A program made the translations under genes and the position numbers. Below the pieces are notes generated by a model. It was not told where the DNA came from and did not search any database. It saw nothing but the letters and a program-made list of their open reading frames with translations. Below, one piece after another: positions 1 through 64,000 of a stretch of 64,000 nt of DNA. The DNA comes from Chitinophagales bacterium (GTDB lineage Bacteria > Bacteroidota > Bacteroidia > Chitinophagales > UBA10324): positions 192,732 through 256,731 of the forward strand of contig JAIBAY010000001.1 of assembly GCA_019694975.1 (NCBI GenBank). The letters run 5' to 3'. Each line of letters begins with the position of its first letter. The first letter of the stretch is position 1.

Positions 1-81
1 AGAAATGTTGGTGATAGTGGCTGCCTGGTTGATTTTTACCAGCAGGTTCAGCATTAAAAAGATCAGTAAAATCCTTCTCAT
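1..81 (-). CDS. N-terminus of a secreted protein (clipped by window edge)
   Basis: An ATG on the minus strand at 81 opens a reading frame that runs off the left edge. The 27 visible residues start Met-Arg-Arg and continue with a strongly hydrophobic Ile/Leu/Phe run and then Asn-Gln-Ala-Ala, which looks like a Sec signal peptide. Nothing after the probable cleavage region is visible, so the function is unknown. It lies downstream of the tRNA-Gly in the same direction, 95 bases away. Confidence 0.5.
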   Translation of the reverse strand, partial: MRRILLIFLMLNLLVKINQAATITNIS

Positions 82-176
82 CGGTGTTGGAAATTTTGGC
101 TAATGTATAAAGAAAGCAGGAAAAATAAATACAGGGCCAGCCATCCAATTGTCACAGTAATTAACATCCGTTTATG

Positions 177-249
177 AGCGGGAAACGGGACTCGAACCCG
201 CGACCCTTAGCTTGGGAAGCTAATGCTCTACCAACTGAGCTACTCCCGC
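177..249 (-). tRNA. tRNA-Gly (anticodon CCC)
   Basis: Read on the minus strand, this 73-base segment folds as a complete cloverleaf. The acceptor arm is GCGGGAG paired with TTCCCGC, with one G-U pair. The D arm holds AGCTCAGTTGGTAGAGC. The anticodon stem TTAGC/GCTAA encloses the loop TTCCCAA, so the anticodon is CCC and reads GGG glycine codons. The T arm holds GGTTCGAACCC. The discriminator base is T, as is usual for bacterial tRNA-Gly. No CCA is encoded. Confidence 0.96.
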
Positions 250-270
250 TTCTGAAGTTATCTGATGAAG

Positions 271-278
271 CAAAAATA
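271..278 (-). promoter_or_regulatory. Predicted -7 box for tRNA-Gly
   Basis: The minus strand reads TATTTTTG, an exact match to the Bacteroidota -7 consensus TAnnTTTG, 21 bases upstream of the tRNA 5' end. A TTG lies 15 bases further upstream, closer than the usual spacing of about 19-23, so only the -7 element is claimed. Confidence 0.45.
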
Positions 279-318
279 CCGGCAATTCATCGGCAATCCA
301 TCTTGGTTGTTCTTAGTG

Positions 319-1209
319 CTATCTCCTGAAATTGTCAGCCACCGAAATATCCTTGCTGCCCTTTGTGTACATATAGAAGCCACGACCGCTTTTCATGCCG
401 AGGTTACCGGCGGCAACCATATTGACAAGCAAAGGACAAGGGGCGTATTTCGCGTTACCGAATCCGTCATGCAGCACCCGCAAAATAGATAGACAGACAT
501 CGAGGCCGATGAAGTCAGCCAATTGAAGAGGGCCCATCGGATGAGCCATTCCAAGTTTCATAACAGTGTCAATTTCCTGCACACCTGCCACACCTTCAAA
601 AAGTGAATAAATTGCTTCATTAATCATCGGCATCAGAATTCTGTTTGCCACAAAACCGGGATAGTCATTCACCTCCACCGGTACTTTTCCCAGAGTTGAC
701 GACAGTTGCATGATAACATTCGTTGTTTCATCAGAAGTGGAGTAGCCCCTGATTACTTCCACAAGTTTCATGACCGGAACCGGGTTCATAAAGTGCATGC
801 CTATCACTTTATCAGGCCGGCCGGTGGCAGCAGCAATTTTTGTTATAGAAATAGAAGATGTGTTGGAAGCCAGAATAGCGGCAGGTTTTGCATGCTTATC
901 CAGTTCACCGAAAATCCTCAGCTTCAGTTCCATACTTTCTGTGGCAGCTTCCACAACCAGATCGGCATCTGCAATGCCGCTGACAATAGCAGTATCCGTT
1001 GTGATATTAGCGAGTGTATTGTCTTTAACCTGCAAATCAATCGTCTGTTTCGCTACCATCCTGTCGAGGTTCTTTGCAATGGTATCCATCGCCTTATCCA
1101 GTGCCGGTTGAGAAATATCAACGATGCATACCCGGAATCCTTTCATGGCAAACACATGGCAAATGCCATTGCCCATAGTGCCTGCTCCGATGACTGCAAT
1201 CTTATTCAT
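319..1209 (-). CDS. 3-hydroxybutyryl-CoA / 3-hydroxyacyl-CoA dehydrogenase
   Basis: This 296-residue enzyme should oxidise 3-hydroxyacyl-CoA to 3-ketoacyl-CoA with NAD(P), in beta-oxidation or butanoate metabolism. The Rossmann motif GAGTMG is at residues 8-13. The ASNTSS segment and the active-site region GMHFMNPVPVMKLVEVI (catalytic His) follow, and the C-terminal half is the all-helical dimerisation domain. The length is normal for the single-function PaaH/Hbd family. It starts 15 bases after the M1 aminopeptidase stop on the same strand, so the two are probably co-transcribed. The exact acyl chain preference cannot be read from sequence, so no symbol is given. Confidence 0.93.
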   Translation of the reverse strand: MNKIAVIGAGTMGNGICHVFAMKGFRVCIVDISQPALDKAMDTIAKNLDRMVAKQTIDLQVKDNTLANITTDTAIVSGIADADLVVEAATESMELKLRIFGELDKHAKPAAILASNTSSISITKIAAATGRPDKVIGMHFMNPVPVMKLVEVIRGYSTSDETTNVIMQLSSTLGKVPVEVNDYPGFVANRILMPMINEAIYSLFEGVAGVQEIDTVMKLGMAHPMGPLQLADFIGLDVCLSILRVLHDGFGNAKYAPCPLLVNMVAAGNLGMKSGRGFYMYTKGSKDISVADNFRR

Positions 1210-1224
1210 TCGTTTTCCTCCATT

Positions 1225-3735
1225 TTAATTTATAATAATTTTTACCGTTGCGAGCCGGTGTTGTTTTGTGTCTGTCCGGCAAACAATATAGGGCCCGGCT
1301 GGCCATCCGCTCACATCTATCACACGACTGATTTTATTTGATAATAGCTGTTCACGATAAACAGTATGCCCGTAAAGATTATAAATTTCAAGAAAATCGT
1401 TTGCATCTGCTGACTGTGTGGAGATAGTAAGTTTGCCCGTTGTCGGAACCGGGTAAACCAGTAGTTGTTCATTATTAATAAGCGACAAGGTATCAGGCGC
1501 CGATATTATCAAACAGGGTTCTGGCGTTGACGCAACTGCAGTATCCAGCTTATCATAATCAAAAATACCCCATGCATATTCACCTTTTTCGATATGATTC
1601 AGGGTGAAGAATCCGCGTTTATCGGAATGAGAACCAGAAAAATTCTGTACAACATCTGTCAGTATTTCCCAATCATACCGAGCCGAAGGTCTGAAAAGCA
1701 TGACCAGGCTGTCTTCGCTGTTTGTAATCAGTGAATTGTCGAGAAAGCCGCCGGTAGTGGAGGTACCATTGTATTGCAATATCGCACTTGCATCAAATCC
1801 TGCTGGCAGGATACCATCGATCTTCCAGTAATGGTAGTGTGATATATGCAGTCCTTCCACCGGCACTTTAAAAGGATCGGGCGGCACATAATTATGCTCC
1901 ACTCTGATGAAAGCAGAATCCTGCAAGTCGGATACATTGAGTGTGACACCAGCATTAGTGAAAGTATACGTTCCGGTTTGTTTAATGGTATTCATTCCGG
2001 CAGTAATGGCATCAGAAATTTTTTCCGACAGATCGAGTCCTGCATATTCCGGATAAAAGGGCAAGACGACAGAAAAGATACCACACTGACCATTCATCAG
2101 CATGTCTTCCACCTGCATATTCCAATATTTATCTTTGAAAGTTACCTTGAGCGGAACATTTTTATAATAGTGTGGCGCATGATCCAGTCGCTGCTTGATA
2201 AAAACATTCACTGCATACTGATTCTGCAGCGGTGAAACCTGCAGAGAATCTATTGAAAACTGCGGAAACCCCGGATTGAAAATCCAGTCATCAAAAAAGT
2301 CAGTGAGATCGATTCCCGAACAACTTGAAAGAAAATCACGAAGATCTTCACTCGCCGCATCGCGAAAGGCAAATTCAGTAAGGTAATTGGTGATGCAATC
2401 AAAGAAAACTGAATCTCCGAGATATCCGCGAAGTGTATGCACCATGTCCGCGCCTTTATCATATACTGTTGTACTATATGTAAAATCGTGTTGAACACCG
2501 GAGACAGGCAGGTATTGACCATCACCAAGCGGTGTATGTGCATAATGAACAACCTTTGCATGGTTATCAGCGATGGAGAGGTCATACGCCGGCCGGCCAT
2601 ATACTTCTTCAAGAAACAACCTTTCACAGTATACAGCCCATCCTTCATTGAGCCACATGTCTTCCTGTGTCCGGCAGGTTACCAGGTCGCCGAACCAATG
2701 ATGTGACAATTCATGCACGTAAAAACTCTCCCAGTCCAAAGTACCATTGGCCATAAAAATGGGGTATGCGATATTTGTTGCATGCTCCATTGCACCATTG
2801 GAAAAAGGCACGAGTGAATACCCGACCTTATTCCACCGGTAAGGTCCGAATGCATTTTCAAATACCGATAATGCATCCTTGATATGCACAAATGAATTTT
2901 TCATTTTGGTAGTATCGGTGGCAATGGCACCGAACATAACCGGAATTGTATCCGCAAGACCGTAATAAGAATCATAAGCAGGTGCATAGTTTCCTACCGC
3001 TACACAGGCAAGGTAGCTTGGAATGGTTTGCATCATCTCCCAGTTCCATGTTGTTGTGCCGTTGCCGTTTTGTATTGATGAAGAAAGTGCGCCGTTACAT
3101 AAGGCCATCTTTGTATCGGCTGTAGTTATCGAAAAGTGAAAGGTGCTGCGCTCAACGAAATTATCGAAACAGGGAAACCAGGCCCGCCCAAATGGATGCG
3201 GATCAGCATCAAATCCCACTCCCAGGTTGTACGCGTAGTCTTGTGTGAAATAAAACCCTCCCCAGCCGGAAACATCGGCAGTGGGAACACCATGGTAATA
3301 GACTACTACCACAGCGGAATCGCCGGCATCCAGGGTACTGAGCAGATACACGCGCAGTAAAAGGTTATTACTGTATGTGAAGATGATCTGCTGATTGTTT
3401 TGTGTGACTGAATCGACAGAAAAGCCAAGCAGGTCGAGGTCGATATAGGAACAATCCGATATTTTCGAACGGAAAGTAACTGCGCAGTTTCCGGCAATAA
3501 CCTTGGTAGTAAAATCAACGATTGCAAGATCTATATGATAGTCGAGTATATCAATTGAATCGCTGCGCGTATTCTCAGCTAGTATGCCTTCCGTTTTAGG
3601 TGATACCCCATTTTCAAATAAAGACATCAGTGACCGTTTGCTTCCAAACGGAGCTGCTTCCTGGGCAATATTTTCTTTAGAAACCAGGAGGAAACACATT
3701 AAAGCTATCCAGTTAAAAAAACGTATTCCTTTCAT
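1225..3735 (-). CDS. Secreted M1-family aminopeptidase with T9SS sorting domain
   Basis: An 836-residue zinc metallopeptidase of the M1 (gluzincin) family, exported across both membranes. Residues 1-25 form a signal peptide. The M1 beta-saddle domain precedes the exopeptidase motif, here GAMEH (314-318) rather than the canonical GAMEN. The zinc site is HELSH (His341, Glu342, His345) followed 18 residues later by Glu364 in WLNEG. The last 80 or so residues contain the pattern VYPVPTTGKLTI and end in KIIIN, a type A T9SS sorting domain. The protein therefore probably trims peptides at the cell surface or outside it. It lies 49 bases downstream of panB and just upstream of the acyl-CoA dehydrogenase. 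Confidence 0.93.
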   Translation of the reverse strand: MKGIRFFNWIALMCFLLVSKENIAQEAAPFGSKRSLMSLFENGVSPKTEGILAENTRSDSIDILDYHIDLAIVDFTTKVIAGNCAVTFRSKISDCSYIDLDLLGFSVDSVTQNNQQIIFTYSNNLLLRVYLLSTLDAGDSAVVVVYYHGVPTADVSGWGGFYFTQDYAYNLGVGFDADPHPFGRAWFPCFDNFVERSTFHFSITTADTKMALCNGALSSSIQNGNGTTTWNWEMMQTIPSYLACVAVGNYAPAYDSYYGLADTIPVMFGAIATDTTKMKNSFVHIKDALSVFENAFGPYRWNKVGYSLVPFSNGAMEHATNIAYPIFMANGTLDWESFYVHELSHHWFGDLVTCRTQEDMWLNEGWAVYCERLFLEEVYGRPAYDLSIADNHAKVVHYAHTPLGDGQYLPVSGVQHDFTYSTTVYDKGADMVHTLRGYLGDSVFFDCITNYLTEFAFRDAASEDLRDFLSSCSGIDLTDFFDDWIFNPGFPQFSIDSLQVSPLQNQYAVNVFIKQRLDHAPHYYKNVPLKVTFKDKYWNMQVEDMLMNGQCGIFSVVLPFYPEYAGLDLSEKISDAITAGMNTIKQTGTYTFTNAGVTLNVSDLQDSAFIRVEHNYVPPDPFKVPVEGLHISHYHYWKIDGILPAGFDASAILQYNGTSTTGGFLDNSLITNSEDSLVMLFRPSARYDWEILTDVVQNFSGSHSDKRGFFTLNHIEKGEYAWGIFDYDKLDTAVASTPEPCLIISAPDTLSLINNEQLLVYPVPTTGKLTISTQSADANDFLEIYNLYGHTVYREQLLSNKISRVIDVSGWPAGPYIVCRTDTKQHRLATVKIIIN

Positions 3736-3784
3736 ACCGTTAAATGCAATGGCAGGTGCAGTGCGAAATCCGTTCCTTCACCTA

Positions 3785-4600
3785 TTAATACTGTTCATTT
3801 TCATTGGGGAAATCCTCCAGCTTCACATCATCAATGTATCTGGACACCGCCCCTTTTACTTCGTCATACAGATTAAGGTACCTCCGTAAGAAGCGAGGTT
3901 TGAATTCTTTATTGATACCTAACATGTCATGAATGACCAGCACCTGCCCGTCCACTTTACTTCCGGCACCGATACCAATGATCGGAATTTTAACGGCCGC
4001 GGCAACATCAGCAGCCAATGCCGCTGGTATCTTCTCCAGCACAATGGAAAAGCAACCCACCTGCTCGAGCAACATGGCATCTTCCCGTAAACGCTGTGCT
4101 TCAGCTTCTTCCTGAGCGCGTACCACATAAGTACCAAATTTGTAAATAGACTGCGGCGTGAGGCCTAAATGCCCCATAACAGGTACACCTGCAGAAACAA
4201 TGCGTTCTACGGAATCTCTCACTTCTCGCCCTCCTTCCAGTTTTACAGCATGAGCACCTGATTCCTTCATGATGCGGATAGCTGAATTAAGCGCCTCTTT
4301 CGAGTTTCCCTGGTAAGAACCAAATGGCAGGTCAACCACTACCAGTGCACGGCTGATGCCACGCACAACAGAAGAGGCATGATAAATCATCTGATCCAGT
4401 GTGATGGGCAGCGTGGTTTCATGACCGGCCATCACGTTAGAAGCAGAGTCGCCTACCAATATCACATCAATGCCCGCAGCATCCACAATTTTGGCAATAG
4501 AATAATCATATGCGGTGAGCATTGAAATTTTGACACCTTCTTCCTTCATCTCACGCAAAGTATGCGTGGTAATTTTTTTTGCACTCCTGAAGTCCGTCAT
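3785..4600 (-). CDS. panB: 3-methyl-2-oxobutanoate hydroxymethyltransferase
   Basis: A 271-residue PanB, which transfers a hydroxymethyl group from methylene-tetrahydrofolate to 2-oxoisovalerate to make ketopantoate, the first committed step of pantothenate and CoA synthesis. Recognisable family segments are [13 protein letters not shown] near the N-terminus, [20 protein letters not shown] (metal and substrate site) and [11 protein letters not shown] in the TIM barrel. The length matches the family. It is the first gene of a minus-strand run (panB, peptidase, dehydrogenase) and is divergent from the sigma-factor gene. No panC or panD is nearby. Confidence 0.96.
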
Positions 4601-4766
4601 GTTTTATGGGCTGGTATATGATGCAATAACGGATGCAAGGTAGGAATTGCATAGTTCTTTTGCGTTATCGCTCCTCATCCGCTTTCGCTGTGGTAAAGGA
4701 TAGGCCTGATCAACTCTATTTTTTGCAGGAATTCAAAAAATAGCAGGTGTAATTACGTCACCGTTG

Positions 4767-4797
4767 TTGCAATACAGCCAAATAAAATCCATATTTG
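4767..4797 (+). promoter_or_regulatory. Predicted promoter of the sigma-factor operon
   Basis: TTG at 4767-4769, a 20-base spacer and CATATTTG at 4790-4797 match the Bacteroidota TTG / TAnnTTTG promoter with one mismatch. A start of transcription near 4804 would leave a leader of only about 13 bases before the TTG start codon at 4817. Confidence 0.45.
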
Positions 4798-4816
4798 CCT
4801 GCAGCCGCAGTATCAT

Positions 4817-5365
4817 TTGGAAGCTACCAATCCCATATCAATTACGGAAGATGTGCTGGTCTCCCGCCTTTTCAAAAAGGACCAACTCGCCTTTTCCTAT
4901 CTCTATGATAATTATGCACCGGCATTGAATGGTGTCATCTATCGTATCGTTCAGGATGAGGCATCCGCTGAAGATGTCTTACAGGAAACTTTTCTGAAAA
5001 TCTGGAATAACTTCTCACAATATGATAAGACGAAAGGAAAGCTGTTTACCTGGATTGTAAACATAGCCCGCAATCTTGCCATTGATCATACTCGTTCCAA
5101 GAGCTTCAGGAATCAGCAAAAAAACCTTGAAGTTGATAAAATCGTAGGTTTTATCGACACCAATAAAAGCACGTTGTTTAATCCGGACCAGATTGGATTA
5201 AAGAGTATGCTTGACAAACTCAAGCCGGAACAACGGGAGATTCTTGACCTCGTGTATTTTAATGGTTATACACAGGCAGAGGTTGCAAATCAATTAGGCA
5301 TCCCGTTAGGGACTGTCAAGACCAAGATCAGAATGGCACTAATTCAACTGAGGTCCATTGTTTAA
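4817..5365 (+). CDS. ECF-type RNA polymerase sigma factor
   Basis: A 182-residue extracytoplasmic-function sigma factor. Sigma region 2 spans roughly residues 25-95, with the helix DEASAEDVLQETFLKIW and the -10-recognising segment FTWIVNIARNLAIDHTRS. Region 4 (about 125-180) carries the helix-turn-helix around YTQAEVANQLGIPLGTVKTKI. The start is TTG: it is the only sensible start in frame, gives a normal N-terminus, and lies just after a predicted promoter. The anti-sigma gene follows after 3 bases, which is typical of a co-translated, autoregulated pair. The regulon cannot be read from this window. Confidence 0.93.
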   Translation: MEATNPISITEDVLVSRLFKKDQLAFSYLYDNYAPALNGVIYRIVQDEASAEDVLQETFLKIWNNFSQYDKTKGKLFTWIVNIARNLAIDHTRSKSFRNQQKNLEVDKIVGFIDTNKSTLFNPDQIGLKSMLDKLKPEQREILDLVYFNGYTQAEVANQLGIPLGTVKTKIRMALIQLRSIV

Positions 5366-5368
5366 AAA

Positions 5369-6223
5369 GTGAATACGCAAGATTACATATCATCCGGAGT
5401 GCTTGACTTGTATGTGACAGGGCTTTTATCAGTGGAAGAGATGAGAGATGTGGAGATGAAAGCCTGCCAGCATGTGGAAGTGAAAAAGGAATTGCTTTCA
5501 TTGCAGACGGCACTTGAACATTTTGCCTTCCGGTATGCTATAAGCCCAAGGCCAGAAGCCAAGGAGAGAATCATGCAGGCCATCCTCAAAAAAAGTGAAA
5601 CGGCCCATGAAGCTTCCGCTACTACGTCACCCGCTGATCAACAGACACCTGTTCCGGAAACAATCGTCAGGAAGATCAGTCCATCGTTGCCGGTTACAGC
5701 AAAATTGCTGATGGCAGCCTGCCTCGCGCTGCTGGCAGTTATGAGCGGTACTACCTATTACTTCTACCATCAGTTCAGCCATGCCAGTGAGCAAGTGGCA
5801 CTACTTGAAGTGCAGCAGGCCGGTATATTGAAACAGGTTGATGCACTGCAGCATATTGCAGATAAAACCGCTGAAAATGTACAGATGCTCACCGATGTGA
5901 ACACGGTGCGGGTTACCATGAAGGGAACAGAAAAATCACCCGCAAGCATGGCTTTTGTTTATTGGAACACGGCATCGAAAGCGGTATATCTGGATATTAA
6001 AACCTTGCCGCCAGCTGCAGCGAACCGGCAGTATCAGTTGTGGTTTATTGACCCACAGACCGGCCCGGTGAGCGCCGGTGTGTTTGATGTGAAGACCGGT
6101 GAAATCATACAAATGATTAATGCCAATACAGCCGCTGCCTTTGCGGTTACACTTGAACCGCTTGGCGGAAGCATCAACCCGACATTGGATCAACTGTACA
6201 TTATTGGCAATGTTGAGTCCTGA
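5369..6223 (+). CDS. Anti-sigma factor (anti-sigma-K / RskA-type)
   Basis: A 284-residue membrane anti-sigma factor, presumed to hold the preceding sigma factor inactive. The cytoplasmic N-terminus (1-80) begins YISSGVLDLYVTGLLS, the helical sigma-binding motif of this group. A low-complexity linker leads to one membrane segment at about residues 110-130 (LLMAACLALLAVMSGTTYYF). A short coiled coil follows, then the periplasmic RskA-like domain with the typical YWNTASKAVYLDIKTLPP and YQLWFID segments. The start is GTG, 3 bases after the sigma-factor stop. The signal that releases the sigma factor is unknown. Confidence 0.9.
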   Translation: MNTQDYISSGVLDLYVTGLLSVEEMRDVEMKACQHVEVKKELLSLQTALEHFAFRYAISPRPEAKERIMQAILKKSETAHEASATTSPADQQTPVPETIVRKISPSLPVTAKLLMAACLALLAVMSGTTYYFYHQFSHASEQVALLEVQQAGILKQVDALQHIADKTAENVQMLTDVNTVRVTMKGTEKSPASMAFVYWNTASKAVYLDIKTLPPAAANRQYQLWFIDPQTGPVSAGVFDVKTGEIIQMINANTAAAFAVTLEPLGGSINPTLDQLYIIGNVES

Positions 6224-6263
6224 ATACAAGGTTAATACAAGTACCTGCTGCCTGCTCTTTTAA

Positions 6264-8414
<2,151 letters not shown>

Positions 8415-8599
8415 TCTGAGGCTTATATGAAAATTTATTTTCTTCAGACATGCATCCGTAGCATGTTAACCTGCGCATCATTATTTTATACGGTGCATCG
8501 TGATGCAACAGCCGAAAATATCTGCTAATTTGCACCGGAAAGGCCGGTAAAAACCCGACCGATAAAACGCTTTCATCGCCATTCCTGAAACCGACTTTT

Positions 8600-9082
8600 A
8601 TGAGAAATCTGAATGTAGCCACTGGATTTTTTGCCATCATGATGGTATCATTTTTTGCATGCAATCAACCTAAACCTGTGCCGGTAGCAGACAAGGAACA
8701 GATTAAAAAAGAGATCCAGGATAAGGAGAATGAATTTGCCGCAACCTACAATGCCGGAATACTGAAAAACATAGGATACTACGCGGATGATGCCATCTCG
8801 TTTTCACAAAATAAGCCGCCACTCGTAGGTAAAGCAGCAATCATTGAATATTTAAAAGCCGGTATGGATTCATCATCCAGCGGCAATGAAATTTCATTTA
8901 TTACCAACGAGGTTTTTCCATCCAGCGACGGAAACATGGTTGTTGAAATCGGATATTATAAATTGGTGGATTCCGCCAAGGTGACGATCAATACGGGCAA
9001 CTACATGGTGCTCTTTGAAAAAAGAGATGGCAAATATGTAACTGTAAGAGATATGAGTGCATCCGATATGCCCATTGAATAA
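8600..9082 (+). CDS. Lipoprotein with SnoaL/DUF4440-like fold
   Basis: A 160-residue protein with a lipoprotein signal peptide ending in the lipobox SFFAC, so it should be lipid-anchored at about Cys21. The mature part starts with a charged helix (EQIKKEIQDKENEFAATYN), continues with YYADDAISF and a GKAAIIEYLKAG segment, and ends in beta strands (VVEIGYYKLVDSAKV, GNYMVLFEKRDGKYVTVRD). This is the pattern of the NTF2-like SnoaL/DUF4440 family. These cone-shaped domains bind small ligands or act as isomerases, but no catalytic residues can be assigned. It is convergent with the Gly-rich protein gene, 40 bases apart. Confidence 0.8.
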   Translation: MRNLNVATGFFAIMMVSFFACNQPKPVPVADKEQIKKEIQDKENEFAATYNAGILKNIGYYADDAISFSQNKPPLVGKAAIIEYLKAGMDSSSSGNEISFITNEVFPSSDGNMVVEIGYYKLVDSAKVTINTGNYMVLFEKRDGKYVTVRDMSASDMPIE

Positions 9083-9122
9083 ACGCCGTCTGCCCATTTG
9101 TGGTTGGCCGGTAGAATAAGAT

Positions 9123-10427
9123 CTATCTTCTTCCTCCGCCAGCTCCTCTGCCGCCGCCGCCCATGGAGCGACCTCCACCCATGGAACCGCCGCCTGATGG
9201 CCGTGCTCCTCCCATGGAAGCACCACCACCGGATGGCCGGCTTCCCCCCGTATTAAATCGTGAAGCTCCGTTTGAACTTGGCCTTGTGTTAGCGGAATAA
9301 TTGCCCGCGGGGCGATTGCCTGAAGTTGAGCCTTTTGACAAGCTGCTGCCGGCGGAAGTTCCCGGACGAGTACCCGTTGACGAACTGCCGGCTTTTGCAG
9401 CACCGGCGGATGATGCCGGCCGATTGCCTGATGATGATCCTTTTGTTGCGGCAGAGCCGGAAGATGTTCCGGGACGGCTGCTTACGGATGATCCGCCACC
9501 GGTGGATGTTCCCGGACGGTTATTCACCGATGCTCCGCTGCCGGTGGAAGTACCCGGCCGGTTACTGACCGAGGATCCATTCGACGGGCGCGTGCCGGGT
9601 GATGCATTATTCCTGTTATAACTGCCATTCGCCTTATTATGGTTTACCGTGTTGGAAGTGTTCCTGGAGCCATTATAATTGTTAAAATTATTGGTATTGT
9701 GAATCACCGTGGTATTACCATGATAGCCGTACCCGCCGTAGCCATGGTAGTAATAGTGATTATGAGCGTAAATGCTAAATGCCATTACGGAGAATGCAGC
9801 AAAATAGGGTGGATAATATCCATAGTAATAAGGTGGAGCATACGGCACATATGCAGGTGAATAAACATACTGTACTATAGGTGCCTGCTCTACTATAACG
9901 GTGGTACTGGAAGCCGGGGCACTCACCACAACCGTATCATTGCCAGTATAACCGGGATTCGCCGTAACCGAAGCTTTTTTTGATTCCGTGAGTTCAACAA
10001 TGTAATCTTCGCCATACAGATCCTTATCCCCTACAATCTGCATCGTCACTTTCTTATTCTTATCCTTCGATACGAGTATAACGGCCACATCTTGTTTTTC
10101 GGTTTTTGATACATCTACCTGGAGAATAAAAGTGAAATCGTCGCCTTCATTCTTTGTCAGCACTTTTATGAAATCGACTTTACCATCAAGGTTTAAATCC
10201 AGGTTATTCACTCCGGTTGATTCAAGATTGAGTGATTTCTCAAATTCTTCAATGGTCTTTGATTTTTGAAAAAGATCCAGCACGGCATACAAATCCAGGT
10301 TGTCGCCGGGCAGGCCCAAATAAGCTGAATCAGGTATTTCCTGATTTTCCTTCTGGCAAAATGCCGTACTGGTATTCAGGTTGATAACCAACACTACGAC
10401 AAAACCGAATAATAAGCGGTGTTTCAT
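9123..10427 (-). CDS. Secreted protein with Gly/Ser/Arg-rich repetitive tail
   Basis: A 434-residue protein that I cannot assign to a named family. It has a signal peptide (1-25). A folded N-terminal domain (about 30-165) contains an EF-hand/dockerin-like loop DLNLDGKVDF and several beta strands. A Tyr/Pro-rich linker follows (VQYVYSPAYVPYAPPYYYGYY). The last 170 or so residues are low complexity: RPGTS-type units recur every 15 or so residues and give way to GGG, SMGGGR and RGAGGGRR at the end. The repeat half is visibly more GC-rich than the N-terminal half. It may be a cell-surface or matrix protein, but that is inference. Confidence 0.8.
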   Translation of the reverse strand: MKHRLLFGFVVVLVINLNTSTAFCQKENQEIPDSAYLGLPGDNLDLYAVLDLFQKSKTIEEFEKSLNLESTGVNNLDLNLDGKVDFIKVLTKNEGDDFTFILQVDVSKTEKQDVAVILVSKDKNKKVTMQIVGDKDLYGEDYIVELTESKKASVTANPGYTGNDTVVVSAPASSTTVIVEQAPIVQYVYSPAYVPYAPPYYYGYYPPYFAAFSVMAFSIYAHNHYYYHGYGGYGYHGNTTVIHNTNNFNNYNGSRNTSNTVNHNKANGSYNRNNASPGTRPSNGSSVSNRPGTSTGSGASVNNRPGTSTGGGSSVSSRPGTSSGSAATKGSSSGNRPASSAGAAKAGSSSTGTRPGTSAGSSLSKGSTSGNRPAGNYSANTRPSSNGASRFNTGGSRPSGGGASMGGARPSGGGSMGGGRSMGGGGRGAGGGRR

Positions 10428-10887
10428 GTTTACTTAATTTGTGATTGTAAAAGTACTTATTTTATCATCTCTGCCAGGTACCAAGGAGTTGCTAAAATAA
10501 TATGGCGGCCTCATGCAGCCTGCCGGTTCGACTGCACTTTTCAATAGCACTAAATTGATTCAAATCATTACGTGCTGACTGAACAACCGCCGGTAGAGCA
10601 GCTATGACCAGCAATGTTATTACGGCCATTACCGGATTTACACAATCATTGAGAAAGAAAGAAAGAAAGTAATCAGTATTGCATGAAATGGTGTCCCACG
10701 GCTATTATTGCAGCCTATAAAAACACCGATTCTTTGATTTTCTGTATCGTTATTTTCGCTGCTACACGATATCTATTTACCTGGATCTTTTCGAATGGTT
10801 GCCATCAACATAAACGAATAGGCACCTAAAAAAGAGAAACGCCCCGTAAACCTTCCGGAGCGTTTCATTAAAACCCGTTAATCAGTA
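10428..10887. other. 460-base intergenic stretch
   Basis: This lies between the start of the Gly-rich gene and the end of the M43 protease gene. It holds the protease terminator (10828-10865), a (GAAA)4 run at 10653-10669, and a possible plus-strand ORF of 48 codons at 10683-10829 with a hydrophobic centre (SLIFCIVIFAA). That ORF has no other support. No RNA gene was recognised. Confidence 0.4.
10828..10865 (-). terminator. Rho-independent terminator of the M43 protease gene
   Basis: Read on the minus strand, AAACGCTCCG pairs with CGGGGCGTTT over 10 bp (one U-G pair) around a 9-base loop, followed by CTCTTTTTT. It begins 22 bases after the protease stop codon. Confidence 0.85.
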
Positions 10888-12987
10888 TTATTCAATCACC
10901 AGTTTCTTCACACTTGTTTCGCCGTTCACTCCCAGCTTCACAAAGTAAATGCCTTTTGAAAGCGCTTGAGCGGTTTCAGCCTGTACCGATTGCTGATGAC
11001 TTCCGGCAGATTGTTTTTCATTCGAAACCTGCATGATCTCCCTTCCGGTTACATCTATGACGGAAACACGTACATCAGAGGCTTCAGTAAGGCTATACGC
11101 TAGCGTAAAAGCGCCATTGTTAGGATTCGGGAAAATGGCAAGCGATGCGCTGCTGCTGCCGGCAGGTGATTGGATACCTACACCATATTCCGATACCATA
11201 ATGTCGTCTATATAAAAATTGTTACCATAGCTTCCACCCGTAAACTCAAATTTGAAACGGATATTGGGTTGTGCTACAATAGTAGGCAAAGCAACCGTTG
11301 CAGTTCCCCAGGTAGCCGAGGTTGCAGAAGGCGTAAAGTAAGTGCCCCATGCACCATTATTAACCAGGTCAAGCCCATCCCGTATGCTTCTCAGCATCCA
11401 TGTCTCCCCGCAATTGGAAGAAGTGTAAATTTTCAGCACATCATTAATGTTGTTGACATTAGCGCTTTTTGAAGCGCCGGCATACCGGAACGAAAGGATA
11501 ATCTCACCCATTCCGGAAAGATCCATGGAAGGACTGATGATGTAATCCACATCGCCCTGATCCCCATTGAAATTATCAACGCGGATACTGTTCGAACCGT
11601 CATAAGCCGCATTTGTTGCAAGCGCCCACTCTGATCCGTTATTGTCCACATTTCTGAATATCCAGTCGTTATTAACTTTATCAATATTTTCAAAATCCTC
11701 ATAATAGTAGTGTCCGTAAGTGGCAGCCGGCGCACTTACATAAATGTCTTTAGAGATGCTGCTGGAACCGGCATCATTGGCTGCGGTAAGGGTGATCGTG
11801 TGTTTTCCCGGTTCATTAAATACCACCACCGGATTTTCTTCCGTAGAGGATGAAGGTGTGCCGCCGGGAAATTCCCACGACCATGATGTAGCTGTTCCAC
11901 TCCATGAAAAATTTTTAAATGTAATATCCGCACCCTGGCAGATATTATAAAAATTGGGATTGAAGTCAGCCCGAGGAGCACATTCCGCAACATAACCATC
12001 ATTGGTGCCGGTAGCAATGAGGTTACTCTCTGTCCAGAGGTTATTACGGCCGGAAACAGGATTGTTTAGTACGCCTCTCATAATGGCAATCTGCCCTTCT
12101 GTAAACATCTTTGAGCAATAGGAATACTCCATGTAATTCTGTATATTTTCAATCACACCGGCATTGCATACTGCCCCATTCAGGTTACAACTGGTCCATC
12201 CTTTTGTTTCAGGCGTATCCTGCACGCCGTCATCACCGCATTCAACGCCGGGCGAGTTAGTACTGCCCCAGGTATGCGGAAGGTTCAGGTAATGTCCGAT
12301 CTCATGTGTCAGCGCCCGTGAGGTGAGGACACTGCTCGTACCTATGGATCCGATGTAATCGCTCAGTATCATGATGCCATCGTAAGGTGCCAGGAATCCG
12401 GCAACCGATGAAGGATAATACGCATAACCTGCCACGCCGTTCTGCATCTTGTTCACCGTCCACACATTCAAATACATATTTCTCGGCCACTGTGAAAGTT
12501 TAGATCCATCGTTGCCCTGGTAGGTTTCATGTGATTGAATACGGTCAATGCCGGTAGTACAACCGCCGCCCGGTGTCTTCTTTGCCAGCCTGAACTCGAT
12601 ATGCGCATCACCGGCAATACCTAAAAATGCATTTACTATAGCAGCCGTATCTGCATTTAGTTTGCGGTAATCTTCATTCAACACCCGTACTTGGTCTTCA
12701 ACCTGTTCATCGGAAATAAATTCACTGCCATAGTTGTGCACCACATGGAAAACAACCGGGATGATATAAATTTCATTTTCATCTCTGGTGTTGCCTGATG
12801 CTGCCACCTGGTCATGGATTTTTTGATTGTATTCCTGTTGTTGCTGCCACAACTCCGGGTATTGTTGCCAGAGGAACTGTTGCATTTCTGTGGCACCGCA
12901 GTGATTAAAATCCTGCGAAAATGCTGCCTCGTGGAAAAGGGTTATGACGGTGAAGATGGCAAGTAATGCTGCTACATTTTTTTTCAT
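10888..12987 (-). CDS. Secreted pappalysin-like (M43) metalloprotease with PKD and T9SS domains
   Basis: A 699-residue exported zinc protease. Residues 1-24 are a signal peptide. The catalytic domain has the metzincin motif HEIGHYLNLPH (His228, Glu229, His232, His238) and a downstream NYMEYSYCSKMFT Met-turn, which places it in the cytophagalysin/pappalysin family M43. A PKD domain follows (about 345-420, with SWSWEFPGGTPSSS and GKHTITLTAAN). Next is a MAM/jelly-roll-like domain with a DYIISPSMDLSGM core. The C-terminus has IFPNPNNGAFTLAYSL and ends KKLVIE, a T9SS type A sorting domain. It stands alone, with its own terminator. Confidence 0.93.
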   Translation of the reverse strand: MKKNVAALLAIFTVITLFHEAAFSQDFNHCGATEMQQFLWQQYPELWQQQQEYNQKIHDQVAASGNTRDENEIYIIPVVFHVVHNYGSEFISDEQVEDQVRVLNEDYRKLNADTAAIVNAFLGIAGDAHIEFRLAKKTPGGGCTTGIDRIQSHETYQGNDGSKLSQWPRNMYLNVWTVNKMQNGVAGYAYYPSSVAGFLAPYDGIMILSDYIGSIGTSSVLTSRALTHEIGHYLNLPHTWGSTNSPGVECGDDGVQDTPETKGWTSCNLNGAVCNAGVIENIQNYMEYSYCSKMFTEGQIAIMRGVLNNPVSGRNNLWTESNLIATGTNDGYVAECAPRADFNPNFYNICQGADITFKNFSWSGTATSWSWEFPGGTPSSSTEENPVVVFNEPGKHTITLTAANDAGSSSISKDIYVSAPAATYGHYYYEDFENIDKVNNDWIFRNVDNNGSEWALATNAAYDGSNSIRVDNFNGDQGDVDYIISPSMDLSGMGEIILSFRYAGASKSANVNNINDVLKIYTSSNCGETWMLRSIRDGLDLVNNGAWGTYFTPSATSATWGTATVALPTIVAQPNIRFKFEFTGGSYGNNFYIDDIMVSEYGVGIQSPAGSSSASLAIFPNPNNGAFTLAYSLTEASDVRVSVIDVTGREIMQVSNEKQSAGSHQQSVQAETAQALSKGIYFVKLGVNGETSVKKLVIE

Positions 12988-13373
12988 TCAGATGGGTTTA
13001 AGGTTTAATCATTAATGTGGGATGAAACATTGGAAAGCATCTGCCGCTTAAGCTGTTTGATGAAAGATGCAAGATGCATGAGTTATTAAATCAAGCGCAT
13101 GACCTTTAACACTGATTTCCACACTGCGAAAAACAAGGCAGTACCCCATATAGTTACACAAAATAATAAAAAGCAAGATGGCGGGTACCCGTTTTTTCAA
13201 CGCTTAAATTTTCGACAAATGTATTGAAAAAGACCGGTGTTTCATCCGGCGATTTCTATTGCCGCAAATTCTGACAATTAAGTTACAAACACCTGAAAGT
13301 CAATAGCGGGTCCGGCAATTTTTTCAAATCGAACTTCAATTAATTACTTTGCACAACGCTTATAGCCGACCTT
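12988..13373. other. Divergent intergenic region, 386 bases
   Basis: This separates the protease and exonuclease genes and must carry both promoters. TTACTTTG at 13344-13351 (one mismatch to TAnnTTTG) lies 22 bases before the exonuclease start and is the best -7 candidate there. No gene or RNA was recognised. Confidence 0.4.
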
Positions 13374-14006
13374 ATGGATTTTGTTGCGATTGATTTTGAA
13401 ACCGCTAATGAACTTTCCACCAGCGCCTGTGAATTGGGCATTGCCGTGGTGCGCAATTACAAGGTGACTGATACGGCCTCTTTCCTCATCCGGCCACCTG
13501 ATCTTCGCTTTAATCCGTTTAATACCATGCTGCATGGCATTGGGGCCGAACAGGTAACCGATCAGCCTGATTTCAAGGAGCTATGGCCACGATTGCTGCC
13601 CTATTTCACCAACCAGTTATTGATTGCCCATAATGCAGGTTTTGATATGCATGTGCTGCGAAGCCTGCTGATGCATTATGAAATTTCTTTCAGCGAAATG
13701 CCCTTTACCTGCAGCATTAAGGTAGCGAAAAAAGTGTGGAAAGAACATCAACGATACGGTTTGAAATCTCTCACCAAGATTCTGGGCATTGAGTTAGATC
13801 ACCATCATGCCGAATCAGATGCCAGGGCCTGCGCCCTGATTGCCAGCATGGCATTTCGTGAAAACCAAGTCAGCATCATGGAAGAGATTACCACCAAACT
13901 GCATATATATTTAGGAGGCATCACTCCGGAAAAGCTGATCTCTACACGCAACAAGCCGGAGCTGGTCAGGAAAGGCAAACGTTACTACTATCGTGAGATG
14001 GAATGA
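13374..14006 (+). CDS. DEDDh 3'-5' exonuclease (DnaQ/epsilon-like)
   Basis: A 210-residue exonuclease of the DnaQ superfamily. The three Exo motifs are visible: FVAIDFETAN at the N-terminus (first Asp/Glu pair), IAHNAGFDMHVL (second Asp), and HHHAESDARACA (His and last Asp). That makes it a DEDDh enzyme. It resembles stand-alone epsilon-type exonucleases that proofread or degrade DNA or RNA ends. The C-terminal 45 residues are not conserved in any way I recognise. It is followed by selU on the same strand after 137 bases, and no functional link to selenium use is implied. Confidence 0.9.
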   Translation: MDFVAIDFETANELSTSACELGIAVVRNYKVTDTASFLIRPPDLRFNPFNTMLHGIGAEQVTDQPDFKELWPRLLPYFTNQLLIAHNAGFDMHVLRSLLMHYEISFSEMPFTCSIKVAKKVWKEHQRYGLKSLTKILGIELDHHHAESDARACALIASMAFRENQVSIMEEITTKLHIYLGGITPEKLISTRNKPELVRKGKRYYYREME

Positions 14007-14143
14007 TGATCAGCTTGCTTAGCTTGTTACAATCCTGTATGGACTGCATGAGTTTTAATGACCTGCGTTTTACCTGAAAAAGCTTTCGGATCAATCTTAG
14101 GTTCCTGCCAAAGCCGTATTCTTCCTATTTTCGTTCTTCTTCC

Positions 14144-15196
14144 GTGATTCAAAAACTCAATATTGAAGATTTTTTGCAGCAGTCGGCAGGCCATCCGGTC
14201 ATTGATGTACGGTCGCCTGCTGAGTTTCTGCATGCTCATATTCCAGGCGCCATCAGTCTTCCTTTGTTTTCTGATGATGAACGTGCCATAGTTGGTACTC
14301 TCTACAAGCAGCAAGGCCGTGAAGCAGCGATGATGAAAGCGCTTGAATGGTATGGCATAAACATGCAGCGTATCATCAGCGATCTTGCAAAAATCACAAA
14401 CGATAAACAGCTGTTTGTGCATTGCTGGCGTGGTGGCATGCGCAGTGGTGTGGTAGCCTGGATGCTTGACCTTTTCGGATATAAGGTAAGTACCCTCAAC
14501 AAAGGCTATAAAGCATACCGGTCGAAGGTGCTGGAGTCATTCAGCGAATCAAGAAAGCTGGTGATTCTGGGAGGTAAAACCGGCTCTGCAAAAACTGCCA
14601 TCATTCAGGAACTGATCAGAGATTCATCGCAGGTGATTGACCTTGAGCAACTGGCCTGTCATAAAGGTTCTGCTTTTGGCGCTTTGGGTGAACCGCCTCC
14701 CCCATCACAGGAACAGTTTGAAAATGACCTGTTCATGAAATTCCGGCAGACGAATGCAGCGCTTCCACTGCTGCTGGAAGATGAAAGCCAGCGTATCGGA
14801 CCGGTGAACATTCCCAACGCTTTATGGGCACAGATGAGAAATGCACCGGTATTATACCTTGAAATTCCATTTGAGGAAAGACTGCAACACCTGCTAAAAA
14901 CTTATGGCAGCTACAACGCAGGTGATTTGGCGGCTTCCACCTTGCGCATACGTAAACGGTTGGGTGGACTGCAAACCACGAATACCATTGAGCTGCTTGA
15001 AAACGGAGATTACAACAGCGCTTTTTCCATCCTGTTGCATTATTACGACAAAACCTATGCACGTGCTACGGAACAGCGAAATGCCGACTTGATTTACCGT
15101 ATTGAATCCACAACAACAGATCCGGAGATCAATGCGTCACTGGTTCTGAAGGCAATGAATAACATTTTCTCCACAGCACAGAACACACACAACTGA
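14144..15196 (+). CDS. selU: tRNA 2-selenouridine synthase
   Basis: A 350-residue SelU (also MnmH/YbbB), which replaces sulfur by selenium in the wobble 2-thiouridine of certain tRNAs, via a geranylated intermediate, using selenophosphate. The N-terminal rhodanese domain (about 1-125) has DVRSPAEF and the active-site loop FVHCWRGGMRSG with Cys94. The C-terminal half carries the P-loop GGKTGSAKT at residues 143-151. The length fits the family. The start is GTG, with MIQKLNIEDF as N-terminus. selD, which supplies selenophosphate, is the next gene on the same strand. Confidence 0.95.
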   Translation: MIQKLNIEDFLQQSAGHPVIDVRSPAEFLHAHIPGAISLPLFSDDERAIVGTLYKQQGREAAMMKALEWYGINMQRIISDLAKITNDKQLFVHCWRGGMRSGVVAWMLDLFGYKVSTLNKGYKAYRSKVLESFSESRKLVILGGKTGSAKTAIIQELIRDSSQVIDLEQLACHKGSAFGALGEPPPPSQEQFENDLFMKFRQTNAALPLLLEDESQRIGPVNIPNALWAQMRNAPVLYLEIPFEERLQHLLKTYGSYNAGDLAASTLRIRKRLGGLQTTNTIELLENGDYNSAFSILLHYYDKTYARATEQRNADLIYRIESTTTDPEINASLVLKAMNNIFSTAQNTHN

Positions 15197-15511
15197 CAAT
15201 AAGATGCTGCAACAGGGTTATCATCCTGCGCTCATCATAAATTAAAATATAGCCACGGGAAAGGCTGCCTGAATTGTATAATGAGCAAATCAGAAAATCT
15301 ATATGGTAGCCTTGCGGTTCTCTCCCATTCATTTCAAAAAATCTGCTAAGCATACCGCGTGAACACTACTTTTGCCTTAAATATCCGTCAGCCTGTTCAA
15401 ACCACCGGACTTTTGTGTTTTCATTAATAATGATAATTCATCTATAGCCTGGTTTACAATTCGCAACGAAAACGATTGAAACCTTTGCAAAAAGAAACAG
15501 ACAACTAAATT
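15197..15511. other. 315-base gap between selU and selD
   Basis: No gene was found. TACTTTTG at 15367-15374 is an exact match to TAnnTTTG, and AACCTTTG sits nearer the selD start, so selD may have its own promoter rather than depend on selU. No clear terminator hairpin follows selU. Confidence 0.35.
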
Positions 15512-16558
15512 ATGCCAGCAGATAAAATAAAGCTCACCCAATTCAGTCATGGCGCAGGATGCGGTTGCAAGATCGCCCCACTGGTGCTCGAGGAAATACT
15601 AAAAGGTTCAAGATCTGATCTGCTATTTCCGGGTTTGCTGGTTGGCAATGAATCAGGTGACGATGCAGCGGTGTATGCACTCTCCAACGGTGATTGCCTG
15701 ATCAGCACAGCCGATTTTTTTATGCCGATTGTGGATGATGCTTTCGATTATGGAAGAATCGCTGCCACCAATGCCATCAGCGACATCTATGCGATGGGCG
15801 GCAGGCCGTTAATGGCTATCGCTTTGCTGGGCTGGCCGGTGGAAAAGTTGCCGGTTGCACTGGCTCAGCAAGTGCTACAAGGTGGCAAATCGATATGTAC
15901 GCTTGCCGGTATTCCGTTAGCAGGCGGACATACCATTGACAGCCCGGAGCCAATCTTCGGATTAAGTGTGAGTGGATTGATTGAAAAAGAACATATCAAG
16001 CGAAACAATACGGCTAAGGCCGGCGATCTCCTGTTTCTTACCAAACCTATCGGTACCGGCATCCTTTCCACCGCCTTAAAAAGAAAGCTGATTGCAGCAG
16101 AAGCATTATCTCCTGCCATTGAGCTGATGTGTACACTCAACGATGCAGGCAGCCGCTTCGGCACGCTTGGATATGTGCATGCCATGACTGATGTAACCGG
16201 ATTTGGTTTGCTTGGCCACTTGCTGGAGATGTGTGAAGGAAGCAGTCTGTCAGCCACCATTCGTTATGCTGACATTCAATTGATAGAAGGTGTGGAAGCA
16301 CTGGCAAAGCAATTTGTAGCGCCTGACAATACTTTCAGAAACTGGAAAAGCTATGAACCGAAAGTGGAAGGCGTAACAGGCGAACGGCTGGTAACACTTT
16401 GCGATCCGCAGACCAGTGGCGGGCTGCTGATTGCCGTTGATGCAGCATCGGCTGTTGATTTTACAAAGCTGCTGCATGAATTGAAGATGGAAAAACACAT
16501 GGAAGCCATTGGAATGTTGCATGAAAAAAAAGATGGCAAATGGGTGACGGTAGTTTGA
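15512..16558 (+). CDS. selD: Selenide, water dikinase (selenophosphate synthase)
   Basis: A 348-residue SelD that makes selenophosphate from selenide and ATP. The catalytic stretch is HGAGCGCK with Cys17, Cys19 and Lys20, numbered as in the E. coli enzyme. The catalytic position is a normal cysteine codon, so this form needs no selenocysteine insertion. Metal and ATP-binding segments include GDDAAVY, TADFFMPIVDD and AATNAISDIYAMGG. GGHTIDSPEPIFGL and the C-terminal DPQTSGGLL follow. With selU next door, the visible use of selenium is tRNA modification. No selA, selB or selC is in the window. Confidence 0.97.
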   Translation: MPADKIKLTQFSHGAGCGCKIAPLVLEEILKGSRSDLLFPGLLVGNESGDDAAVYALSNGDCLISTADFFMPIVDDAFDYGRIAATNAISDIYAMGGRPLMAIALLGWPVEKLPVALAQQVLQGGKSICTLAGIPLAGGHTIDSPEPIFGLSVSGLIEKEHIKRNNTAKAGDLLFLTKPIGTGILSTALKRKLIAAEALSPAIELMCTLNDAGSRFGTLGYVHAMTDVTGFGLLGHLLEMCEGSSLSATIRYADIQLIEGVEALAKQFVAPDNTFRNWKSYEPKVEGVTGERLVTLCDPQTSGGLLIAVDAASAVDFTKLLHELKMEKHMEAIGMLHEKKDGKWVTVV

Positions 16559-16798
16559 TCGGCAGCATTTATCAAATGAACAGCAACAACGGAATGATCC
16601 GTTCGCTTGTCCTGATTAATCATGCACCGCTATTCCTATGCTCTTCAGGGCCTGGATTTCGATCAGCAATTTGCTCACTTCAAAAGTGAATCTTCAGCTC
16701 TTCAGCACCATACAAGCTGCATATTTGAAATCCACACAATGCAATTTTATATTTTCGCATCGCGTTAGCCATTCTTCAATCAAAATTCCATTGCAGTT

Positions 16799-17704
16799 TT
16801 GTCAATAGTTGTTTCAGGACTTACAAAAATTTATGGCGGGCAACGTGCTGTTGATGGAATTTCCTTTGAAGTGAAGCCGGGGGAAGTGCTCGGGTTTCTG
16901 GGTCCAAACGGCGCCGGAAAATCCACCACCATGAAAATTCTAACCGGCTATATTCCGCAAAATGAAGGTCAGGCCGCAGTCTGCGGATTTGATATCGGGC
17001 AACAATCACTGGAAGCTCGAAAGCATATCGGATACCTTGCCGAAAACAACCCGCTTTATACCGATCTGTACGTGAAAGAATTTCTCCACTTTGTGGCGCG
17101 GCTGAACAGTGTAAAAAACAAATCAGCAAGGGTGCGTGAAATGGTTGGCATAACAGGTCTCGAAAAAGAACAGCATAAGAAAATCGGATCGCTTTCCAAA
17201 GGTTACCGGCAGCGTGTAGGTATTGCACAGGCATTGTTGCACGATCCCAAGGTGCTGATAATGGATGAACCTACTTCAGGTCTTGACCCTAATCAACTGG
17301 CGGAGGTTCGACAGCTTATCCAAGAGCTGGGTAAGGAAAAAACAGTGATTCTTTCCACCCATATCATGCAGGAAGTGCAGGCCATCTGCAACAGGGTCAT
17401 CATCATCAATAAAGGAAAGATTGTGGCCGATGATACCATTGCAAGGCTGCAGCAGGCAACCGATGGAGGAAGCGCAATCCTCGTGTCTTTCAAACAGAGC
17501 GTAGATAAGAAGAGTTTATCGCAGATGAACGGCGTAAGTCATGTGGAAGCAACGGGCGTAAACAAGTGGAGAATTTATGGACAGCAGGGATTGCAGGAAG
17601 CGATATTCAAATATGCCGTCAGCAATCAGCTCACCATCACGGAACTGACGGCTGAGCAACAATCGCTGGAGGAAGTATTCAAGGAACTGACACGGGTTAA
17701 CTGA
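16799..17704 (+). CDS. gldA: Gliding motility ABC transporter ATPase GldA
   Basis: A 301-residue ABC ATPase. Walker A is GPNGAGKST at about residues 35-43, the signature is LSKGYRQRVG, Walker B is VLIMDEPTSGLD, and the switch histidine is in STHIMQE. The C-terminal 80 residues form the small extra domain typical of GldA and CcmA-like ATPases. It is directly followed by gldF and gldG, so it should power the GldFG membrane complex required for gliding in Flavobacterium johnsoniae. The start is TTG, which gives the usual N-terminus MSIVVSGLTKIYG. A generic drug-export ATPase is the alternative, made unlikely by the neighbours. Confidence 0.93.
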   Translation: MSIVVSGLTKIYGGQRAVDGISFEVKPGEVLGFLGPNGAGKSTTMKILTGYIPQNEGQAAVCGFDIGQQSLEARKHIGYLAENNPLYTDLYVKEFLHFVARLNSVKNKSARVREMVGITGLEKEQHKKIGSLSKGYRQRVGIAQALLHDPKVLIMDEPTSGLDPNQLAEVRQLIQELGKEKTVILSTHIMQEVQAICNRVIIINKGKIVADDTIARLQQATDGGSAILVSFKQSVDKKSLSQMNGVSHVEATGVNKWRIYGQQGLQEAIFKYAVSNQLTITELTAEQQSLEEVFKELTRVN

Positions 17705-17755
17705 AACACAAAGAATGAAAATCCTGTTTCGCGGCAGCGATAACAGGTGATTGAC

Positions 17756-18484
17756 ATGATAGCCATTTTCCGAAAAGAACTCACGGCATTTTTTTCATCC
17801 CTCACCGGCTATATCGCCATTGCGGTATTCCTGGTTTTGATGTCGCTCATCATGTGGGTGTTTCCCAACAATGCACTGGATAATGGTTATGCCACGCTGG
17901 ATATATTATTCAGCAATGCTCCGCTGGTTTTCATGCTATTGATTCCCGCCATCACCATGCGCATGTTTTCAGAAGAAAAACGGGCAGGCACCATTGAGCT
18001 GCTGATTACCAGGCCGGTGACCGCCTTACAGATTGTACTGGGTAAATTTTTCGCAGCCTGGTTCCTCGTAGTTTTTGCCCTGCTGCCTACACTGCTCTAT
18101 TATTACACCATCCGGGTTTTGGGATCACCGCCGGGCAACATTGACTCGGGTGCAAGCTGGGGCTCTTATATTGGCCTGGTATTGATCAGTGCTTCATTTG
18201 TTTCCATAGGGCTTTTTGCATCCGCGCTGACCGAAAATCAAATCGTCGCATTTGTTTTGTCAGCCTTCCTGAGCTTCATGGCCCTGCTCTCCTTTGATGC
18301 ATTAAGCGGACTGGGGCTGTTCGGCGGCAAGGCAGATACCATCATACAGTCCATCGGCATGCAATATCATTACGATTCCATCAGCCGTGGGGTAGTTGAT
18401 TCAAGTGACGTGGTTTACTTTTTGTCATTGGTGGTGATCTTTATTTTATGTACGAAAACAACATTGGACAGCCGTAAGTGGTAA
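17756..18484 (+). CDS. gldF: Gliding motility ABC transporter permease GldF
   Basis: An ABC-2 type permease of about 242 residues with six membrane segments. The N-terminus IAIFRKELTAFFSSLTGYIAI is typical of GldF. The segment MRMFSEEKRAGTIELLITRPV, just after the second membrane helix, is the conserved coupling region of ABC-2 permeases. I chose the ATG at 17756; a GTG three codons upstream (17747) is also possible. It lies 51 bases after gldA and 39 bases before gldG, with all three in one direction, so it is the membrane partner of GldA. Confidence 0.92.
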   Translation: MIAIFRKELTAFFSSLTGYIAIAVFLVLMSLIMWVFPNNALDNGYATLDILFSNAPLVFMLLIPAITMRMFSEEKRAGTIELLITRPVTALQIVLGKFFAAWFLVVFALLPTLLYYYTIRVLGSPPGNIDSGASWGSYIGLVLISASFVSIGLFASALTENQIVAFVLSAFLSFMALLSFDALSGLGLFGGKADTIIQSIGMQYHYDSISRGVVDSSDVVYFLSLVVIFILCTKTTLDSRKW

Positions 18485-18523
18485 TACAGATTAAGCCCGC
18501 TGTTGCTTAATAATTAAAGCGGA

Positions 18524-20263
18524 ATGAAGAAATGCCGGCTTGCCGGTTACTGCAGACTCATGACAAGAAGAAGAACATATAAACGGGATGCCTTGTTGCA
18601 GCTTTCGATCGTGATCGGTATCATCATCGCATTGAATGTATTGTCATCCGTTTTTTTTACACGCACGGATCTCACCTCAGACCGGCGCTACACGCTTACC
18701 GATTCAACGCGGCAGTTATTACGCAGGCTGGATGACGTTGTCTTTGTGAAAATCTATCTTGAAGGTGATTTTCCCGCAGGATTTAAACGTCTCGCAACAA
18801 GCACGAAAGAACTGCTGAATGAATTTAAAGTATATGGCGGCGACAGGATCCAATATGAGTTCGAAGATCCTACGAAAGGCAAAAGTGAAAAGGAGCTCAA
18901 TGAAATATTGAAAGAATTTGCCCTGAAAGGACTGGAGCCTACCAATGTCAGGAACAATGCAGGAGATGAATACTCGGAGAAAATCATTGTTCCCGGCGCC
19001 CTCGTGAATTATAAAGGGCGGCAGGTAGCAGTCAATCTGCTGGAAAATACACCGGGCACGGCTGCACAGGAAGCACTGAATAACTCCGTTGCACACCTGG
19101 AAGATAAATTTGCGCAAGCTATTGAATCCATGTCGATGATTCGCAAACCCAGGATAGGAATCATCAGGGGACAAGGTGAGCTCGGCAATCTGGCAATGGC
19201 CGACTATGCCAAAAGCCTGTCGGCATTTTACGATCTGCAGGTCATTTATCCGGACAGCGTAACAGAAATAAAAAAAGATTTCAAAGCGATCATTATCGCA
19301 AAACCCACGCAATCATTCAGCGAGCAAAACAAATTCAAGATTGATCAATACCTGATGAATGGCGGAAAAATCCTGTGGCTGGTGGAAGCTTTGAATGCGG
19401 AACTTGACACGGTGGTAAAGCGGCGGTCGTTTATGACAACCGATTATCCGCTCAATCTCGAAGATCAGTTGTTCAGGTATGGCATACGTATTAATCCCGG
19501 CCTGCTGCTTGATCTGCAATGCAATCCCGTTCCCCTGCTCGTAAGCTATGAAGGAACCCAACCAAAATTCAACCTCTTTCCCTGCTATTACTTTCCGGTT
19601 TTCACACCTGAAGGAAATCATCCCATCAACAAGGGCATCAACGCCGTATCTTCTATGTTTACCGCATCGATAGACACGCTTGCGCTCAAAGAGGTCAGCA
19701 AAACGGTCCTGCTCACTTCAGGTGATCACAGCCGTTTCGTGTTTACACCCTGGCTGGTGGATTTCAAAGAGCTGAAGGCAAGGCCGGATGGTCAGCTTTA
19801 CAACAAGAAAAAAGTAATGACGGCCGTATTACTCGAAGGCAGCTTTCCATCGATATTCGCCAACCGCATAGCGCCTGAAATGCTGCAGACACTGAGCGAC
19901 TCATTGAAGATGCCTTTCAGGGAAAAGAGCGCCGAAACGAAAATGATTGTGATAGCAGATGGTGATATTGCCAGGAATGAAGTGAATGCGCAGGGTCAGC
20001 CGTTGCCGCTCGGATTCTATCGTTTCACCGGTGAATATTTCGGCAATCGTGACTTCCTCTTGAATTGCATGGACTATCTTACGGGCTATACGCAACACCT
20101 GGATACCCGTTCAAAAAAAGTGCAACTCAGGCTGCTCAATGCTGAGAAGGTGAAGGCAGAAAAAACGCGCTGGCAGTTAATCAATACATTGTTGCCGATT
20201 GGCCTGCTCCTCGCTTTTGCATTGCTCTTCAATCTCATCCGCCATCGCCAATACGCACACTAA
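18524..20263 (+). CDS. gldG: Gliding motility protein GldG (ABC-associated)
   Basis: A 579-residue GldG. It has one membrane segment near the N-terminus (QLSIVIGIIIALNVLSSVFF). A large periplasmic domain follows, starting with FTRTDLTSDRRYTLTDSTRQLL, the hallmark opening of the family. It contains the ABC-type_uncharacterised segment VYPDSVTEIKKDFKAIIIAKP in altered form and ends with a second membrane helix (LINTLLPIGLLLAFALLFNLI). A second in-frame ATG at 18560 gives the N-terminus MTRRRTYKRD and is an equally good start. It probably works with GldA and GldF; the substrate of this complex is not known. Confidence 0.92.
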   Translation: MKKCRLAGYCRLMTRRRTYKRDALLQLSIVIGIIIALNVLSSVFFTRTDLTSDRRYTLTDSTRQLLRRLDDVVFVKIYLEGDFPAGFKRLATSTKELLNEFKVYGGDRIQYEFEDPTKGKSEKELNEILKEFALKGLEPTNVRNNAGDEYSEKIIVPGALVNYKGRQVAVNLLENTPGTAAQEALNNSVAHLEDKFAQAIESMSMIRKPRIGIIRGQGELGNLAMADYAKSLSAFYDLQVIYPDSVTEIKKDFKAIIIAKPTQSFSEQNKFKIDQYLMNGGKILWLVEALNAELDTVVKRRSFMTTDYPLNLEDQLFRYGIRINPGLLLDLQCNPVPLLVSYEGTQPKFNLFPCYYFPVFTPEGNHPINKGINAVSSMFTASIDTLALKEVSKTVLLTSGDHSRFVFTPWLVDFKELKARPDGQLYNKKKVMTAVLLEGSFPSIFANRIAPEMLQTLSDSLKMPFREKSAETKMIVIADGDIARNEVNAQGQPLPLGFYRFTGEYFGNRDFLLNCMDYLTGYTQHLDTRSKKVQLRLLNAEKVKAEKTRWQLINTLLPIGLLLAFALLFNLIRHRQYAH

Positions 20264-20360
20264 GTGGAATAGAAGAACCATGCACGCAAAGTGCAGCCAG
20301 AACATATTACACCAATATTGGAACTTAAATGAATGATAAACTAACAGACGCATTACTACA

Positions 20361-21389
20361 ATGAACAAAACATTAATTTATTTTTTACTCCTGCTGATGC
20401 TGTCTGCCGCCGTTTATTTTCTGGTTATCAGGAAAAGTTCGTCCACGCTGAATGAGAAAGAAAAGTCATTCGCGGTGGAGGATACTGCTGCCATTTACAA
20501 AATATTCATCGCCGACATGACAGGCAAGAAAGTGGTACTCCTGCGCACCGGCAATGGCTGGACGGTGAATGACCGTTTTGAAGTGAGAGCTGATTACATG
20601 AAATCATTATTGGCGACCATAAAAAAACTGAATGTAAGTTATCCTGTGCCGGAAGCCGCGGAAAAAACCGTGATTACCGCCCTTGCCAGCAGTAACAAGA
20701 AGGTAGAAATTTATGACAGGGAAGGCACGATGATAAAGTCCTATTTCGTTGGCGGAGGAACGCTGGATTCTGAAGGCACTTACTTCTTAATGAACGGATC
20801 ACAAAATCCTTATGTAGTGTCTGTACCTGCCTTTGAAGGTGTACTGGACACCCGTTATGTTACCGATGAACAGGTGATCCGCAGCACAGCATTGTTTCGT
20901 CTCAGCAGCAATGAGATCAACATGATTACTGTAGACTACGCCGGTCAGCCCGACAGTTCGTTTACCATTAAAGTACTTGGCGCCGACTCGTTCGAAATCA
21001 GCAATAACAACAAGGGCACACTCACCACCGGCAATTTTAATAAGGAGAAAGTCCATAACTATTTAGCATTGTATGCTTCCGTCTATTGCGAGAGTTACGT
21101 GAATGATCTCCCGAAAAAGGATTCCATCCTGCAAACACCTTCTTTCTGTTCGATCGCTGTTACCGACAGGCGCCGGCAAACACAAACCGTTACGTGTTAC
21201 CACATGCCACGCAATTCAACAAGCGAACAATTTGATGCGAAAGGCAATGAACTCCTCTACGATGCAGATCGCTTCTTTGCAACCGTTCACAACGACAAAG
21301 ATTTTGTGATACTTCAACGTTTTCATTTCGGCAGGTTGTTAAAAAGTTTTGCATATTTCAGTTCCAAATCTTCGAGCACCCAAAGATGA
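20361..21389 (+). CDS. DUF4340-type membrane-anchored protein
   Basis: A 342-residue protein with one N-terminal membrane anchor (YFLLLLMLSAAVYFLVI) and a periplasmic domain. It opens with FAVEDTAAIYKIFIAD and GNGWTVNDRFEVRADYMKSLLATI. This repeated beta-strand layout (a drop-in residue-pair threshold comparison, like VKSYFVGGGTLDSEGTYF) matches DUF4340. Proteins of this type follow gldG-like genes in several bacterial ABC systems. It lies 97 bases after gldG and overlaps the TerC gene by 4 bases (ATGA). I infer that it is an accessory subunit of the GldAFG complex, but no molecular function is known. Confidence 0.75.
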   Translation: MNKTLIYFLLLLMLSAAVYFLVIRKSSSTLNEKEKSFAVEDTAAIYKIFIADMTGKKVVLLRTGNGWTVNDRFEVRADYMKSLLATIKKLNVSYPVPEAAEKTVITALASSNKKVEIYDREGTMIKSYFVGGGTLDSEGTYFLMNGSQNPYVVSVPAFEGVLDTRYVTDEQVIRSTALFRLSSNEINMITVDYAGQPDSSFTIKVLGADSFEISNNNKGTLTTGNFNKEKVHNYLALYASVYCESYVNDLPKKDSILQTPSFCSIAVTDRRRQTQTVTCYHMPRNSTSEQFDAKGNELLYDADRFFATVHNDKDFVILQRFHFGRLLKSFAYFSSKSSSTQR

Positions 21390-22360
21390 ATGCACTGATT
21401 GATCAGTTTGGCGACACCGATGTTTTATATGTACTGTTTGGCATTATAGTCCTCCTTTTTCTATTGCTTGACATCGGTCTGTTACAGCGTTCCGATAAGC
21501 CGATGACCGTCAGAAGTGCCTTGCTGCAGACAGGAGGATGGGTAAGCACCGCCCTGGCCTATGGTTACCTGGTGTATTATTATCATGGCACAGAGAAAGG
21601 CTTACAATATATCTCCGCTTATCTCATGGAATATTCGCTGTCGGCCGACAATCTCTTTGTTTTCATTCTTATACTTTCTTATTTCAGGATCTCAGAAAAG
21701 TATTATCACAAGGTGTTGTTTTATGGAATTATCGGCGCCGTGATTTTCCGTGTTATTTTTATTTTTCTCGGCATCCTGATCGTGGAACAATTTCACTGGG
21801 TGCTGTACTTCTTTGGCGCCATACTCGTTTACACTGGTGCGCACATGCTTTTGTCCGGTGGCGAGAATGAGTTTAACCCTGAAAAAAACATTGTGTATAA
21901 GCTGATGCGACGTTACTTCCGCTTGATTGATACAGAAGGCGACGGACATTTCAGGGTACAGAAAAACGGCAAGACTTATTATACCATGCTTTTCCTGGTG
22001 ATCATGATCATTGCTTCCACCGACCTCGTATTTGCACTGGATTCTATTCCCGCCGTCTTCGCCATCTCGCAAGACAGGCTCGTTATCATCACTTCCAATA
22101 TTTTCGCTGTCATGGGTCTTCGTGCCATGTTTTTCCTGCTAAAAAATATGGCAGATAAGTTTGATTACCTGCAGGAAGGCATTTCGTTGGTACTGATATT
22201 CATCGGTTTGAAAATGCTGCTCGAAATATTTCATATCACTGTGCCTACACACTGGTCGCTGGCAGTTATCGGCACCATCCTGGGCATAGCGGTGATGGTT
22301 TCCATATTCGTGGATAAGCCGGTGCGCACTGTTAAAGAAGAAAAAAATGATGGCGGATGA
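21386..22360 (+). CDS. TerC/Alx-family integral membrane protein
   Basis: A 324-residue membrane protein with about nine hydrophobic segments. The family signatures are MEYSLSADNLFVFILIL, with an acidic residue inside a helix, and the matching STDLVFALDSIPAVFAIS in the second half. These conserved Asp residues are thought to handle metal ions: Alx and related proteins export manganese, while TerC is linked to tellurite resistance and metalation of exported proteins. The gene shares a 4-base ATGA overlap with the DUF4340 gene, implying translational coupling. No ykoY-yybP manganese riboswitch is evident upstream, since the start lies inside the preceding gene. Confidence 0.93.
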   Translation: MNALIDQFGDTDVLYVLFGIIVLLFLLLDIGLLQRSDKPMTVRSALLQTGGWVSTALAYGYLVYYYHGTEKGLQYISAYLMEYSLSADNLFVFILILSYFRISEKYYHKVLFYGIIGAVIFRVIFIFLGILIVEQFHWVLYFFGAILVYTGAHMLLSGGENEFNPEKNIVYKLMRRYFRLIDTEGDGHFRVQKNGKTYYTMLFLVIMIIASTDLVFALDSIPAVFAISQDRLVIITSNIFAVMGLRAMFFLLKNMADKFDYLQEGISLVLIFIGLKMLLEIFHITVPTHWSLAVIGTILGIAVMVSIFVDKPVRTVKEEKNDGG

Positions 22361-22533
22361 TTTGGCTGCCAGCCCTGACGGATAATCCACTTCAGCACTT
22401 TCACCGGTAAAGATTCATAAGAGTTCATCTCAATTATCAGTTCTCAATACTGGAAAGTGTTGGCAGGTATTCCGGACAAACATTGCTCATTGGCGTCTTA
22501 TTGCTTCCGTAAGAAGTTTCAGTTGCATGGCTG

Positions 22534-23370
22534 TTATAACCTGCTTACTTCTATCGCCGCCTCCATCCTGATGCCCCGTTCGGTCTTCACCAGGGTGCAG
22601 GCTTCAATAGAAGGATCATGCTCAAAAAAAAGCACATAATTATTTTCCACTGCTGTATTCAGCAACGACTCCTTCTCCTGCAATGAAATAAGCGGCCGTA
22701 TATCATATGCCATAACATAGGCAACCGGAATATGTCCTGCAGAGGGAATCAGGTCAGCCATATAAGCAATAGTCTTGCTTCTGTATTGAATGAGCGGAAG
22801 CATCATCGCTTCCGTATGGCCGTACACAAATTTTGTTTTGAACCCCGGAAATAATTCCTCTCCATCCGCCAGCATCTTCAGTTGCCCGCTTTCCTTTATT
22901 GGCAGGATATTTTCCTTGAGGAAAGAAGCCTTCTCCCGCTGATTAGGCATGGTGGCAGCCTGCCAGTGCTGCTCGCAGGAATAATAGGTTGCATTCCTGA
23001 AGGCAGGCACTGCCCTCATCTCTGAATCATAGTTGATTGCGCCGCCACAATGATCAAAGTGCAGATGTGTAAGAAAGACATCCGTAATATCATCCGGTAA
23101 AAATCCGTGGCTGTGAAGTGATGACAACAGGTTTTTATCACCATGCGGCTGATAATGAGAGAAGAATTTTTCGCTTTGCTTGTTGCCAAGGCCGCAATCT
23201 ATCAGCACCAGCCTGTTTCCTTCTTCTGCCAGCAGGCAGCGCATGGCCCAGGTACAGAGATTCTGATCGTCGGCAGGATTGATGCGATTCCAGATTGATT
23301 TGGGTACCACGCCAAACATGGCACCGCCATCAAGCTTAAAATAACCGGTATCAATAGAGTATAATTGCAT
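22534..23370 (-). CDS. Metallo-beta-lactamase-fold hydrolase
   Basis: A 278-residue MBL-fold enzyme. The metal motif is THLHFDHCGG (HxHxDH), preceded by LVLIDCGLGN and followed by VYGHTEAMMLPLI (third-site His) and IAYMADLIPSAGHI (bridging Asp). The overall pattern resembles the AiiA-type lactonase/quorum-quenching branch and its many uncharacterised relatives, but specificity cannot be inferred. It is convergent with the TerC gene; ribH lies upstream on the same strand, 127 bases away. Confidence 0.88.
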   Translation of the reverse strand: MQLYSIDTGYFKLDGGAMFGVVPKSIWNRINPADDQNLCTWAMRCLLAEEGNRLVLIDCGLGNKQSEKFFSHYQPHGDKNLLSSLHSHGFLPDDITDVFLTHLHFDHCGGAINYDSEMRAVPAFRNATYYSCEQHWQAATMPNQREKASFLKENILPIKESGQLKMLADGEELFPGFKTKFVYGHTEAMMLPLIQYRSKTIAYMADLIPSAGHIPVAYVMAYDIRPLISLQEKESLLNTAVENNYVLFFEHDPSIEACTLVKTERGIRMEAAIEVSRL

Positions 23371-23497
23371 GGCAACTGAAGGTTGATTGCTGATGTAACA
23401 TTGAGTGCGTCAGCAATTAAGAAATGAGGAAATTCATCATGAAACACAAAGGGCTATGTATGCTACCATAACGGCCATTAGCCTGCAACAAGAAGCT

Positions 23498-23992
23498 TCA
23501 TTTCAAAAGTTTCCTTTTCAATAATATCATCTGAACGGCAGTAACGGCTGCTTCCGTTCCTTTATTACCATGCCTGCCACCGGCACGATCGAGTGCCTGC
23601 TGAAGGTCGTTGGTGGTGAGTACTCCGAAGATTACCGGCGTGGAATAACGAATGTTCAGCTCCATTATTCCGTTCGCCACTGCATCACAGATAAATTCAA
23701 AATGCCGGGTTTCCCCTTGTATCACGCAACCGAGGCAGATAATTGCTTCCATTCTTTTGGATTCAATCAGCCACTTTGCGGCAGCCGCTAATTCAAAACT
23801 TCCTGGCACATCCAGCCGTAACAGGTTCTTTTTTTTTACCGATAAATCCACAAGTGTCTTCCTGCATTCCCGGTACAAGGCCTCTGTAATCTCTGTGTTC
23901 CACGATGAAACGATCACACCGATTTTTGCCGTGGATAATTCCGGTTTTTCGGTGAGGCGATAATCAGAAAGGTTTTTTATGACAGATGACAT
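23498..23992 (-). CDS. ribH: 6,7-dimethyl-8-ribityllumazine synthase
   Basis: A 164-residue RibH, the penultimate enzyme of riboflavin synthesis. It condenses 5-amino-6-ribitylamino-uracil with 3,4-dihydroxybutanone phosphate. Family segments are VSSWNTEITEALYREC, DVPGSFELAAAAKWL, IICLGCVIQGETRHFEFICDAVANGIM (with the active-site His) and FGVLTTNDLQQALDRAGG. The length fits the family. It is not next to other rib genes here, which is usual in Bacteroidota. No FMN riboswitch was recognised in the 126 bases upstream. Confidence 0.97.
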   Translation of the reverse strand: MSSVIKNLSDYRLTEKPELSTAKIGVIVSSWNTEITEALYRECRKTLVDLSVKKKNLLRLDVPGSFELAAAAKWLIESKRMEAIICLGCVIQGETRHFEFICDAVANGIMELNIRYSTPVIFGVLTTNDLQQALDRAGGRHGNKGTEAAVTAVQMILLKRKLLK

Positions 23993-24118
23993 ATACTGAA
24001 ACAGGTATGAATAAAAAGTTTAGCAGTCTTGATTTCTTCTCCGAGCCATGAAAAGGAATTTCAATACCGGAAGCGTGACAAAGGTACAGATGAAATCCGT
24101 CTTTCAGGATCAATGGCG

Positions 24119-24772
24119 CTACCCTTGCTTCCGTACAAACCTGATCCCAAAATACGGATCACCAAATTTTTGCCACAGGTTTACCCACAGTAATACAAAA
24201 GATTCCATGTACCGTGACGATTGAATTCCGCCGAGATCAATCACGTGCTGCCAGCCAAAATCTTTCAGCAGCTGCAAAACTTTTGCCTTTGCGCCTTCAT
24301 CATTGCCGCAAAGCAACATGTCAATATCACCATGCACAAGGCCCGGATTCACCATCACTTCGGCAGTGACAATATTGAGTGTTTTAACTACGTTCGCTTC
24401 CGGCACAGTGCGTTGCACCAGTTCGCCCAGTGAATCCGTATTGCCAATAAACAGGCTCGGTGGCATGCCCGCGGAAAAATCCAATGGGTTGGTAATATCA
24501 ATCACGGTCTTACCGGTGAAGTTACTGATGCCGGCCATCTTAATAGCCTCCACGGTGGCTGCACCATTCAGGCACAGCACGAGCAGGTCGCCAAAGCGTG
24601 CCGATTCCTCAAATGTACCTGTCGAAGCATTTGATCCATTATTGTTTGCCCATACAACGGCTTTTTCATGTGCTGCATTGCGGGATCCCATTTTTACGGT
24701 ATGCCCCAGTTGAATGAGTTTGGTGCCTATGGCATTTCCCACTGAACCGGTACCGAGTATTCCAATATTCAT
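24119..24772 (-). CDS. NADPH-dependent F420 reductase-like NAD(P)-binding protein
   Basis: A 217-residue Rossmann protein starting MNIGILGTGSVGNAIG, with GSRN after the second strand, which favours NADP. It continues with DLLVLCLNGAATVEAIKMAG and VIDITNPLDFSAGMPPSL. This is the F420-dependent NADP oxidoreductase family (NpdG-like), which in non-F420 organisms includes redox enzymes of unknown substrate. Segments PEANVVKTLNIVTAEVMVNP and MLLCGNDEGAKAKV are typical. Nothing else here suggests F420 use, so the named cofactor should not be assumed. Confidence 0.85.
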   Translation of the reverse strand: MNIGILGTGSVGNAIGTKLIQLGHTVKMGSRNAAHEKAVVWANNNGSNASTGTFEESARFGDLLVLCLNGAATVEAIKMAGISNFTGKTVIDITNPLDFSAGMPPSLFIGNTDSLGELVQRTVPEANVVKTLNIVTAEVMVNPGLVHGDIDMLLCGNDEGAKAKVLQLLKDFGWQHVIDLGGIQSSRYMESFVLLWVNLWQKFGDPYFGIRFVRKQG

Positions 24773-25252
24773 AGTATGGTAAGTTTAAGAGTTACGGAAA
24801 AAATTGATTGAGGAGTTTTGATTGATTCATCATTTCATCAAAAATACATGGAAAAGGATGTAAAAAAAATCAGCCGGTGTATAAACATCAGCTAGAATGT
24901 TTCATCATGACTGAGCCTGTCAATTTGTATTTACACGAACCAACAACACCGAATCATCTTTTCCTTTATCTTTAGCTTCGTCAAATAGAAATGCCTTGGT
25001 TAAATGAAGGGAAAAGGAAAGTGTTGCTGAAAGGTCAGCTCAGCAATTTACATTCAGATGCACATCCTGTTCAAACCATAAATTTTTTTAATACACTGAC
25101 CTGCGCTTCACAAACAACCGTGAAATTAATCTTTGAAGCATCAACATGACAATGCTCATATTTTTAGTCAACCCAATCAAATAGTTTTGGTGATCCTGTG
25201 TAACTGATTTGCACGGCACTCTTTTCTCAACCAATAACAAACCCCCCAGTCA
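24773..25252. other. Divergent intergenic region, 480 bases
   Basis: An AT-rich stretch between the NADP oxidoreductase gene and the large Asp-box protein gene. It must hold both promoters, but I see no exact TAnnTTTG box that could be assigned with confidence, and no gene, tRNA or hairpin terminator. Confidence 0.35.
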
Positions 25253-28200
25253 ATGAAAACGAATTTTATGTCTGCTGCACAGCTTGCAAAGTGTGTAAGT
25301 CCATCAAAAAATTTGCGTTTTTACATGGCAACACTCATCTTGTTGATTACCGGATCAATTTCCATGGCGCAGCAACAGGCCAATAACAACCTCCAGCCAA
25401 AGTCGCTTGCTCCCGACAATTTTTATTCGATACAGGAAAATTTTTACAGTCAATTCGGAAAACCTGACCCTGCACAATTACAATCTGAAAATGAGGCCGA
25501 AGACAGCCAGGACAAAAGCTTCTACAACCAGTTTAAACGCTGGGAATACCTGATGGAAGCGAGGACCTTCCCGAGTGGAAATCTTCCTGACCCTTCCATT
25601 GCAATGAAAGAGTATGACAGTTACAAAGCCGCACATCCTGAATCATTCGGTACACGGTCGGCCAACTGGACACCAGTCGGTGCTGCCGTAGTTCCCGGAA
25701 ATGGCGGCGGTGTGGGTAGGATCAATGTTATAAGGTTTGATCCAAACAATTCAAACACCATGTACATCGGTGCTGCAGGCGGCGGTGTCTGGAAATCAGT
25801 TGACGGTGGCGCCAGTTGGAGTGATATTACTTCTTCCATTCCCGTAACCAGTATTGCCGACATTGCCGTAGACCCGGGCAATTCAAATATTATATACATT
25901 GCAACAGGTGATGGGTATGGCTATGAAGCAACCTGGCAATCAGACAACGATTTCTGGGGCGGTGTGTATTCTTCAGGTGTGCTGAAATCCACTGATGGTG
26001 GACAGACCTGGTCAACTACCGGATTATCCTATACACAAAATATTAAAGAGATAGTGCAGCGGCTGGTGATCAGCCCTTCCAATTCTTCGCTGTTGCTGGC
26101 AGCTACCAGATCAGGTATCTATCGTACCAGCGATGCCGGTGTGAGCTGGACATTGGTAAATGCGAACCATTGCTACGACATTGAATTTAATACGGCTGAC
26201 CCGAATACAATTTATGCAGGCGGCAACCAGGATCTGCTGAAATCAGTCAATGGCGGACAAACCTGGACCGTGATGAAAGATAATTTATGCGGAACAGGCA
26301 GAATTTCCATCGAAACAAGTGCTGCCAATTCACAGGTGATCTATGCGCTGTGTGAATCAGGCACACTTTCTAAAAGTACAGATGGCGGTGCAACATGGAC
26401 TACAAAAGCTTCTCCAAGCGGAGCTGCGAGCTTCTATGGATACTATGATCTGATCCTGGAGTGTTCAGATGCTAATGCTGATGTCTTGCTGGCAGGTGGT
26501 TTATATGTTGCGAAGTCAACTAATGGCGGCACGTCCTGGCAAACCATTTCATCATGGTCACCTTATACTGCATCCAACTATGTGCATGCAGACAACCATG
26601 AGCTTGAATTTCTTCCCGGCAGCACACAAACCATTTTTTCGGGCAATGATGGCGGCATATTCAAATCCACTAACCAGGGCACTTCCTGGACTGATCTGAG
26701 TGCCGGTCTGCGCATAGCGCAGATCTACCGCCTTTCCACTTCGGCCACTGATCCATCGATCGTGTATTCAGGATGGCAGGATAACGGAAGCAACCGCTGG
26801 AACGGTACCAGTTATACGCAGGTGTATGGTGCAGATGGAATGGAAGCTTTGGTAGATTACACCAATGCAAACATTGTTTTTATTGAAACACAATATGGCA
26901 GCATTTATAAATCCACCAATGGCGGCGCTTCATTCTCCTATGTAGCGCCCAGCTCAGGTGCCTGGCTGACACAATACATCATGGATCCTGTAGATCATAA
27001 TAAAATGTATGCCGGCTATTCATCATTATACAGATCAACCAACAATGGCAGCAGCTGGTCGGTTTTTGGAAGCAACATCTATGGCGGAAACACCTGCACA
27101 GCAATCGCCGTTGCGCCTTCCAACACCAATTACATTTATACCAGTTCGCTTGGCCTGATGAAGAAAACAACGAATGGTGCATCCCCGTTTTCCGATATCA
27201 CCGCCGGTCTGCCTGTAGCCTCTGCAGGCATCAACTACATCGCCGTCAGTAATACGGATCCAAATAATCTGTGGGTGGTATTCAGCGGTTATTCTGCAGG
27301 CAACAAAGTATTTCATTCTGCCAACGGCGGAAGCACATGGAGCAATGTTTCCGGCACTTTGCCGAACATTCCCGTCAATACTATCGTGTATGAAAACGGA
27401 AGTCCCAACCGCGTTTACATCGGCACGGATATAGGTGTTTACTACCGTGATGATAATACATCCGACTGGGTATTTTACAATGACGGGCTTCCCAATGTGA
27501 TGGTGCATGAACTGGAAATCAATTATACATCTGATAAACTGGTAGCAGCTACTTACGGAAGAGGAATTTATGAAGCAGATCTTGCAGGCAGCTCGCCCAC
27601 ACTAACCATTGCCACCACACCTTTTACATCATCTTCGTTTTGTCCGGGTCAAAACATCAGTGTTGCTTATACCACCAGCGGCGCTTTTACATCCGGCAAT
27701 GTGTTTACGGCGCAGCTTTCTGATGCCAATGGCATTTTCAATGCACCCACCAATATCGGATCATTAAATGCAACAACGTCAGGTAACATCAGTGCGGTAA
27801 TTCCTGCCACTGCAACGGGTTCCGCTTACAGAATAAGGGTGGTGGGGTCAAACCCTGCCACAACAGGTACTGATAACGGATCAGATCTGGCGATCACGTG
27901 TCCCGCGCCTACCAGCCTCTCGGCGAGCAACATCACCTCCAGCAGCGCTTCATTGAACTGGTTGCCTCCCTCCTGTGCTTCCAAATTTCAGCTGCTGTAT
28001 AAGGTGAGCACTGCATCTGCCTGGACTAAAGTGCTGGTAACAGGCTCAACTTATCCGTTAAGCGGATTAAGTGCGAGTACAAAATACAAGTGGAAAATAA
28101 GGACACAGTGTGTAGCGACAGCTCCGAAGGTATTTTCATCTTATTCGCCGGTTGCAACATTCACAACGGCGGCGCTAAAATCAGGTGGCGATGCCATAAC

Positions 28201-28459
28201 AGCTGCAGACGGGCTGGAAGTATTTCCTAATCCGCTGAACCACTCCGCTACGATTCAACTGCAATTAGAACAATCTTCCCGCATAGAGCTTAACCTGCTC
28301 GATGTACATGGAAAAGTGGTAAGGAAGTTATACGAGGGAATGGCAGATGCCGGCACGCTGCAGATCGATTTGCAGCGTGATCAGCTCGCGTCCGGAATTT
28401 ACCTGTTGCAGCTGATGTCGGATGAAGGTATCGTGACCAGGAAACTAGTAATAGAATAA
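25253..28459 (+). CDS. Secreted Asp-box (BNR/sortilin-like) beta-propeller protein with FN3 and T9SS domains
   Basis: A 1068-residue exported protein. The signal peptide is long, with its hydrophobic core LILLITGSISMA at about residues 28-40. From about 150 to 780 there are at least ten Asp-box repeats of the form S-x-D/N-G-G-x-T/S-W (SVDGGASW, STDGGQTW, SVNGGQTW, STNGGTSW and others), as in sortilin VPS10 and glycoside hydrolase family 74 propellers. A fibronectin type III domain follows (about 885-970). The C-terminus has LEVFPNPLNHSATIQL and ends KLVIE, a T9SS sorting domain. Glycan binding or hydrolysis is possible, but catalytic residues are not identifiable. A strong terminator follows. 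Confidence 0.9.
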   Translation: MKTNFMSAAQLAKCVSPSKNLRFYMATLILLITGSISMAQQQANNNLQPKSLAPDNFYSIQENFYSQFGKPDPAQLQSENEAEDSQDKSFYNQFKRWEYLMEARTFPSGNLPDPSIAMKEYDSYKAAHPESFGTRSANWTPVGAAVVPGNGGGVGRINVIRFDPNNSNTMYIGAAGGGVWKSVDGGASWSDITSSIPVTSIADIAVDPGNSNIIYIATGDGYGYEATWQSDNDFWGGVYSSGVLKSTDGGQTWSTTGLSYTQNIKEIVQRLVISPSNSSLLLAATRSGIYRTSDAGVSWTLVNANHCYDIEFNTADPNTIYAGGNQDLLKSVNGGQTWTVMKDNLCGTGRISIETSAANSQVIYALCESGTLSKSTDGGATWTTKASPSGAASFYGYYDLILECSDANADVLLAGGLYVAKSTNGGTSWQTISSWSPYTASNYVHADNHELEFLPGSTQTIFSGNDGGIFKSTNQGTSWTDLSAGLRIAQIYRLSTSATDPSIVYSGWQDNGSNRWNGTSYTQVYGADGMEALVDYTNANIVFIETQYGSIYKSTNGGASFSYVAPSSGAWLTQYIMDPVDHNKMYAGYSSLYRSTNNGSSWSVFGSNIYGGNTCTAIAVAPSNTNYIYTSSLGLMKKTTNGASPFSDITAGLPVASAGINYIAVSNTDPNNLWVVFSGYSAGNKVFHSANGGSTWSNVSGTLPNIPVNTIVYENGSPNRVYIGTDIGVYYRDDNTSDWVFYNDGLPNVMVHELEINYTSDKLVAATYGRGIYEADLAGSSPTLTIATTPFTSSSFCPGQNISVAYTTSGAFTSGNVFTAQLSDANGIFNAPTNIGSLNATTSGNISAVIPATATGSAYRIRVVGSNPATTGTDNGSDLAITCPAPTSLSASNITSSSASLNWLPPSCASKFQLLYKVSTASAWTKVLVTGSTYPLSGLSASTKYKWKIRTQCVATAPKVFSSYSPVATFTTAALKSGGDAITAADGLEVFPNPLNHSATIQLQLEQSSRIELNLLDVHGKVVRKLYEGMADAGTLQIDLQRDQLASGIYLLQLMSDEGIVTRKLVIE

Positions 28460-28476
28460 ACAGCTTGTATCAGGAA

Positions 28477-28519
28477 AGAGGCTGTCTCAAAACTAAGATT
28501 TGAGGCAGCCTCTTTTTTT
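28477..28519 (+). terminator. Rho-independent terminator after the Asp-box protein
   Basis: AGAGGCTGTCTCAAA pairs with TTTGAGGCAGCCTCT over 15 bp (one U-G pair) around a 7-base loop, followed by a run of seven T. It begins 17 bases after the stop codon, between convergent genes. Confidence 0.93.
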
Positions 28520-28567
28520 ATTTTCTGGCGAGAAAGATCAGGTGGAATATTAATTGAAGGCTGATTG

Positions 28568-29485
28568 CTACGGCCGCTCATCCGGATAAGTCACCAATGC
28601 TATTTTATCTCCTGTCGGATTTACGACGATGCGATAAAATTTTTCCACTGCTGTACCTTCCAACTCAGCAATGGATAACCAATCCTTATCGGTGCCCGGC
28701 AGATATTTATACAACACGCCCTCCGAGCCCATCAAAAAAGTACCATCAGGCATTAATCCAAAATCTTCTGCACCCGGCAAAGCGGCCACAATCTCTGATG
28801 ACTTGCCGGTTTTCAGATCATAAAAATTAATGGTGGTGGAAGTGGAATCTTCATCAAACTGCACATAATAAAATCCGGTAGAAGTTTTTCCCGGCATACG
28901 CACCAGGCAACGGCCTATTCTTTCTCCTACTTTTTTTATCACACCTGTTTTATAATAACCCAATTGCAATGTCTGCGGCTCACCCAGCACAAACATGGCC
29001 ACCACGTCGCTATTTGCCCAGCAATAGTATCCCACCGGATTCAGCCCAGCAAAAATGGGAACATACTCATCATGCGCCATTGCTTTGGTAAATAACTGCG
29101 TGCTGTCGTCTTCCAGCACACGTACGCAGGATATTCCGCTCTTATCCGGCATCAGCATGGGTGAATATTCCGCTGTATTAGGTGTATGCGTTATCTGCGA
29201 TGTCTTGGCGAACTGATAAGTGTATTTATAGATATCGGCTTTCGTGCTGTCGCGGATAGAAGTATAAAGCAACCCTGTGCCATCCGGGAGAAAGTAAGGT
29301 TGATTGTCATAACCCTTCCAGGGCGTTATTTTCTCAGGTTCACCAACAAGGTATTTTCCTTTTTCATTTTTGGAAATACTGAGTAAATAAATATCTGTAG
29401 CCGGCAAATTACCCTGGGCAATGGCAGTCGCTGCACTTGAAACACACCATATAAAAGCAAAAAAAAACGGAAGGACCCTGTTCAT
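28568..29485 (-). CDS. Secreted TolB-like beta-propeller protein
   Basis: A 305-residue protein with a signal peptide (residues 1-23, ending TAIAQG). It has WD40/PD40-like repeats typical of TolB-type propellers: DNQPYFLPDGTGLLYTSIRD with STKADIYKY, then AEYSPMLMPDKSGISCVRV, DFGLMPDGTFLMGSEGVLY and IVVNPTGDKIALV. No enzymatic domain is attached. Such proteins are common in Bacteroidota genomes next to peptidases or hydrolases, and the role is unknown. It is convergent with the Asp-box gene and divergent from acs. Confidence 0.82.
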   Translation of the reverse strand: MNRVLPFFFAFIWCVSSAATAIAQGNLPATDIYLLSISKNEKGKYLVGEPEKITPWKGYDNQPYFLPDGTGLLYTSIRDSTKADIYKYTYQFAKTSQITHTPNTAEYSPMLMPDKSGISCVRVLEDDSTQLFTKAMAHDEYVPIFAGLNPVGYYCWANSDVVAMFVLGEPQTLQLGYYKTGVIKKVGERIGRCLVRMPGKTSTGFYYVQFDEDSTSTTINFYDLKTGKSSEIVAALPGAEDFGLMPDGTFLMGSEGVLYKYLPGTDKDWLSIAELEGTAVEKFYRIVVNPTGDKIALVTYPDERP

Positions 29486-29661
29486 ACGCTGTTGAGTTTG
29501 TTGATCAGACTTATTCAGGGCTCTAAATTAAGAAGGGAATTGGTATTTTGCGTTAACGCACCGTTTGTGACCGGTGCAAGTGAACAACACATTCCATCAT
29601 GCATTTTTTTGTTTTGCTTCCGACAGATATTTTTTCACAACAATTGCATCCTCACTAGTCC

Positions 29662-31569
29662 ATGCTTCCCCGTATCACCTCTTATCACGAATACAAAAAT
29701 GCTTACGACCAAAGCCTGAGCGACCCGGATGGTTTCTGGACTTCAGTGGCTGAATGTTTTCACTGGAAAGAAAAATGGAACAAAGTTCACTCGGGCGGAT
29801 TTGAAAACGTGGATTACAAATGGTTTGAAGGAGGCAGACTGAACCTGTCTGAAAACTGTTTGGATGTGCACCTTGCATCTGATGGTGATAAAGTCGCTAT
29901 ACTTTGGGAACCCAATCATCCCGATGCGAAGGCAAGGGCTATCACCTATCGTGAACTCCATGCATCGGTTTGCCGGTTTGCCAACGTGCTGCGGCAACTG
30001 GGTATTGAGAAAGGCGATGTGGTATGCCTCTATCTTCCCATGATTCCTGAATTAACTATTGCCATGCTTGCCTGTGCAAGAGTTGGGGCTGTTCATTCCA
30101 TCGTTTTTGGTGGTTTTTCGTCTGCATCATTGTCAGGAAGAATACTGGATGCTGCCTGCAAATTGCTGGTCACGGCAGATGGCTTTTACCGTGGAGATAA
30201 ACCGGTTTACCTGAAACAAATGGCTGACGATGCATTAAAGGATACACCATCTGTCAAAAATGTAATCGTCTGTAAGCATGCTGATTTTGACATAACCGTG
30301 ATCAATGGCCGTGATCTGTTTTGGGATCAGCTTATGCAGCAGGCAAGTGGTCATCACACTGCAGAAGTGATGGAAGCGGAAGATCCGTTATTCATATTAT
30401 ATACATCCGGCTCCACCGGTAAACCCAAAGGAGTTGTGCATACCACTGCAGGCTACATGGTATACGTCGGCTTCACATTTCTCAATATTTTTCAATACGA
30501 AAACAATGACGTCTTCTGGTGTACAGCCGACATCGGCTGGATTACGGGACACAGTTACGTTGTTTATGGTCCTTTGCTGAATGGCGCCACCACGGTTATG
30601 TATGAAGGCATTCCCGCTTTTCCTGATTGGAGCAGGTGGTGGCAGATCATTGACAAGTATGGCGTGAATATATTTTATACAGCTCCCACAGCCATCCGGT
30701 CATTTGAAGCACAGGGCACTGATCATCTCCGTGCAGCAAACCTCAGCTCATTAAGAATATTAGGCTCCGTTGGCGAACCCATCAATGAAGAAGCATGGGA
30801 ATGGTATCATAAAAATATAGGTCGCGAACGGTGCCCTATAGTAGATACATGGTGGCAGACGGAAACCGGCGGGATCCTGATTTCTCCGATTGCCGGCATC
30901 ACGCCATCCAAACCATCCTTTGCAACGTTGCCGTTCCCCGGTATAGAACCTGTAATTGTTGATGCCAATGGCAGCCTGCTGCATGATGCGGTTGCAGAAG
31001 GTAATCTATGCATCCGCCGCTCATGGCCTGCTCAGGCACGCACTGTTTACAAAGATCATGAACGGTTCAGGCAAACTTATTTTACCGCGTATCCCGGAAT
31101 GTATTTTACCGGTGATGGCTGCCGCAGAGATGCCAACGGCCTATACCGTATCACCGGCCGTGTGGATGATGTGATCAAAGTCAGCGGGCATCGTATTGGC
31201 ACGGCCGAAGTGGAGAATGCCATCAATGAGCATCCGGAAGTAGTAGAGAGCGCAGTCGTACCTGTTCCGCATGACATAAAAGGTGAAGCAATTGTTGCCT
31301 TCGTTATCTGCCGTAAAATGCAGACTGGAGAGCAAAGCCTGATGAAAGAGATCGTGCAGACTGTCTCCAATATCGTCGGGCCGATTGCCAAACCGGAGAA
31401 GGTCTATATAGTATCCGGCCTGCCTAAAACCCGCAGTGGAAAAATAATGCGGCGCATACTCCGGAAAATCGCGGAAGGATTTCCGGAACAGGCGGGTGAT
31501 ATTTCCACCCTGCTGAACCCGGAAGTGGTGGAGGAGATAAAGTATAAAGTAAGGCAGGTTAGTCCATAA
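29662..31569 (+). CDS. acs: Acetyl-CoA synthetase (AMP-forming)
   Basis: A 635-residue Acs that activates acetate with ATP and CoA. The ACS N-terminal extension (1-60) is present. The AMP-binding P-loop is YTSGSTGKPKG at residues 247-257. The adenylate-forming motif DTWWQTETGG and the hinge TGDGCRRDANGLYRITGRVDDVIKVSGHR (in parts) follow. The C-terminal PKTRSGKIMRR holds the catalytic lysine that is acetylated for control in other bacteria. The length is normal. It stands alone; no acetyltransferase or deacetylase is adjacent. Confidence 0.96.
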   Translation: MLPRITSYHEYKNAYDQSLSDPDGFWTSVAECFHWKEKWNKVHSGGFENVDYKWFEGGRLNLSENCLDVHLASDGDKVAILWEPNHPDAKARAITYRELHASVCRFANVLRQLGIEKGDVVCLYLPMIPELTIAMLACARVGAVHSIVFGGFSSASLSGRILDAACKLLVTADGFYRGDKPVYLKQMADDALKDTPSVKNVIVCKHADFDITVINGRDLFWDQLMQQASGHHTAEVMEAEDPLFILYTSGSTGKPKGVVHTTAGYMVYVGFTFLNIFQYENNDVFWCTADIGWITGHSYVVYGPLLNGATTVMYEGIPAFPDWSRWWQIIDKYGVNIFYTAPTAIRSFEAQGTDHLRAANLSSLRILGSVGEPINEEAWEWYHKNIGRERCPIVDTWWQTETGGILISPIAGITPSKPSFATLPFPGIEPVIVDANGSLLHDAVAEGNLCIRRSWPAQARTVYKDHERFRQTYFTAYPGMYFTGDGCRRDANGLYRITGRVDDVIKVSGHRIGTAEVENAINEHPEVVESAVVPVPHDIKGEAIVAFVICRKMQTGEQSLMKEIVQTVSNIVGPIAKPEKVYIVSGLPKTRSGKIMRRILRKIAEGFPEQAGDISTLLNPEVVEEIKYKVRQVSP

Positions 31570-31696
31570 TTGGCTGAGTATAGCACCAGGTCTTTCATTA
31601 ATAATAAAAGTTACATCATACAGATTCCCGCCTATATTCAATATGTAGCTTGTTAACTGATTTTCATAAATTTATCTGCAATTTCAAAAGTTTTAA

Positions 31697-31704
31697 TAAA
31701 TTTG
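31697..31704 (+). promoter_or_regulatory. Predicted -7 box for the Omp28-like gene
   Basis: TAAATTTG exactly matches TAnnTTTG and lies 34 bases upstream of the ATG at 31739. No good TTG was found at the expected -33 distance. Confidence 0.4.
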
Positions 31705-31738
31705 ATTTCCCAAACAATTCATCTCTAACCTGTTTCTC

Positions 31739-32680
31739 ATGAAAAATTTCTTCGCAATTGTTGTTGCCATTGCTTTCACTGCAGTTTCCTGCACGAAAGA
31801 ATATACGAATCCAACGCCTGTTGTTGTTGATAATACCAATAATAACACCGGTGGTACGGGTGGAACAGGCGGTACGGGCGGTACCGGCGGTGGTACGGGT
31901 GGAGGCACAGGCATCTCTGCTGTTCCTTCTACCTTTTCACAAAAAGCTTTGGTGGAAGAATTCACCGGCACGTGGTGCGGCTATTGCCCTGATGGTGCTT
32001 TAATTCTCGATGACCTGATTCTTCACAATCCAGGTAAAGTCATCGGAGCTTCTGTTCACGAAGGTGATCCGATGGAAAATACTGTATTCGCAACGCTTGA
32101 TGGTAACTTAGGAGGGGTAACCGGTTTCCCCAGCGGCCTGGTGAATCGTCAGCCTTTTAGCGGACAACTGATGATGGACCGAAATTATTGGGAAGGTGCA
32201 GCCAATATGATTCTTACTGGTGCTCCGGCCTGCGGGTTGGCCATCACTTCCTTTGTACAGTCGGGCAATCTTAATGTAACAGTTCATTGTGGTTTTAATA
32301 CAACCTTATCCGGTGACTATCGCGTTACCATCTACCTCACAGAAAGTGCCGTGACAGGATATCCGCAGGCTAATTATTATGATGATGGTTCCTTAGATCC
32401 AAATTCACCACTGGTAGGACAAGGTGATCCGATTATTGGGTGGGAACATAACAATGTGGTTCGTACAGCTTTAACAGACAACCTCGGTGATGTTATTCCA
32501 GCAGCCAAAATGGTTCCAGCCGGAGAATATGTTATAACTAAAAGTGCAAGCATTACAGGATATAATGTAAACAACCTGAAAATTGTGGCATTCATTAACC
32601 TCGTTGGTACAGATCCTATGTCGCACAAAATCCTGAATGTACAGGAAGCAAAACCATTCCAGGTTAAGAACTGGGATTAA
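31739..32680 (+). CDS. Omp28-related lipoprotein with thioredoxin-like motif
   Basis: A 313-residue outer-membrane lipoprotein of the Omp28 family, first known from Porphyromonas gingivalis. The lipobox is FTAVSC with Cys18. A Thr/Asn/Pro-rich spacer leads to a Gly-Gly-Thr repeat (residues 38-58, DNA 31850-31912). The folded domain begins ALVEEFTGTWCGYCPDG, with a WCxxC motif like thioredoxins, and later has GVTGFPSGLVNR, resembling the cis-Pro loop. The C-terminal half is beta-rich (YRVTIYLTESAVTGYPQ and VVRTALTDNLGDVI). A disulfide or adhesion role is possible. A terminator follows directly. Confidence 0.88.
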   Translation: MKNFFAIVVAIAFTAVSCTKEYTNPTPVVVDNTNNNTGGTGGTGGTGGTGGGTGGGTGISAVPSTFSQKALVEEFTGTWCGYCPDGALILDDLILHNPGKVIGASVHEGDPMENTVFATLDGNLGGVTGFPSGLVNRQPFSGQLMMDRNYWEGAANMILTGAPACGLAITSFVQSGNLNVTVHCGFNTTLSGDYRVTIYLTESAVTGYPQANYYDDGSLDPNSPLVGQGDPIIGWEHNNVVRTALTDNLGDVIPAAKMVPAGEYVITKSASITGYNVNNLKIVAFINLVGTDPMSHKILNVQEAKPFQVKNWD

Positions 32681-32699
32681 GACATACCTTGATTTTTTT

Positions 32700-32727
32700 A
32701 AAAAGGAAGCCGGTGCTTCCTTTTTTT
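32700..32727 (+). terminator. Rho-independent terminator after the Omp28-like gene
   Basis: AAAAAGGAAGC and GCTTCCTTTTTTT form an 11-bp hairpin with a 4-base loop (CGGT) and a run of T. It begins 20 bases after the stop codon. Confidence 0.92.
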
Positions 32728-32830
32728 ATGCGCCTGCCCGTAAATCCTCCTGTCACGTTTTAAATTAAAGGCTATCTTTACACGCGCAAAGTTTAATATT
32801 CACCTGATGGTTTCCGATAAATACCGCGTT

Positions 32831-33274
32831 ATGAATGGATCTTCACTTCCGGCAAAAATCATTCTTTTCGGCCTTTTGCTTTTCTCTTTCAGCAGTTGTT
32901 TTCAGTATCCTGAAGGTCCTTTTTTTACCCTGATGACGAAGGATGAACGGCTTGCCGGTAACTGGGATATCGATCAGGTGATAGATCCAAATGGCAACGA
33001 TGTTACTGCTGAATACGCCGGACAGACCTTATATGTACAGGTGAACAGGGATTCAAAAAGTCTCAGTTATTTCAAAGATAATACCCTGTATTCCTTCGGC
33101 ACCTATGCATTTGCCGACCATAGCGACGATTTTATTGTAATCTACACACTGTATAAAGGAACGGATCAGTCCAAAGAAATCAAGCAGATTTTCTTTACCA
33201 TCCGCAAACTCAGTGATAAGTGGTTTACCTATATTGACAATGAAAATTATGAGTTTCACTGGAAGAAGAACTGA
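32831..33274 (+). CDS. Small lipoprotein, lipocalin-like, function unknown
   Basis: A lipoprotein of about 147 residues. The hydrophobic segment IILFGLLLFSFSSC ends in a lipobox Cys. I chose the ATG at 32831; an ATG at 32807 adds eight polar residues and is less like a signal peptide. The mature part contains LAGNWDIDQVIDPNGNDVT, then alternating strands (LSYFKDNTLYSFGTYAF, DDFIVIYTLYKG, DKWFTYIDNENYEFHWKK). The GNW start and up-down strands suggest a small lipocalin-like barrel. No ligand is known. Confidence 0.75.
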   Translation: MNGSSLPAKIILFGLLLFSFSSCFQYPEGPFFTLMTKDERLAGNWDIDQVIDPNGNDVTAEYAGQTLYVQVNRDSKSLSYFKDNTLYSFGTYAFADHSDDFIVIYTLYKGTDQSKEIKQIFFTIRKLSDKWFTYIDNENYEFHWKKN

Positions 33275-33460
33275 ACATTTTATTTCTCCGTACCACTTAT
33301 TTAATTCCTCTTGTTTCAACGATGCAGAACAGGAGACCCTCATGAACTGCGGAACTTGCTGATAGCACTGCAGACTTGCTGCCATTCCACCGAATGGCAT
33401 GATGGTTTTATCTTGAAAAAAATAATAGTTCCATCATTCAACTCTTTCCTCTTTGAGGGT

Positions 33461-33468
33461 TAATTTTG
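33461..33468 (+). promoter_or_regulatory. Predicted -7 box for enolase
   Basis: TAATTTTG exactly matches TAnnTTTG, 47 bases before the eno start codon. The -33 region has only a weak TTC-like element. Confidence 0.42.
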
Positions 33469-33476
33469 ACCCATAG

Positions 33477-34802
<1,326 letters not shown>

Positions 34803-34907
34803 CGGAGATCAGGCTGGTATTCACTGCCGTTGCAGTTTCACCAGGTTTGTTTTGAGTGACTGAAGGATAGCTTACGAGTTTATCCCGGTTACCCTTCAAA
34901 AAATCGC

Positions 34908-36077
34908 ATGAGTTCCAAAGAATTAAAATACAATGCACGCGGTGTATCGGCTTCCAAGGAAGACGTATATGCTGCCATCTCCGGACTCGACAAAGGACTT
35001 TTCCCCAATGCTTTCTGTAAGATATTCCCGGATCATTTTTCCAACGATCCGCACTGGTGCAGCATTGTGCATGCAGATGGCGCCGGTACCAAATCATCGC
35101 TGGCCTACATCTACTGGAAGGAAACCGGTGATGCCTCCGTCTGGAGAGATATAGCGCAGGATTCCATCGTGATGAATACCGATGACCTGATTTGTGCAGG
35201 TGCTACCGGACCCTTTCTTTTTTCTTCCATTATCAACAGGAACAAACACCTGATACCGGCTGAAGTGCTCACCGAAATTATCGCGGGCACAGCGGCTTTC
35301 ATGCAGCTCATGCAATCACATGGCATTGACATTCATTACATGGGCGGCGAAACCGCAGATCTGGGTGATATTGTCAAAACCGTCACGGTTGATTCAACCA
35401 TCAGTTGCAGGATGCCGCGCGAAAAGGTGATTAAGAATGAAATTCCGGCCGGTGATGTCATCATCGGTCTTGCTTCATCAGGCAAAGCAACTTATGAATC
35501 CGTTTATAACAGCGGCATCGGCAGCAACGGGCTTACCGCTGCCCGTCATGATGTACTCAATCACGGTTATTATGCCAGGTATCCGGAAACCTATGACCAT
35601 AACACGAAGGCAGATCTGATTTATTCAGGATCGAAAATGGTTACGGACCGATATGAAGAGGCACCATTGGATGTGGGGAAACTATTGCTCTCACCCACAA
35701 GAACCTATTTGCCGGTAGTGCATAAGATGCTGCAGAAATTTTCCGGTGAGATGCATGGAATTATTCATTGCAGTGGCGGCGGACAGCATAAGATAATGCA
35801 CTACATTGACAAGTTGCATATCTTCAAAGACAACCTGTTTCCATTACCGCCTGTTTTTAGACTTATTCAACAGGAATCCGGCACACCCTGGCAGGACATG
35901 TACCGGGTATTTAATATGGGACACCGGCTGGAAATTTACACGGAAGAAAAAAATTCTGCTGCATTGATGGATATCGCCGCATCCTTTGATATTGAAGCGC
36001 GCATCATCGGATATTGTGAAGCCGCTGATGCAAAAAAGCTGACGATACAAACCGACTTCGGGCAATTTGAATATTGA
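34908..36077 (+). CDS. purM: Phosphoribosylformylglycinamidine cyclo-ligase (Bacteroidota-type PurM)
   Basis: A 389-residue AIR synthase family protein that should close the imidazole ring in purine synthesis, using ATP. Features are HADGAGTKSSLAYIYW (the substrate loop), VMNTDDLICAGATGPF (ATP and metal site), GIDIHYMGGETADLGDIV, and VIIGLASSGKATYES. Ordinary PurM is about 340-350 residues and starts with YKDAGVD; this long divergent form, with an N-terminus KYNARGVSASKEDVY, is the one usual in Bacteroidota. The assignment therefore rests on family context, and AIR-synthase-related is the safer label. Confidence 0.85.
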   Translation: MSSKELKYNARGVSASKEDVYAAISGLDKGLFPNAFCKIFPDHFSNDPHWCSIVHADGAGTKSSLAYIYWKETGDASVWRDIAQDSIVMNTDDLICAGATGPFLFSSIINRNKHLIPAEVLTEIIAGTAAFMQLMQSHGIDIHYMGGETADLGDIVKTVTVDSTISCRMPREKVIKNEIPAGDVIIGLASSGKATYESVYNSGIGSNGLTAARHDVLNHGYYARYPETYDHNTKADLIYSGSKMVTDRYEEAPLDVGKLLLSPTRTYLPVVHKMLQKFSGEMHGIIHCSGGGQHKIMHYIDKLHIFKDNLFPLPPVFRLIQQESGTPWQDMYRVFNMGHRLEIYTEEKNSAALMDIAASFDIEARIIGYCEAADAKKLTIQTDFGQFEY

Positions 36078-36120
36078 TTCCCGTCAGTGATTTCCGGAAT
36101 GCATAGTTATCACCGGTGTT

Positions 36121-37272
36121 TTACTGGAAAACCGTTTGCAGTGTATTCATTAAACTTTCACCACGCAGGTTGGTGGCAATAACCTTTCCATCTTTATCCA
36201 GTAAGAAGCTTTGTGGAATTGAACGAACGCCATAAGATTCGCAAACAGCCGATTGCCATCCTTTCAGGTCACTAACGTGATAAGGCCACATGAGCTGATC
36301 CTTCTTTATGCCGGCAATCCATTTGTCTTTATCAGTATCCAATGAAACGCTGTATACCGTAAAACCCTTGCTCTTATAGGTTTCATATGCTTTCACCACG
36401 TTAGGGTTTTCTTTTCTGCAAGGCCCGCACCAGGAAGCCCAGAAGTCAAGCAATACAACCTTACCTCTCAGGGAAGAAAGTTTGATTATCTGGCCATTGA
36501 AATCCTGCAAAGCGATATCAGGCACTTCGCTGCCCTGCTGAAACACCGGGCCACTGCTTTGTTGCTTCAGCTGATTTTTTTGGTCATTCACCACCTTCAT
36601 GTAGTCCTGAACGAATGGCAACTGTCCATTCTCAATGGTAAGCCGGTCAGCCAGTTTATCAATTGCTGCAGCATCACTATCATAATTAAGATTGCTTGCC
36701 GCGAATACACCAATAATCGGGTTCTTGACGGTATCAATGTAGGCTACAGCATATGTACGGAAATTACTGTCCGCCTTCATCACCTGAGCTTCATAAACCT
36801 TGCGGATTGAATCAGGCGTTTCGCTGTTGACGTGCTGATTGTAGTTATTCATGGCCGTGCCGAATGCTTCACCAAAAACCTTGGTATTCCTGATAAAGTC
36901 GCGCAACTGATCAGATGCAGGCGAACCCTTCACCTTATACGTGAAATTACTGATGTCTGCAGTGTCCGCGTTCACATCAACCGTTCCCGTTTTTTCATCG
37001 AGCACCAGGAAGATAGCACGTTGCTCACCGATGCGCAACTGATACAGGCCTGCATTCTTTACACTGGCCGTTAATGAGAACTTACCTTTCGCATCCACAT
37101 TGGATGTATCAACTGCGTTTCTTGAGGAATAGGTCAGTTCTTCCAGGAATACTTTGGCATCTGCGGGCAGATTTTTTAATTCACCCTTCACGGTCATGCC
37201 TCCTTTTGACGTGGACTGGCAAGACAAGAATGAACCTGTAATCACCAGCAGTATCAATAATTGCTTTTTCAT
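36121..37272 (-). CDS. TlpA-type thioredoxin lipoprotein with DUF4369 domain
   Basis: A 383-residue periplasmic lipoprotein. The signal peptide ends in the lipobox SFLSC (about Cys18). The N-terminal part (about 25-120) is the beta-rich DUF4369 domain, with VKGELKNLPADAKVFLEE. A helical linker region follows. From about 245 there is a TlpA/ResA-like thioredoxin domain: IALQDFNGQIIKLSSLRGKVVLLDFWASWCGPCRKENP, quoted here only as the WCGPC site, and later YGVRSIPQSFLLDKDGKV with the cis-Pro loop. It should reduce disulfides in the periplasm. The partner is unknown, and it stands alone. Confidence 0.92.
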   Translation of the reverse strand: MKKQLLILLVITGSFLSCQSTSKGGMTVKGELKNLPADAKVFLEELTYSSRNAVDTSNVDAKGKFSLTASVKNAGLYQLRIGEQRAIFLVLDEKTGTVDVNADTADISNFTYKVKGSPASDQLRDFIRNTKVFGEAFGTAMNNYNQHVNSETPDSIRKVYEAQVMKADSNFRTYAVAYIDTVKNPIIGVFAASNLNYDSDAAAIDKLADRLTIENGQLPFVQDYMKVVNDQKNQLKQQSSGPVFQQGSEVPDIALQDFNGQIIKLSSLRGKVVLLDFWASWCGPCRKENPNVVKAYETYKSKGFTVYSVSLDTDKDKWIAGIKKDQLMWPYHVSDLKGWQSAVCESYGVRSIPQSFLLDKDGKVIATNLRGESLMNTLQTVFQ

Positions 37273-37672
37273 TTCCTTTGCTTTTATTTTAATTCAGTTT
37301 CCAGTATTAACAAATGCCTGACTATTTATGGCAGTCAATAAGTTTAAATTATATGAACAGCTCCTTTGATTCAACCCAAACAGGTTAATTGCTACAGCAG
37401 TATTCCTTCATCCATAAAACGCCACAGCAACATTTGATCACACGTCCGACAATGGGGCAACCGCAACGTTTATTTCAGCAGCCTTTTTAAAAACAAGCGC
37501 CAAAGATACAAAACGGAATAAAAGCACCGGCATCAGCTGCTAATCCTATTCCTTGAGCCATTACCGGATTTACAGATCCAATATTACCTCAGGGATACCT
37601 TTCTGATTTTGTCAGGTAGTAAATCCATTTGTCAACTGCCGGCAAAACAAAATCAATAGATACATTGACCTG
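37273..37672. other. 400-base intergenic stretch
   Basis: It lies between two minus-strand genes. It holds one likely -7 box for the TlpA gene (37501-37508). The 18-base string GCCATTACCGGATTTACA at 37557-37574 also occurs at 10625-10642 in another gap. No gene, terminator hairpin or RNA was recognised. Confidence 0.35.
37501..37508 (-). promoter_or_regulatory. Predicted -7 box for the TlpA-type gene
   Basis: The minus strand reads TATCTTTG followed by GC, an exact match to TAnnTTTG. It would give a leader of about 220 bases, longer than its neighbours. No TTG at -33. Confidence 0.35.
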
Positions 37673-39067
37673 CTACATACTAAACCTGAGCAGCGAAACA
37701 CTCAGTGAAAGCGTCGGCGTATTTTGTTTAAAGATGGAAATGATATCCCTCGTTCCCAGGCTGATTTGCCATGCCTGCTCCGGTGTAAAACTGAATGAAA
37801 TGCCTAAAGGAATATCGAAGTTTGCAATACCACCACCCATAAAACCGGTAGTGAGTTTCACTGCTTTCACAGGGTTAAAACTAACGAGTGCGGCAAGCTC
37901 TGTGTTTTGAATGCTGCCCGGGCTCTTATTGAGCGGCTGAATCAGATCAACGCCGATTTCCAGTTGCGACAGCGGCCTTAAAGCTCCACCGATACGCAAC
38001 AGCGCAGGCAACGATTGGGTGATTTCAGATTCAGGTGTCCAGCTGAACAAGCCACCTGCATTCAACAGGTCGGCAATATCAGAGTAGATATCGGCCGAAT
38101 TCACGCCTGCAAAATTGACAACACTGTCGAGGATACCGTCGTTGAGCGAAACCAGGTTTCCCTTCCATTTCATCGAACCCATATTGGTAACAGAGATACC
38201 GGCAAAAATTTTATCCTTGATGGAAACTGTTCCGCCAAAATCTACGGCATATCCTCTTCCAACAGGGTACAGGTTACCTTTGAGATCGATTTGCGGATTG
38301 GTGATGTTTGCAAAATCAATGTCAAAAACCGAAGAATATGCCGCAAACCCTTCCGCCACATTTTCACCGTAACTGATATCGGTGATCGCATTGCCCAGCA
38401 GGAAGTTGATACCGGCACCACCATATATTTTAATGCCTTCAAGTTCAAAAAGCATTCTCCCGTAACTGATATTAAAATTGCGCGTCCAGCTGAATTGCAT
38501 GGAAGAGCCATCGAAATATTTTGAATAAGGCAGCAGCGTATCAGTAATGCCAATGAGGTACCCGCTTGCGTCATAGATGATGCTGTCGATATAGGAAGAA
38601 TGAATACCATTGAAAACAAGATCAGCAAAGGCAGTATTCAGTACAGCATCACCCGACAGTTTTTCCTTCCATGTAAATGAAAAACCCCCGACCTTCGGTA
38701 TCTGTATAGCAAATCCAACGGGCATCATTTCACTCTTGAATGAAAGACCGTCTTCGGCGAATGACTGTGCAATCGATTTTTTTTCCTCATCAGTAAGTTT
38801 CTTTCCTTCAATAATCGACTGAACAAGATCTGTTTTGGTTAAAGCCTCGGAAAAGACGACACCGGTGGCATCAAAGAATGCAAATGTCATTCGAGTCTCA
38901 TCGCCGAAAATACCAAGGTTGGCGGGGTTAATGCCTGCTGCCTGGTAGTCGCGGAATAAAGTGGTGCCTGCACCAAACGTTCCGCCACCATAGCTGAGTA
39001 AATCCTGGCCGTAAGCAAACTGAAATGCTGTCAGGAATGAAAAGATCATTGTCAATTGCCTGGTCAT
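37673..39067 (-). CDS. Outer-membrane beta-barrel protein (DUF5723/PorV-FadL-like)
   Basis: A 464-residue protein with a signal peptide (ending FAYGQ) and a mature N-terminus rich in Gly and Asn (FRDYQAAGINPANLGIFGDE). The INPANL segment is typical of the FadL/PorV-like outer-membrane barrels of Bacteroidota. The rest alternates beta strands and loops, with GRGYAVDFGGTVSIKDKIFAGISVTNMG and LEIGVDLIQPLNKSPGSI in the later part, and ends LSVSLLRFSM. I would place it in DUF5723. Transport or T9SS assembly roles are known for relatives, but nothing here decides. Confidence 0.8.
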   Translation of the reverse strand: MTRQLTMIFSFLTAFQFAYGQDLLSYGGGTFGAGTTLFRDYQAAGINPANLGIFGDETRMTFAFFDATGVVFSEALTKTDLVQSIIEGKKLTDEEKKSIAQSFAEDGLSFKSEMMPVGFAIQIPKVGGFSFTWKEKLSGDAVLNTAFADLVFNGIHSSYIDSIIYDASGYLIGITDTLLPYSKYFDGSSMQFSWTRNFNISYGRMLFELEGIKIYGGAGINFLLGNAITDISYGENVAEGFAAYSSVFDIDFANITNPQIDLKGNLYPVGRGYAVDFGGTVSIKDKIFAGISVTNMGSMKWKGNLVSLNDGILDSVVNFAGVNSADIYSDIADLLNAGGLFSWTPESEITQSLPALLRIGGALRPLSQLEIGVDLIQPLNKSPGSIQNTELAALVSFNPVKAVKLTTGFMGGGIANFDIPLGISFSFTPEQAWQISLGTRDIISIFKQNTPTLSLSVSLLRFSM

Positions 39068-39433
39068 GAGCGCTTGTAATTATATTGAGATGAAGTTAAG
39101 TTACCTCACTCAGATCCGGGAAATCTGTTTTCCACACATCTGCGGCCAAAATCCTGCATTCTTACTATTATACATATCAACCATTCAAAATTTATAACCG
39201 CTTCCACCGTCAGGGCACTATATTTCCCATTTCATTTACCGGTGTTTTATCTCGTATTCTTAATGAGAAAACAGGAATAGGATGAGACTTGCAAGGAAGT
39301 TGATTTCGATTCTTTCAGTACAAATAATAAGCATATACAAGCCATCAACACTACTCAGATGAGGCGTTCAGCAATGTTAAATGGAAATGTAAATTGCGGG
39401 TTGAAACAGAATTTATCCTATTTTTGCCCCGCT
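39068..39433. other. Divergent intergenic region, 366 bases
   Basis: It carries the promoter of the plus-strand lipoprotein gene (39394-39426) and presumably that of the barrel-protein gene. An upstream in-frame ATG at 39359 is present but lies before the predicted transcription start, so 39359-39433 is treated as untranslated. Confidence 0.4.
39394..39426 (+). promoter_or_regulatory. Predicted promoter of the small lipoprotein gene
   Basis: TTG at 39394-39396, a 22-base spacer and TATTTTTG at 39419-39426 (exact TAnnTTTG). Transcription would start near 39432, right at the GTG start codon at 39434, so the mRNA may have no leader. Confidence 0.5.
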
Positions 39434-39877
39434 GTGAAAAACATCTGTTTAGCCATCCTCTTTGTTGGTTTTTTATCTATGCTGGCAGCGTGTGAGAAAA
39501 ACACACCACCAGTAATTGTGCCGCCCCCGGTTCCGGAAGATACCGTTACATACGCTGGCACTTATGATGGATGGGTCAATAAGCACAGTGCAGGTGTGAA
39601 CGCAATAGGAGTTTATAAAATTGATACCGCTTATGCCTACTCCGTTACCATATCAGATGAAGGAATCGGACTGATCAGCATTCATGGCAGTGATGCACCT
39701 TCGATCGCAGTGGATTCAAACGGCTACTTCAAGTTCAATGAATTTAACCATAATATTGAAGGCAACTTTATTCACGACAGTTTATACCTCTTCACAGAAG
39801 CCATCAGCGGTTCATATGATCCTCCGCAGTTTTATGACAATACACAAATGAACTTTGCAGGAAAGAAAGTGCAATGA
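39434..39877 (+). CDS. Small lipoprotein of unknown function
   Basis: A lipoprotein of about 147 residues starting with GTG at 39434, which gives a clean signal peptide (VKNICLAILFVGFLSMLAAC) with lipobox LAAC. The longer frame from the ATG at 39359 adds 25 polar residues and is unlikely. A Pro/Val-rich spacer (VIVPPPVPEDT) leads to a small beta-rich domain with YAGTYDGWVNKHSAGV, VTISDEGIGLISIHG and a terminal strand region MNFAGKKV. I recognise no named family. The protein resembles the many short Bacteroidota surface lipoproteins with an immunoglobulin-size domain. Confidence 0.7.
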   Translation: MKNICLAILFVGFLSMLAACEKNTPPVIVPPPVPEDTVTYAGTYDGWVNKHSAGVNAIGVYKIDTAYAYSVTISDEGIGLISIHGSDAPSIAVDSNGYFKFNEFNHNIEGNFIHDSLYLFTEAISGSYDPPQFYDNTQMNFAGKKVQ

Positions 39878-39911
39878 TCATTTATTAAAAGCGGTCTGAT
39901 GCGTGGTTGAT

Positions 39912-42542
39912 TTATCCTGTGGAAGATTGCAGTAACTCCCTTGAAATTTCTATTGCTTTATTAATTCCGGAAGGATTGGTGCCACCGGCAGTGGCAAAAA
40001 ATTTCTGGCCGCCGCCGCCGCCATCGATCTCCTTACTTACAGCCCTGATCATTTTGCCGGCATCAAGTGATTTGCCGGTTACAAGATTATCAGCAATAAT
40101 AATAACCAGGTGCGCCTTGCCTCCTGTTTCAGCAGCCAGCACCGCTACAAGATTTTCTATTTCATTGCGCAGATCATAAGCCAGTTTTTTCAATGCGTCG
40201 GCAGTGTTCAAGGTGGTTACGGCACCAATGAATTGAATATCTCCGATGTTTTCGACCTTAGATTTTAAGAACTCCTTGGCTTCCTGTACCTGCAGGGCTG
40301 TAAAGGCCTCCACTTGTTTTTTCAACTGCGCCTGTTCATCCAGCAGTTGTTGTATACCTTTCTCCACATCCTTCGCATTCCCCAACATCGAACTTATTGT
40401 TTCCAGGCGGCTGAACGCATGACGAATCATTTCTTCAGCCACTGCTCCGGTTACTGCTTCAATACGCCTGACCCCGGCGGCAACAGCTCCTTCCGCCACA
40501 ATCCTGAAGTAACCAAGCACACCGGTTGATGGAACATGCGTGCCGCCACATAACTCACGGGAAAAGTGACTGTCAAATGTTACAACGCGCACAAACTCTC
40601 CATACTTCTCGCCAAAAAGCGCCATGGCACCCGTCTTCATCGCCTCTTCCACAGGCATCACTTCCACCTCTCGCTGAATATTTTCCCTGATCTTTTCATT
40701 AACCAGTTTTTCTATGGCCTCCAGCTCTTCTTTCGACACCCTGGTAAAATGAGAAAAATCAAAACGCAGGTGGTCAGGCGCCACGAGTGATCCCTTTTGC
40801 TGAACATGACTGCCAAGTATTTTCCTCAGGGCGGCATGCAACAAGTGAGTTGCGGTATGATTATTCATTGTGTTGCCTCTTGCAACACGCTCCACTTTCG
40901 CCATTACAGGTCCTTCAAATGATGCAGGAAACCGGTTGACAAAATGAATGATCAATTCATTCTCCTTCCGGGTATCCAGCACTTCCAGCACTTCTTCGCC
41001 AAAGGTCAGTTGTCCTTTATCGCCAACCTGACCGCCACTCTCAGCATAGAAAGGTGTTCTGTCCAGCACCAGCTGAAAGACTTCTTTCTCTTTCACTTTT
41101 TGCTTCCTGTATTTGGTAACAGCAGCCGTTGCTTCCATTGTTTCATATCCAAGGAATTCAATCTTCTCCGACTTCTTTACCTCCACCCAATCGCCTGTTA
41201 CCACTTCGGCCGCTTTACGTGACCGCTTTCGTTGTTCATCGAGACTTTTGTTGAAACCCATCAGATCAACACTGATACCTTTTTCGGCGGCCAATAACTG
41301 TGTGAGGTCAATAGGAAAACCAAATGTGTCGTATAACTCGAAAGCAAATTTACCTTCCACCGCAGCGGATTCCTTCGGCAAAGCGGCCGCATACTGATCA
41401 AACCGACGGATGCCGTCTGACAATGTTTTCAGAAAGGAGGTTTCTTCTTCTTCTATCACCCTTGCCACGAATGCCTGCTGACTGATGATCTCCGGGAAAA
41501 CATCACCGAATTCCGAAGCGAGTATTTTCACCAATTCAAACAACACAGGTTCATGGATATGAAGAAAACTATAAGAATAGCGTACCGCCCTGCGTAAAAT
41601 TCTGCGGATGACATAACCGGCACCAGTATTAGAAGGTAACTGTCCATCGGCAATAGCAAAACAGATGGCACGGACATGGTCACTCATCACGCGCATCGCT
41701 ATATCCGTTTTTTCATCCGCGCCATATTTAACTGACGATTTTTGCTCGATGAAGCGGATAAGCGGCTGAAAGATATCCGTATCGTAGTTGGATTTTTTTT
41801 GTTGAATGACACGGGTTAATCTTTCAAAACCCATTCCGGTGTCGACATGCCTGGCAGGCAATGGTTGCAATGATCCGTTAGATAAACGGTTAAACTGAAT
41901 GAATACAAGGTTCCATATTTCAATCACCTGCGGGTCGCCGGCATTAACGAGTTCCTTACCATCCTTTTTTTTCCGCTCTGCATCATCACGGTTATCGAAA
42001 TGAATTTCCGAGCAAGGTCCGCACGGACCACTGTCACCCATCTCCCAAAAATTATCTTTCTTATTCCCCTGAATGATCCTGTCGGCGGCAATCCACTTTT
42101 TCCAGAACCCTGCAGCTTCCTCGTCTCTTGGCAGATTTTCTGTCGCATCACCTTCAAAGATGGTGACATACAATCTGTCTTCCGGAAGTTGATACTCCCT
42201 GGTCAGGAGTTCCCATGCCCACGCTATCGCTTCTTCCTTAAAATAGTTCCCGAAGGACCAGTTGCCCAGCATCTCGAACATGGTATGATGATAGGTATCG
42301 ATACCTACTTCCTCGAGGTCATTGTGCTTACCCGAAACACGTAAACACTTCTGTGTATCTGCAACACGTTTGGCAACTGCCGCCTTATCACCTAAAAAAA
42401 TATCCTTGAACTGATTCATCCCTGCATTGGTAAACATCAGGGTTGGATCATTCTTTATTACAATAGGCGCAGAGGGCACTATATCATGACCCCTCGCTGC
42501 AAAAAAATCAAGAAAAACGGAACGTATCTCTTTAGCGTTCAT
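39912..42542 (-). CDS. alaS: Alanyl-tRNA synthetase
   Basis: An AlaS of about 876 residues that charges tRNA-Ala. The catalytic domain opens with EIRSVFLDFFAARGHDIV and PTLMFTNAGMNQFKD. YHHTMFEMLGNWSFGNYF and GMGFERL follow. The editing domain has the zinc motif HTATHLLHAALR with SRELCGGTHV. The C-terminal DHHA1/C-Ala part ends with VKEIDGGGGGQKFFATAGGTNP in pieces. I chose the ATG at 42542, giving MNAKEIRSVF; an upstream ATG at 42563 adds seven residues. It is divergent from the M23 peptidase gene, an arrangement common in Bacteroidota. Confidence 0.97.
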   Translation of the reverse strand: MNAKEIRSVFLDFFAARGHDIVPSAPIVIKNDPTLMFTNAGMNQFKDIFLGDKAAVAKRVADTQKCLRVSGKHNDLEEVGIDTYHHTMFEMLGNWSFGNYFKEEAIAWAWELLTREYQLPEDRLYVTIFEGDATENLPRDEEAAGFWKKWIAADRIIQGNKKDNFWEMGDSGPCGPCSEIHFDNRDDAERKKKDGKELVNAGDPQVIEIWNLVFIQFNRLSNGSLQPLPARHVDTGMGFERLTRVIQQKKSNYDTDIFQPLIRFIEQKSSVKYGADEKTDIAMRVMSDHVRAICFAIADGQLPSNTGAGYVIRRILRRAVRYSYSFLHIHEPVLFELVKILASEFGDVFPEIISQQAFVARVIEEEETSFLKTLSDGIRRFDQYAAALPKESAAVEGKFAFELYDTFGFPIDLTQLLAAEKGISVDLMGFNKSLDEQRKRSRKAAEVVTGDWVEVKKSEKIEFLGYETMEATAAVTKYRKQKVKEKEVFQLVLDRTPFYAESGGQVGDKGQLTFGEEVLEVLDTRKENELIIHFVNRFPASFEGPVMAKVERVARGNTMNNHTATHLLHAALRKILGSHVQQKGSLVAPDHLRFDFSHFTRVSKEELEAIEKLVNEKIRENIQREVEVMPVEEAMKTGAMALFGEKYGEFVRVVTFDSHFSRELCGGTHVPSTGVLGYFRIVAEGAVAAGVRRIEAVTGAVAEEMIRHAFSRLETISSMLGNAKDVEKGIQQLLDEQAQLKKQVEAFTALQVQEAKEFLKSKVENIGDIQFIGAVTTLNTADALKKLAYDLRNEIENLVAVLAAETGGKAHLVIIIADNLVTGKSLDAGKMIRAVSKEIDGGGGGQKFFATAGGTNPSGINKAIEISRELLQSSTG

Positions 42543-42566
42543 CATACGATTTGTACCGGCCATACG

Positions 42567-42597
42567 TTGTTTGCGGAAATTTTATTGGTTAATTTTG
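42567..42597 (+). promoter_or_regulatory. Predicted promoter of the M23 peptidase gene
   Basis: TTG at 42567-42569, a 20-base spacer and TAATTTTG at 42590-42597 match the Bacteroidota consensus exactly. It predicts a leader of about 150 bases before the ATG at 42753. Confidence 0.55.
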
Positions 42598-42752
42598 TTC
42601 AGCGCTTGGTCGCTGTGAGCGCGTAAAATTAGCTAATAATACCTCTTCCTGCATGGCACACAACTGTGCGCCTGCCAAATTCAAGGTAGTTCATTGCAGT
42701 AAAACGGAATGGCGTGAACACGATAAGTTAAGCGGGAAAAAAGGGCAGACAG

Positions 42753-43724
42753 ATGAAAAAGGTAAAATACTATTATAATACCCAGGCACTGCGATACGAA
42801 AAGTTTGAAGAAGCTTTGCGTACAAGAATACTTCGTATTGCCGGGTTCATTTCCGCTGCGCTGGTTTTTGCCTTTATCATTGTTTACCTCGCCTATACTT
42901 ACCTTGATTCTCCCAAAGAAAAGACCCTGCGCCGTGAGTTGAGCCAGATGCAGCTTGAATACGATGTGCTGAATAAAAAACTCGATCAGATGGCGGCGGT
43001 AGTCGCTGATCTCGAAGAACGTGATGATAATATATACCGTGTAATATTTGAAGCCGAACCGATTCCTTCAAGTGTACGCCAGGCCGGGTCCGGCGGAATA
43101 AACAAATACAGGGAACTGATGAATTATGATAATGGTCAGCTGATGGCTTCAGCAGCTGAGAAACTCGATCAGATACGGCGGCAACTTTACATTCAGTCGA
43201 AATCATATGATGAGATCTCGTTGCTGATTAAAAAGAAAGAAGAAGTACTGTCTTCCATACCTGCCATACAACCCATTTCCAACAAGGAGTTATCGCATAT
43301 TGCATCGGGTTTTGGCATGCGTATAGATCCGATCTATAAAATTCCGAAGATGCATGAGGGGCTTGACTTCGCTGCACCAACCGGAACACCGATTCATGCA
43401 ACCGGCAACGGCACCGTAAGTTCCGTGGAATATGGTGACCGCGGCTATGGCAATCATGTAACCATTAACCACATGGTTGGTTATCAAACGCACTTTGCCC
43501 ATATGAGCCGTATTATTGTACGCGAAGGGCAAGCGGTGAAACGCGGCGATGTGATTGGATATGTGGGCAGCACCGGAAAGTCCACTGCTCCCCATTGCCA
43601 TTATGAGGTAATCAAGAATGGCGTTCCTATTGATCCGGTGAATTTCTTCTTTAACGATCTTACGCCTGCCGAATATGAAGAGATGCTCAAGCAGGCAGAT
43701 CTGTCGAACCAGTCCTTCGATTAG
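42753..43724 (+). CDS. M23 family peptidoglycan endopeptidase
   Basis: A 323-residue murein hydrolase-like protein anchored in the inner membrane. The N-terminal 30 residues are basic. A membrane segment follows at about 32-52 (AALVFAFIIVYLAYTYL), then a coiled coil (KTLRRELSQMQLEYDVLNKKLDQM). The C-terminal LytM domain begins GFGMRIDPIYKIPKMHEGLDFA, with zinc ligands His and Asp in MHEGLD, and ends with APHCHYEV (HxH). All catalytic residues appear present, so it is probably active rather than a scaffold. It is divergent from alaS, an arrangement often conserved in this phylum. Confidence 0.94.
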   Translation: MKKVKYYYNTQALRYEKFEEALRTRILRIAGFISAALVFAFIIVYLAYTYLDSPKEKTLRRELSQMQLEYDVLNKKLDQMAAVVADLEERDDNIYRVIFEAEPIPSSVRQAGSGGINKYRELMNYDNGQLMASAAEKLDQIRRQLYIQSKSYDEISLLIKKKEEVLSSIPAIQPISNKELSHIASGFGMRIDPIYKIPKMHEGLDFAAPTGTPIHATGNGTVSSVEYGDRGYGNHVTINHMVGYQTHFAHMSRIIVREGQAVKRGDVIGYVGSTGKSTAPHCHYEVIKNGVPIDPVNFFFNDLTPAEYEEMLKQADLSNQSFD

Positions 43725-44131
43725 AAGCTAACCCTTAACAGGCAATCAATGCGGTCATGCCGAAATTATTCCGGCATATGCAAATGAATTGAAGATTTCC
43801 TGATCCCGATCAATCGGTACAGGATGACTCCGGATATTTTGAGAGAGTTCCTGAATATTCTTTTATTTAACCAGGAATGCCATACAGACTGCGCACGGAT
43901 AGCTGAAATGTGCAGCCCTTCACTTTATTTATTGCGGTGAGTATTTTCTATGGCTGTTCCTTGCACAAGCCAACAGTGTATTTTCATACAGACAATACAC
44001 GTAATCAAAGTCTGATTTACAGCAGTTAAATTGTTTGTGAGCCGAACAGCAACAGCATCCTTATTGTATTGTTCGCTGCAGATATTGCAGCTGACACCAG
44101 ATATCTCGGATATATTTTTTGAGGTGACTGC
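43725..44131. other. Gene-poor stretch after the M23 peptidase gene
   Basis: About 400 bases with no convincing gene. At 43757-43777 the minus strand can form ATGCCGGAA-TAA-TTTCGGCAT, a 9-bp hairpin with one G-U pair, but without a T-run. A minus-strand ORF at 43925-44146 (73 codons) begins inside a terminator hairpin and is not credible. Confidence 0.35.
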
Positions 44132-44162
44132 AAAAATAAGGGGCACCGATTTTCGATGCCCC
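44132..44162 (-). terminator. Rho-independent terminator of the Lys/Ala peptide gene
   Basis: On the minus strand GGGGCATCGA and TCGGTGCCCC form a 10-bp stem (one U-G pair) with the loop AAA, followed by TTATTTTT. It begins 24 bases after the peptide stop codon. Confidence 0.92.
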
Positions 44163-44186
44163 GTTATTCAAAAAAGCTTTGCTAAA

Positions 44187-44273
44187 TTATTTTTTCTTAG
44201 CAGCTTTTTTAGCTCCTTTTTTCGGAGCTGCTTTCTTTGCAGCCTTTTTTGCTGCTTTCTTTTTTGTAGCCAT
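44187..44273 (-). CDS. Histone H1-like Lys/Ala-rich micro-protein (28 residues)
   Basis: An ATG at 44273 opens a 28-codon frame ending in TAA at 44187. The peptide starts Met-Ala-Thr-Lys-Lys-Lys and consists mainly of AAKK units, with APKKGAKK near residues 16-23 and a final KKK. It has 14 Lys, 9 Ala (one or two Pro/Gly/Thr residues otherwise) and no acidic residue. Such AKK/PKK repeats resemble the tails of eukaryotic H1 and bacterial Hc1/AlgP-type nucleoid proteins, but here nothing else is attached. A consensus promoter with a palindrome lies upstream and a strong terminator downstream, giving an isolated transcript of roughly 180 bases. DNA or RNA condensation is the likeliest role; a cationic antimicrobial peptide is the alternative. 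Confidence 0.72.
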   Translation of the reverse strand: MATKKKAAKKAAKKAAPKKGAKKAAKKK

Positions 44274-44315
44274 AGTTTAAAATTTTCATCAAAATAAGAA
44301 TGAATCGTTTCATAA

Positions 44316-44348
44316 CAAAAATATTTTTGAACATTTTTATTCACACAA
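44316..44348 (-). promoter_or_regulatory. Predicted promoter of the Lys/Ala peptide gene
   Basis: The minus strand has TTG at 44348-44346, a 22-base spacer and TATTTTTG at 44323-44316, an exact -7 match. The start of transcription would be near 44309, about 36 bases before the ATG. Confidence 0.55.
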
Positions 44349-44360
44349 CAATGTGAATAA
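44337..44360. promoter_or_regulatory. 9+9 bp palindrome overlapping the -33 element (possible operator)
   Basis: TTATTCACA, six bases, then TGTGAATAA form a perfect inverted repeat. The six-base centre contains the predicted -33 TTG of the Lys/Ala peptide promoter. This is the position and size expected of a dimeric repressor site. It has no T-run, so it is not a terminator. The binding protein is unknown. Confidence 0.5.
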
Positions 44361-45135
44361 TGCAATCAGCATCTTCATTTGCGTAATACTGTTTCGCAGA
44401 AAAAAATTTACTGATCACAAGTTCACAAAAATTATTTTTCATTTTTTCATAAGCTTCATCAAGGCATGCAGCTGAAACATGCACAGTGTAAGGGTTTCAG
44501 CAAATCATAAAAAAAATATCATGCGCCTGATTTATTGTCCGATGAAAGTCAACAGAAAAATCTGCCGAACACAAATCGCAGAAATCAATCCTGCAATCAT
44601 GCATCAGCGCATCAAAAAAAAATGAAAATATTTTTTTTCCGGAGAACACAATTATGGTCTTCAACCATCAATCAACGACCTGTATGCGCGATTCATACGA
44701 TAAAATATTTTCGCCGCAAATTGATTTTGCAGAGAGAAATCCGGCGCACGCATAATAATCCCAGGATTGAATCAAGACCATGTTGTAACCGGCAATCATA
44801 CAATCGATCATTCAATTCATGCAATACTGCATACTCATCCAATCATCTGCATGATTTGATTTTGCGGACATGCACTCTGTTCAACAGCCGCTTTGACACC
44901 ATCCAGCTGAACAATCACACGCTTATTGTCAAAACAATTATGCATGGGTATCATACATCTGTCCGCAGCATTGACGCCGCACTTGATTCTCAAAATCATG
45001 CTGCAAAGCAATGACTGCACCGGCTGCTTCTTTCTTCAGATCACAATAAACACGGAACGCTTGTACTGCTGCGGCAGGAAACTATTTATGGGGAAATATT
45101 TTACCGGGAACCGGCGTCGGGCAGCAATGCATGCA
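44361..45135. other. 775-base non-coding island
   Basis: It lies upstream of the Lys/Ala peptide gene and downstream of the hypothetical secreted protein gene. It is AT-rich with several A- or T-runs. ATCATGC occurs at 44518, 44596 and 44995, and its complement GCATGAT at 44849. TTGATTTTGC occurs at 44721-44730 and 44856-44865. A 159-codon plus frame (TTG at 44535) has an improbable Asn/Arg/His/Cys-rich composition. I see no convincing gene, tRNA or known RNA. Confidence 0.45.
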
Positions 45136-45528
45136 TTACTTCGTGCTATAATAAATCGTGAGCCCTGATGCAGCAGACTGATCCTGCAAAACCAGTTCGG
45201 CAGCGGTAAGCTTTATAATTTTCATTTGATAAACAAGGCCGGTCTGCTTGTCTTTGATTGACAGCATCCGCTGCTGTTCATCAATTTCCCAGGTGGAAGG
45301 AATGAGACCATCAGGATACATGCCCTGCACCATGGTATGATCCGGATGCAACACCATCACAAATTCTCCGGCAGCCTGATCCGTTGCGAGTGATTTTTTC
45401 ACTTCTTCCAACCGGATCATTTTCCAGTTTTTGCAAATGCGATCAGACAAAACGGAGGCTGTTGATTGTGCGAAGTCAGTAGATGGTAACAGCAGAAAAA
45501 AACAAATAATCCAGTGAATCTGCCGCAT
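45136..45528 (-). CDS. Small secreted protein, lipocalin-like, function unknown
   Basis: About 130 residues starting at the ATG at 45528, which gives a signal peptide MRQIHWIICFFLLLPSTDFA. A longer frame from 45618 adds 30 residues before the signal peptide and overlaps the hppD stop, so it is unlikely. The mature part has CKNWKMIRLEEVKKSLATDQ, then VMVLHPDHTMVQGMYPDGL, STWEIDEQQRMLSIKD, and MKIIKLTAAELVLQDQ. This W-x-strand order (a threshold comparison followed by typical 'elvl' strands) fits the lipocalin-like domains often seen in Bacteroidota. No function can be assigned. It lies downstream of hppD on the same strand. Confidence 0.7.
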   Translation of the reverse strand: MRQIHWIICFFLLLPSTDFAQSTASVLSDRICKNWKMIRLEEVKKSLATDQAAGEFVMVLHPDHTMVQGMYPDGLIPSTWEIDEQQRMLSIKDKQTGLVYQMKIIKLTAAELVLQDQSAASGLTIYYSTK

Positions 45529-45617
45529 CTTATTAACGGGGAAGAACAGCCATCCGGCATTCGGCAGATGGAGAGATGTAATTTTCACAGGTGAGTAACT
45601 GCTGCGCCGCCGGCTCA

Positions 45618-46745
45618 TTATAATGTGCCCCGCAGTTCCTGTTCACGTTCAATGGCCTCAAACAAAGCTTTGAAATTTCCCTTGCCAAAAGAATGAGCTC
45701 CCTTGCGCTGAATGATTTCATAAAACAATGTCGGCCGGTCTTCTACCGGTTTTGAAAATATCTGCAGCAGGTATCCTTCATCATCACGATCTACGAGGAT
45801 GCCCAATTCCCTTAACGGGGCGAGATCCTCATCAATATGACCAACGCGATCGAGCACAGAATCATAATAGGATGCCGGTACCTTCAGAAACTCAACACCT
45901 CGCAATTGCAGGTTGGTAACTGTTTCAATAATGTTATCGGTGGCAACGGCAATATGCTGAACACCCTGGCTGTGATAAAAGTCGAGGTACTCTTCCACCT
46001 GCGATTTCTTTTTGCCTTCTGCCGGCTCATTGATCGGAAATTTTATACGGCCATCACCACTGCTCATCACTTTACTCATCAGCGCCGAATATTCCGTGCT
46101 GATATCTTTATCGTCAAACGACAAAATGTTTTTGAATCCCATCACATCTTCATAAAACTTCACCCAGGTATTCATCTCATTCCATCCGACATTTCCAACC
46201 ATATGATCCACATACTTCAGTCCCACCGGTTCCGTCTTTCGCAGGGATTTATAAGGCTTGTAACCCGGCAGAAAAATTCCATTGTAATCCTTCCGCTCCA
46301 CAAAAATGTGAACGGTCTCTCCATACGTGTGGATGCCTGACCTGATCACCTTGCCATGTTCATCCTTCTCTTCCGCAGGTTGCATGTATGGTTTCGCACC
46401 GCGTTTCACCGTTTCTTCAAATGATTTTACGGCATCATCAACCCAAAGTGCAATAACCTTAACGCCATCCCCGTGTTTTTTCACATGTTCTGCAATGGGT
46501 GAATCCGGCATAAGCGAAGTGGTGAGAACGAGCCTGATTTTTCCCTGTTGCATGACATAGGATGCACTGTCCTTTATGCCTGTTTCCAGTCCGCAATACG
46601 CAACAGGTTCATACCCGAATGCACTTTGATAATAATGCGCGGACTGTTTTGCATTGCCTACATAAAATTCAACATAGTCGGTTCCTTTGATGGGCAGGAA
46701 ATCAGCCGTTTTTTTGGCGGGAGCGTCTTTTGCAAGTGTTTCCAT
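45618..46745 (-). CDS. hppD: 4-hydroxyphenylpyruvate dioxygenase
   Basis: A 375-residue non-haem iron enzyme that converts 4-hydroxyphenylpyruvate to homogentisate in tyrosine breakdown. The N-terminal vicinal-oxygen-chelate half has DYVEFYVGNAKQSAHYY. The C-terminal half carries the iron ligands: His in LKYVDHMVGNV, His in VQHIAVATDN, and Glu in LFYEIIQRKG. The conserved FGKGNFKALFEAIEREQ segment ends the protein. The length fits the family. Homogentisate dioxygenase and fumarylacetoacetase are not adjacent, so the rest of the pathway must lie elsewhere. Confidence 0.96.
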   Translation of the reverse strand: METLAKDAPAKKTADFLPIKGTDYVEFYVGNAKQSAHYYQSAFGYEPVAYCGLETGIKDSASYVMQQGKIRLVLTTSLMPDSPIAEHVKKHGDGVKVIALWVDDAVKSFEETVKRGAKPYMQPAEEKDEHGKVIRSGIHTYGETVHIFVERKDYNGIFLPGYKPYKSLRKTEPVGLKYVDHMVGNVGWNEMNTWVKFYEDVMGFKNILSFDDKDISTEYSALMSKVMSSGDGRIKFPINEPAEGKKKSQVEEYLDFYHSQGVQHIAVATDNIIETVTNLQLRGVEFLKVPASYYDSVLDRVGHIDEDLAPLRELGILVDRDDEGYLLQIFSKPVEDRPTLFYEIIQRKGAHSFGKGNFKALFEAIEREQELRGTL

Positions 46746-47090
46746 AGTCTAAGCGTCGTTTGGCAAGTTATGAAGTCAGTGCCACTTTTTTTGCGGCGTG
46801 CAGTTATTTAGCGGTGATGATCGGTGCATTGTAACAAGTCTGCCATCCGGGTGGATAACAGGCAACGAAAAATACAAAGAAGTTTATTTTCAAGCAATGA
46901 CTTGACTACGCCGTTGCACTTTTTACGCGGGAAGCAGGCATATCCTTCAACCGGTACTGAATAGCTAATCGGAGAAAAGCAGCATTGTGCCGGTTGGAAA
47001 GTCAAGTATTTCATTGAAAGGCATTTGAAGAGAACACATCAATCTTCGCAAGCGCTGCACGGCATGCAAGCCACATTATGATGCTGATCA
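46746..47090. other. 345-base intergenic stretch
   Basis: It lies between hppD and the CoA-transferase beta gene, both on the minus strand. It must contain the hppD promoter, but no exact TAnnTTTG box was found. No gene, RNA or clear terminator is visible. Confidence 0.35.
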
Positions 47091-47747
47091 TCAGAGTTTC
47101 ATTTCAGGAATATCACCGTCTACAATCAGTTTGCCTGCTGTTTTTGCGACAATCTCCTCCACACTGACACCGGGCGCACGTTCAATCAACTTAAACCCAG
47201 CGGGAGTGATATCAAGCACAGCAAGGTCGCTGACGATTCGCTTGACACACTTCACACCGGTCAACGGAAGTGTGCATTGGGGAAGCAGTTTTGATTCTCC
47301 TTTAGGATTTGTATGCATCATGGCCACAATAATATTTTTAGCCGCTGCCACAAGATCCATCGCACCACCCATGCCTTTCACCATTTTACCCGGAATTTTC
47401 CAGTTGGCAATATCACCTTCTTCAGAAACTTCCATAGCGCCCAGAACAGTAAGATCCACTTTTCCGGCACGGATCATTCCAAAACTCTCGGCCGAATCAA
47501 AGAAGCTCGCGCCGGGAATAACCGTTACGGTTTCTTTGCCTGCATTAATGAGATCGGGATCAATCGCTTCTTCTGTCGGATAAGGACCCATACCAAGAAT
47601 CCCGTTTTCCGATTGCAAGACGATGCTGATATCAGCGGGTACAAAGTTAGATACGAGTGTTGGAATGCCGATTCCGAGGTTCACGTAGTAGCCGTCTTTC
47701 AATTCACCTGCAATGCGTTTTGCAATTCCGTATTTATCTAAAGCCAT
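47091..47747 (-). CDS. scoB: 3-oxoacid CoA-transferase subunit B
   Basis: A 218-residue beta subunit of a two-component CoA transferase (SCOT type). The active-site glutamate is in [13 protein letters not shown]. The opening [17 protein letters not shown] and the later [18 protein letters not shown] and [22 protein letters not shown] are typical. It moves CoA between succinate and acetoacetate, or a related pair, so it serves ketone-body and amino-acid breakdown. The alpha-subunit gene is directly upstream, 113 bases away. Confidence 0.95.
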
Positions 47748-47860
47748 GATCTGATTTTTAAAACCCGTAAGCTGTTGCTGTAATTTGCTCTTTATTCATG
47801 AACCACTTATTATTCTTGTTCAATGCAAGGTCGCTGATCAATATTTTTAACGCTGCTGCC

Positions 47861-48568
47861 CTATGAACCGTGCTGTATGGCCACCGTTCTCTTTTCTATT
47901 TTCCTCATATAATTTTTACCCTGAAAAATCCGGTGCACATAAATGCCCGGAACATGAACGTGATCCGGATCTATCGCTCCGGGTTCAACCAGTTGTTCCA
48001 CTTCCACAATCGCAATATCACCTGCTTTCGCCATGGAGGTAGAAAAGTTACGGGTAGTTTTTCTGAACACGAGGTTACCCATGTAATCGCCTTTCCAGGC
48101 TTTTACGATTGCGAAGGAAGCGTGTAACGCATGTTCCATCAGGTACATCTTTCCATTGAATTCGCGCAATTCCTTTCCTTGCGCTATCTCAGTGCCAACG
48201 CCGGCAGCAGTGAAATAAGCTGGTATACCCATGCCTGCCATCTGTATGCTTGTTGCTAAAGTTCCCTGCGGCAGTAAGTCAACTTCCAGTTCACCTGCCA
48301 GCAATTGCCTTTCAAACTCAGCATTCTCTCCCACATACGAGGAAATCATTTTTTTTATCTGCCGTGTTTTCAGCAACATGCCCAGGCCAAACTGGTCGAC
48401 GCCTGCATTATTTGAGATACAGGTGAGGTCTTTACACCCTTTCCGTGCCAATGCTTCGATACAGTTTTCAGGAATGCCACACAACCCGAATCCTCCTATC
48501 ATTAATGTAGCACCATCCGGAATATCATGAATAGCTTCATCAGCGCCGGATACTCTTTTATCAATCAT
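47861..48568 (-). CDS. scoA: 3-oxoacid CoA-transferase subunit A
   Basis: A 235-residue alpha subunit of the same enzyme. Family segments are IPDGATLMIGGFGLCGIPENCI at the N-terminus (CoA site), LTCISNNAGVDQFGLGMLL, GELEVDLLPQGTLA and GIPAYFTAAGVGTEIAQGKE. It is transcribed first, followed by scoB. Together with HMG-CoA lyase at 49.9-50.8 kb this suggests acetoacetate produced from leucine and aromatic amino acids is reactivated to acetoacetyl-CoA. Which CoA donor is used cannot be told from sequence alone. Confidence 0.95.
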   Translation of the reverse strand: MIDKRVSGADEAIHDIPDGATLMIGGFGLCGIPENCIEALARKGCKDLTCISNNAGVDQFGLGMLLKTRQIKKMISSYVGENAEFERQLLAGELEVDLLPQGTLATSIQMAGMGIPAYFTAAGVGTEIAQGKELREFNGKMYLMEHALHASFAIVKAWKGDYMGNLVFRKTTRNFSTSMAKAGDIAIVEVEQLVEPGAIDPDHVHVPGIYVHRIFQGKNYMRKIEKRTVAIQHGS

Positions 48569-48694
48569 TTTTCCGTGAGTTTTGAGTGGACAAAAATAGG
48601 CATTAGGTGGTGATAAACGATGTGCAGCCGCTTATCGGCTGAATCAATGATCTGTTCATTACTGAATCAGTTTCCGTCAGTTCGATGAAGCGCT

Positions 48695-49105
48695 TCATCT
48701 TGCATGCGTACCAAGTGAATCTATACCCTCCTTTCTCATTGGCGCCTGCTTTGCCTTTGACTTTCCTTCCAGTGCAGTCAGCTGATTCACGATCTCCTGG
48801 TAAATCATTTCAAATTGTTCGGGGTGCCGGAGATAGTAATTAAAAGACTCCTCAAAGATCCTGAAGGTGGTTCCGTTTTTTTTCATCACTGTATCATACT
48901 TTGCCGCTACCAATTGATTAAGCTGCTGATTGGTCATGCCACGGCTGTTCACTGATGATTCCGCAATGTGCACATCCAACAATATGTGAATCATTTTATC
49001 TTCGGGCAAAATTCCGGAAGGAACTTTTTCAGGATGCGCAACACAGGCACTAAAGAAACATACGAGCAGTGCAGCAATAAACAGATGCCAGTTGGAATTA
49101 CGCAA
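48695..49105 (-). CDS. DUF4296 lipoprotein
   Basis: A 136-residue lipoprotein with lipobox FFSAC and a helical domain: GILPEDKMIHILLDVHIAE, NQQLNQLVAAKYDTVMKKNGT, and FRIFEESFNYYLRHPEQFEMIYQEIV in parts. The pattern of an ILxDxHIAE helix followed by FxxSxxYYxxHPE is the DUF4296 signature, found almost only in Bacteroidota. The function is unknown. It is divergent from the YggS gene, with a consensus -7 box just upstream. Confidence 0.88.
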   Translation of the reverse strand: MRNSNWHLFIAALLVCFFSACVAHPEKVPSGILPEDKMIHILLDVHIAESSVNSRGMTNQQLNQLVAAKYDTVMKKNGTTFRIFEESFNYYLRHPEQFEMIYQEIVNQLTALEGKSKAKQAPMRKEGIDSLGTHAR

Positions 49106-49131
49106 TATGAATGTCCTGTTTTAAGTCACGC

Positions 49132-49139
49132 AAAAGTAT
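49132..49139 (-). promoter_or_regulatory. Predicted -7 box for the DUF4296 gene
   Basis: The minus strand reads TACTTTTG followed by C, an exact TAnnTTTG match 26 bases upstream of the ATG at 49105. The -33 position overlaps the divergent YggS leader, and no clear TTG is seen there. Confidence 0.4.
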
Positions 49140-49166
49140 TTCTTTTTGGATACAGAACAGTGCATC

Positions 49167-49823
49167 ATGGCTGAAACCTTAGCATCCATCAGGAACTACC
49201 TCCAGGCACATGATGTCACATTAGTGGCCATCAGTAAAACAAAACCCTCCACGGAGATTCTCAAAATCTACGACGCAGGATTGCGGATTTTCGGAGAAAA
49301 CAAAGTGCAGGAGTTAGTTGATAAATATGGTGCGCTGCCGAAAGATATTCAATGGCATCTGGTGGGCCATTTGCAAACCAACAAGGTTAAATACATAGCA
49401 CCTTTTGTTTCACTCATCCATTCCATTGACAGCCTGAAACTGCTGGAAGAGGTTAACAGGCAGGCAGCGAAAAACAAACGGTTGATTCCGGTGTTGCTGC
49501 AGATTTATATTGCAAAGGAAGCAACCAAGTTTGGATTAAGCTTCGGAGAGGCAAGGGAATTGCTGGCAGATAAAAGACTTGCATCGCTGGAAAATATCCG
49601 TATCAGCGGTATGATGGGCATGGCAACATTTACGGATGATTTACAGCAGGTACGCGATGAATTCAGGTCGCTGAAAACATTCTTTGATGCGATGAAGCTG
49701 AATCGATCCGGCATTTTTCAGCCGGAAATTCTTTCTATGGGAATGAGTGGCGACTATAAGATTGCCGTTGAAGAAGGCTGTAACATGGTGAGGATAGGCA
49801 GCGCCATTTTTGGCGAACGGTAA
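49167..49823 (+). CDS. YggS/PLPBP-family pyridoxal phosphate-binding protein
   Basis: A protein of about 218 residues, a single TIM barrel that binds PLP but has no known catalytic activity. It helps keep PLP and branched-chain amino-acid pools balanced. The PLP lysine is in VTLVAISKTKPST, and FGENKVQELVDKY, WHLVGHLQTNKVKYI and SMGMSGDYKIAVEEGCNMVRIGSAIFGER are typical. I chose the ATG at 49167; an in-frame TTG at 49146 adds seven residues and is less likely. It is divergent from the DUF4296 gene. Confidence 0.95.
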   Translation: MAETLASIRNYLQAHDVTLVAISKTKPSTEILKIYDAGLRIFGENKVQELVDKYGALPKDIQWHLVGHLQTNKVKYIAPFVSLIHSIDSLKLLEEVNRQAAKNKRLIPVLLQIYIAKEATKFGLSFGEARELLADKRLASLENIRISGMMGMATFTDDLQQVRDEFRSLKTFFDAMKLNRSGIFQPEILSMGMSGDYKIAVEEGCNMVRIGSAIFGER

Positions 49824-49920
49824 TTGATTTCATTGATTTACCAGTGCAAACTGCCGCTATTCTTTTACATGCACACTGATCCGTTTGAATGAATATGCAT
49901 AAGCTGTTGAAGGCAGGTGC

Positions 49921-50784
49921 TTAATGTGCAGTGTCAAAAACCTGACCCGATGCAAGCATGGCTTTTTCAAATGCTGTTTTGTCAATACCCGTTTCCACAT
50001 TCAATGCATCAAAATACTGCAGCAGCTTTTCTGTCGGCATGTTACCGGTTAATTCATCGGCAGCCATGGGGCAGCCGCCATATCCCCTGATCGCACCATC
50101 GAAACGGCGGCAGCCATTACTATAAGCGGCAGCCACCTTTTCCTGCCAGCTATCCGGCGTTGTATGAAAATGTGCTCCGAATTCTATACCCGGAAAAGCC
50201 GGTACCAGTTGTTGAAACAAATAGCTGATTGATTCCGCCTTTGCCACACCAATCGTATCGGCCAGCGAGATAATCCTGATGCCCATCGTCATCAATTTTT
50301 CTGACCATTGCATCACGATCTCGGGATGCCACTTATCGCCGTATGGATTTCCAAAACCCATGGAGATATAAATAACAAGCTGTTTGTTTTGCTTAATGCA
50401 GATATTCTGAATCTCATCTATACGTTTAAGCGCCTCGTCCATGGAGGCATTGGTATTTCGCTGCTGAAAGGTTTCTGAAACAGAGAAGGGAAATCCAAGC
50501 AAGCTGACCTGATCAAACATAGCCGCTTCGAGGGCGCCCCTGGTATTGGCAATGATAGCGAGCAGCTTTGACCGTTCCGGCGACCAGTTGAGTTGCGAAA
50601 GCACCAGCGCCGTATCTGCCAGTTGCGGGATGGCCCTGGCAGAAACAAAGCTGCCGAAATCAATCGTGTCGAAGCCGGCCTCCAGCAATGAATTGATGTA
50701 CTGTATCTTTTTTTCAGTCGGGATGAATCCTTTGATGCCCTGCATCGCATCACGCGGACATTCAATTATCTTTACCTTCTCCAT
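49921..50784 (-). CDS. mvaB: Hydroxymethylglutaryl-CoA lyase
   Basis: An enzyme of about 287 residues that splits HMG-CoA into acetyl-CoA and acetoacetate, the last step of leucine breakdown. The HMGL-like TIM barrel starts IIECPRDAMQGIKGFI, the Bacteroidota version of the usual VGPRDGLQ motif. The metal-site FGAHFHTTPDSW and the lid RGYGGCPMAADE, with the catalytic Cys, follow. I chose the ATG at 50784 (MEKVKIIECP); a start at 50847 would add 21 unconserved residues. The acetoacetate formed can feed the CoA transferase nearby. Confidence 0.93.
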   Translation of the reverse strand: MEKVKIIECPRDAMQGIKGFIPTEKKIQYINSLLEAGFDTIDFGSFVSARAIPQLADTALVLSQLNWSPERSKLLAIIANTRGALEAAMFDQVSLLGFPFSVSETFQQRNTNASMDEALKRIDEIQNICIKQNKQLVIYISMGFGNPYGDKWHPEIVMQWSEKLMTMGIRIISLADTIGVAKAESISYLFQQLVPAFPGIEFGAHFHTTPDSWQEKVAAAYSNGCRRFDGAIRGYGGCPMAADELTGNMPTEKLLQYFDALNVETGIDKTAFEKAMLASGQVFDTAH

Positions 50785-50952
50785 CCTGCTAACATCCTGT
50801 TGTACCTGCATGCTTATCACTTTACTATTTTTTTGCAACGACGGCAAATTTCAGCAATTTCATGATAGGAATTCCGTGTACCTGAATAAATCAGGCAGAG
50901 AACCTATCTTACGCATAACTGAAAATTCATTCCTCCCGGCTATAACAGGTTT

Positions 50953-51471
50953 ATGCAAGTCACACTAAGGCAGGCAACAGTTGATGATACCGCTTTACTG
51001 ACGGAACTCGGTATCACTACCTTCACTGAAAAATGGAAGGACAATTATGATGAGCAAACGCTGAAGGCTTATCTTTCCAAAGCATATGATATTGGCACGA
51101 TCCGCCAGGAATTACAGGACAGCACCTTCACCTATCTCCTGGCTGCAATACCGGAACAGGTGATAGGCTTTACAAAACTCAGCAGGCAACAGCAGCTTGC
51201 TGACTGGATCCATGAACCGTGTCTTGAAGTTTGCCGTATCTACGTGCTGCAACAGTTCCAGGGATTTAAGGCTGGAGCCATCATGATGGATGCCGCTATT
51301 GCAATCGCCCGGCAGGAAAAAATGGAATCGGTGGTGCTCGGTGTCTGGGAGAATAATCACCGTGCTATTGCCTTCTACAAAAAACTGGGATTTGAAAAAA
51401 TCGGCACACACCCTTTTTATACCGGTGACGTGGTAGAGACAGATTGGGTGATGCGGAAAGGGCTGACATGA
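50953..51471 (+). CDS. GNAT family N-acetyltransferase
   Basis: A 172-residue acetyltransferase. It starts VTLRQATVDDTALLTELGITTF. It has the acetyl-CoA site LEVCRIYVLQQFQGFKAGAIMMDAAI (motif A; the usual R-x-x-G-x-G/A is here QGFKAG) and the GNAT signature VVLGVWENNHRAIAFYKKLGFEKIG. This resembles the spermine/spermidine acetyltransferase-like (RimI-type) small GNATs, but the substrate cannot be inferred. It is divergent from mvaB and convergent with leuS. Confidence 0.9.
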   Translation: MQVTLRQATVDDTALLTELGITTFTEKWKDNYDEQTLKAYLSKAYDIGTIRQELQDSTFTYLLAAIPEQVIGFTKLSRQQQLADWIHEPCLEVCRIYVLQQFQGFKAGAIMMDAAIAIARQEKMESVVLGVWENNHRAIAFYKKLGFEKIGTHPFYTGDVVETDWVMRKGLT

Positions 51472-51526
51472 ACCTTTAACGTAAAGATCATTATTACGGT
51501 GAAGGTTTCGTGGAGATTAAAAACAA

Positions 51527-54481
51527 TCAAACCACCACATTAATCATCCTGCCCTTTACTACAATTACTTTCTTCGGCGTTTTCCCTTCAAAATATTTTT
51601 GAATAGCCGGGTTCTTCCTCACTTCCTGCTCCATTTCTTCCGTTGAAACATCGAGTGAGAAGCTCATCTTTGCACGGGTTTTACCATTGATAGCCACAGG
51701 ATATTCGAACGTGTTTTCTACCAGCAGTGATGCATCAAGAGCAGGGAAAGCTGCCTTTACAATACTTGCTTCATGTCCGAGTTTTTCCCACAGAAATTCA
51801 GTGACGAAGGGTGCATATGGACTGAGAATGATCAACAAGGGTTCCAGTATTTCCCTCTTATGACAATCGAGTTGTACGAATTCATTCACACAGATCATGT
51901 AAGCACTCACTGTCGTATTGAATGACAGGCGTTCCATATCATCAGCCACTTTTTTAATCGTACGGTGCAATACTTTTAATTCCGTTGTTACAGGTGCGTC
52001 TGCAGTAACCAGCCACCTTCCGTCCTCATCATAAAACAGCTTCCACATTTTTTTGAGGAAGCGGTATACGCCGTCAATGCCTTTTGTATCCCAGGGTTTG
52101 CTTTGTTCTATCGGGCCTAGAAACATTTCATATAAGCGAAAAGCATCGGCTCCGTATTCTGCTACTACATGATCAGGGTTGATGACATTATATTTGGACT
52201 TAGAGATTTTTTCAATTCCAATATATTTCGCCAAGAATGGCTTTTTGCCTTCATCGTTGAATGGATAATAATCCTTATTGTAATAAAAACCATATTGAGT
52301 AACGTAAACCGCATTTTCAAAACCAGCTATCTGCGATAAGCGCTCAAGATTTACTATGGAAATATTTTTCCCATCAACTTGTTGCACCTCAATTGCCTCT
52401 AGTGGAAGATAAGCGGTGTGCATTGGTTGTAATAAATTAATACCCAGACTACCAGGGTTAGCATCCTGACTAAAGAAAATATTTTTTACTGGTTGGAATA
52501 ATTTCAACGATTTCCCGGTGCCATAGTGTATGATCGATACAGGATCTCTTTGCACTTCAGCAGCAACTAAGATCTCATGTGTAGCCGCCTGCAATTTCCC
52601 CTGATTCAACAGCTTCTTCGCCGGTTCATCGAATGGTATCCATCCGCGATCGAATAAAAACTTTGTCCAGAAACGGAAATAAAGCAAATGACCGGTGGCA
52701 TGTTCATCACCGCCTAAATAGAAATCAATATTCTGCCAGTATTCAATGGCTTCTTTGGATGCAAAAGCATTTTCATTATGCGGATCTTGATAACGAAGAT
52801 AGTACCAGCAGCTTCCCGCCCAGCCCGGCATGGTAGTAAGTTCATACTGGTATTTTCCTTTGTATTTCCAGTTGTCTGCCGCTCTTGCCAGCGGAGGTTC
52901 ACCATCTTCGGTAGGCAGATACTTGTCAACTTCCGGTAAGATCAGCGGCAGGTCCTTTTCTTCGATGGTGGCCGGTATGCCCTGTTCATCATAATATACA
53001 GGAATGGGTTCGCCCCAATAGCGTTGCCGGCCAAAAATAGCATCACGCAAACGGAAATTAATTTTCCCTTTGCCTACTTTTTCAGCTTCGATTTGCCGGA
53101 TGGCAAACGGTATGGCATCCTCCACCGGTAATCCGTTGAGGAAACCGGAATTCATACAGATGCCTTCTTTAGCCGTATACGCTTCTTTTGAAAGATCACC
53201 GCCGCTGATTACCTCCACCACCGGATGATGGCCAAGCTGCGCTGTCAATTCCGCTGCAAAGAAGTTTGCAAATGCAAAATCACGCGTATCATGGCCGGGA
53301 ACTGCCATCACCGCGCCGGTACCATAGGTTGCCAGCACATAGTCTCCGATCCAAACGGGAATTTTCTTTTTACTGAACGGGTGAATCACATATGCGCCGG
53401 TAAATTGTCCGCTAATCCTTTTTACTTCCGACATACGGTCGCGCTCGCTTCTGTTGGTGGCAGCGGCGACATATGCGTTTACCACATCACGACAGGCATC
53501 AGTGGTTATCTGCTGCACCAACTCATGTTCGGGTGCCAGCGTAATAAAGGAAACGCCAAAAATGGTATCAGGACGCGTCGTAAAAACTTCGATGGACGCC
53601 GACATACCATCCAGCATAAACCGTACACTGGCTCCTTCACTTTTCCCAATCCAGTTGCGTTGCGCATCCTTAATCGAATCGCTCCAGTCAATATCATCAA
53701 GCCCTTTCAGTAAGCGATCTGCATAAGCCGTAATGCGCATACTCCACTGCTTCATCAGTTTTCTTTCTACCGGGTAACCGCCTCGTTCACTCACGCCATC
53801 CTTCACCTCATCATTGGCCAATACCGTTCCCAGCGCAGGACACCAGTTCACCCAGGCATCAGCGATGTAGGCAAGACGGTGTTGCAGCAGAATATCCGAT
53901 TGCCGTTTCACGGAAAAAGTCTTCCACTCATCAGCCGTAAAAGATTCCTGTTCGCTGCCAAGCACTAAATGAGTGGTTCCATGCTTTTCAAATTCACCAA
54001 CTAATCTGTCAATAGCTTCCGCCCGGCCGGCTTTTTCATTGTACCAGGAATGGAAAAGCTGAATAAATATCCATTGTGTCCATTTATAAAACTTCGGGTC
54101 GCTCGTACGCACCTCACGGCTCCAGTCAAATGAAAAGCCCAGCTTATCCATTTGTTCCCGGAAGGTTTTGATGTTTTGTTCAGTGGTAATGGCGGGATGC
54201 TGACCGGTTTGAATGGCATATTGCTCGGCAGGCAATCCGAAGGAATCATAACCCATCGGATGCAGTACATTGAATCCCTTCAGTCTTTTATAACGCGCGA
54301 TGATATCGGAACCGATGTAACCCAAAGGATGACCCACATGTAAACCGGCGCCGGAAGGATACGGGAACATATCAAGCACATAATACTTTGGCCTGGCATG
54401 ATCAGCTTCCGTCCTGAAAACCTGCCGGCTGCTCCAGATCTCTTTAGCCCTTTCTTCTATTTTGCTGAATTGATAATCCAT
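51527..54481 (-). CDS. leuS: Leucyl-tRNA synthetase with an enlarged insert before KMSKS
   Basis: A LeuS of about 984 residues, starting at the ATG at 54481 (MDYQFSKIEERAKE); a longer frame to 54577 is unlikely. The HIGH-type motif is PYPSGAGLHVGHPLGY. The CP1 editing domain includes VFTTRPDTIFGVSF and GTGAVMAVPGHDTRDFAFA. The KMSKS motif is KISKSKYN. Between LLNQGKLQ and KISKSKYN lie about 130 residues, against about 60 in E. coli, so the leucine-specific region is enlarged. DNA for that insert (about 52200-52560) looks more AT-rich than the flanks. All catalytic parts are intact. It is divergent from ftsX. Confidence 0.96.
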   Translation of the reverse strand: MDYQFSKIEERAKEIWSSRQVFRTEADHARPKYYVLDMFPYPSGAGLHVGHPLGYIGSDIIARYKRLKGFNVLHPMGYDSFGLPAEQYAIQTGQHPAITTEQNIKTFREQMDKLGFSFDWSREVRTSDPKFYKWTQWIFIQLFHSWYNEKAGRAEAIDRLVGEFEKHGTTHLVLGSEQESFTADEWKTFSVKRQSDILLQHRLAYIADAWVNWCPALGTVLANDEVKDGVSERGGYPVERKLMKQWSMRITAYADRLLKGLDDIDWSDSIKDAQRNWIGKSEGASVRFMLDGMSASIEVFTTRPDTIFGVSFITLAPEHELVQQITTDACRDVVNAYVAAATNRSERDRMSEVKRISGQFTGAYVIHPFSKKKIPVWIGDYVLATYGTGAVMAVPGHDTRDFAFANFFAAELTAQLGHHPVVEVISGGDLSKEAYTAKEGICMNSGFLNGLPVEDAIPFAIRQIEAEKVGKGKINFRLRDAIFGRQRYWGEPIPVYYDEQGIPATIEEKDLPLILPEVDKYLPTEDGEPPLARAADNWKYKGKYQYELTTMPGWAGSCWYYLRYQDPHNENAFASKEAIEYWQNIDFYLGGDEHATGHLLYFRFWTKFLFDRGWIPFDEPAKKLLNQGKLQAATHEILVAAEVQRDPVSIIHYGTGKSLKLFQPVKNIFFSQDANPGSLGINLLQPMHTAYLPLEAIEVQQVDGKNISIVNLERLSQIAGFENAVYVTQYGFYYNKDYYPFNDEGKKPFLAKYIGIEKISKSKYNVINPDHVVAEYGADAFRLYEMFLGPIEQSKPWDTKGIDGVYRFLKKMWKLFYDEDGRWLVTADAPVTTELKVLHRTIKKVADDMERLSFNTTVSAYMICVNEFVQLDCHKREILEPLLIILSPYAPFVTEFLWEKLGHEASIVKAAFPALDASLLVENTFEYPVAINGKTRAKMSFSLDVSTEEMEQEVRKNPAIQKYFEGKTPKKVIVVKGRMINVVV

Positions 54482-54662
54482 TGCTGTTTGATAAATCAGG
54501 CGCAAAACTAATGAGTTTAACGTACTGTGAACCATGAAGAGATTCAAAGCACCGCACAAATTCCTGCGCGGCACCACAGCAAGCGTTCAGGCAGAGCAGT
54601 TAAGTGTCCGGCATTGTTGATAATACACCAGGAGGCAATGCCAGCGTCAATATTCCGTTCAT

Positions 54663-54670
54663 TAATTTTG
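54663..54670 (+). promoter_or_regulatory. Predicted -7 box for ftsX
   Basis: TAATTTTG followed by C is an exact TAnnTTTG match, 17 bases upstream of the ATG at 54688. No TTG is seen at the expected -33 spacing. Confidence 0.4.
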
Positions 54671-54687
54671 CGGCATAAATAACACCG

Positions 54688-55560
54688 ATGTCAGAAAGCA
54701 GGAAGAAGATGGCAAGACGATTCAGACCTAACTATGTTTACAGCATTGTCAGCACTGCCCTCGTGCTGTTTATGATTGGATTACTTGCTTTGTTATTCAT
54801 TCATGGTAACAAACTGGCCAACCAGTTTAAAGAGAATATTGAGTTTACGGTCATCATTAAAGATAACGTCTCCGAAAAATCCATCCTTGCACTTCAGCAG
54901 CAATTCACAACTGAGCCCTGGGTGAAAAGCGCGAAGTATGTTTCCAAGGAAGATGCCGCAAAAATTTTCACGCGTGAAAACCAGGAAGATTTCAAGGATC
55001 TGCTGGATTATAACCCGCTCTTTGCTTCCGTAAACCTGAAACTGAATGCCGGCTATACCAGCAAAGACAGTATTGACGCCATTGAAAAGCGTGTCATGAA
55101 GCATAATGAAGTGGGCGAATTTTACTATGAACGGCAATTGGTGGAGATGCTGAATGATAACCTCCGTAAAATCAGTTGGGTTATTATGGCCATCAGTGTG
55201 TTGTTGTTGTTACTGGCAATCGGTCTTATCGACAGCACCATAAGGCTTTCCATGTATTCGAGCCGCTTCCTTATCAGGAGCATGCAACTGGTAGGCGCAA
55301 CACGTAACTTTGTGATCTGGCCGTTCACGAAACGAAGCCTGCAAAACGGCCTGATCGCCAGTATCATCGCCATCGTGGCATTGATGACACTGCTAAATTT
55401 CGCGATCAGCCAGGTACCAGAACTCCTGGCATTACAGGATGCCACCATGCTGTTGCTTGTGTTCTCCGGTATCCTTCTGCTGGGATTATTGTTTTCTTAC
55501 CTGAGTACACACCTGGCCGTCAACAAATACTTAAGGATGAAGCTGGATGAATTGTATTGA
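54688..55560 (+). CDS. ftsX: Cell division ABC-type permease FtsX
   Basis: A 290-residue FtsX. It has a short basic N-terminus (MSESRKKMARRFRPNYVYS), a first membrane helix (IVSTALVLFMIGLLALLFI), and an extracellular loop of about 110 residues containing EFTVIIKDNVSEKSILALQQ. Three further helices make the FtsX permease core, with RSMQLVGATRNFVIWPF. FtsX works with FtsE to activate murein hydrolases at the division site. Here ftsE is not adjacent, as is usual in Bacteroidota. The DUF3098 gene follows after 125 bases. The two genes are commonly neighbours downstream of leuS in this phylum. Confidence 0.95.
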   Translation: MSESRKKMARRFRPNYVYSIVSTALVLFMIGLLALLFIHGNKLANQFKENIEFTVIIKDNVSEKSILALQQQFTTEPWVKSAKYVSKEDAAKIFTRENQEDFKDLLDYNPLFASVNLKLNAGYTSKDSIDAIEKRVMKHNEVGEFYYERQLVEMLNDNLRKISWVIMAISVLLLLLAIGLIDSTIRLSMYSSRFLIRSMQLVGATRNFVIWPFTKRSLQNGLIASIIAIVALMTLLNFAISQVPELLALQDATMLLLVFSGILLLGLLFSYLSTHLAVNKYLRMKLDELY

Positions 55561-55685
55561 TCCCGGATAAAAAAAAGCTGTTAACTTCGCCGCAGGATGT
55601 AACGTTTTTATTTTTCAGGTTACATAAGCAACAGGAAGTACACGATTCATCTTAACAGCAAGTCAATTAATAACAGCAGTAAAAC

Positions 55686-55976
55686 ATGGCAAAGCAAAAA
55701 TCAGGTATCACTGAAAAACAGGTTGCACAAAAACCGATGCCCGTCAGCCAGGCGGCTCCCTTTGTTTTTACCCGTCAGAATTTTATTGTTTTGTTTGCCG
55801 GTTTGATGTTGCTGGCTTTTGGCTTCATCCTGATGAGGGGAGGAAGTCAGCCTCCGACAGAATGGGACACGAATGTTGTTTATGGTTTTACCAGGATCAC
55901 CCTGTCCACCACCTTCGTGCTGATCGGATTTGCAGTCATTACTGTTTCTATCTTCTGGAAATCAAAAAAAAGCTGA
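55686..55976 (+). CDS. DUF3098 membrane protein
   Basis: A 96-residue protein with two membrane segments (FIVLFAGLMLLAFGFILM and LSTTFVLIGFAVITVSIFW) separated by a short polar loop with GSQPPTEWDTNVVYGF. This is the DUF3098 layout, a small Bacteroidota membrane protein usually lying between ftsX and undecaprenyl-diphosphatase. In this window that synteny stops here, because the next gene is a T9SS protein on the other strand. Function is unknown; a link to division or lipid-carrier recycling is only suggested by neighbours. Confidence 0.9.
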   Translation: MAKQKSGITEKQVAQKPMPVSQAAPFVFTRQNFIVLFAGLMLLAFGFILMRGGSQPPTEWDTNVVYGFTRITLSTTFVLIGFAVITVSIFWKSKKS

Positions 55977-56036
55977 TACTGACCTGAGGCTTTTACAAAA
56001 CTGCAGCATTCGCCGCAGGCATTTCCAAACAATATA

Positions 56037-59000
56037 TTATTGGATGATCACCTTTTCCATTTTCACAAATCCGTATTGTGAAAGTGTGCATTCAATAAAG
56101 TAAATGCCTTTATTCAATTCACTCAGGTCCAGGTCAACAGTATTGACTCCGCTTTTCAGCGGCTCATCTATACTATATACCAGTTTGCCAAAGAGGTCCA
56201 TCACATGCAGCGCAGAGATGCCACCATCGAGCGTACTGATTTCGAAAGCAATTGTGCCGGTAGTCGGATTGGGATGCGCTGGCGACATTTCCGGCGAGGG
56301 GAAATTGTTTTCCAGCGATACGATTTTGGAGTAACTAAATGAGCCATCAAGGTTCACCTGCCGCAGCCGATAGTAATTAATGCCTGAAAAAGGACTCGCA
56401 TCTGTATATTGATAATGATGCTCTTCCGATGAGTTGAGTGCGCCTTTCTGATTGCTAATTTCACCAAACTCTTTCGCATCTGCCGACTTTTCCAAGGAGA
56501 AATAGTCATTATTAAATTCCGCTGCCGTAATCCATTCAACCTGGTTACCGTGATCGGTTGCATGTGCCGTGAAGGAGATCAGCTCAACCGGCAGTATCTC
56601 CGTTGACTGGGCGGTTCCGAAATCTGAAAATCCACTCATGCCAACTCGGGAAACCTGGCTGAGGGTGGATGTGCTGCAGGTACCATCTAAGTACCAGGAT
56701 CCGGAAGAAGGTTTTTTCATCACCGTCCAGCTCGATGCTCCGCCACTGTTGGTATATGTGCCGGCTGTATTGTATAAAGTTGCCGTGTAGGTTCCTGCGC
56801 TTGACGCTGGGGTTGATGAGATAGTCCAGTAACCGTTATCCAGAGCCTGCAGGTTATAGTTAATTCCGCAATCCAAGACGCCGAGTGCTGAAGGCACTGA
56901 ACTATAGGTTGAAAAACGCGCGACTAAACTTGTAGCTGTATTGGCCGCCGTGAAATTAATATTCGCAAGCTGATACCCTTTTCCTGACAGGTAGTTACCT
57001 ACCGGGAAATCGTAAGAGCCGGTAGTGGTTGTAGCCCGTCGCAGATCACCATCAACATAGCTGTCAATGTTACCTGCATTCACTGCCGCGGCAGAGGAAT
57101 TGGTAACACTCACTTCATTCAGCAGTGTCTGAATACGGCCGCTGGTAAGAGTGAGTGTATTGGAGATGGTCATCGGATTTCCTGATAAGGTAACGGCGGC
57201 AGGCACGCCCTGGTTGACCACTACATTATACAACGTGAGTGAACTGCCGGGCGTATAAACCTGGTCTGCGATACCATTAAATTCCAGCGTGGACAGTGCT
57301 GTTCCGGTGAAGGTAGCTCCACCGCCTGCATTGGAAAAATTTCCTGCAAGCTTCATATACTGACCGTTCACATTAAAGATGCTGGTGCTGTTCTGCGTGG
57401 TAAAATTTCCTGCCAGTTCAATACCTGCATTCAGTATCACACTGCCTGATGTTTTATTAATCAACAGGTTGCCCAGCTTATCAACGCCTACAAGCGATCC
57501 GTAGATATTTTGTGTGCCTGTTCCCACGAATGCAATGGTTGAAGTCTTGTCTGCAACGATACTTCCATAATTGTAAAAGTTACCGCAAACATTCAGCGTG
57601 CATCCCGCATTTAGTGTGAGCGTTGCCCCCGGGTTAATCGTGATATCCCTTGTATTGTAGGTAATGCCTGATAACAATTGTGGTTGATTGCTGGCTGAGG
57701 GTGAAACAACTGCATCAATGGAACAGGTTGGTGAAACACAGCCACCCCAGTTTGCGGTAGTCGTCCAAACGGTATTTGTGCCGCCCGACCAGATAACTTG
57801 CGTGGGTGTTGTATAATTGACCGGTGAAGACCCATCAATAGTCAATGTAAACCCGGAAGTACTGTTGGAATAGTTACTCACTACCAGCTGGTATTTATCA
57901 CCACTGGCTACGGTAATTTTCTTTTCATAGGCGCTGCCGAAACCAGGATATGAAGGAGGAGCCGTGCCACCGGTCGAGCCATAGCAGCCGGTTACGCCAA
58001 GACCGCTGTAGTTGCATCGCAGCGGATTAACGGAGCCGGCTGCAATCGCGGCACAGGTTGTTGAACCGGTGCCGGCAGTTTTCCAGATGGCAAAATCATA
58101 GTCTGTGCTGGAAGTGCCAGTCCCGGGCCAGTCATTCGGAACAATATCAAACTGTAATGAACCGGCGGCACTGATAATTATTTCATACCACGCCGAACCA
58201 CGCTCTCCTGAAGCAAGACAGTTGCCTCCCGTAACATCAAAATCACAGGTGTTACCGTACGCTGCATAGCCAGGATTACCAACTGAGATGGATTGGTTAC
58301 AAACCGGATTCACAGAACTGCATTCCTGACCGGCTGCCGGCACAACAGGAAGCGATCCATCGGTAACCTGTATATCAAATGAGCCTGTATTGCTGCCTGC
58401 TCCATCTACTACAATATAATAGGTGGTGCCAGGCACCAGGCCTGTCGTTACAATTAATTCAGAATTTGAATACGATGATGATCCGCACGCAGGCGCATTA
58501 TCATTGCACCATGCGGCATCAGTAGACAATGAAGAACAGCTGCCGGAATACAAACCTATTTGCGTATCCGTTAAGGTGCCGGAAATCGTCCTTATTCTCA
58601 GCTGGCCTGAAGCAGGACAAACTACAGTATACCAGACGGTGTTTGATGTTGTGCCTGACCAGCATGTTGGCATTGTAGGCTCACCGGTTCCACTGGCGCA
58701 GGAATTGTCGCCGGCCAGGTTGACGCCTAATGTGAGTGATGTAGCATTGCAGGGCAGGTCATTGGAACTTCCGGTGGGAACGGGAGCACTGATAAATAAA
58801 TTAGAATAGGCATTGTATGACGGAGAAGCATATGAATCGAGCAAAAGATAGTAGGTATCGCCGGCGGTTACTGAAACGCACATAGATTTATTGCCCGTTG
58901 AACTCTGTGAGTAGGCAACACAGGTGCCGGCCACACCACTGCAAATATTAGCAATCGGACATCCGTCATACAACATAAGCCCGGTATAAGAACCGGAACT

Positions 59001-59819
59001 TGTAAGGATAATGTTGATTTGTCCTGATGCAGTTGGGGTGAATGACCATACCTGGTCCTCGCCGGTCAGGTATAAGGTGCTGCCGCAGGTGATCGCATTT
59101 GCTGCTGTAATATCATTTACGGCTGACTGCGTGGTGCCGGCACCTGAATTATAAGGCAGTGAAGAAATGGCGGTAACACCTGTTCCAAGCACAGCGGCGC
59201 ACGAAGCACCTACCACACTGCTTTTCAAAGAAATATTATCGATCTCTGCCGGCGGTTGCGTGCCGAGTGTTGCATCATTTGTCCACGAGAATACGAGTCT
59301 TTGTGTTGTACCGGCCACGCCACATACTGTAATAGTAGCAGTAGCCCAGGTGGAAGAAAGATTATAAGTACTGCCAATCTGCCCGGTTAACAGTTGTACA
59401 CCGGCTGCAGGAGTGGTGGTTGTAGGCACGAGGTAAACCATCATATAATCGAGGTTTGATTCCCCGTAACATTTCCAGCTGAAAGTGAGTGTGGCTAAAT
59501 CCTGTCCTGCAGGAAAAGTAACATCTCTGTAAAAATGAACCGTTGCAGCCTGGTTAAGACTGTAAGCAGTGCCTGCACCGCCGGATGCTTTGGTTACATA
59601 GGCGCACCTGGCACCGGAATATCCGGCAGGAGAATTTCCTACATACCATTTATTGAGTGGTGTGCCATTTACTTCCGTCCAGCCATTCGCGGCGAAGGTG
59701 GTTCCTGTCTCAAACCCTCCGTCACCCGTTGAACTGATCAGCGTGGTTGTTTGTGCATATAGCGAGCCGCTGCCAAACCAACAGAGTATAAAAACTGCAG
59801 CGGTGTAAAAAAATTTCAT
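56037..59819 (-). CDS. Large secreted multi-domain protein with T9SS sorting domain
   Basis: A 1260-residue exported protein. The signal peptide is MKFFYTAAVFILCWFGSGSLYA. An N-terminal lectin-like (MAM/jelly roll) domain covers about 25-205 (YRDVTFPAGQDLATLTFSWKC). At least two or three PPC-like domains follow, with QVWSFTPTASGQINIIL, GDTYYLLLDSY and GTTYYIVVDGAG. From about 700 there is a beta-helix-like part with GGTNTVWTTTANWGGC, CNVCGNFYNYGS-type strands. The C-terminus has PAHPNPTTGTIAFEIS and ends KVIIQ, a type A sorting domain. It has no recognisable catalytic domain, so adhesion or matrix binding is likely. A small secreted-protein gene precedes it by 42 bases. Confidence 0.9.
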   Translation of the reverse strand: MKFFYTAAVFILCWFGSGSLYAQTTTLISSTGDGGFETGTTFAANGWTEVNGTPLNKWYVGNSPAGYSGARCAYVTKASGGAGTAYSLNQAATVHFYRDVTFPAGQDLATLTFSWKCYGESNLDYMMVYLVPTTTTPAAGVQLLTGQIGSTYNLSSTWATATITVCGVAGTTQRLVFSWTNDATLGTQPPAEIDNISLKSSVVGASCAAVLGTGVTAISSLPYNSGAGTTQSAVNDITAANAITCGSTLYLTGEDQVWSFTPTASGQINIILTSSGSYTGLMLYDGCPIANICSGVAGTCVAYSQSSTGNKSMCVSVTAGDTYYLLLDSYASPSYNAYSNLFISAPVPTGSSNDLPCNATSLTLGVNLAGDNSCASGTGEPTMPTCWSGTTSNTVWYTVVCPASGQLRIRTISGTLTDTQIGLYSGSCSSLSTDAAWCNDNAPACGSSSYSNSELIVTTGLVPGTTYYIVVDGAGSNTGSFDIQVTDGSLPVVPAAGQECSSVNPVCNQSISVGNPGYAAYGNTCDFDVTGGNCLASGERGSAWYEIIISAAGSLQFDIVPNDWPGTGTSSTDYDFAIWKTAGTGSTTCAAIAAGSVNPLRCNYSGLGVTGCYGSTGGTAPPSYPGFGSAYEKKITVASGDKYQLVVSNYSNSTSGFTLTIDGSSPVNYTTPTQVIWSGGTNTVWTTTANWGGCVSPTCSIDAVVSPSASNQPQLLSGITYNTRDITINPGATLTLNAGCTLNVCGNFYNYGSIVADKTSTIAFVGTGTQNIYGSLVGVDKLGNLLINKTSGSVILNAGIELAGNFTTQNSTSIFNVNGQYMKLAGNFSNAGGGATFTGTALSTLEFNGIADQVYTPGSSLTLYNVVVNQGVPAAVTLSGNPMTISNTLTLTSGRIQTLLNEVSVTNSSAAAVNAGNIDSYVDGDLRRATTTTGSYDFPVGNYLSGKGYQLANINFTAANTATSLVARFSTYSSVPSALGVLDCGINYNLQALDNGYWTISSTPASSAGTYTATLYNTAGTYTNSGGASSWTVMKKPSSGSWYLDGTCSTSTLSQVSRVGMSGFSDFGTAQSTEILPVELISFTAHATDHGNQVEWITAAEFNNDYFSLEKSADAKEFGEISNQKGALNSSEEHHYQYTDASPFSGINYYRLRQVNLDGSFSYSKIVSLENNFPSPEMSPAHPNPTTGTIAFEISTLDGGISALHVMDLFGKLVYSIDEPLKSGVNTVDLDLSELNKGIYFIECTLSQYGFVKMEKVIIQ

Positions 59820-59861
59820 CTCAAAGTGTTTGAATCCCTTTTACTGAAAATCAATCTGCCA

Positions 59862-60236
59862 TTATTCATGATGAAGCAATTGCGTTGTTGCATCAGTGCA
59901 TTCCCCTGTGATCAGTTTAAATGTAGTATTCGCTTTGGGATAGATTTTTATTTTTTTATCAACAAAGACATTGACCAACATCTGCTCGCTGTTATATACA
60001 GACGGATCAAAAAGAAACATCACGCATTTATGCAGCTCGCAGTAACCCACATAACTGATTCCCGGTATGGCAGAGATGCGGGGAACAAGATATTCAATGG
60101 CTGTATTGTCAGCTTGAGCAAGCCCCGCCACCATTTCCTTCCATCCCTGCGTTGACTGCGCCTGTGAACTGCGGCAGTACAACACACTCAGCAGTAATAC
60201 ACTGCAGGAGAAACTTCGTATTAATTTATTTTTCAT
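59862..60236 (-). CDS. Small secreted protein paired with the T9SS protein
   Basis: A 124-residue protein with a signal peptide (about 1-26, ending SSQAQS). The mature part has an alpha-beta look: MVAGLAQADNTAIEYLV, then ISAIPGISYVGYCELHKC, MFLFDPSVYNSEQMLVNVF and IKIYPKANTTFKLI. The order strand-helix-strand with GISYVGYC and FDPSVYNSEQM resembles a heavy-metal-associated (ferredoxin-like) fold, but the usual CxxC metal motif is absent. Two cysteines flank the central strand. It is transcribed just before the 1260-residue protein and probably in the same unit. The function is unknown. Confidence 0.78.
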   Translation of the reverse strand: MKNKLIRSFSCSVLLLSVLYCRSSQAQSTQGWKEMVAGLAQADNTAIEYLVPRISAIPGISYVGYCELHKCVMFLFDPSVYNSEQMLVNVFVDKKIKIYPKANTTFKLITGECTDATTQLLHHE

Positions 60237-60727
60237 TCTTATTCCCCCAATGATGCTCGCAAAGTAAAAAATAGTTTAGCAATGAACAACTGTATTATCC
60301 ACAAAAACGCCCATCTAAAAATATTATGAATTTATAATATGCGGCAGTATTTCAAATTTGCAGTCTCCATCAGATCGCCGCGTTACTCGCAGGCTGCTAT
60401 CTCCTCAACGCATAGCATGCTTGTCTGCCGCGTTATCCCGGGTATACAAAATGTATCATCGAACGGATAGCCATGCTGCTTGATTAATCGCGCAATGCCG
60501 CCGGATTCCTTCCCTTCAAAATAATGTTACGTACAGATAATAATGATGCAGAAACGGCCACTGCATGTTTATGCATTACACTGATGAAATCAAAAATCAG
60601 TCCGAGGCATACAACTGACAATGGGATACCAATGGCCGGTTCTCAATAGCAATAATCAGACACATCCCTACTTTTGTTTAGCCTTTTAATTAACTACATT
60701 TGCGCGCAATAAACTGCCTTTCAGTAG
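60237..60727. other. 491-base divergent intergenic region
   Basis: It separates the small secreted-protein gene from the polysaccharide locus. It holds the promoter of the phosphosugar transferase gene (60674-60702). TACTTTTG at 60669-60676 is an overlapping second -7-like box. No gene, RNA or terminator was recognised in the rest. Confidence 0.45.
60674..60702 (+). promoter_or_regulatory. Predicted promoter of the polysaccharide locus
   Basis: TTG at 60674-60676, an 18-base spacer and TACATTTG at 60695-60702 (exact TAnnTTTG, followed by C). The predicted start near 60709 leaves about 19 bases before the ATG at 60728. Confidence 0.6.
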
Positions 60728-62119
60728 ATGCTTCGCGAAAAATTCAGGTTGTATTCCGCCATTAACCTGCTTGGGGACCTGGTGCTGCTCCTGTTTTCTT
60801 TTCTGCTCGGCTACCTGATCATTTGGGGAGGTATCAAACCCAACTTCCGGAATTTCTTTATCCAGGCTTCCTTTGCCATGGCTGTCAGCTGGATCGTGGT
60901 GGCTTATTTTCTGGAGCTTTATACACCCAAGCGGTTCGAGCAATTTGAAAAATCCTTTTCCAAACATTTCCAGGCCATTGTTTTTCATGCAATGTTGCTG
61001 TCAACCGTTATCCTGATTTTTACAAGTTACAGCTGGCCCGGCATCCTGTTTTTATATGGATACTTTTTCTTTACCATATTTGATACCCTGCTCCGCATTG
61101 GCCTCATGTTCCGGTTGCGGAATGAACGGCAATCGGGGAAGAATACATTCCGTGTGATTGTAATCGGTGGTGACGGCATGGGACAACGGATGTTTGACAC
61201 GCTGAACAATTATACCGGCTACGGTTTCAAACCGCTTGGCATCTTCGATGATAAAATTTACAGTGGTAATGGATTAAAACTGGATGGCACGATTGAGGAT
61301 GCGAAGAAATTTGCAGTGGAACAGAAAATTGATGAGATATTCTGCGCACTGCCATTGCGCGAAACAGAAAAAATCAACCAGCTGCTGCGTTTCGCGGAAG
61401 ACCATCTTATCCGTTTTAAGGTTGTACCTGACTTCAGCGCCTTTCATAACAGGAATATCACCGTTGATTTTTATGGATTTTATCCGGTTATTTCATTACA
61501 GCCCGAGCCGCTGGCTAATGTTTTCAATCAGATGATCAAAAGAAGTTTTGATATTATATTCTCGTCTTTCGTCATCATCTTCATTTTGAGCTGGCTGATT
61601 CCGCTGGTGGCACTGCTGATAAAGCTTGATTCGAAAGGGCCGGTATTTTATTTTCAAAACCGGTCAGGCAAAAACTATGAGATTTTCAAGATTTTTAAAT
61701 TCCGGACAATGACGGTAACGGAAGGTGATACTGAATATGTGCAGGCACAAAAAAATGATTCCAGGATCACCAGGGTTGGCAAGTATCTCCGTAAGCTGAA
61801 CATTGATGAACTGCCTCAATTTCTGAATGTCTGGCTGGGTGATATGAGTGTTGTTGGGCCAAGGCCTCATCCCATTAAACTAAATGACATTTACCGGCCC
61901 ATCGTTGAAAAATATATGACGCGTCACCTGGCAAAACCCGGCCTGACCGGACTCGCGCAGGTGCGTGGATTCCGCGGCGAAACTGCTGATCCCAAACTCA
62001 TGCACGGACGGGTAGTAGCCGATGTTTTTTATATTGAAAACTGGAGTTTCCTGCTCGACATTAAGATCATTCTGCTGACCATCTGGAATATGGTAAAAGG
62101 TGAGAAGAATGCCTATTGA
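60728..62119 (+). CDS. Undecaprenyl-phosphate hexose-1-phosphate transferase (WcaJ/WbaP type)
   Basis: A 463-residue initiating enzyme for surface polysaccharide. It should move a sugar-1-phosphate from a nucleotide sugar to undecaprenyl phosphate at the inner membrane. Four or five membrane helices fill residues 10-135. A CoA-binding-like Rossmann part follows (FRVIVIGGDGMGQRMFDTL). The C-terminal catalytic domain opens at KRSFDIIFSSFVII and has GPVFYFQNRSGKNYEIFKIFKFRTM, RKLNIDELPQFLNVW and MSVVGPRPHP, with KPGLTGLAQV at the end. All core motifs of the bacterial sugar transferase family are present. It is the first gene of the locus. Confidence 0.94.
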   Translation: MLREKFRLYSAINLLGDLVLLLFSFLLGYLIIWGGIKPNFRNFFIQASFAMAVSWIVVAYFLELYTPKRFEQFEKSFSKHFQAIVFHAMLLSTVILIFTSYSWPGILFLYGYFFFTIFDTLLRIGLMFRLRNERQSGKNTFRVIVIGGDGMGQRMFDTLNNYTGYGFKPLGIFDDKIYSGNGLKLDGTIEDAKKFAVEQKIDEIFCALPLRETEKINQLLRFAEDHLIRFKVVPDFSAFHNRNITVDFYGFYPVISLQPEPLANVFNQMIKRSFDIIFSSFVIIFILSWLIPLVALLIKLDSKGPVFYFQNRSGKNYEIFKIFKFRTMTVTEGDTEYVQAQKNDSRITRVGKYLRKLNIDELPQFLNVWLGDMSVVGPRPHPIKLNDIYRPIVEKYMTRHLAKPGLTGLAQVRGFRGETADPKLMHGRVVADVFYIENWSFLLDIKIILLTIWNMVKGEKNAY

Positions 62120-62184
62120 AAATCATTTATGCAACACTGCCTGCAAAGCCTGATTGCTCCTTTTAAACACCTTCCTTCCATTAC

Positions 62185-63213
62185 ATGAAAAAAATAAATT
62201 TTGCAATTGTTGGCTTCGGCCATATCGGGCAACGGCATGCCCAAATGATCAGCGATCATCCGGAAGCAGTGCTTGCAGCGGTTGCAGATATTGACAACCG
62301 AAAACAGGCTGATACAGAAAAGTTCAATTGTCCCTTCTTTCCTTCCCTAGAACAACTGCTTAAAGCCGGTATCCCCATAGATGTAGTTTGCATCTGCACG
62401 CCGAACGGCTTGCATGCACCTATGTCGAATATGGCATTGGAAAGTGGATGTCATGTGGTGGTGGAAAAACCCATGGGACTCACAAAAGCTTCCTGTGAAG
62501 AAGTGATCTTCACCTCTTTAAAAAAATCAAAACAAGTGTTCTGTGTCATGCAGAACCGCTACAGTCCTCCTGCGAAATGGCTGCGGCAGGTGATGGATGA
62601 AAACAGGCTGGGAAAAATATTCAGTGTACAGGTGAACTGCTACTGGAACCGCGATGACCGTTATTATCACCCTGAAGAAAAGGGTAATCCTGCAGCATGG
62701 AAAGGTACCGCCGCACTGGATGGAGGCCCGTTGTTTACACAGTTCAGCCATTTTATTGATATCATGTATTGGTTGTTTGGAGATATCAGCCATATCCATG
62801 CGCAATTTCAAAACTATAACCATCGTCACTCCACCGACTTCAGTGATGACAGTGGCATCGTTAATTTTACTTTTCTCCATGGTGGCATGGGTTGTTTTAA
62901 TTATTCCACGGCCGTTTGGGATAAGAACCTGGAAAGCAGCATTACCATCATCGGTGAAAACGGCAGCATCAAAGTCGGCGGACAGTATATGGAAAATGTG
63001 GAATACTGTCATATCAGGGATTATGTTATGCCTGTAATCGAGCCATCCAATCCACCCAATGACTATGGAACATATAAAGGCAGCGCCGCCAATCACCACT
63101 TTGTGATCGCGAATGTGGTGGATACTTTACTTGGCAGATCATCGATCACCACCAATGCACTGGAAGGCATGAAGGTGGTGGAGATCATCGAAAGGATTTA
63201 TGCCTTGCGTTAA
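62185..63213 (+). CDS. Gfo/Idh/MocA-family sugar oxidoreductase
   Basis: A 342-residue NAD-dependent oxidoreductase. The Rossmann domain starts INFAIVGFGHIGQRHAQMI, and the motif VVVEKPMGL has the family EKP with its catalytic lysine. The C-terminal sheet domain contains QNRYSPPAKWLRQVMDENRLG and WRGTA-like AWKGTAALDGGPLFTQFSHFIDIMYWL. In this setting, right after the initiating transferase, it resembles the UDP-N-acetylglucosamine 3-dehydrogenase (WbpB/WlbA) group that prepares aminosugars for O-antigen or capsule. The exact substrate is inferred, not proven. Confidence 0.9.
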   Translation: MKKINFAIVGFGHIGQRHAQMISDHPEAVLAAVADIDNRKQADTEKFNCPFFPSLEQLLKAGIPIDVVCICTPNGLHAPMSNMALESGCHVVVEKPMGLTKASCEEVIFTSLKKSKQVFCVMQNRYSPPAKWLRQVMDENRLGKIFSVQVNCYWNRDDRYYHPEEKGNPAAWKGTAALDGGPLFTQFSHFIDIMYWLFGDISHIHAQFQNYNHRHSTDFSDDSGIVNFTFLHGGMGCFNYSTAVWDKNLESSITIIGENGSIKVGGQYMENVEYCHIRDYVMPVIEPSNPPNDYGTYKGSAANHHFVIANVVDTLLGRSSITTNALEGMKVVEIIERIYALR

Positions 63214-63530
63214 ACGAAATAATTTATTGATTGCCGGATAATTGTTGCCGGATGAATCAATTTGCCGGGAACTAATGACCGTGCATTAAAGCACCATCAT
63301 ACCCGATACTATGCGTATGACTGGCCATTATTACCGATGCATAAGCCTGTAAGTAATATTAATCCTGACAGAAGATCACGATCCTTATTATTACTGCTGC
63401 ACTTGTAATGAGAACAAGGCCTTTCCGATCAGCAATAAAAAAGTACGGCAATCAGTAAGCGGGATCTGTTAAACCTTTCATTAAGCTATAAGATCACTCC
63501 ACCAACCGTTCGTTATCTTCGAAGCCGCAT
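63214..63530. other. 317-base gap in the polysaccharide locus
   Basis: An AT-rich gap between the oxidoreductase and the flippase genes. No credible ORF, exact TAnnTTTG box or terminator hairpin was recognised. It is long for a gap within one operon, so the flippase gene may have its own promoter. Confidence 0.3.
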
Positions 63531-64000
63531 ATGCTGCGCTTGCTCCGGCCTAAATCAGATTTTTACCGCCATGTGCTTACGCTCATGAGCGGCACTGTGC
63601 TGGCACAGGCCATACCCATCCTGTTGTCGCCCGTTCTCTCACGACTCTACTCACCCGCAGAATTTGGTGTGTTCGCTATGTTCACTGCCATTGGTGCTGC
63701 GGTGGCTGTGGCTGCTACACTGCGATTTGAACTGGCCATCATGCTGCCTGAAACAGAAACAGCTGCCATCAACCTGCTGCGGCTCTCATTCACTATTACC
63801 ATCTTATTGAGTTTGCTGCTGCTTGGCTTCATCCTGCTGTTTCATCAGCAGCTTCCCCTCTGGCTGTCAACGCCTGAACTTGGCAGTTTTCAGTTTTATT
63901 TACCATTGCTGCTGTTATGCGCCGGTGGCTCACAGGCATTGAATTATTGGATATCGCGCCAAAAAAAATTCCGCCTGCTTGCCGCAGGAAAAGTTGGTCA
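63531..64000 (+). CDS. Polysaccharide flippase, Wzx-like (clipped at window end)
   Basis: A frame opens at the ATG at 63531 and runs past the window end, with 156 codons visible. The N-terminus MLRLLRPKSDFYRHVLTLMSG leads into helices: LAQAIPILLSPVLSRLYSPAE, FAMFTAIGAAVAVAATLRFE and LLSLLLLGFILLF. SRLYSPAEFG followed by FRFELAIMLP-like text is the hallmark of the MATE-related oligosaccharide flippases of capsule and O-antigen loci. It should carry lipid-linked units across the inner membrane. Gene order (initiating transferase, sugar oxidoreductase, flippase) supports this. Confidence 0.85.
   Translation, partial: MLRLLRPKSDFYRHVLTLMSGTVLAQAIPILLSPVLSRLYSPAEFGVFAMFTAIGAAVAVAATLRFELAIMLPETETAAINLLRLSFTITILLSLLLLGFILLFHQQLPLWLSTPELGSFQFYLPLLLLCAGGSQALNYWISRQKKFRLLAAGKVG

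Follow-up and report, generated by a model that had tools for sequence, protein, structure and literature searches.

A conserved gene for a 28-residue Lys/Ala peptide in Chitinophagales, with an inverted pair of DnaA-box-type half-sites upstream and a possible role in the nucleoid

The stretch of DNA analysed here (the window, 64 kb) comes from a Chitinophagales draft genome of 4.3 Mb (G000), in which it lies on contig C1, and the host family is represented by uncultured assemblies only. The minus strand harbors a short open reading frame for a free-standing peptide, which is preceded by a candidate promoter and a perfect palindrome and followed by an intrinsic terminator (Table 1). With 14 Lys and 10 Ala among its 28 residues and a net charge of +14, the peptide is Lys/Ala-dominated, strongly basic and of low complexity, as are histone H1-like proteins. 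The original prediction of a self-contained 28-codon Lys/Ala gene was borne out, since the frame has its own promoter region, terminator and conserved palindrome, and so was the 10-bp terminator hairpin, which begins 24 nt past the peptide stop. A hairpin of altered sequence is located 3' of the gene in all relatives, with double-sided changes in four of nine pairs; the GC-rich hairpin, the T-run and a pairing that is kept despite the changed sequence are those of an intrinsically terminated mRNA. Between the palindrome and a lipoprotein-like ORF the window contains nearly 800 bp (44361-45135) that are AT-rich and without a convincing gene and that include another perfect 9-6-9 inverted repeat (44615-44638); only about 100 bp are found in the corresponding place in the family genomes G003 and G010.

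Table 1. Positions of the features of the peptide locus within the window.
Feature	Position	Strand	Basis or remark
Reading frame of the free-standing Lys/Ala peptide (28 aa), MATKKKAAKKAAKKAAPKKGAKKAAKKK	44187..44273	minus	ORF and orthologues in relatives
Candidate -7 element TATTTTG	44290..44296	minus	inferred from alignment and promoter consensus
Candidate -33 element TTTG	44316..44319	minus	inferred from aligned position in A2/A3
Palindrome TTATTCACA-N6-TGTGAATAA	44337..44360		inverted pair of DnaA-box-type 9-mers, TTATnCACA
Promoter-proximal half-site TGTGAATAA (coding strand)	44337..44345	minus	38-41 nt upstream of the -7-like element
Distal half-site TTATTCACA (coding strand)	44352..44360	plus	family loci and half-site counts
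Intrinsic terminator hairpin GGGGCATCGA-AAA-TCGGTGCCCC	44140..44162	minus	10 bp; T-run to about 44132

A DNA search of relatives recovered the leader and the ORF from a second genus, where they are 88% identical, and gave weaker matches in further genera. When the loci were read individually, the full locus was identified in 13 of the 16 family genomes, representing eight genera, and a search of these genomes for the palindrome pattern agreed with this number; the sequences counted are kin, and the counts do not equal independent events. The 13 genomes share the order of palindrome, a stretch of 64-70 nt, the start AACTATGGCTAC, the K/A peptide and a hairpin terminator. The orthologous peptides comprise 23-37 aa and have the start context AACTATGGCTAC in common, and all peptide gene starts of the family carry an A at -3, which favours translation initiation in Bacteroidota (PMC6847099). 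In G001, G002 and G013 the peptide gene was not found, and as the neighbouring M23 peptidase gene was missing as well, these assemblies lack the whole locus. The gene order alaS-M23-peptide-lipoprotein-hpd-scoB-scoA is largely conserved in the family, with the exception of G008, in which the M23 gene is located on a different contig. The palindrome, on whose conservation the original prediction had partly hinged, is exact in the window and precedes the orthologous gene in 13 of the 16 family genomes. At the codon level, all differences from the window gene in three comparisons were third-position synonymous (3/3, 5/5 and 4/4), and three comparisons among other family members yielded 13 synonymous versus 7 amino-acid-changing codons. 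Because the codon changes are mostly synonymous and the architecture is conserved, these comparisons strongly indicate that the 28-codon frame is a real, overlooked gene that is conserved and translated. A low-complexity gene of 28 codons is easily overlooked by annotation and similarity search, but here the sequence and position of the gene are conserved, as are its promoter, its regulatory site and its terminator.

No match to the peptide was obtained in Pfam or NCBIfam at E <= 10, and the same searches identified no described Hc1/Hc2 or other family model; as short low-complexity queries rarely score, this is a weak test. Likewise, Rfam gave no match at the locus, and no published description of such peptides was found in a literature search. 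Histone H1-like bacterial proteins comprise about 100 residues or more and are presumed to bind DNA as polycations. With the chlamydial proteins Hc1 and Hc2 and similar Lys/Ala/Pro repeat proteins the peptide shares the Lys/Ala-rich, strongly basic and low-complexity composition, but it differs from them in its length of 23-37 residues within the family and in matching no Pfam or NCBIfam model. The gene is best filed with the histone H1-like bacterial proteins, as a variant of these.

A tie to larger nucleoid proteins, also part of the original prediction, proved to be real within the same genome. Contig C11 encodes a SWIB/MDM2-domain protein (G000 C11:43751-44097, PF02201 E = 6e-29, GTG start) with an N-terminal Lys/Ala tail that starts MATKKKAAKKAA and is identical to the peptide in its first 12 residues; the SWIB domain (PF02201) is absent from the 28-aa peptide, which consists of the tail only. 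SWIB-4 of plant plastids combines a SWIB domain with an H1 motif; it binds and compacts DNA, condenses nucleoids and can take the place of H-NS in E. coli (PMC4154389). For a chlamydial SWIB protein, binding extends over the whole genome (PMC6426960). The host's SWIB protein resembles SWIB nucleoid proteins with an H1-like tail (plastid SWIB-4; stand-alone chlamydial SWIB proteins such as Waddlia Wcw_0377), and its gene shares the tail and the box offset with the peptide gene, whereas the peptide differs in being the tail alone, encoded by its own gene and without the SWIB domain. The SWIB gene (loci L086, L193 and L229) was found in 13 of the 16 family genomes and in two of 45 sampled genomes from the order's other families.

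The palindrome was considered first with respect to chance. With up to three mismatches, such a palindrome is expected 0.09 times in the 64-kb window; the window contains three perfect 9-6-9 palindromes, compared to about 0.1 in simulated sequence, and a perfect palindrome of this type is therefore weak evidence by itself, so that conservation decides. Of 820 regions upstream of other genes in the window genome none contains it, and the family genomes hold about one palindrome each, none of them near a regulator gene. The 12 distinct sites of the family provide 24 half-sites. In these, positions 2-4 and 6-9 vary in two cases only, a single A at position 2 and a single A at position 6, whereas all four bases occur at position 5; position 1 is T, or C or G in some of the distal half-sites. 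Sites of CRP, Rex and NrdR were rejected as the identity of the palindrome on orientation or spelling.

SWIB genes carry this half-site in their upstream regions as well. Apart from genus g6, all six SWIB genes that were parsed in the family have TGTTGATAA (reverse complement TTATCAACA) 39-40 nt before the -7-like element; this set, which does not include G006, was obtained by a domain-based search in which the promoter was not used. The same search identified the SWIB gene of a genome of family f8, with TGTGAATAA at 39 nt. The leader model added four f8 SWIB genes, in which TGTGnATAA is located at 39-40 nt. The distal half-site as such is absent from the SWIB promoters, and those of f8 carry a pair of half-sites about 3 bp apart. 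Upstream of the g6 SWIB genes (L232, L233, L235-L237 and L239) no DnaA-type half-site was present. The shared half-site at the same offset, together with the alike tails, suggests that the peptide and the SWIB gene may form a small nucleoid regulon, and the box common to both makes this a concrete and testable two-gene regulon. The g6 upstream regions share a conserved TTTTCATTGGGGAAAA inverted repeat, which perhaps represents a replaced regulator. In the same genus, peptides and SWIB tails both start MATKAKKAA, and in most other genera MATKKKAA or similar, so that the two look as if they were evolving in concert.

The original prediction held that AKK-repeat peptides are known only as tails; this was not confirmed, as similar free-standing K/A peptides with the same inverted N6 geometry occur in several other Bacteroidia families. 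Their half-sites (in f27, f40, f42, f58 and f65) read TTATnAACA, TTGTTAACA or TTTTnAACA, and the family spelling TTATnCACA was not found in these more distant peptide relatives. As the palindrome was part of the model used to collect the class-level relatives, the count of these relatives is biased. In family f21 the box is absent upstream of many peptides, and TTTTCCACA is present upstream of about half of them at a differing promoter spacing, which is suggestive only. A phylum-wide search with a second model returned mostly noise.

The spelling of the half-site points to the replication initiator as the factor that reads it. The DnaA-box consensus is TTATnCACA (PMC5742627), and the family half-site is exactly this 9-mer with position 5 alone free, while the host's own box spelling may differ from the published consensus. 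When the GTDB species genomes were scanned for the pattern, ten matches were obtained. Nine were the peptide gene in Chitinophagales, and the tenth (L071) was a dnaA-oriC-rpmH region, in which TTATTCACA-N6-TGTGGATAA has the same geometry and is accompanied by further boxes. The DnaA of the window genome retains R399, D433, H434 and T436 and has the change T435S. DnaA is therefore the predicted and most likely reader of the inverted TTATnCACA pair. The palindrome thus resembles DnaA-controlled promoters and inverted origin boxes in its half-sites and in the inverted N6 pair of L071, but differs from DnaA-box origins in comprising a single pair, in its fixed distance to a promoter, in the spelling TTATnAACA in other families and in that there is no origin at the site.

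Several of these points leave room for a second reader, and the main rival to DnaA, which we rank first, is a dimeric helix-turn-helix regulator that would be conserved in Bacteroidia as a whole and have its gene at another place; the palindrome (TTATnMACA, 6-bp spacer) would be its operator. We consider this possible, if rather doubtful. The spacer is always 6 bp, in the 12 distinct family sites as well as in seven sites of other families, though the sequence changes, and a rigid spacer over several families equally suits an ordinary dimeric regulator. In addition, position 6 is C in the family and A elsewhere, where the half-site is off the DnaA consensus, and a 24-bp dimer site would tolerate this better than a DnaA box; the g6 SWIB genes without a half-site also speak against DnaA. 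However, the family half-site with its free fifth position is that of DnaA, the occurrence of about one palindrome per genome, away from regulator genes, speaks against such an operator, and the single half-site of SWIB promoters, or the closely spaced f8 pair, suits a monomer binder such as DnaA.

Whether a bound factor would activate or repress depends on the position of the core promoter. Bacteroidota promoters follow the consensus TTTG / TAHHTTTG (PMC6847099), and the window resembles these sigma-ABfr promoters in having TTTG (44319-44316) 19 nt upstream of a TA..TTG element, but differs from them in that the -7 element of the peptide gene is imperfect in most members (TACTTCG, TAGACTTG, TATTTTG). 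The counterparts of the window's TATTTTG in relatives are TACATTTG, TAACATTG, TAGACTTG or TACTTCG, and three family members have TTCTTTG, without the TA, at the inferred -7 place. The distance from the palindrome end to the TA of the -7-like element is 38-41 nt in most peptide genes of the family, and the same spacing was found in other Bacteroidia families (seven peptide genes) and for the SWIB genes of six family and five f8 genomes; as background, two of the 820 regions upstream of other window-genome genes have such a box at this spacing. That the palindrome covers the -33 element, as had been proposed, was not supported: with the conserved -7-like element it lies upstream of the core promoter with its centre at about -64 relative to the predicted transcription start, and its position would therefore fit an activator better than a repressor.

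The original prediction had instead placed the -7 element at 44316-44323, which would turn the palindrome into a repressor operator over -33. This part stood insofar as TATTTTTG at this position is a perfect TAHHTTTG with a TTG 22 bases upstream, inside the palindrome spacer, and would leave a plausible 38-nt leader. However, when the family and other Bacteroidia are aligned, nearly all relatives lack the TA of this box, whereas most family members, and other families too, retain the -7-like element further downstream at a constant distance to the palindrome. The conserved -7 element is thus probably not the box at 44316-44323, and a repressor site is unlikely.

An inverted pair of TTATnCACA boxes, with an oriC-like geometry in one unrelated genome, could also serve replication, as part of oriC or as a datA/DARS-like titration or reactivation site to which the peptide gene is merely adjacent. 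This appears quite improbable: the box-to-promoter spacing is held, and SWIB genes, which are located elsewhere, have a half-site upstream too. The locus as replication origin was rejected, as GC skew was mostly negative across the sampled part of contig C1, with neither an inversion nor a box cluster. No boxes were found beside dnaA (contig C4), and the origin of the window genome was not found among the sampled contigs, which are without a clear skew inversion. Three DnaA-type boxes, TTTTTCACA, TTATCCACA and TTATCCACA, are located in an intergenic region of contig C2 (C2:510527-510786; L099:10527-10786); this group at about 510.5 kb, the only cluster in the sampled part of the genome, shows no GC-skew inversion and is a possible titration site or origin. 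A perfect TTATCCACA occurs in isolation at window 60295-60303, one of 21 copies in the genome. Least probable is a small RNA or attenuator with the frame incidental or a leader peptide: the RNA is short, terminated and strongly folded (segment 44125-44310, z = -6.2 versus shuffles), but differences fall mainly on third positions, the frames are intact at 23-37 codons, the hairpin sequence differs freely between genera, and the next gene is convergent, so that nothing lies downstream to attenuate.

Taken as a conserved single-gene unit that encodes an H1-tail-like nucleoid peptide with DnaA as upstream activator, the locus would be read as follows, a proposal to which we give about even chances. 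With +14 in 28 residues, the peptide would most likely bind DNA non-specifically as a polycation and serve, like the tail of a linker histone but in free form, to neutralise and compact it; it may tune nucleoid compaction, perhaps in concert with the tail of the SWIB protein or in its place. DnaA, or another factor, bound near -64 would activate the peptide gene, and peptide output would be in step with the level or activity of DnaA and hence with replication. Should the peptide coat DNA and its gene be controlled by DnaA, an H1-like polycation would be adjusted with the replication cycle, somewhat like the eukaryotic tie of histone supply to S phase.

More tentatively, and with less than even confidence, the proposal may be extended to a regulon throughout the class Bacteroidia, in which histone-tail-like factors (the micro-peptide and, in some lineages, the SWIB protein) would be under an upstream DnaA-box-type switch at a fixed distance. 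If this is true, the supply of a linker-histone-like polycation would be coupled directly to the replication initiator. A further box, TTATCCACA about 122 nt upstream of the free-standing peptides of f8/g32 (L126-L131, L143, L145, L146, L148, L151, L167 and L174), was dropped because in our own reading it belongs to the coding sequence of the gene that precedes the peptide. There it is kept identically at Leu-Ser-Thr codons near the 3' end of that gene, while nearby codons vary.
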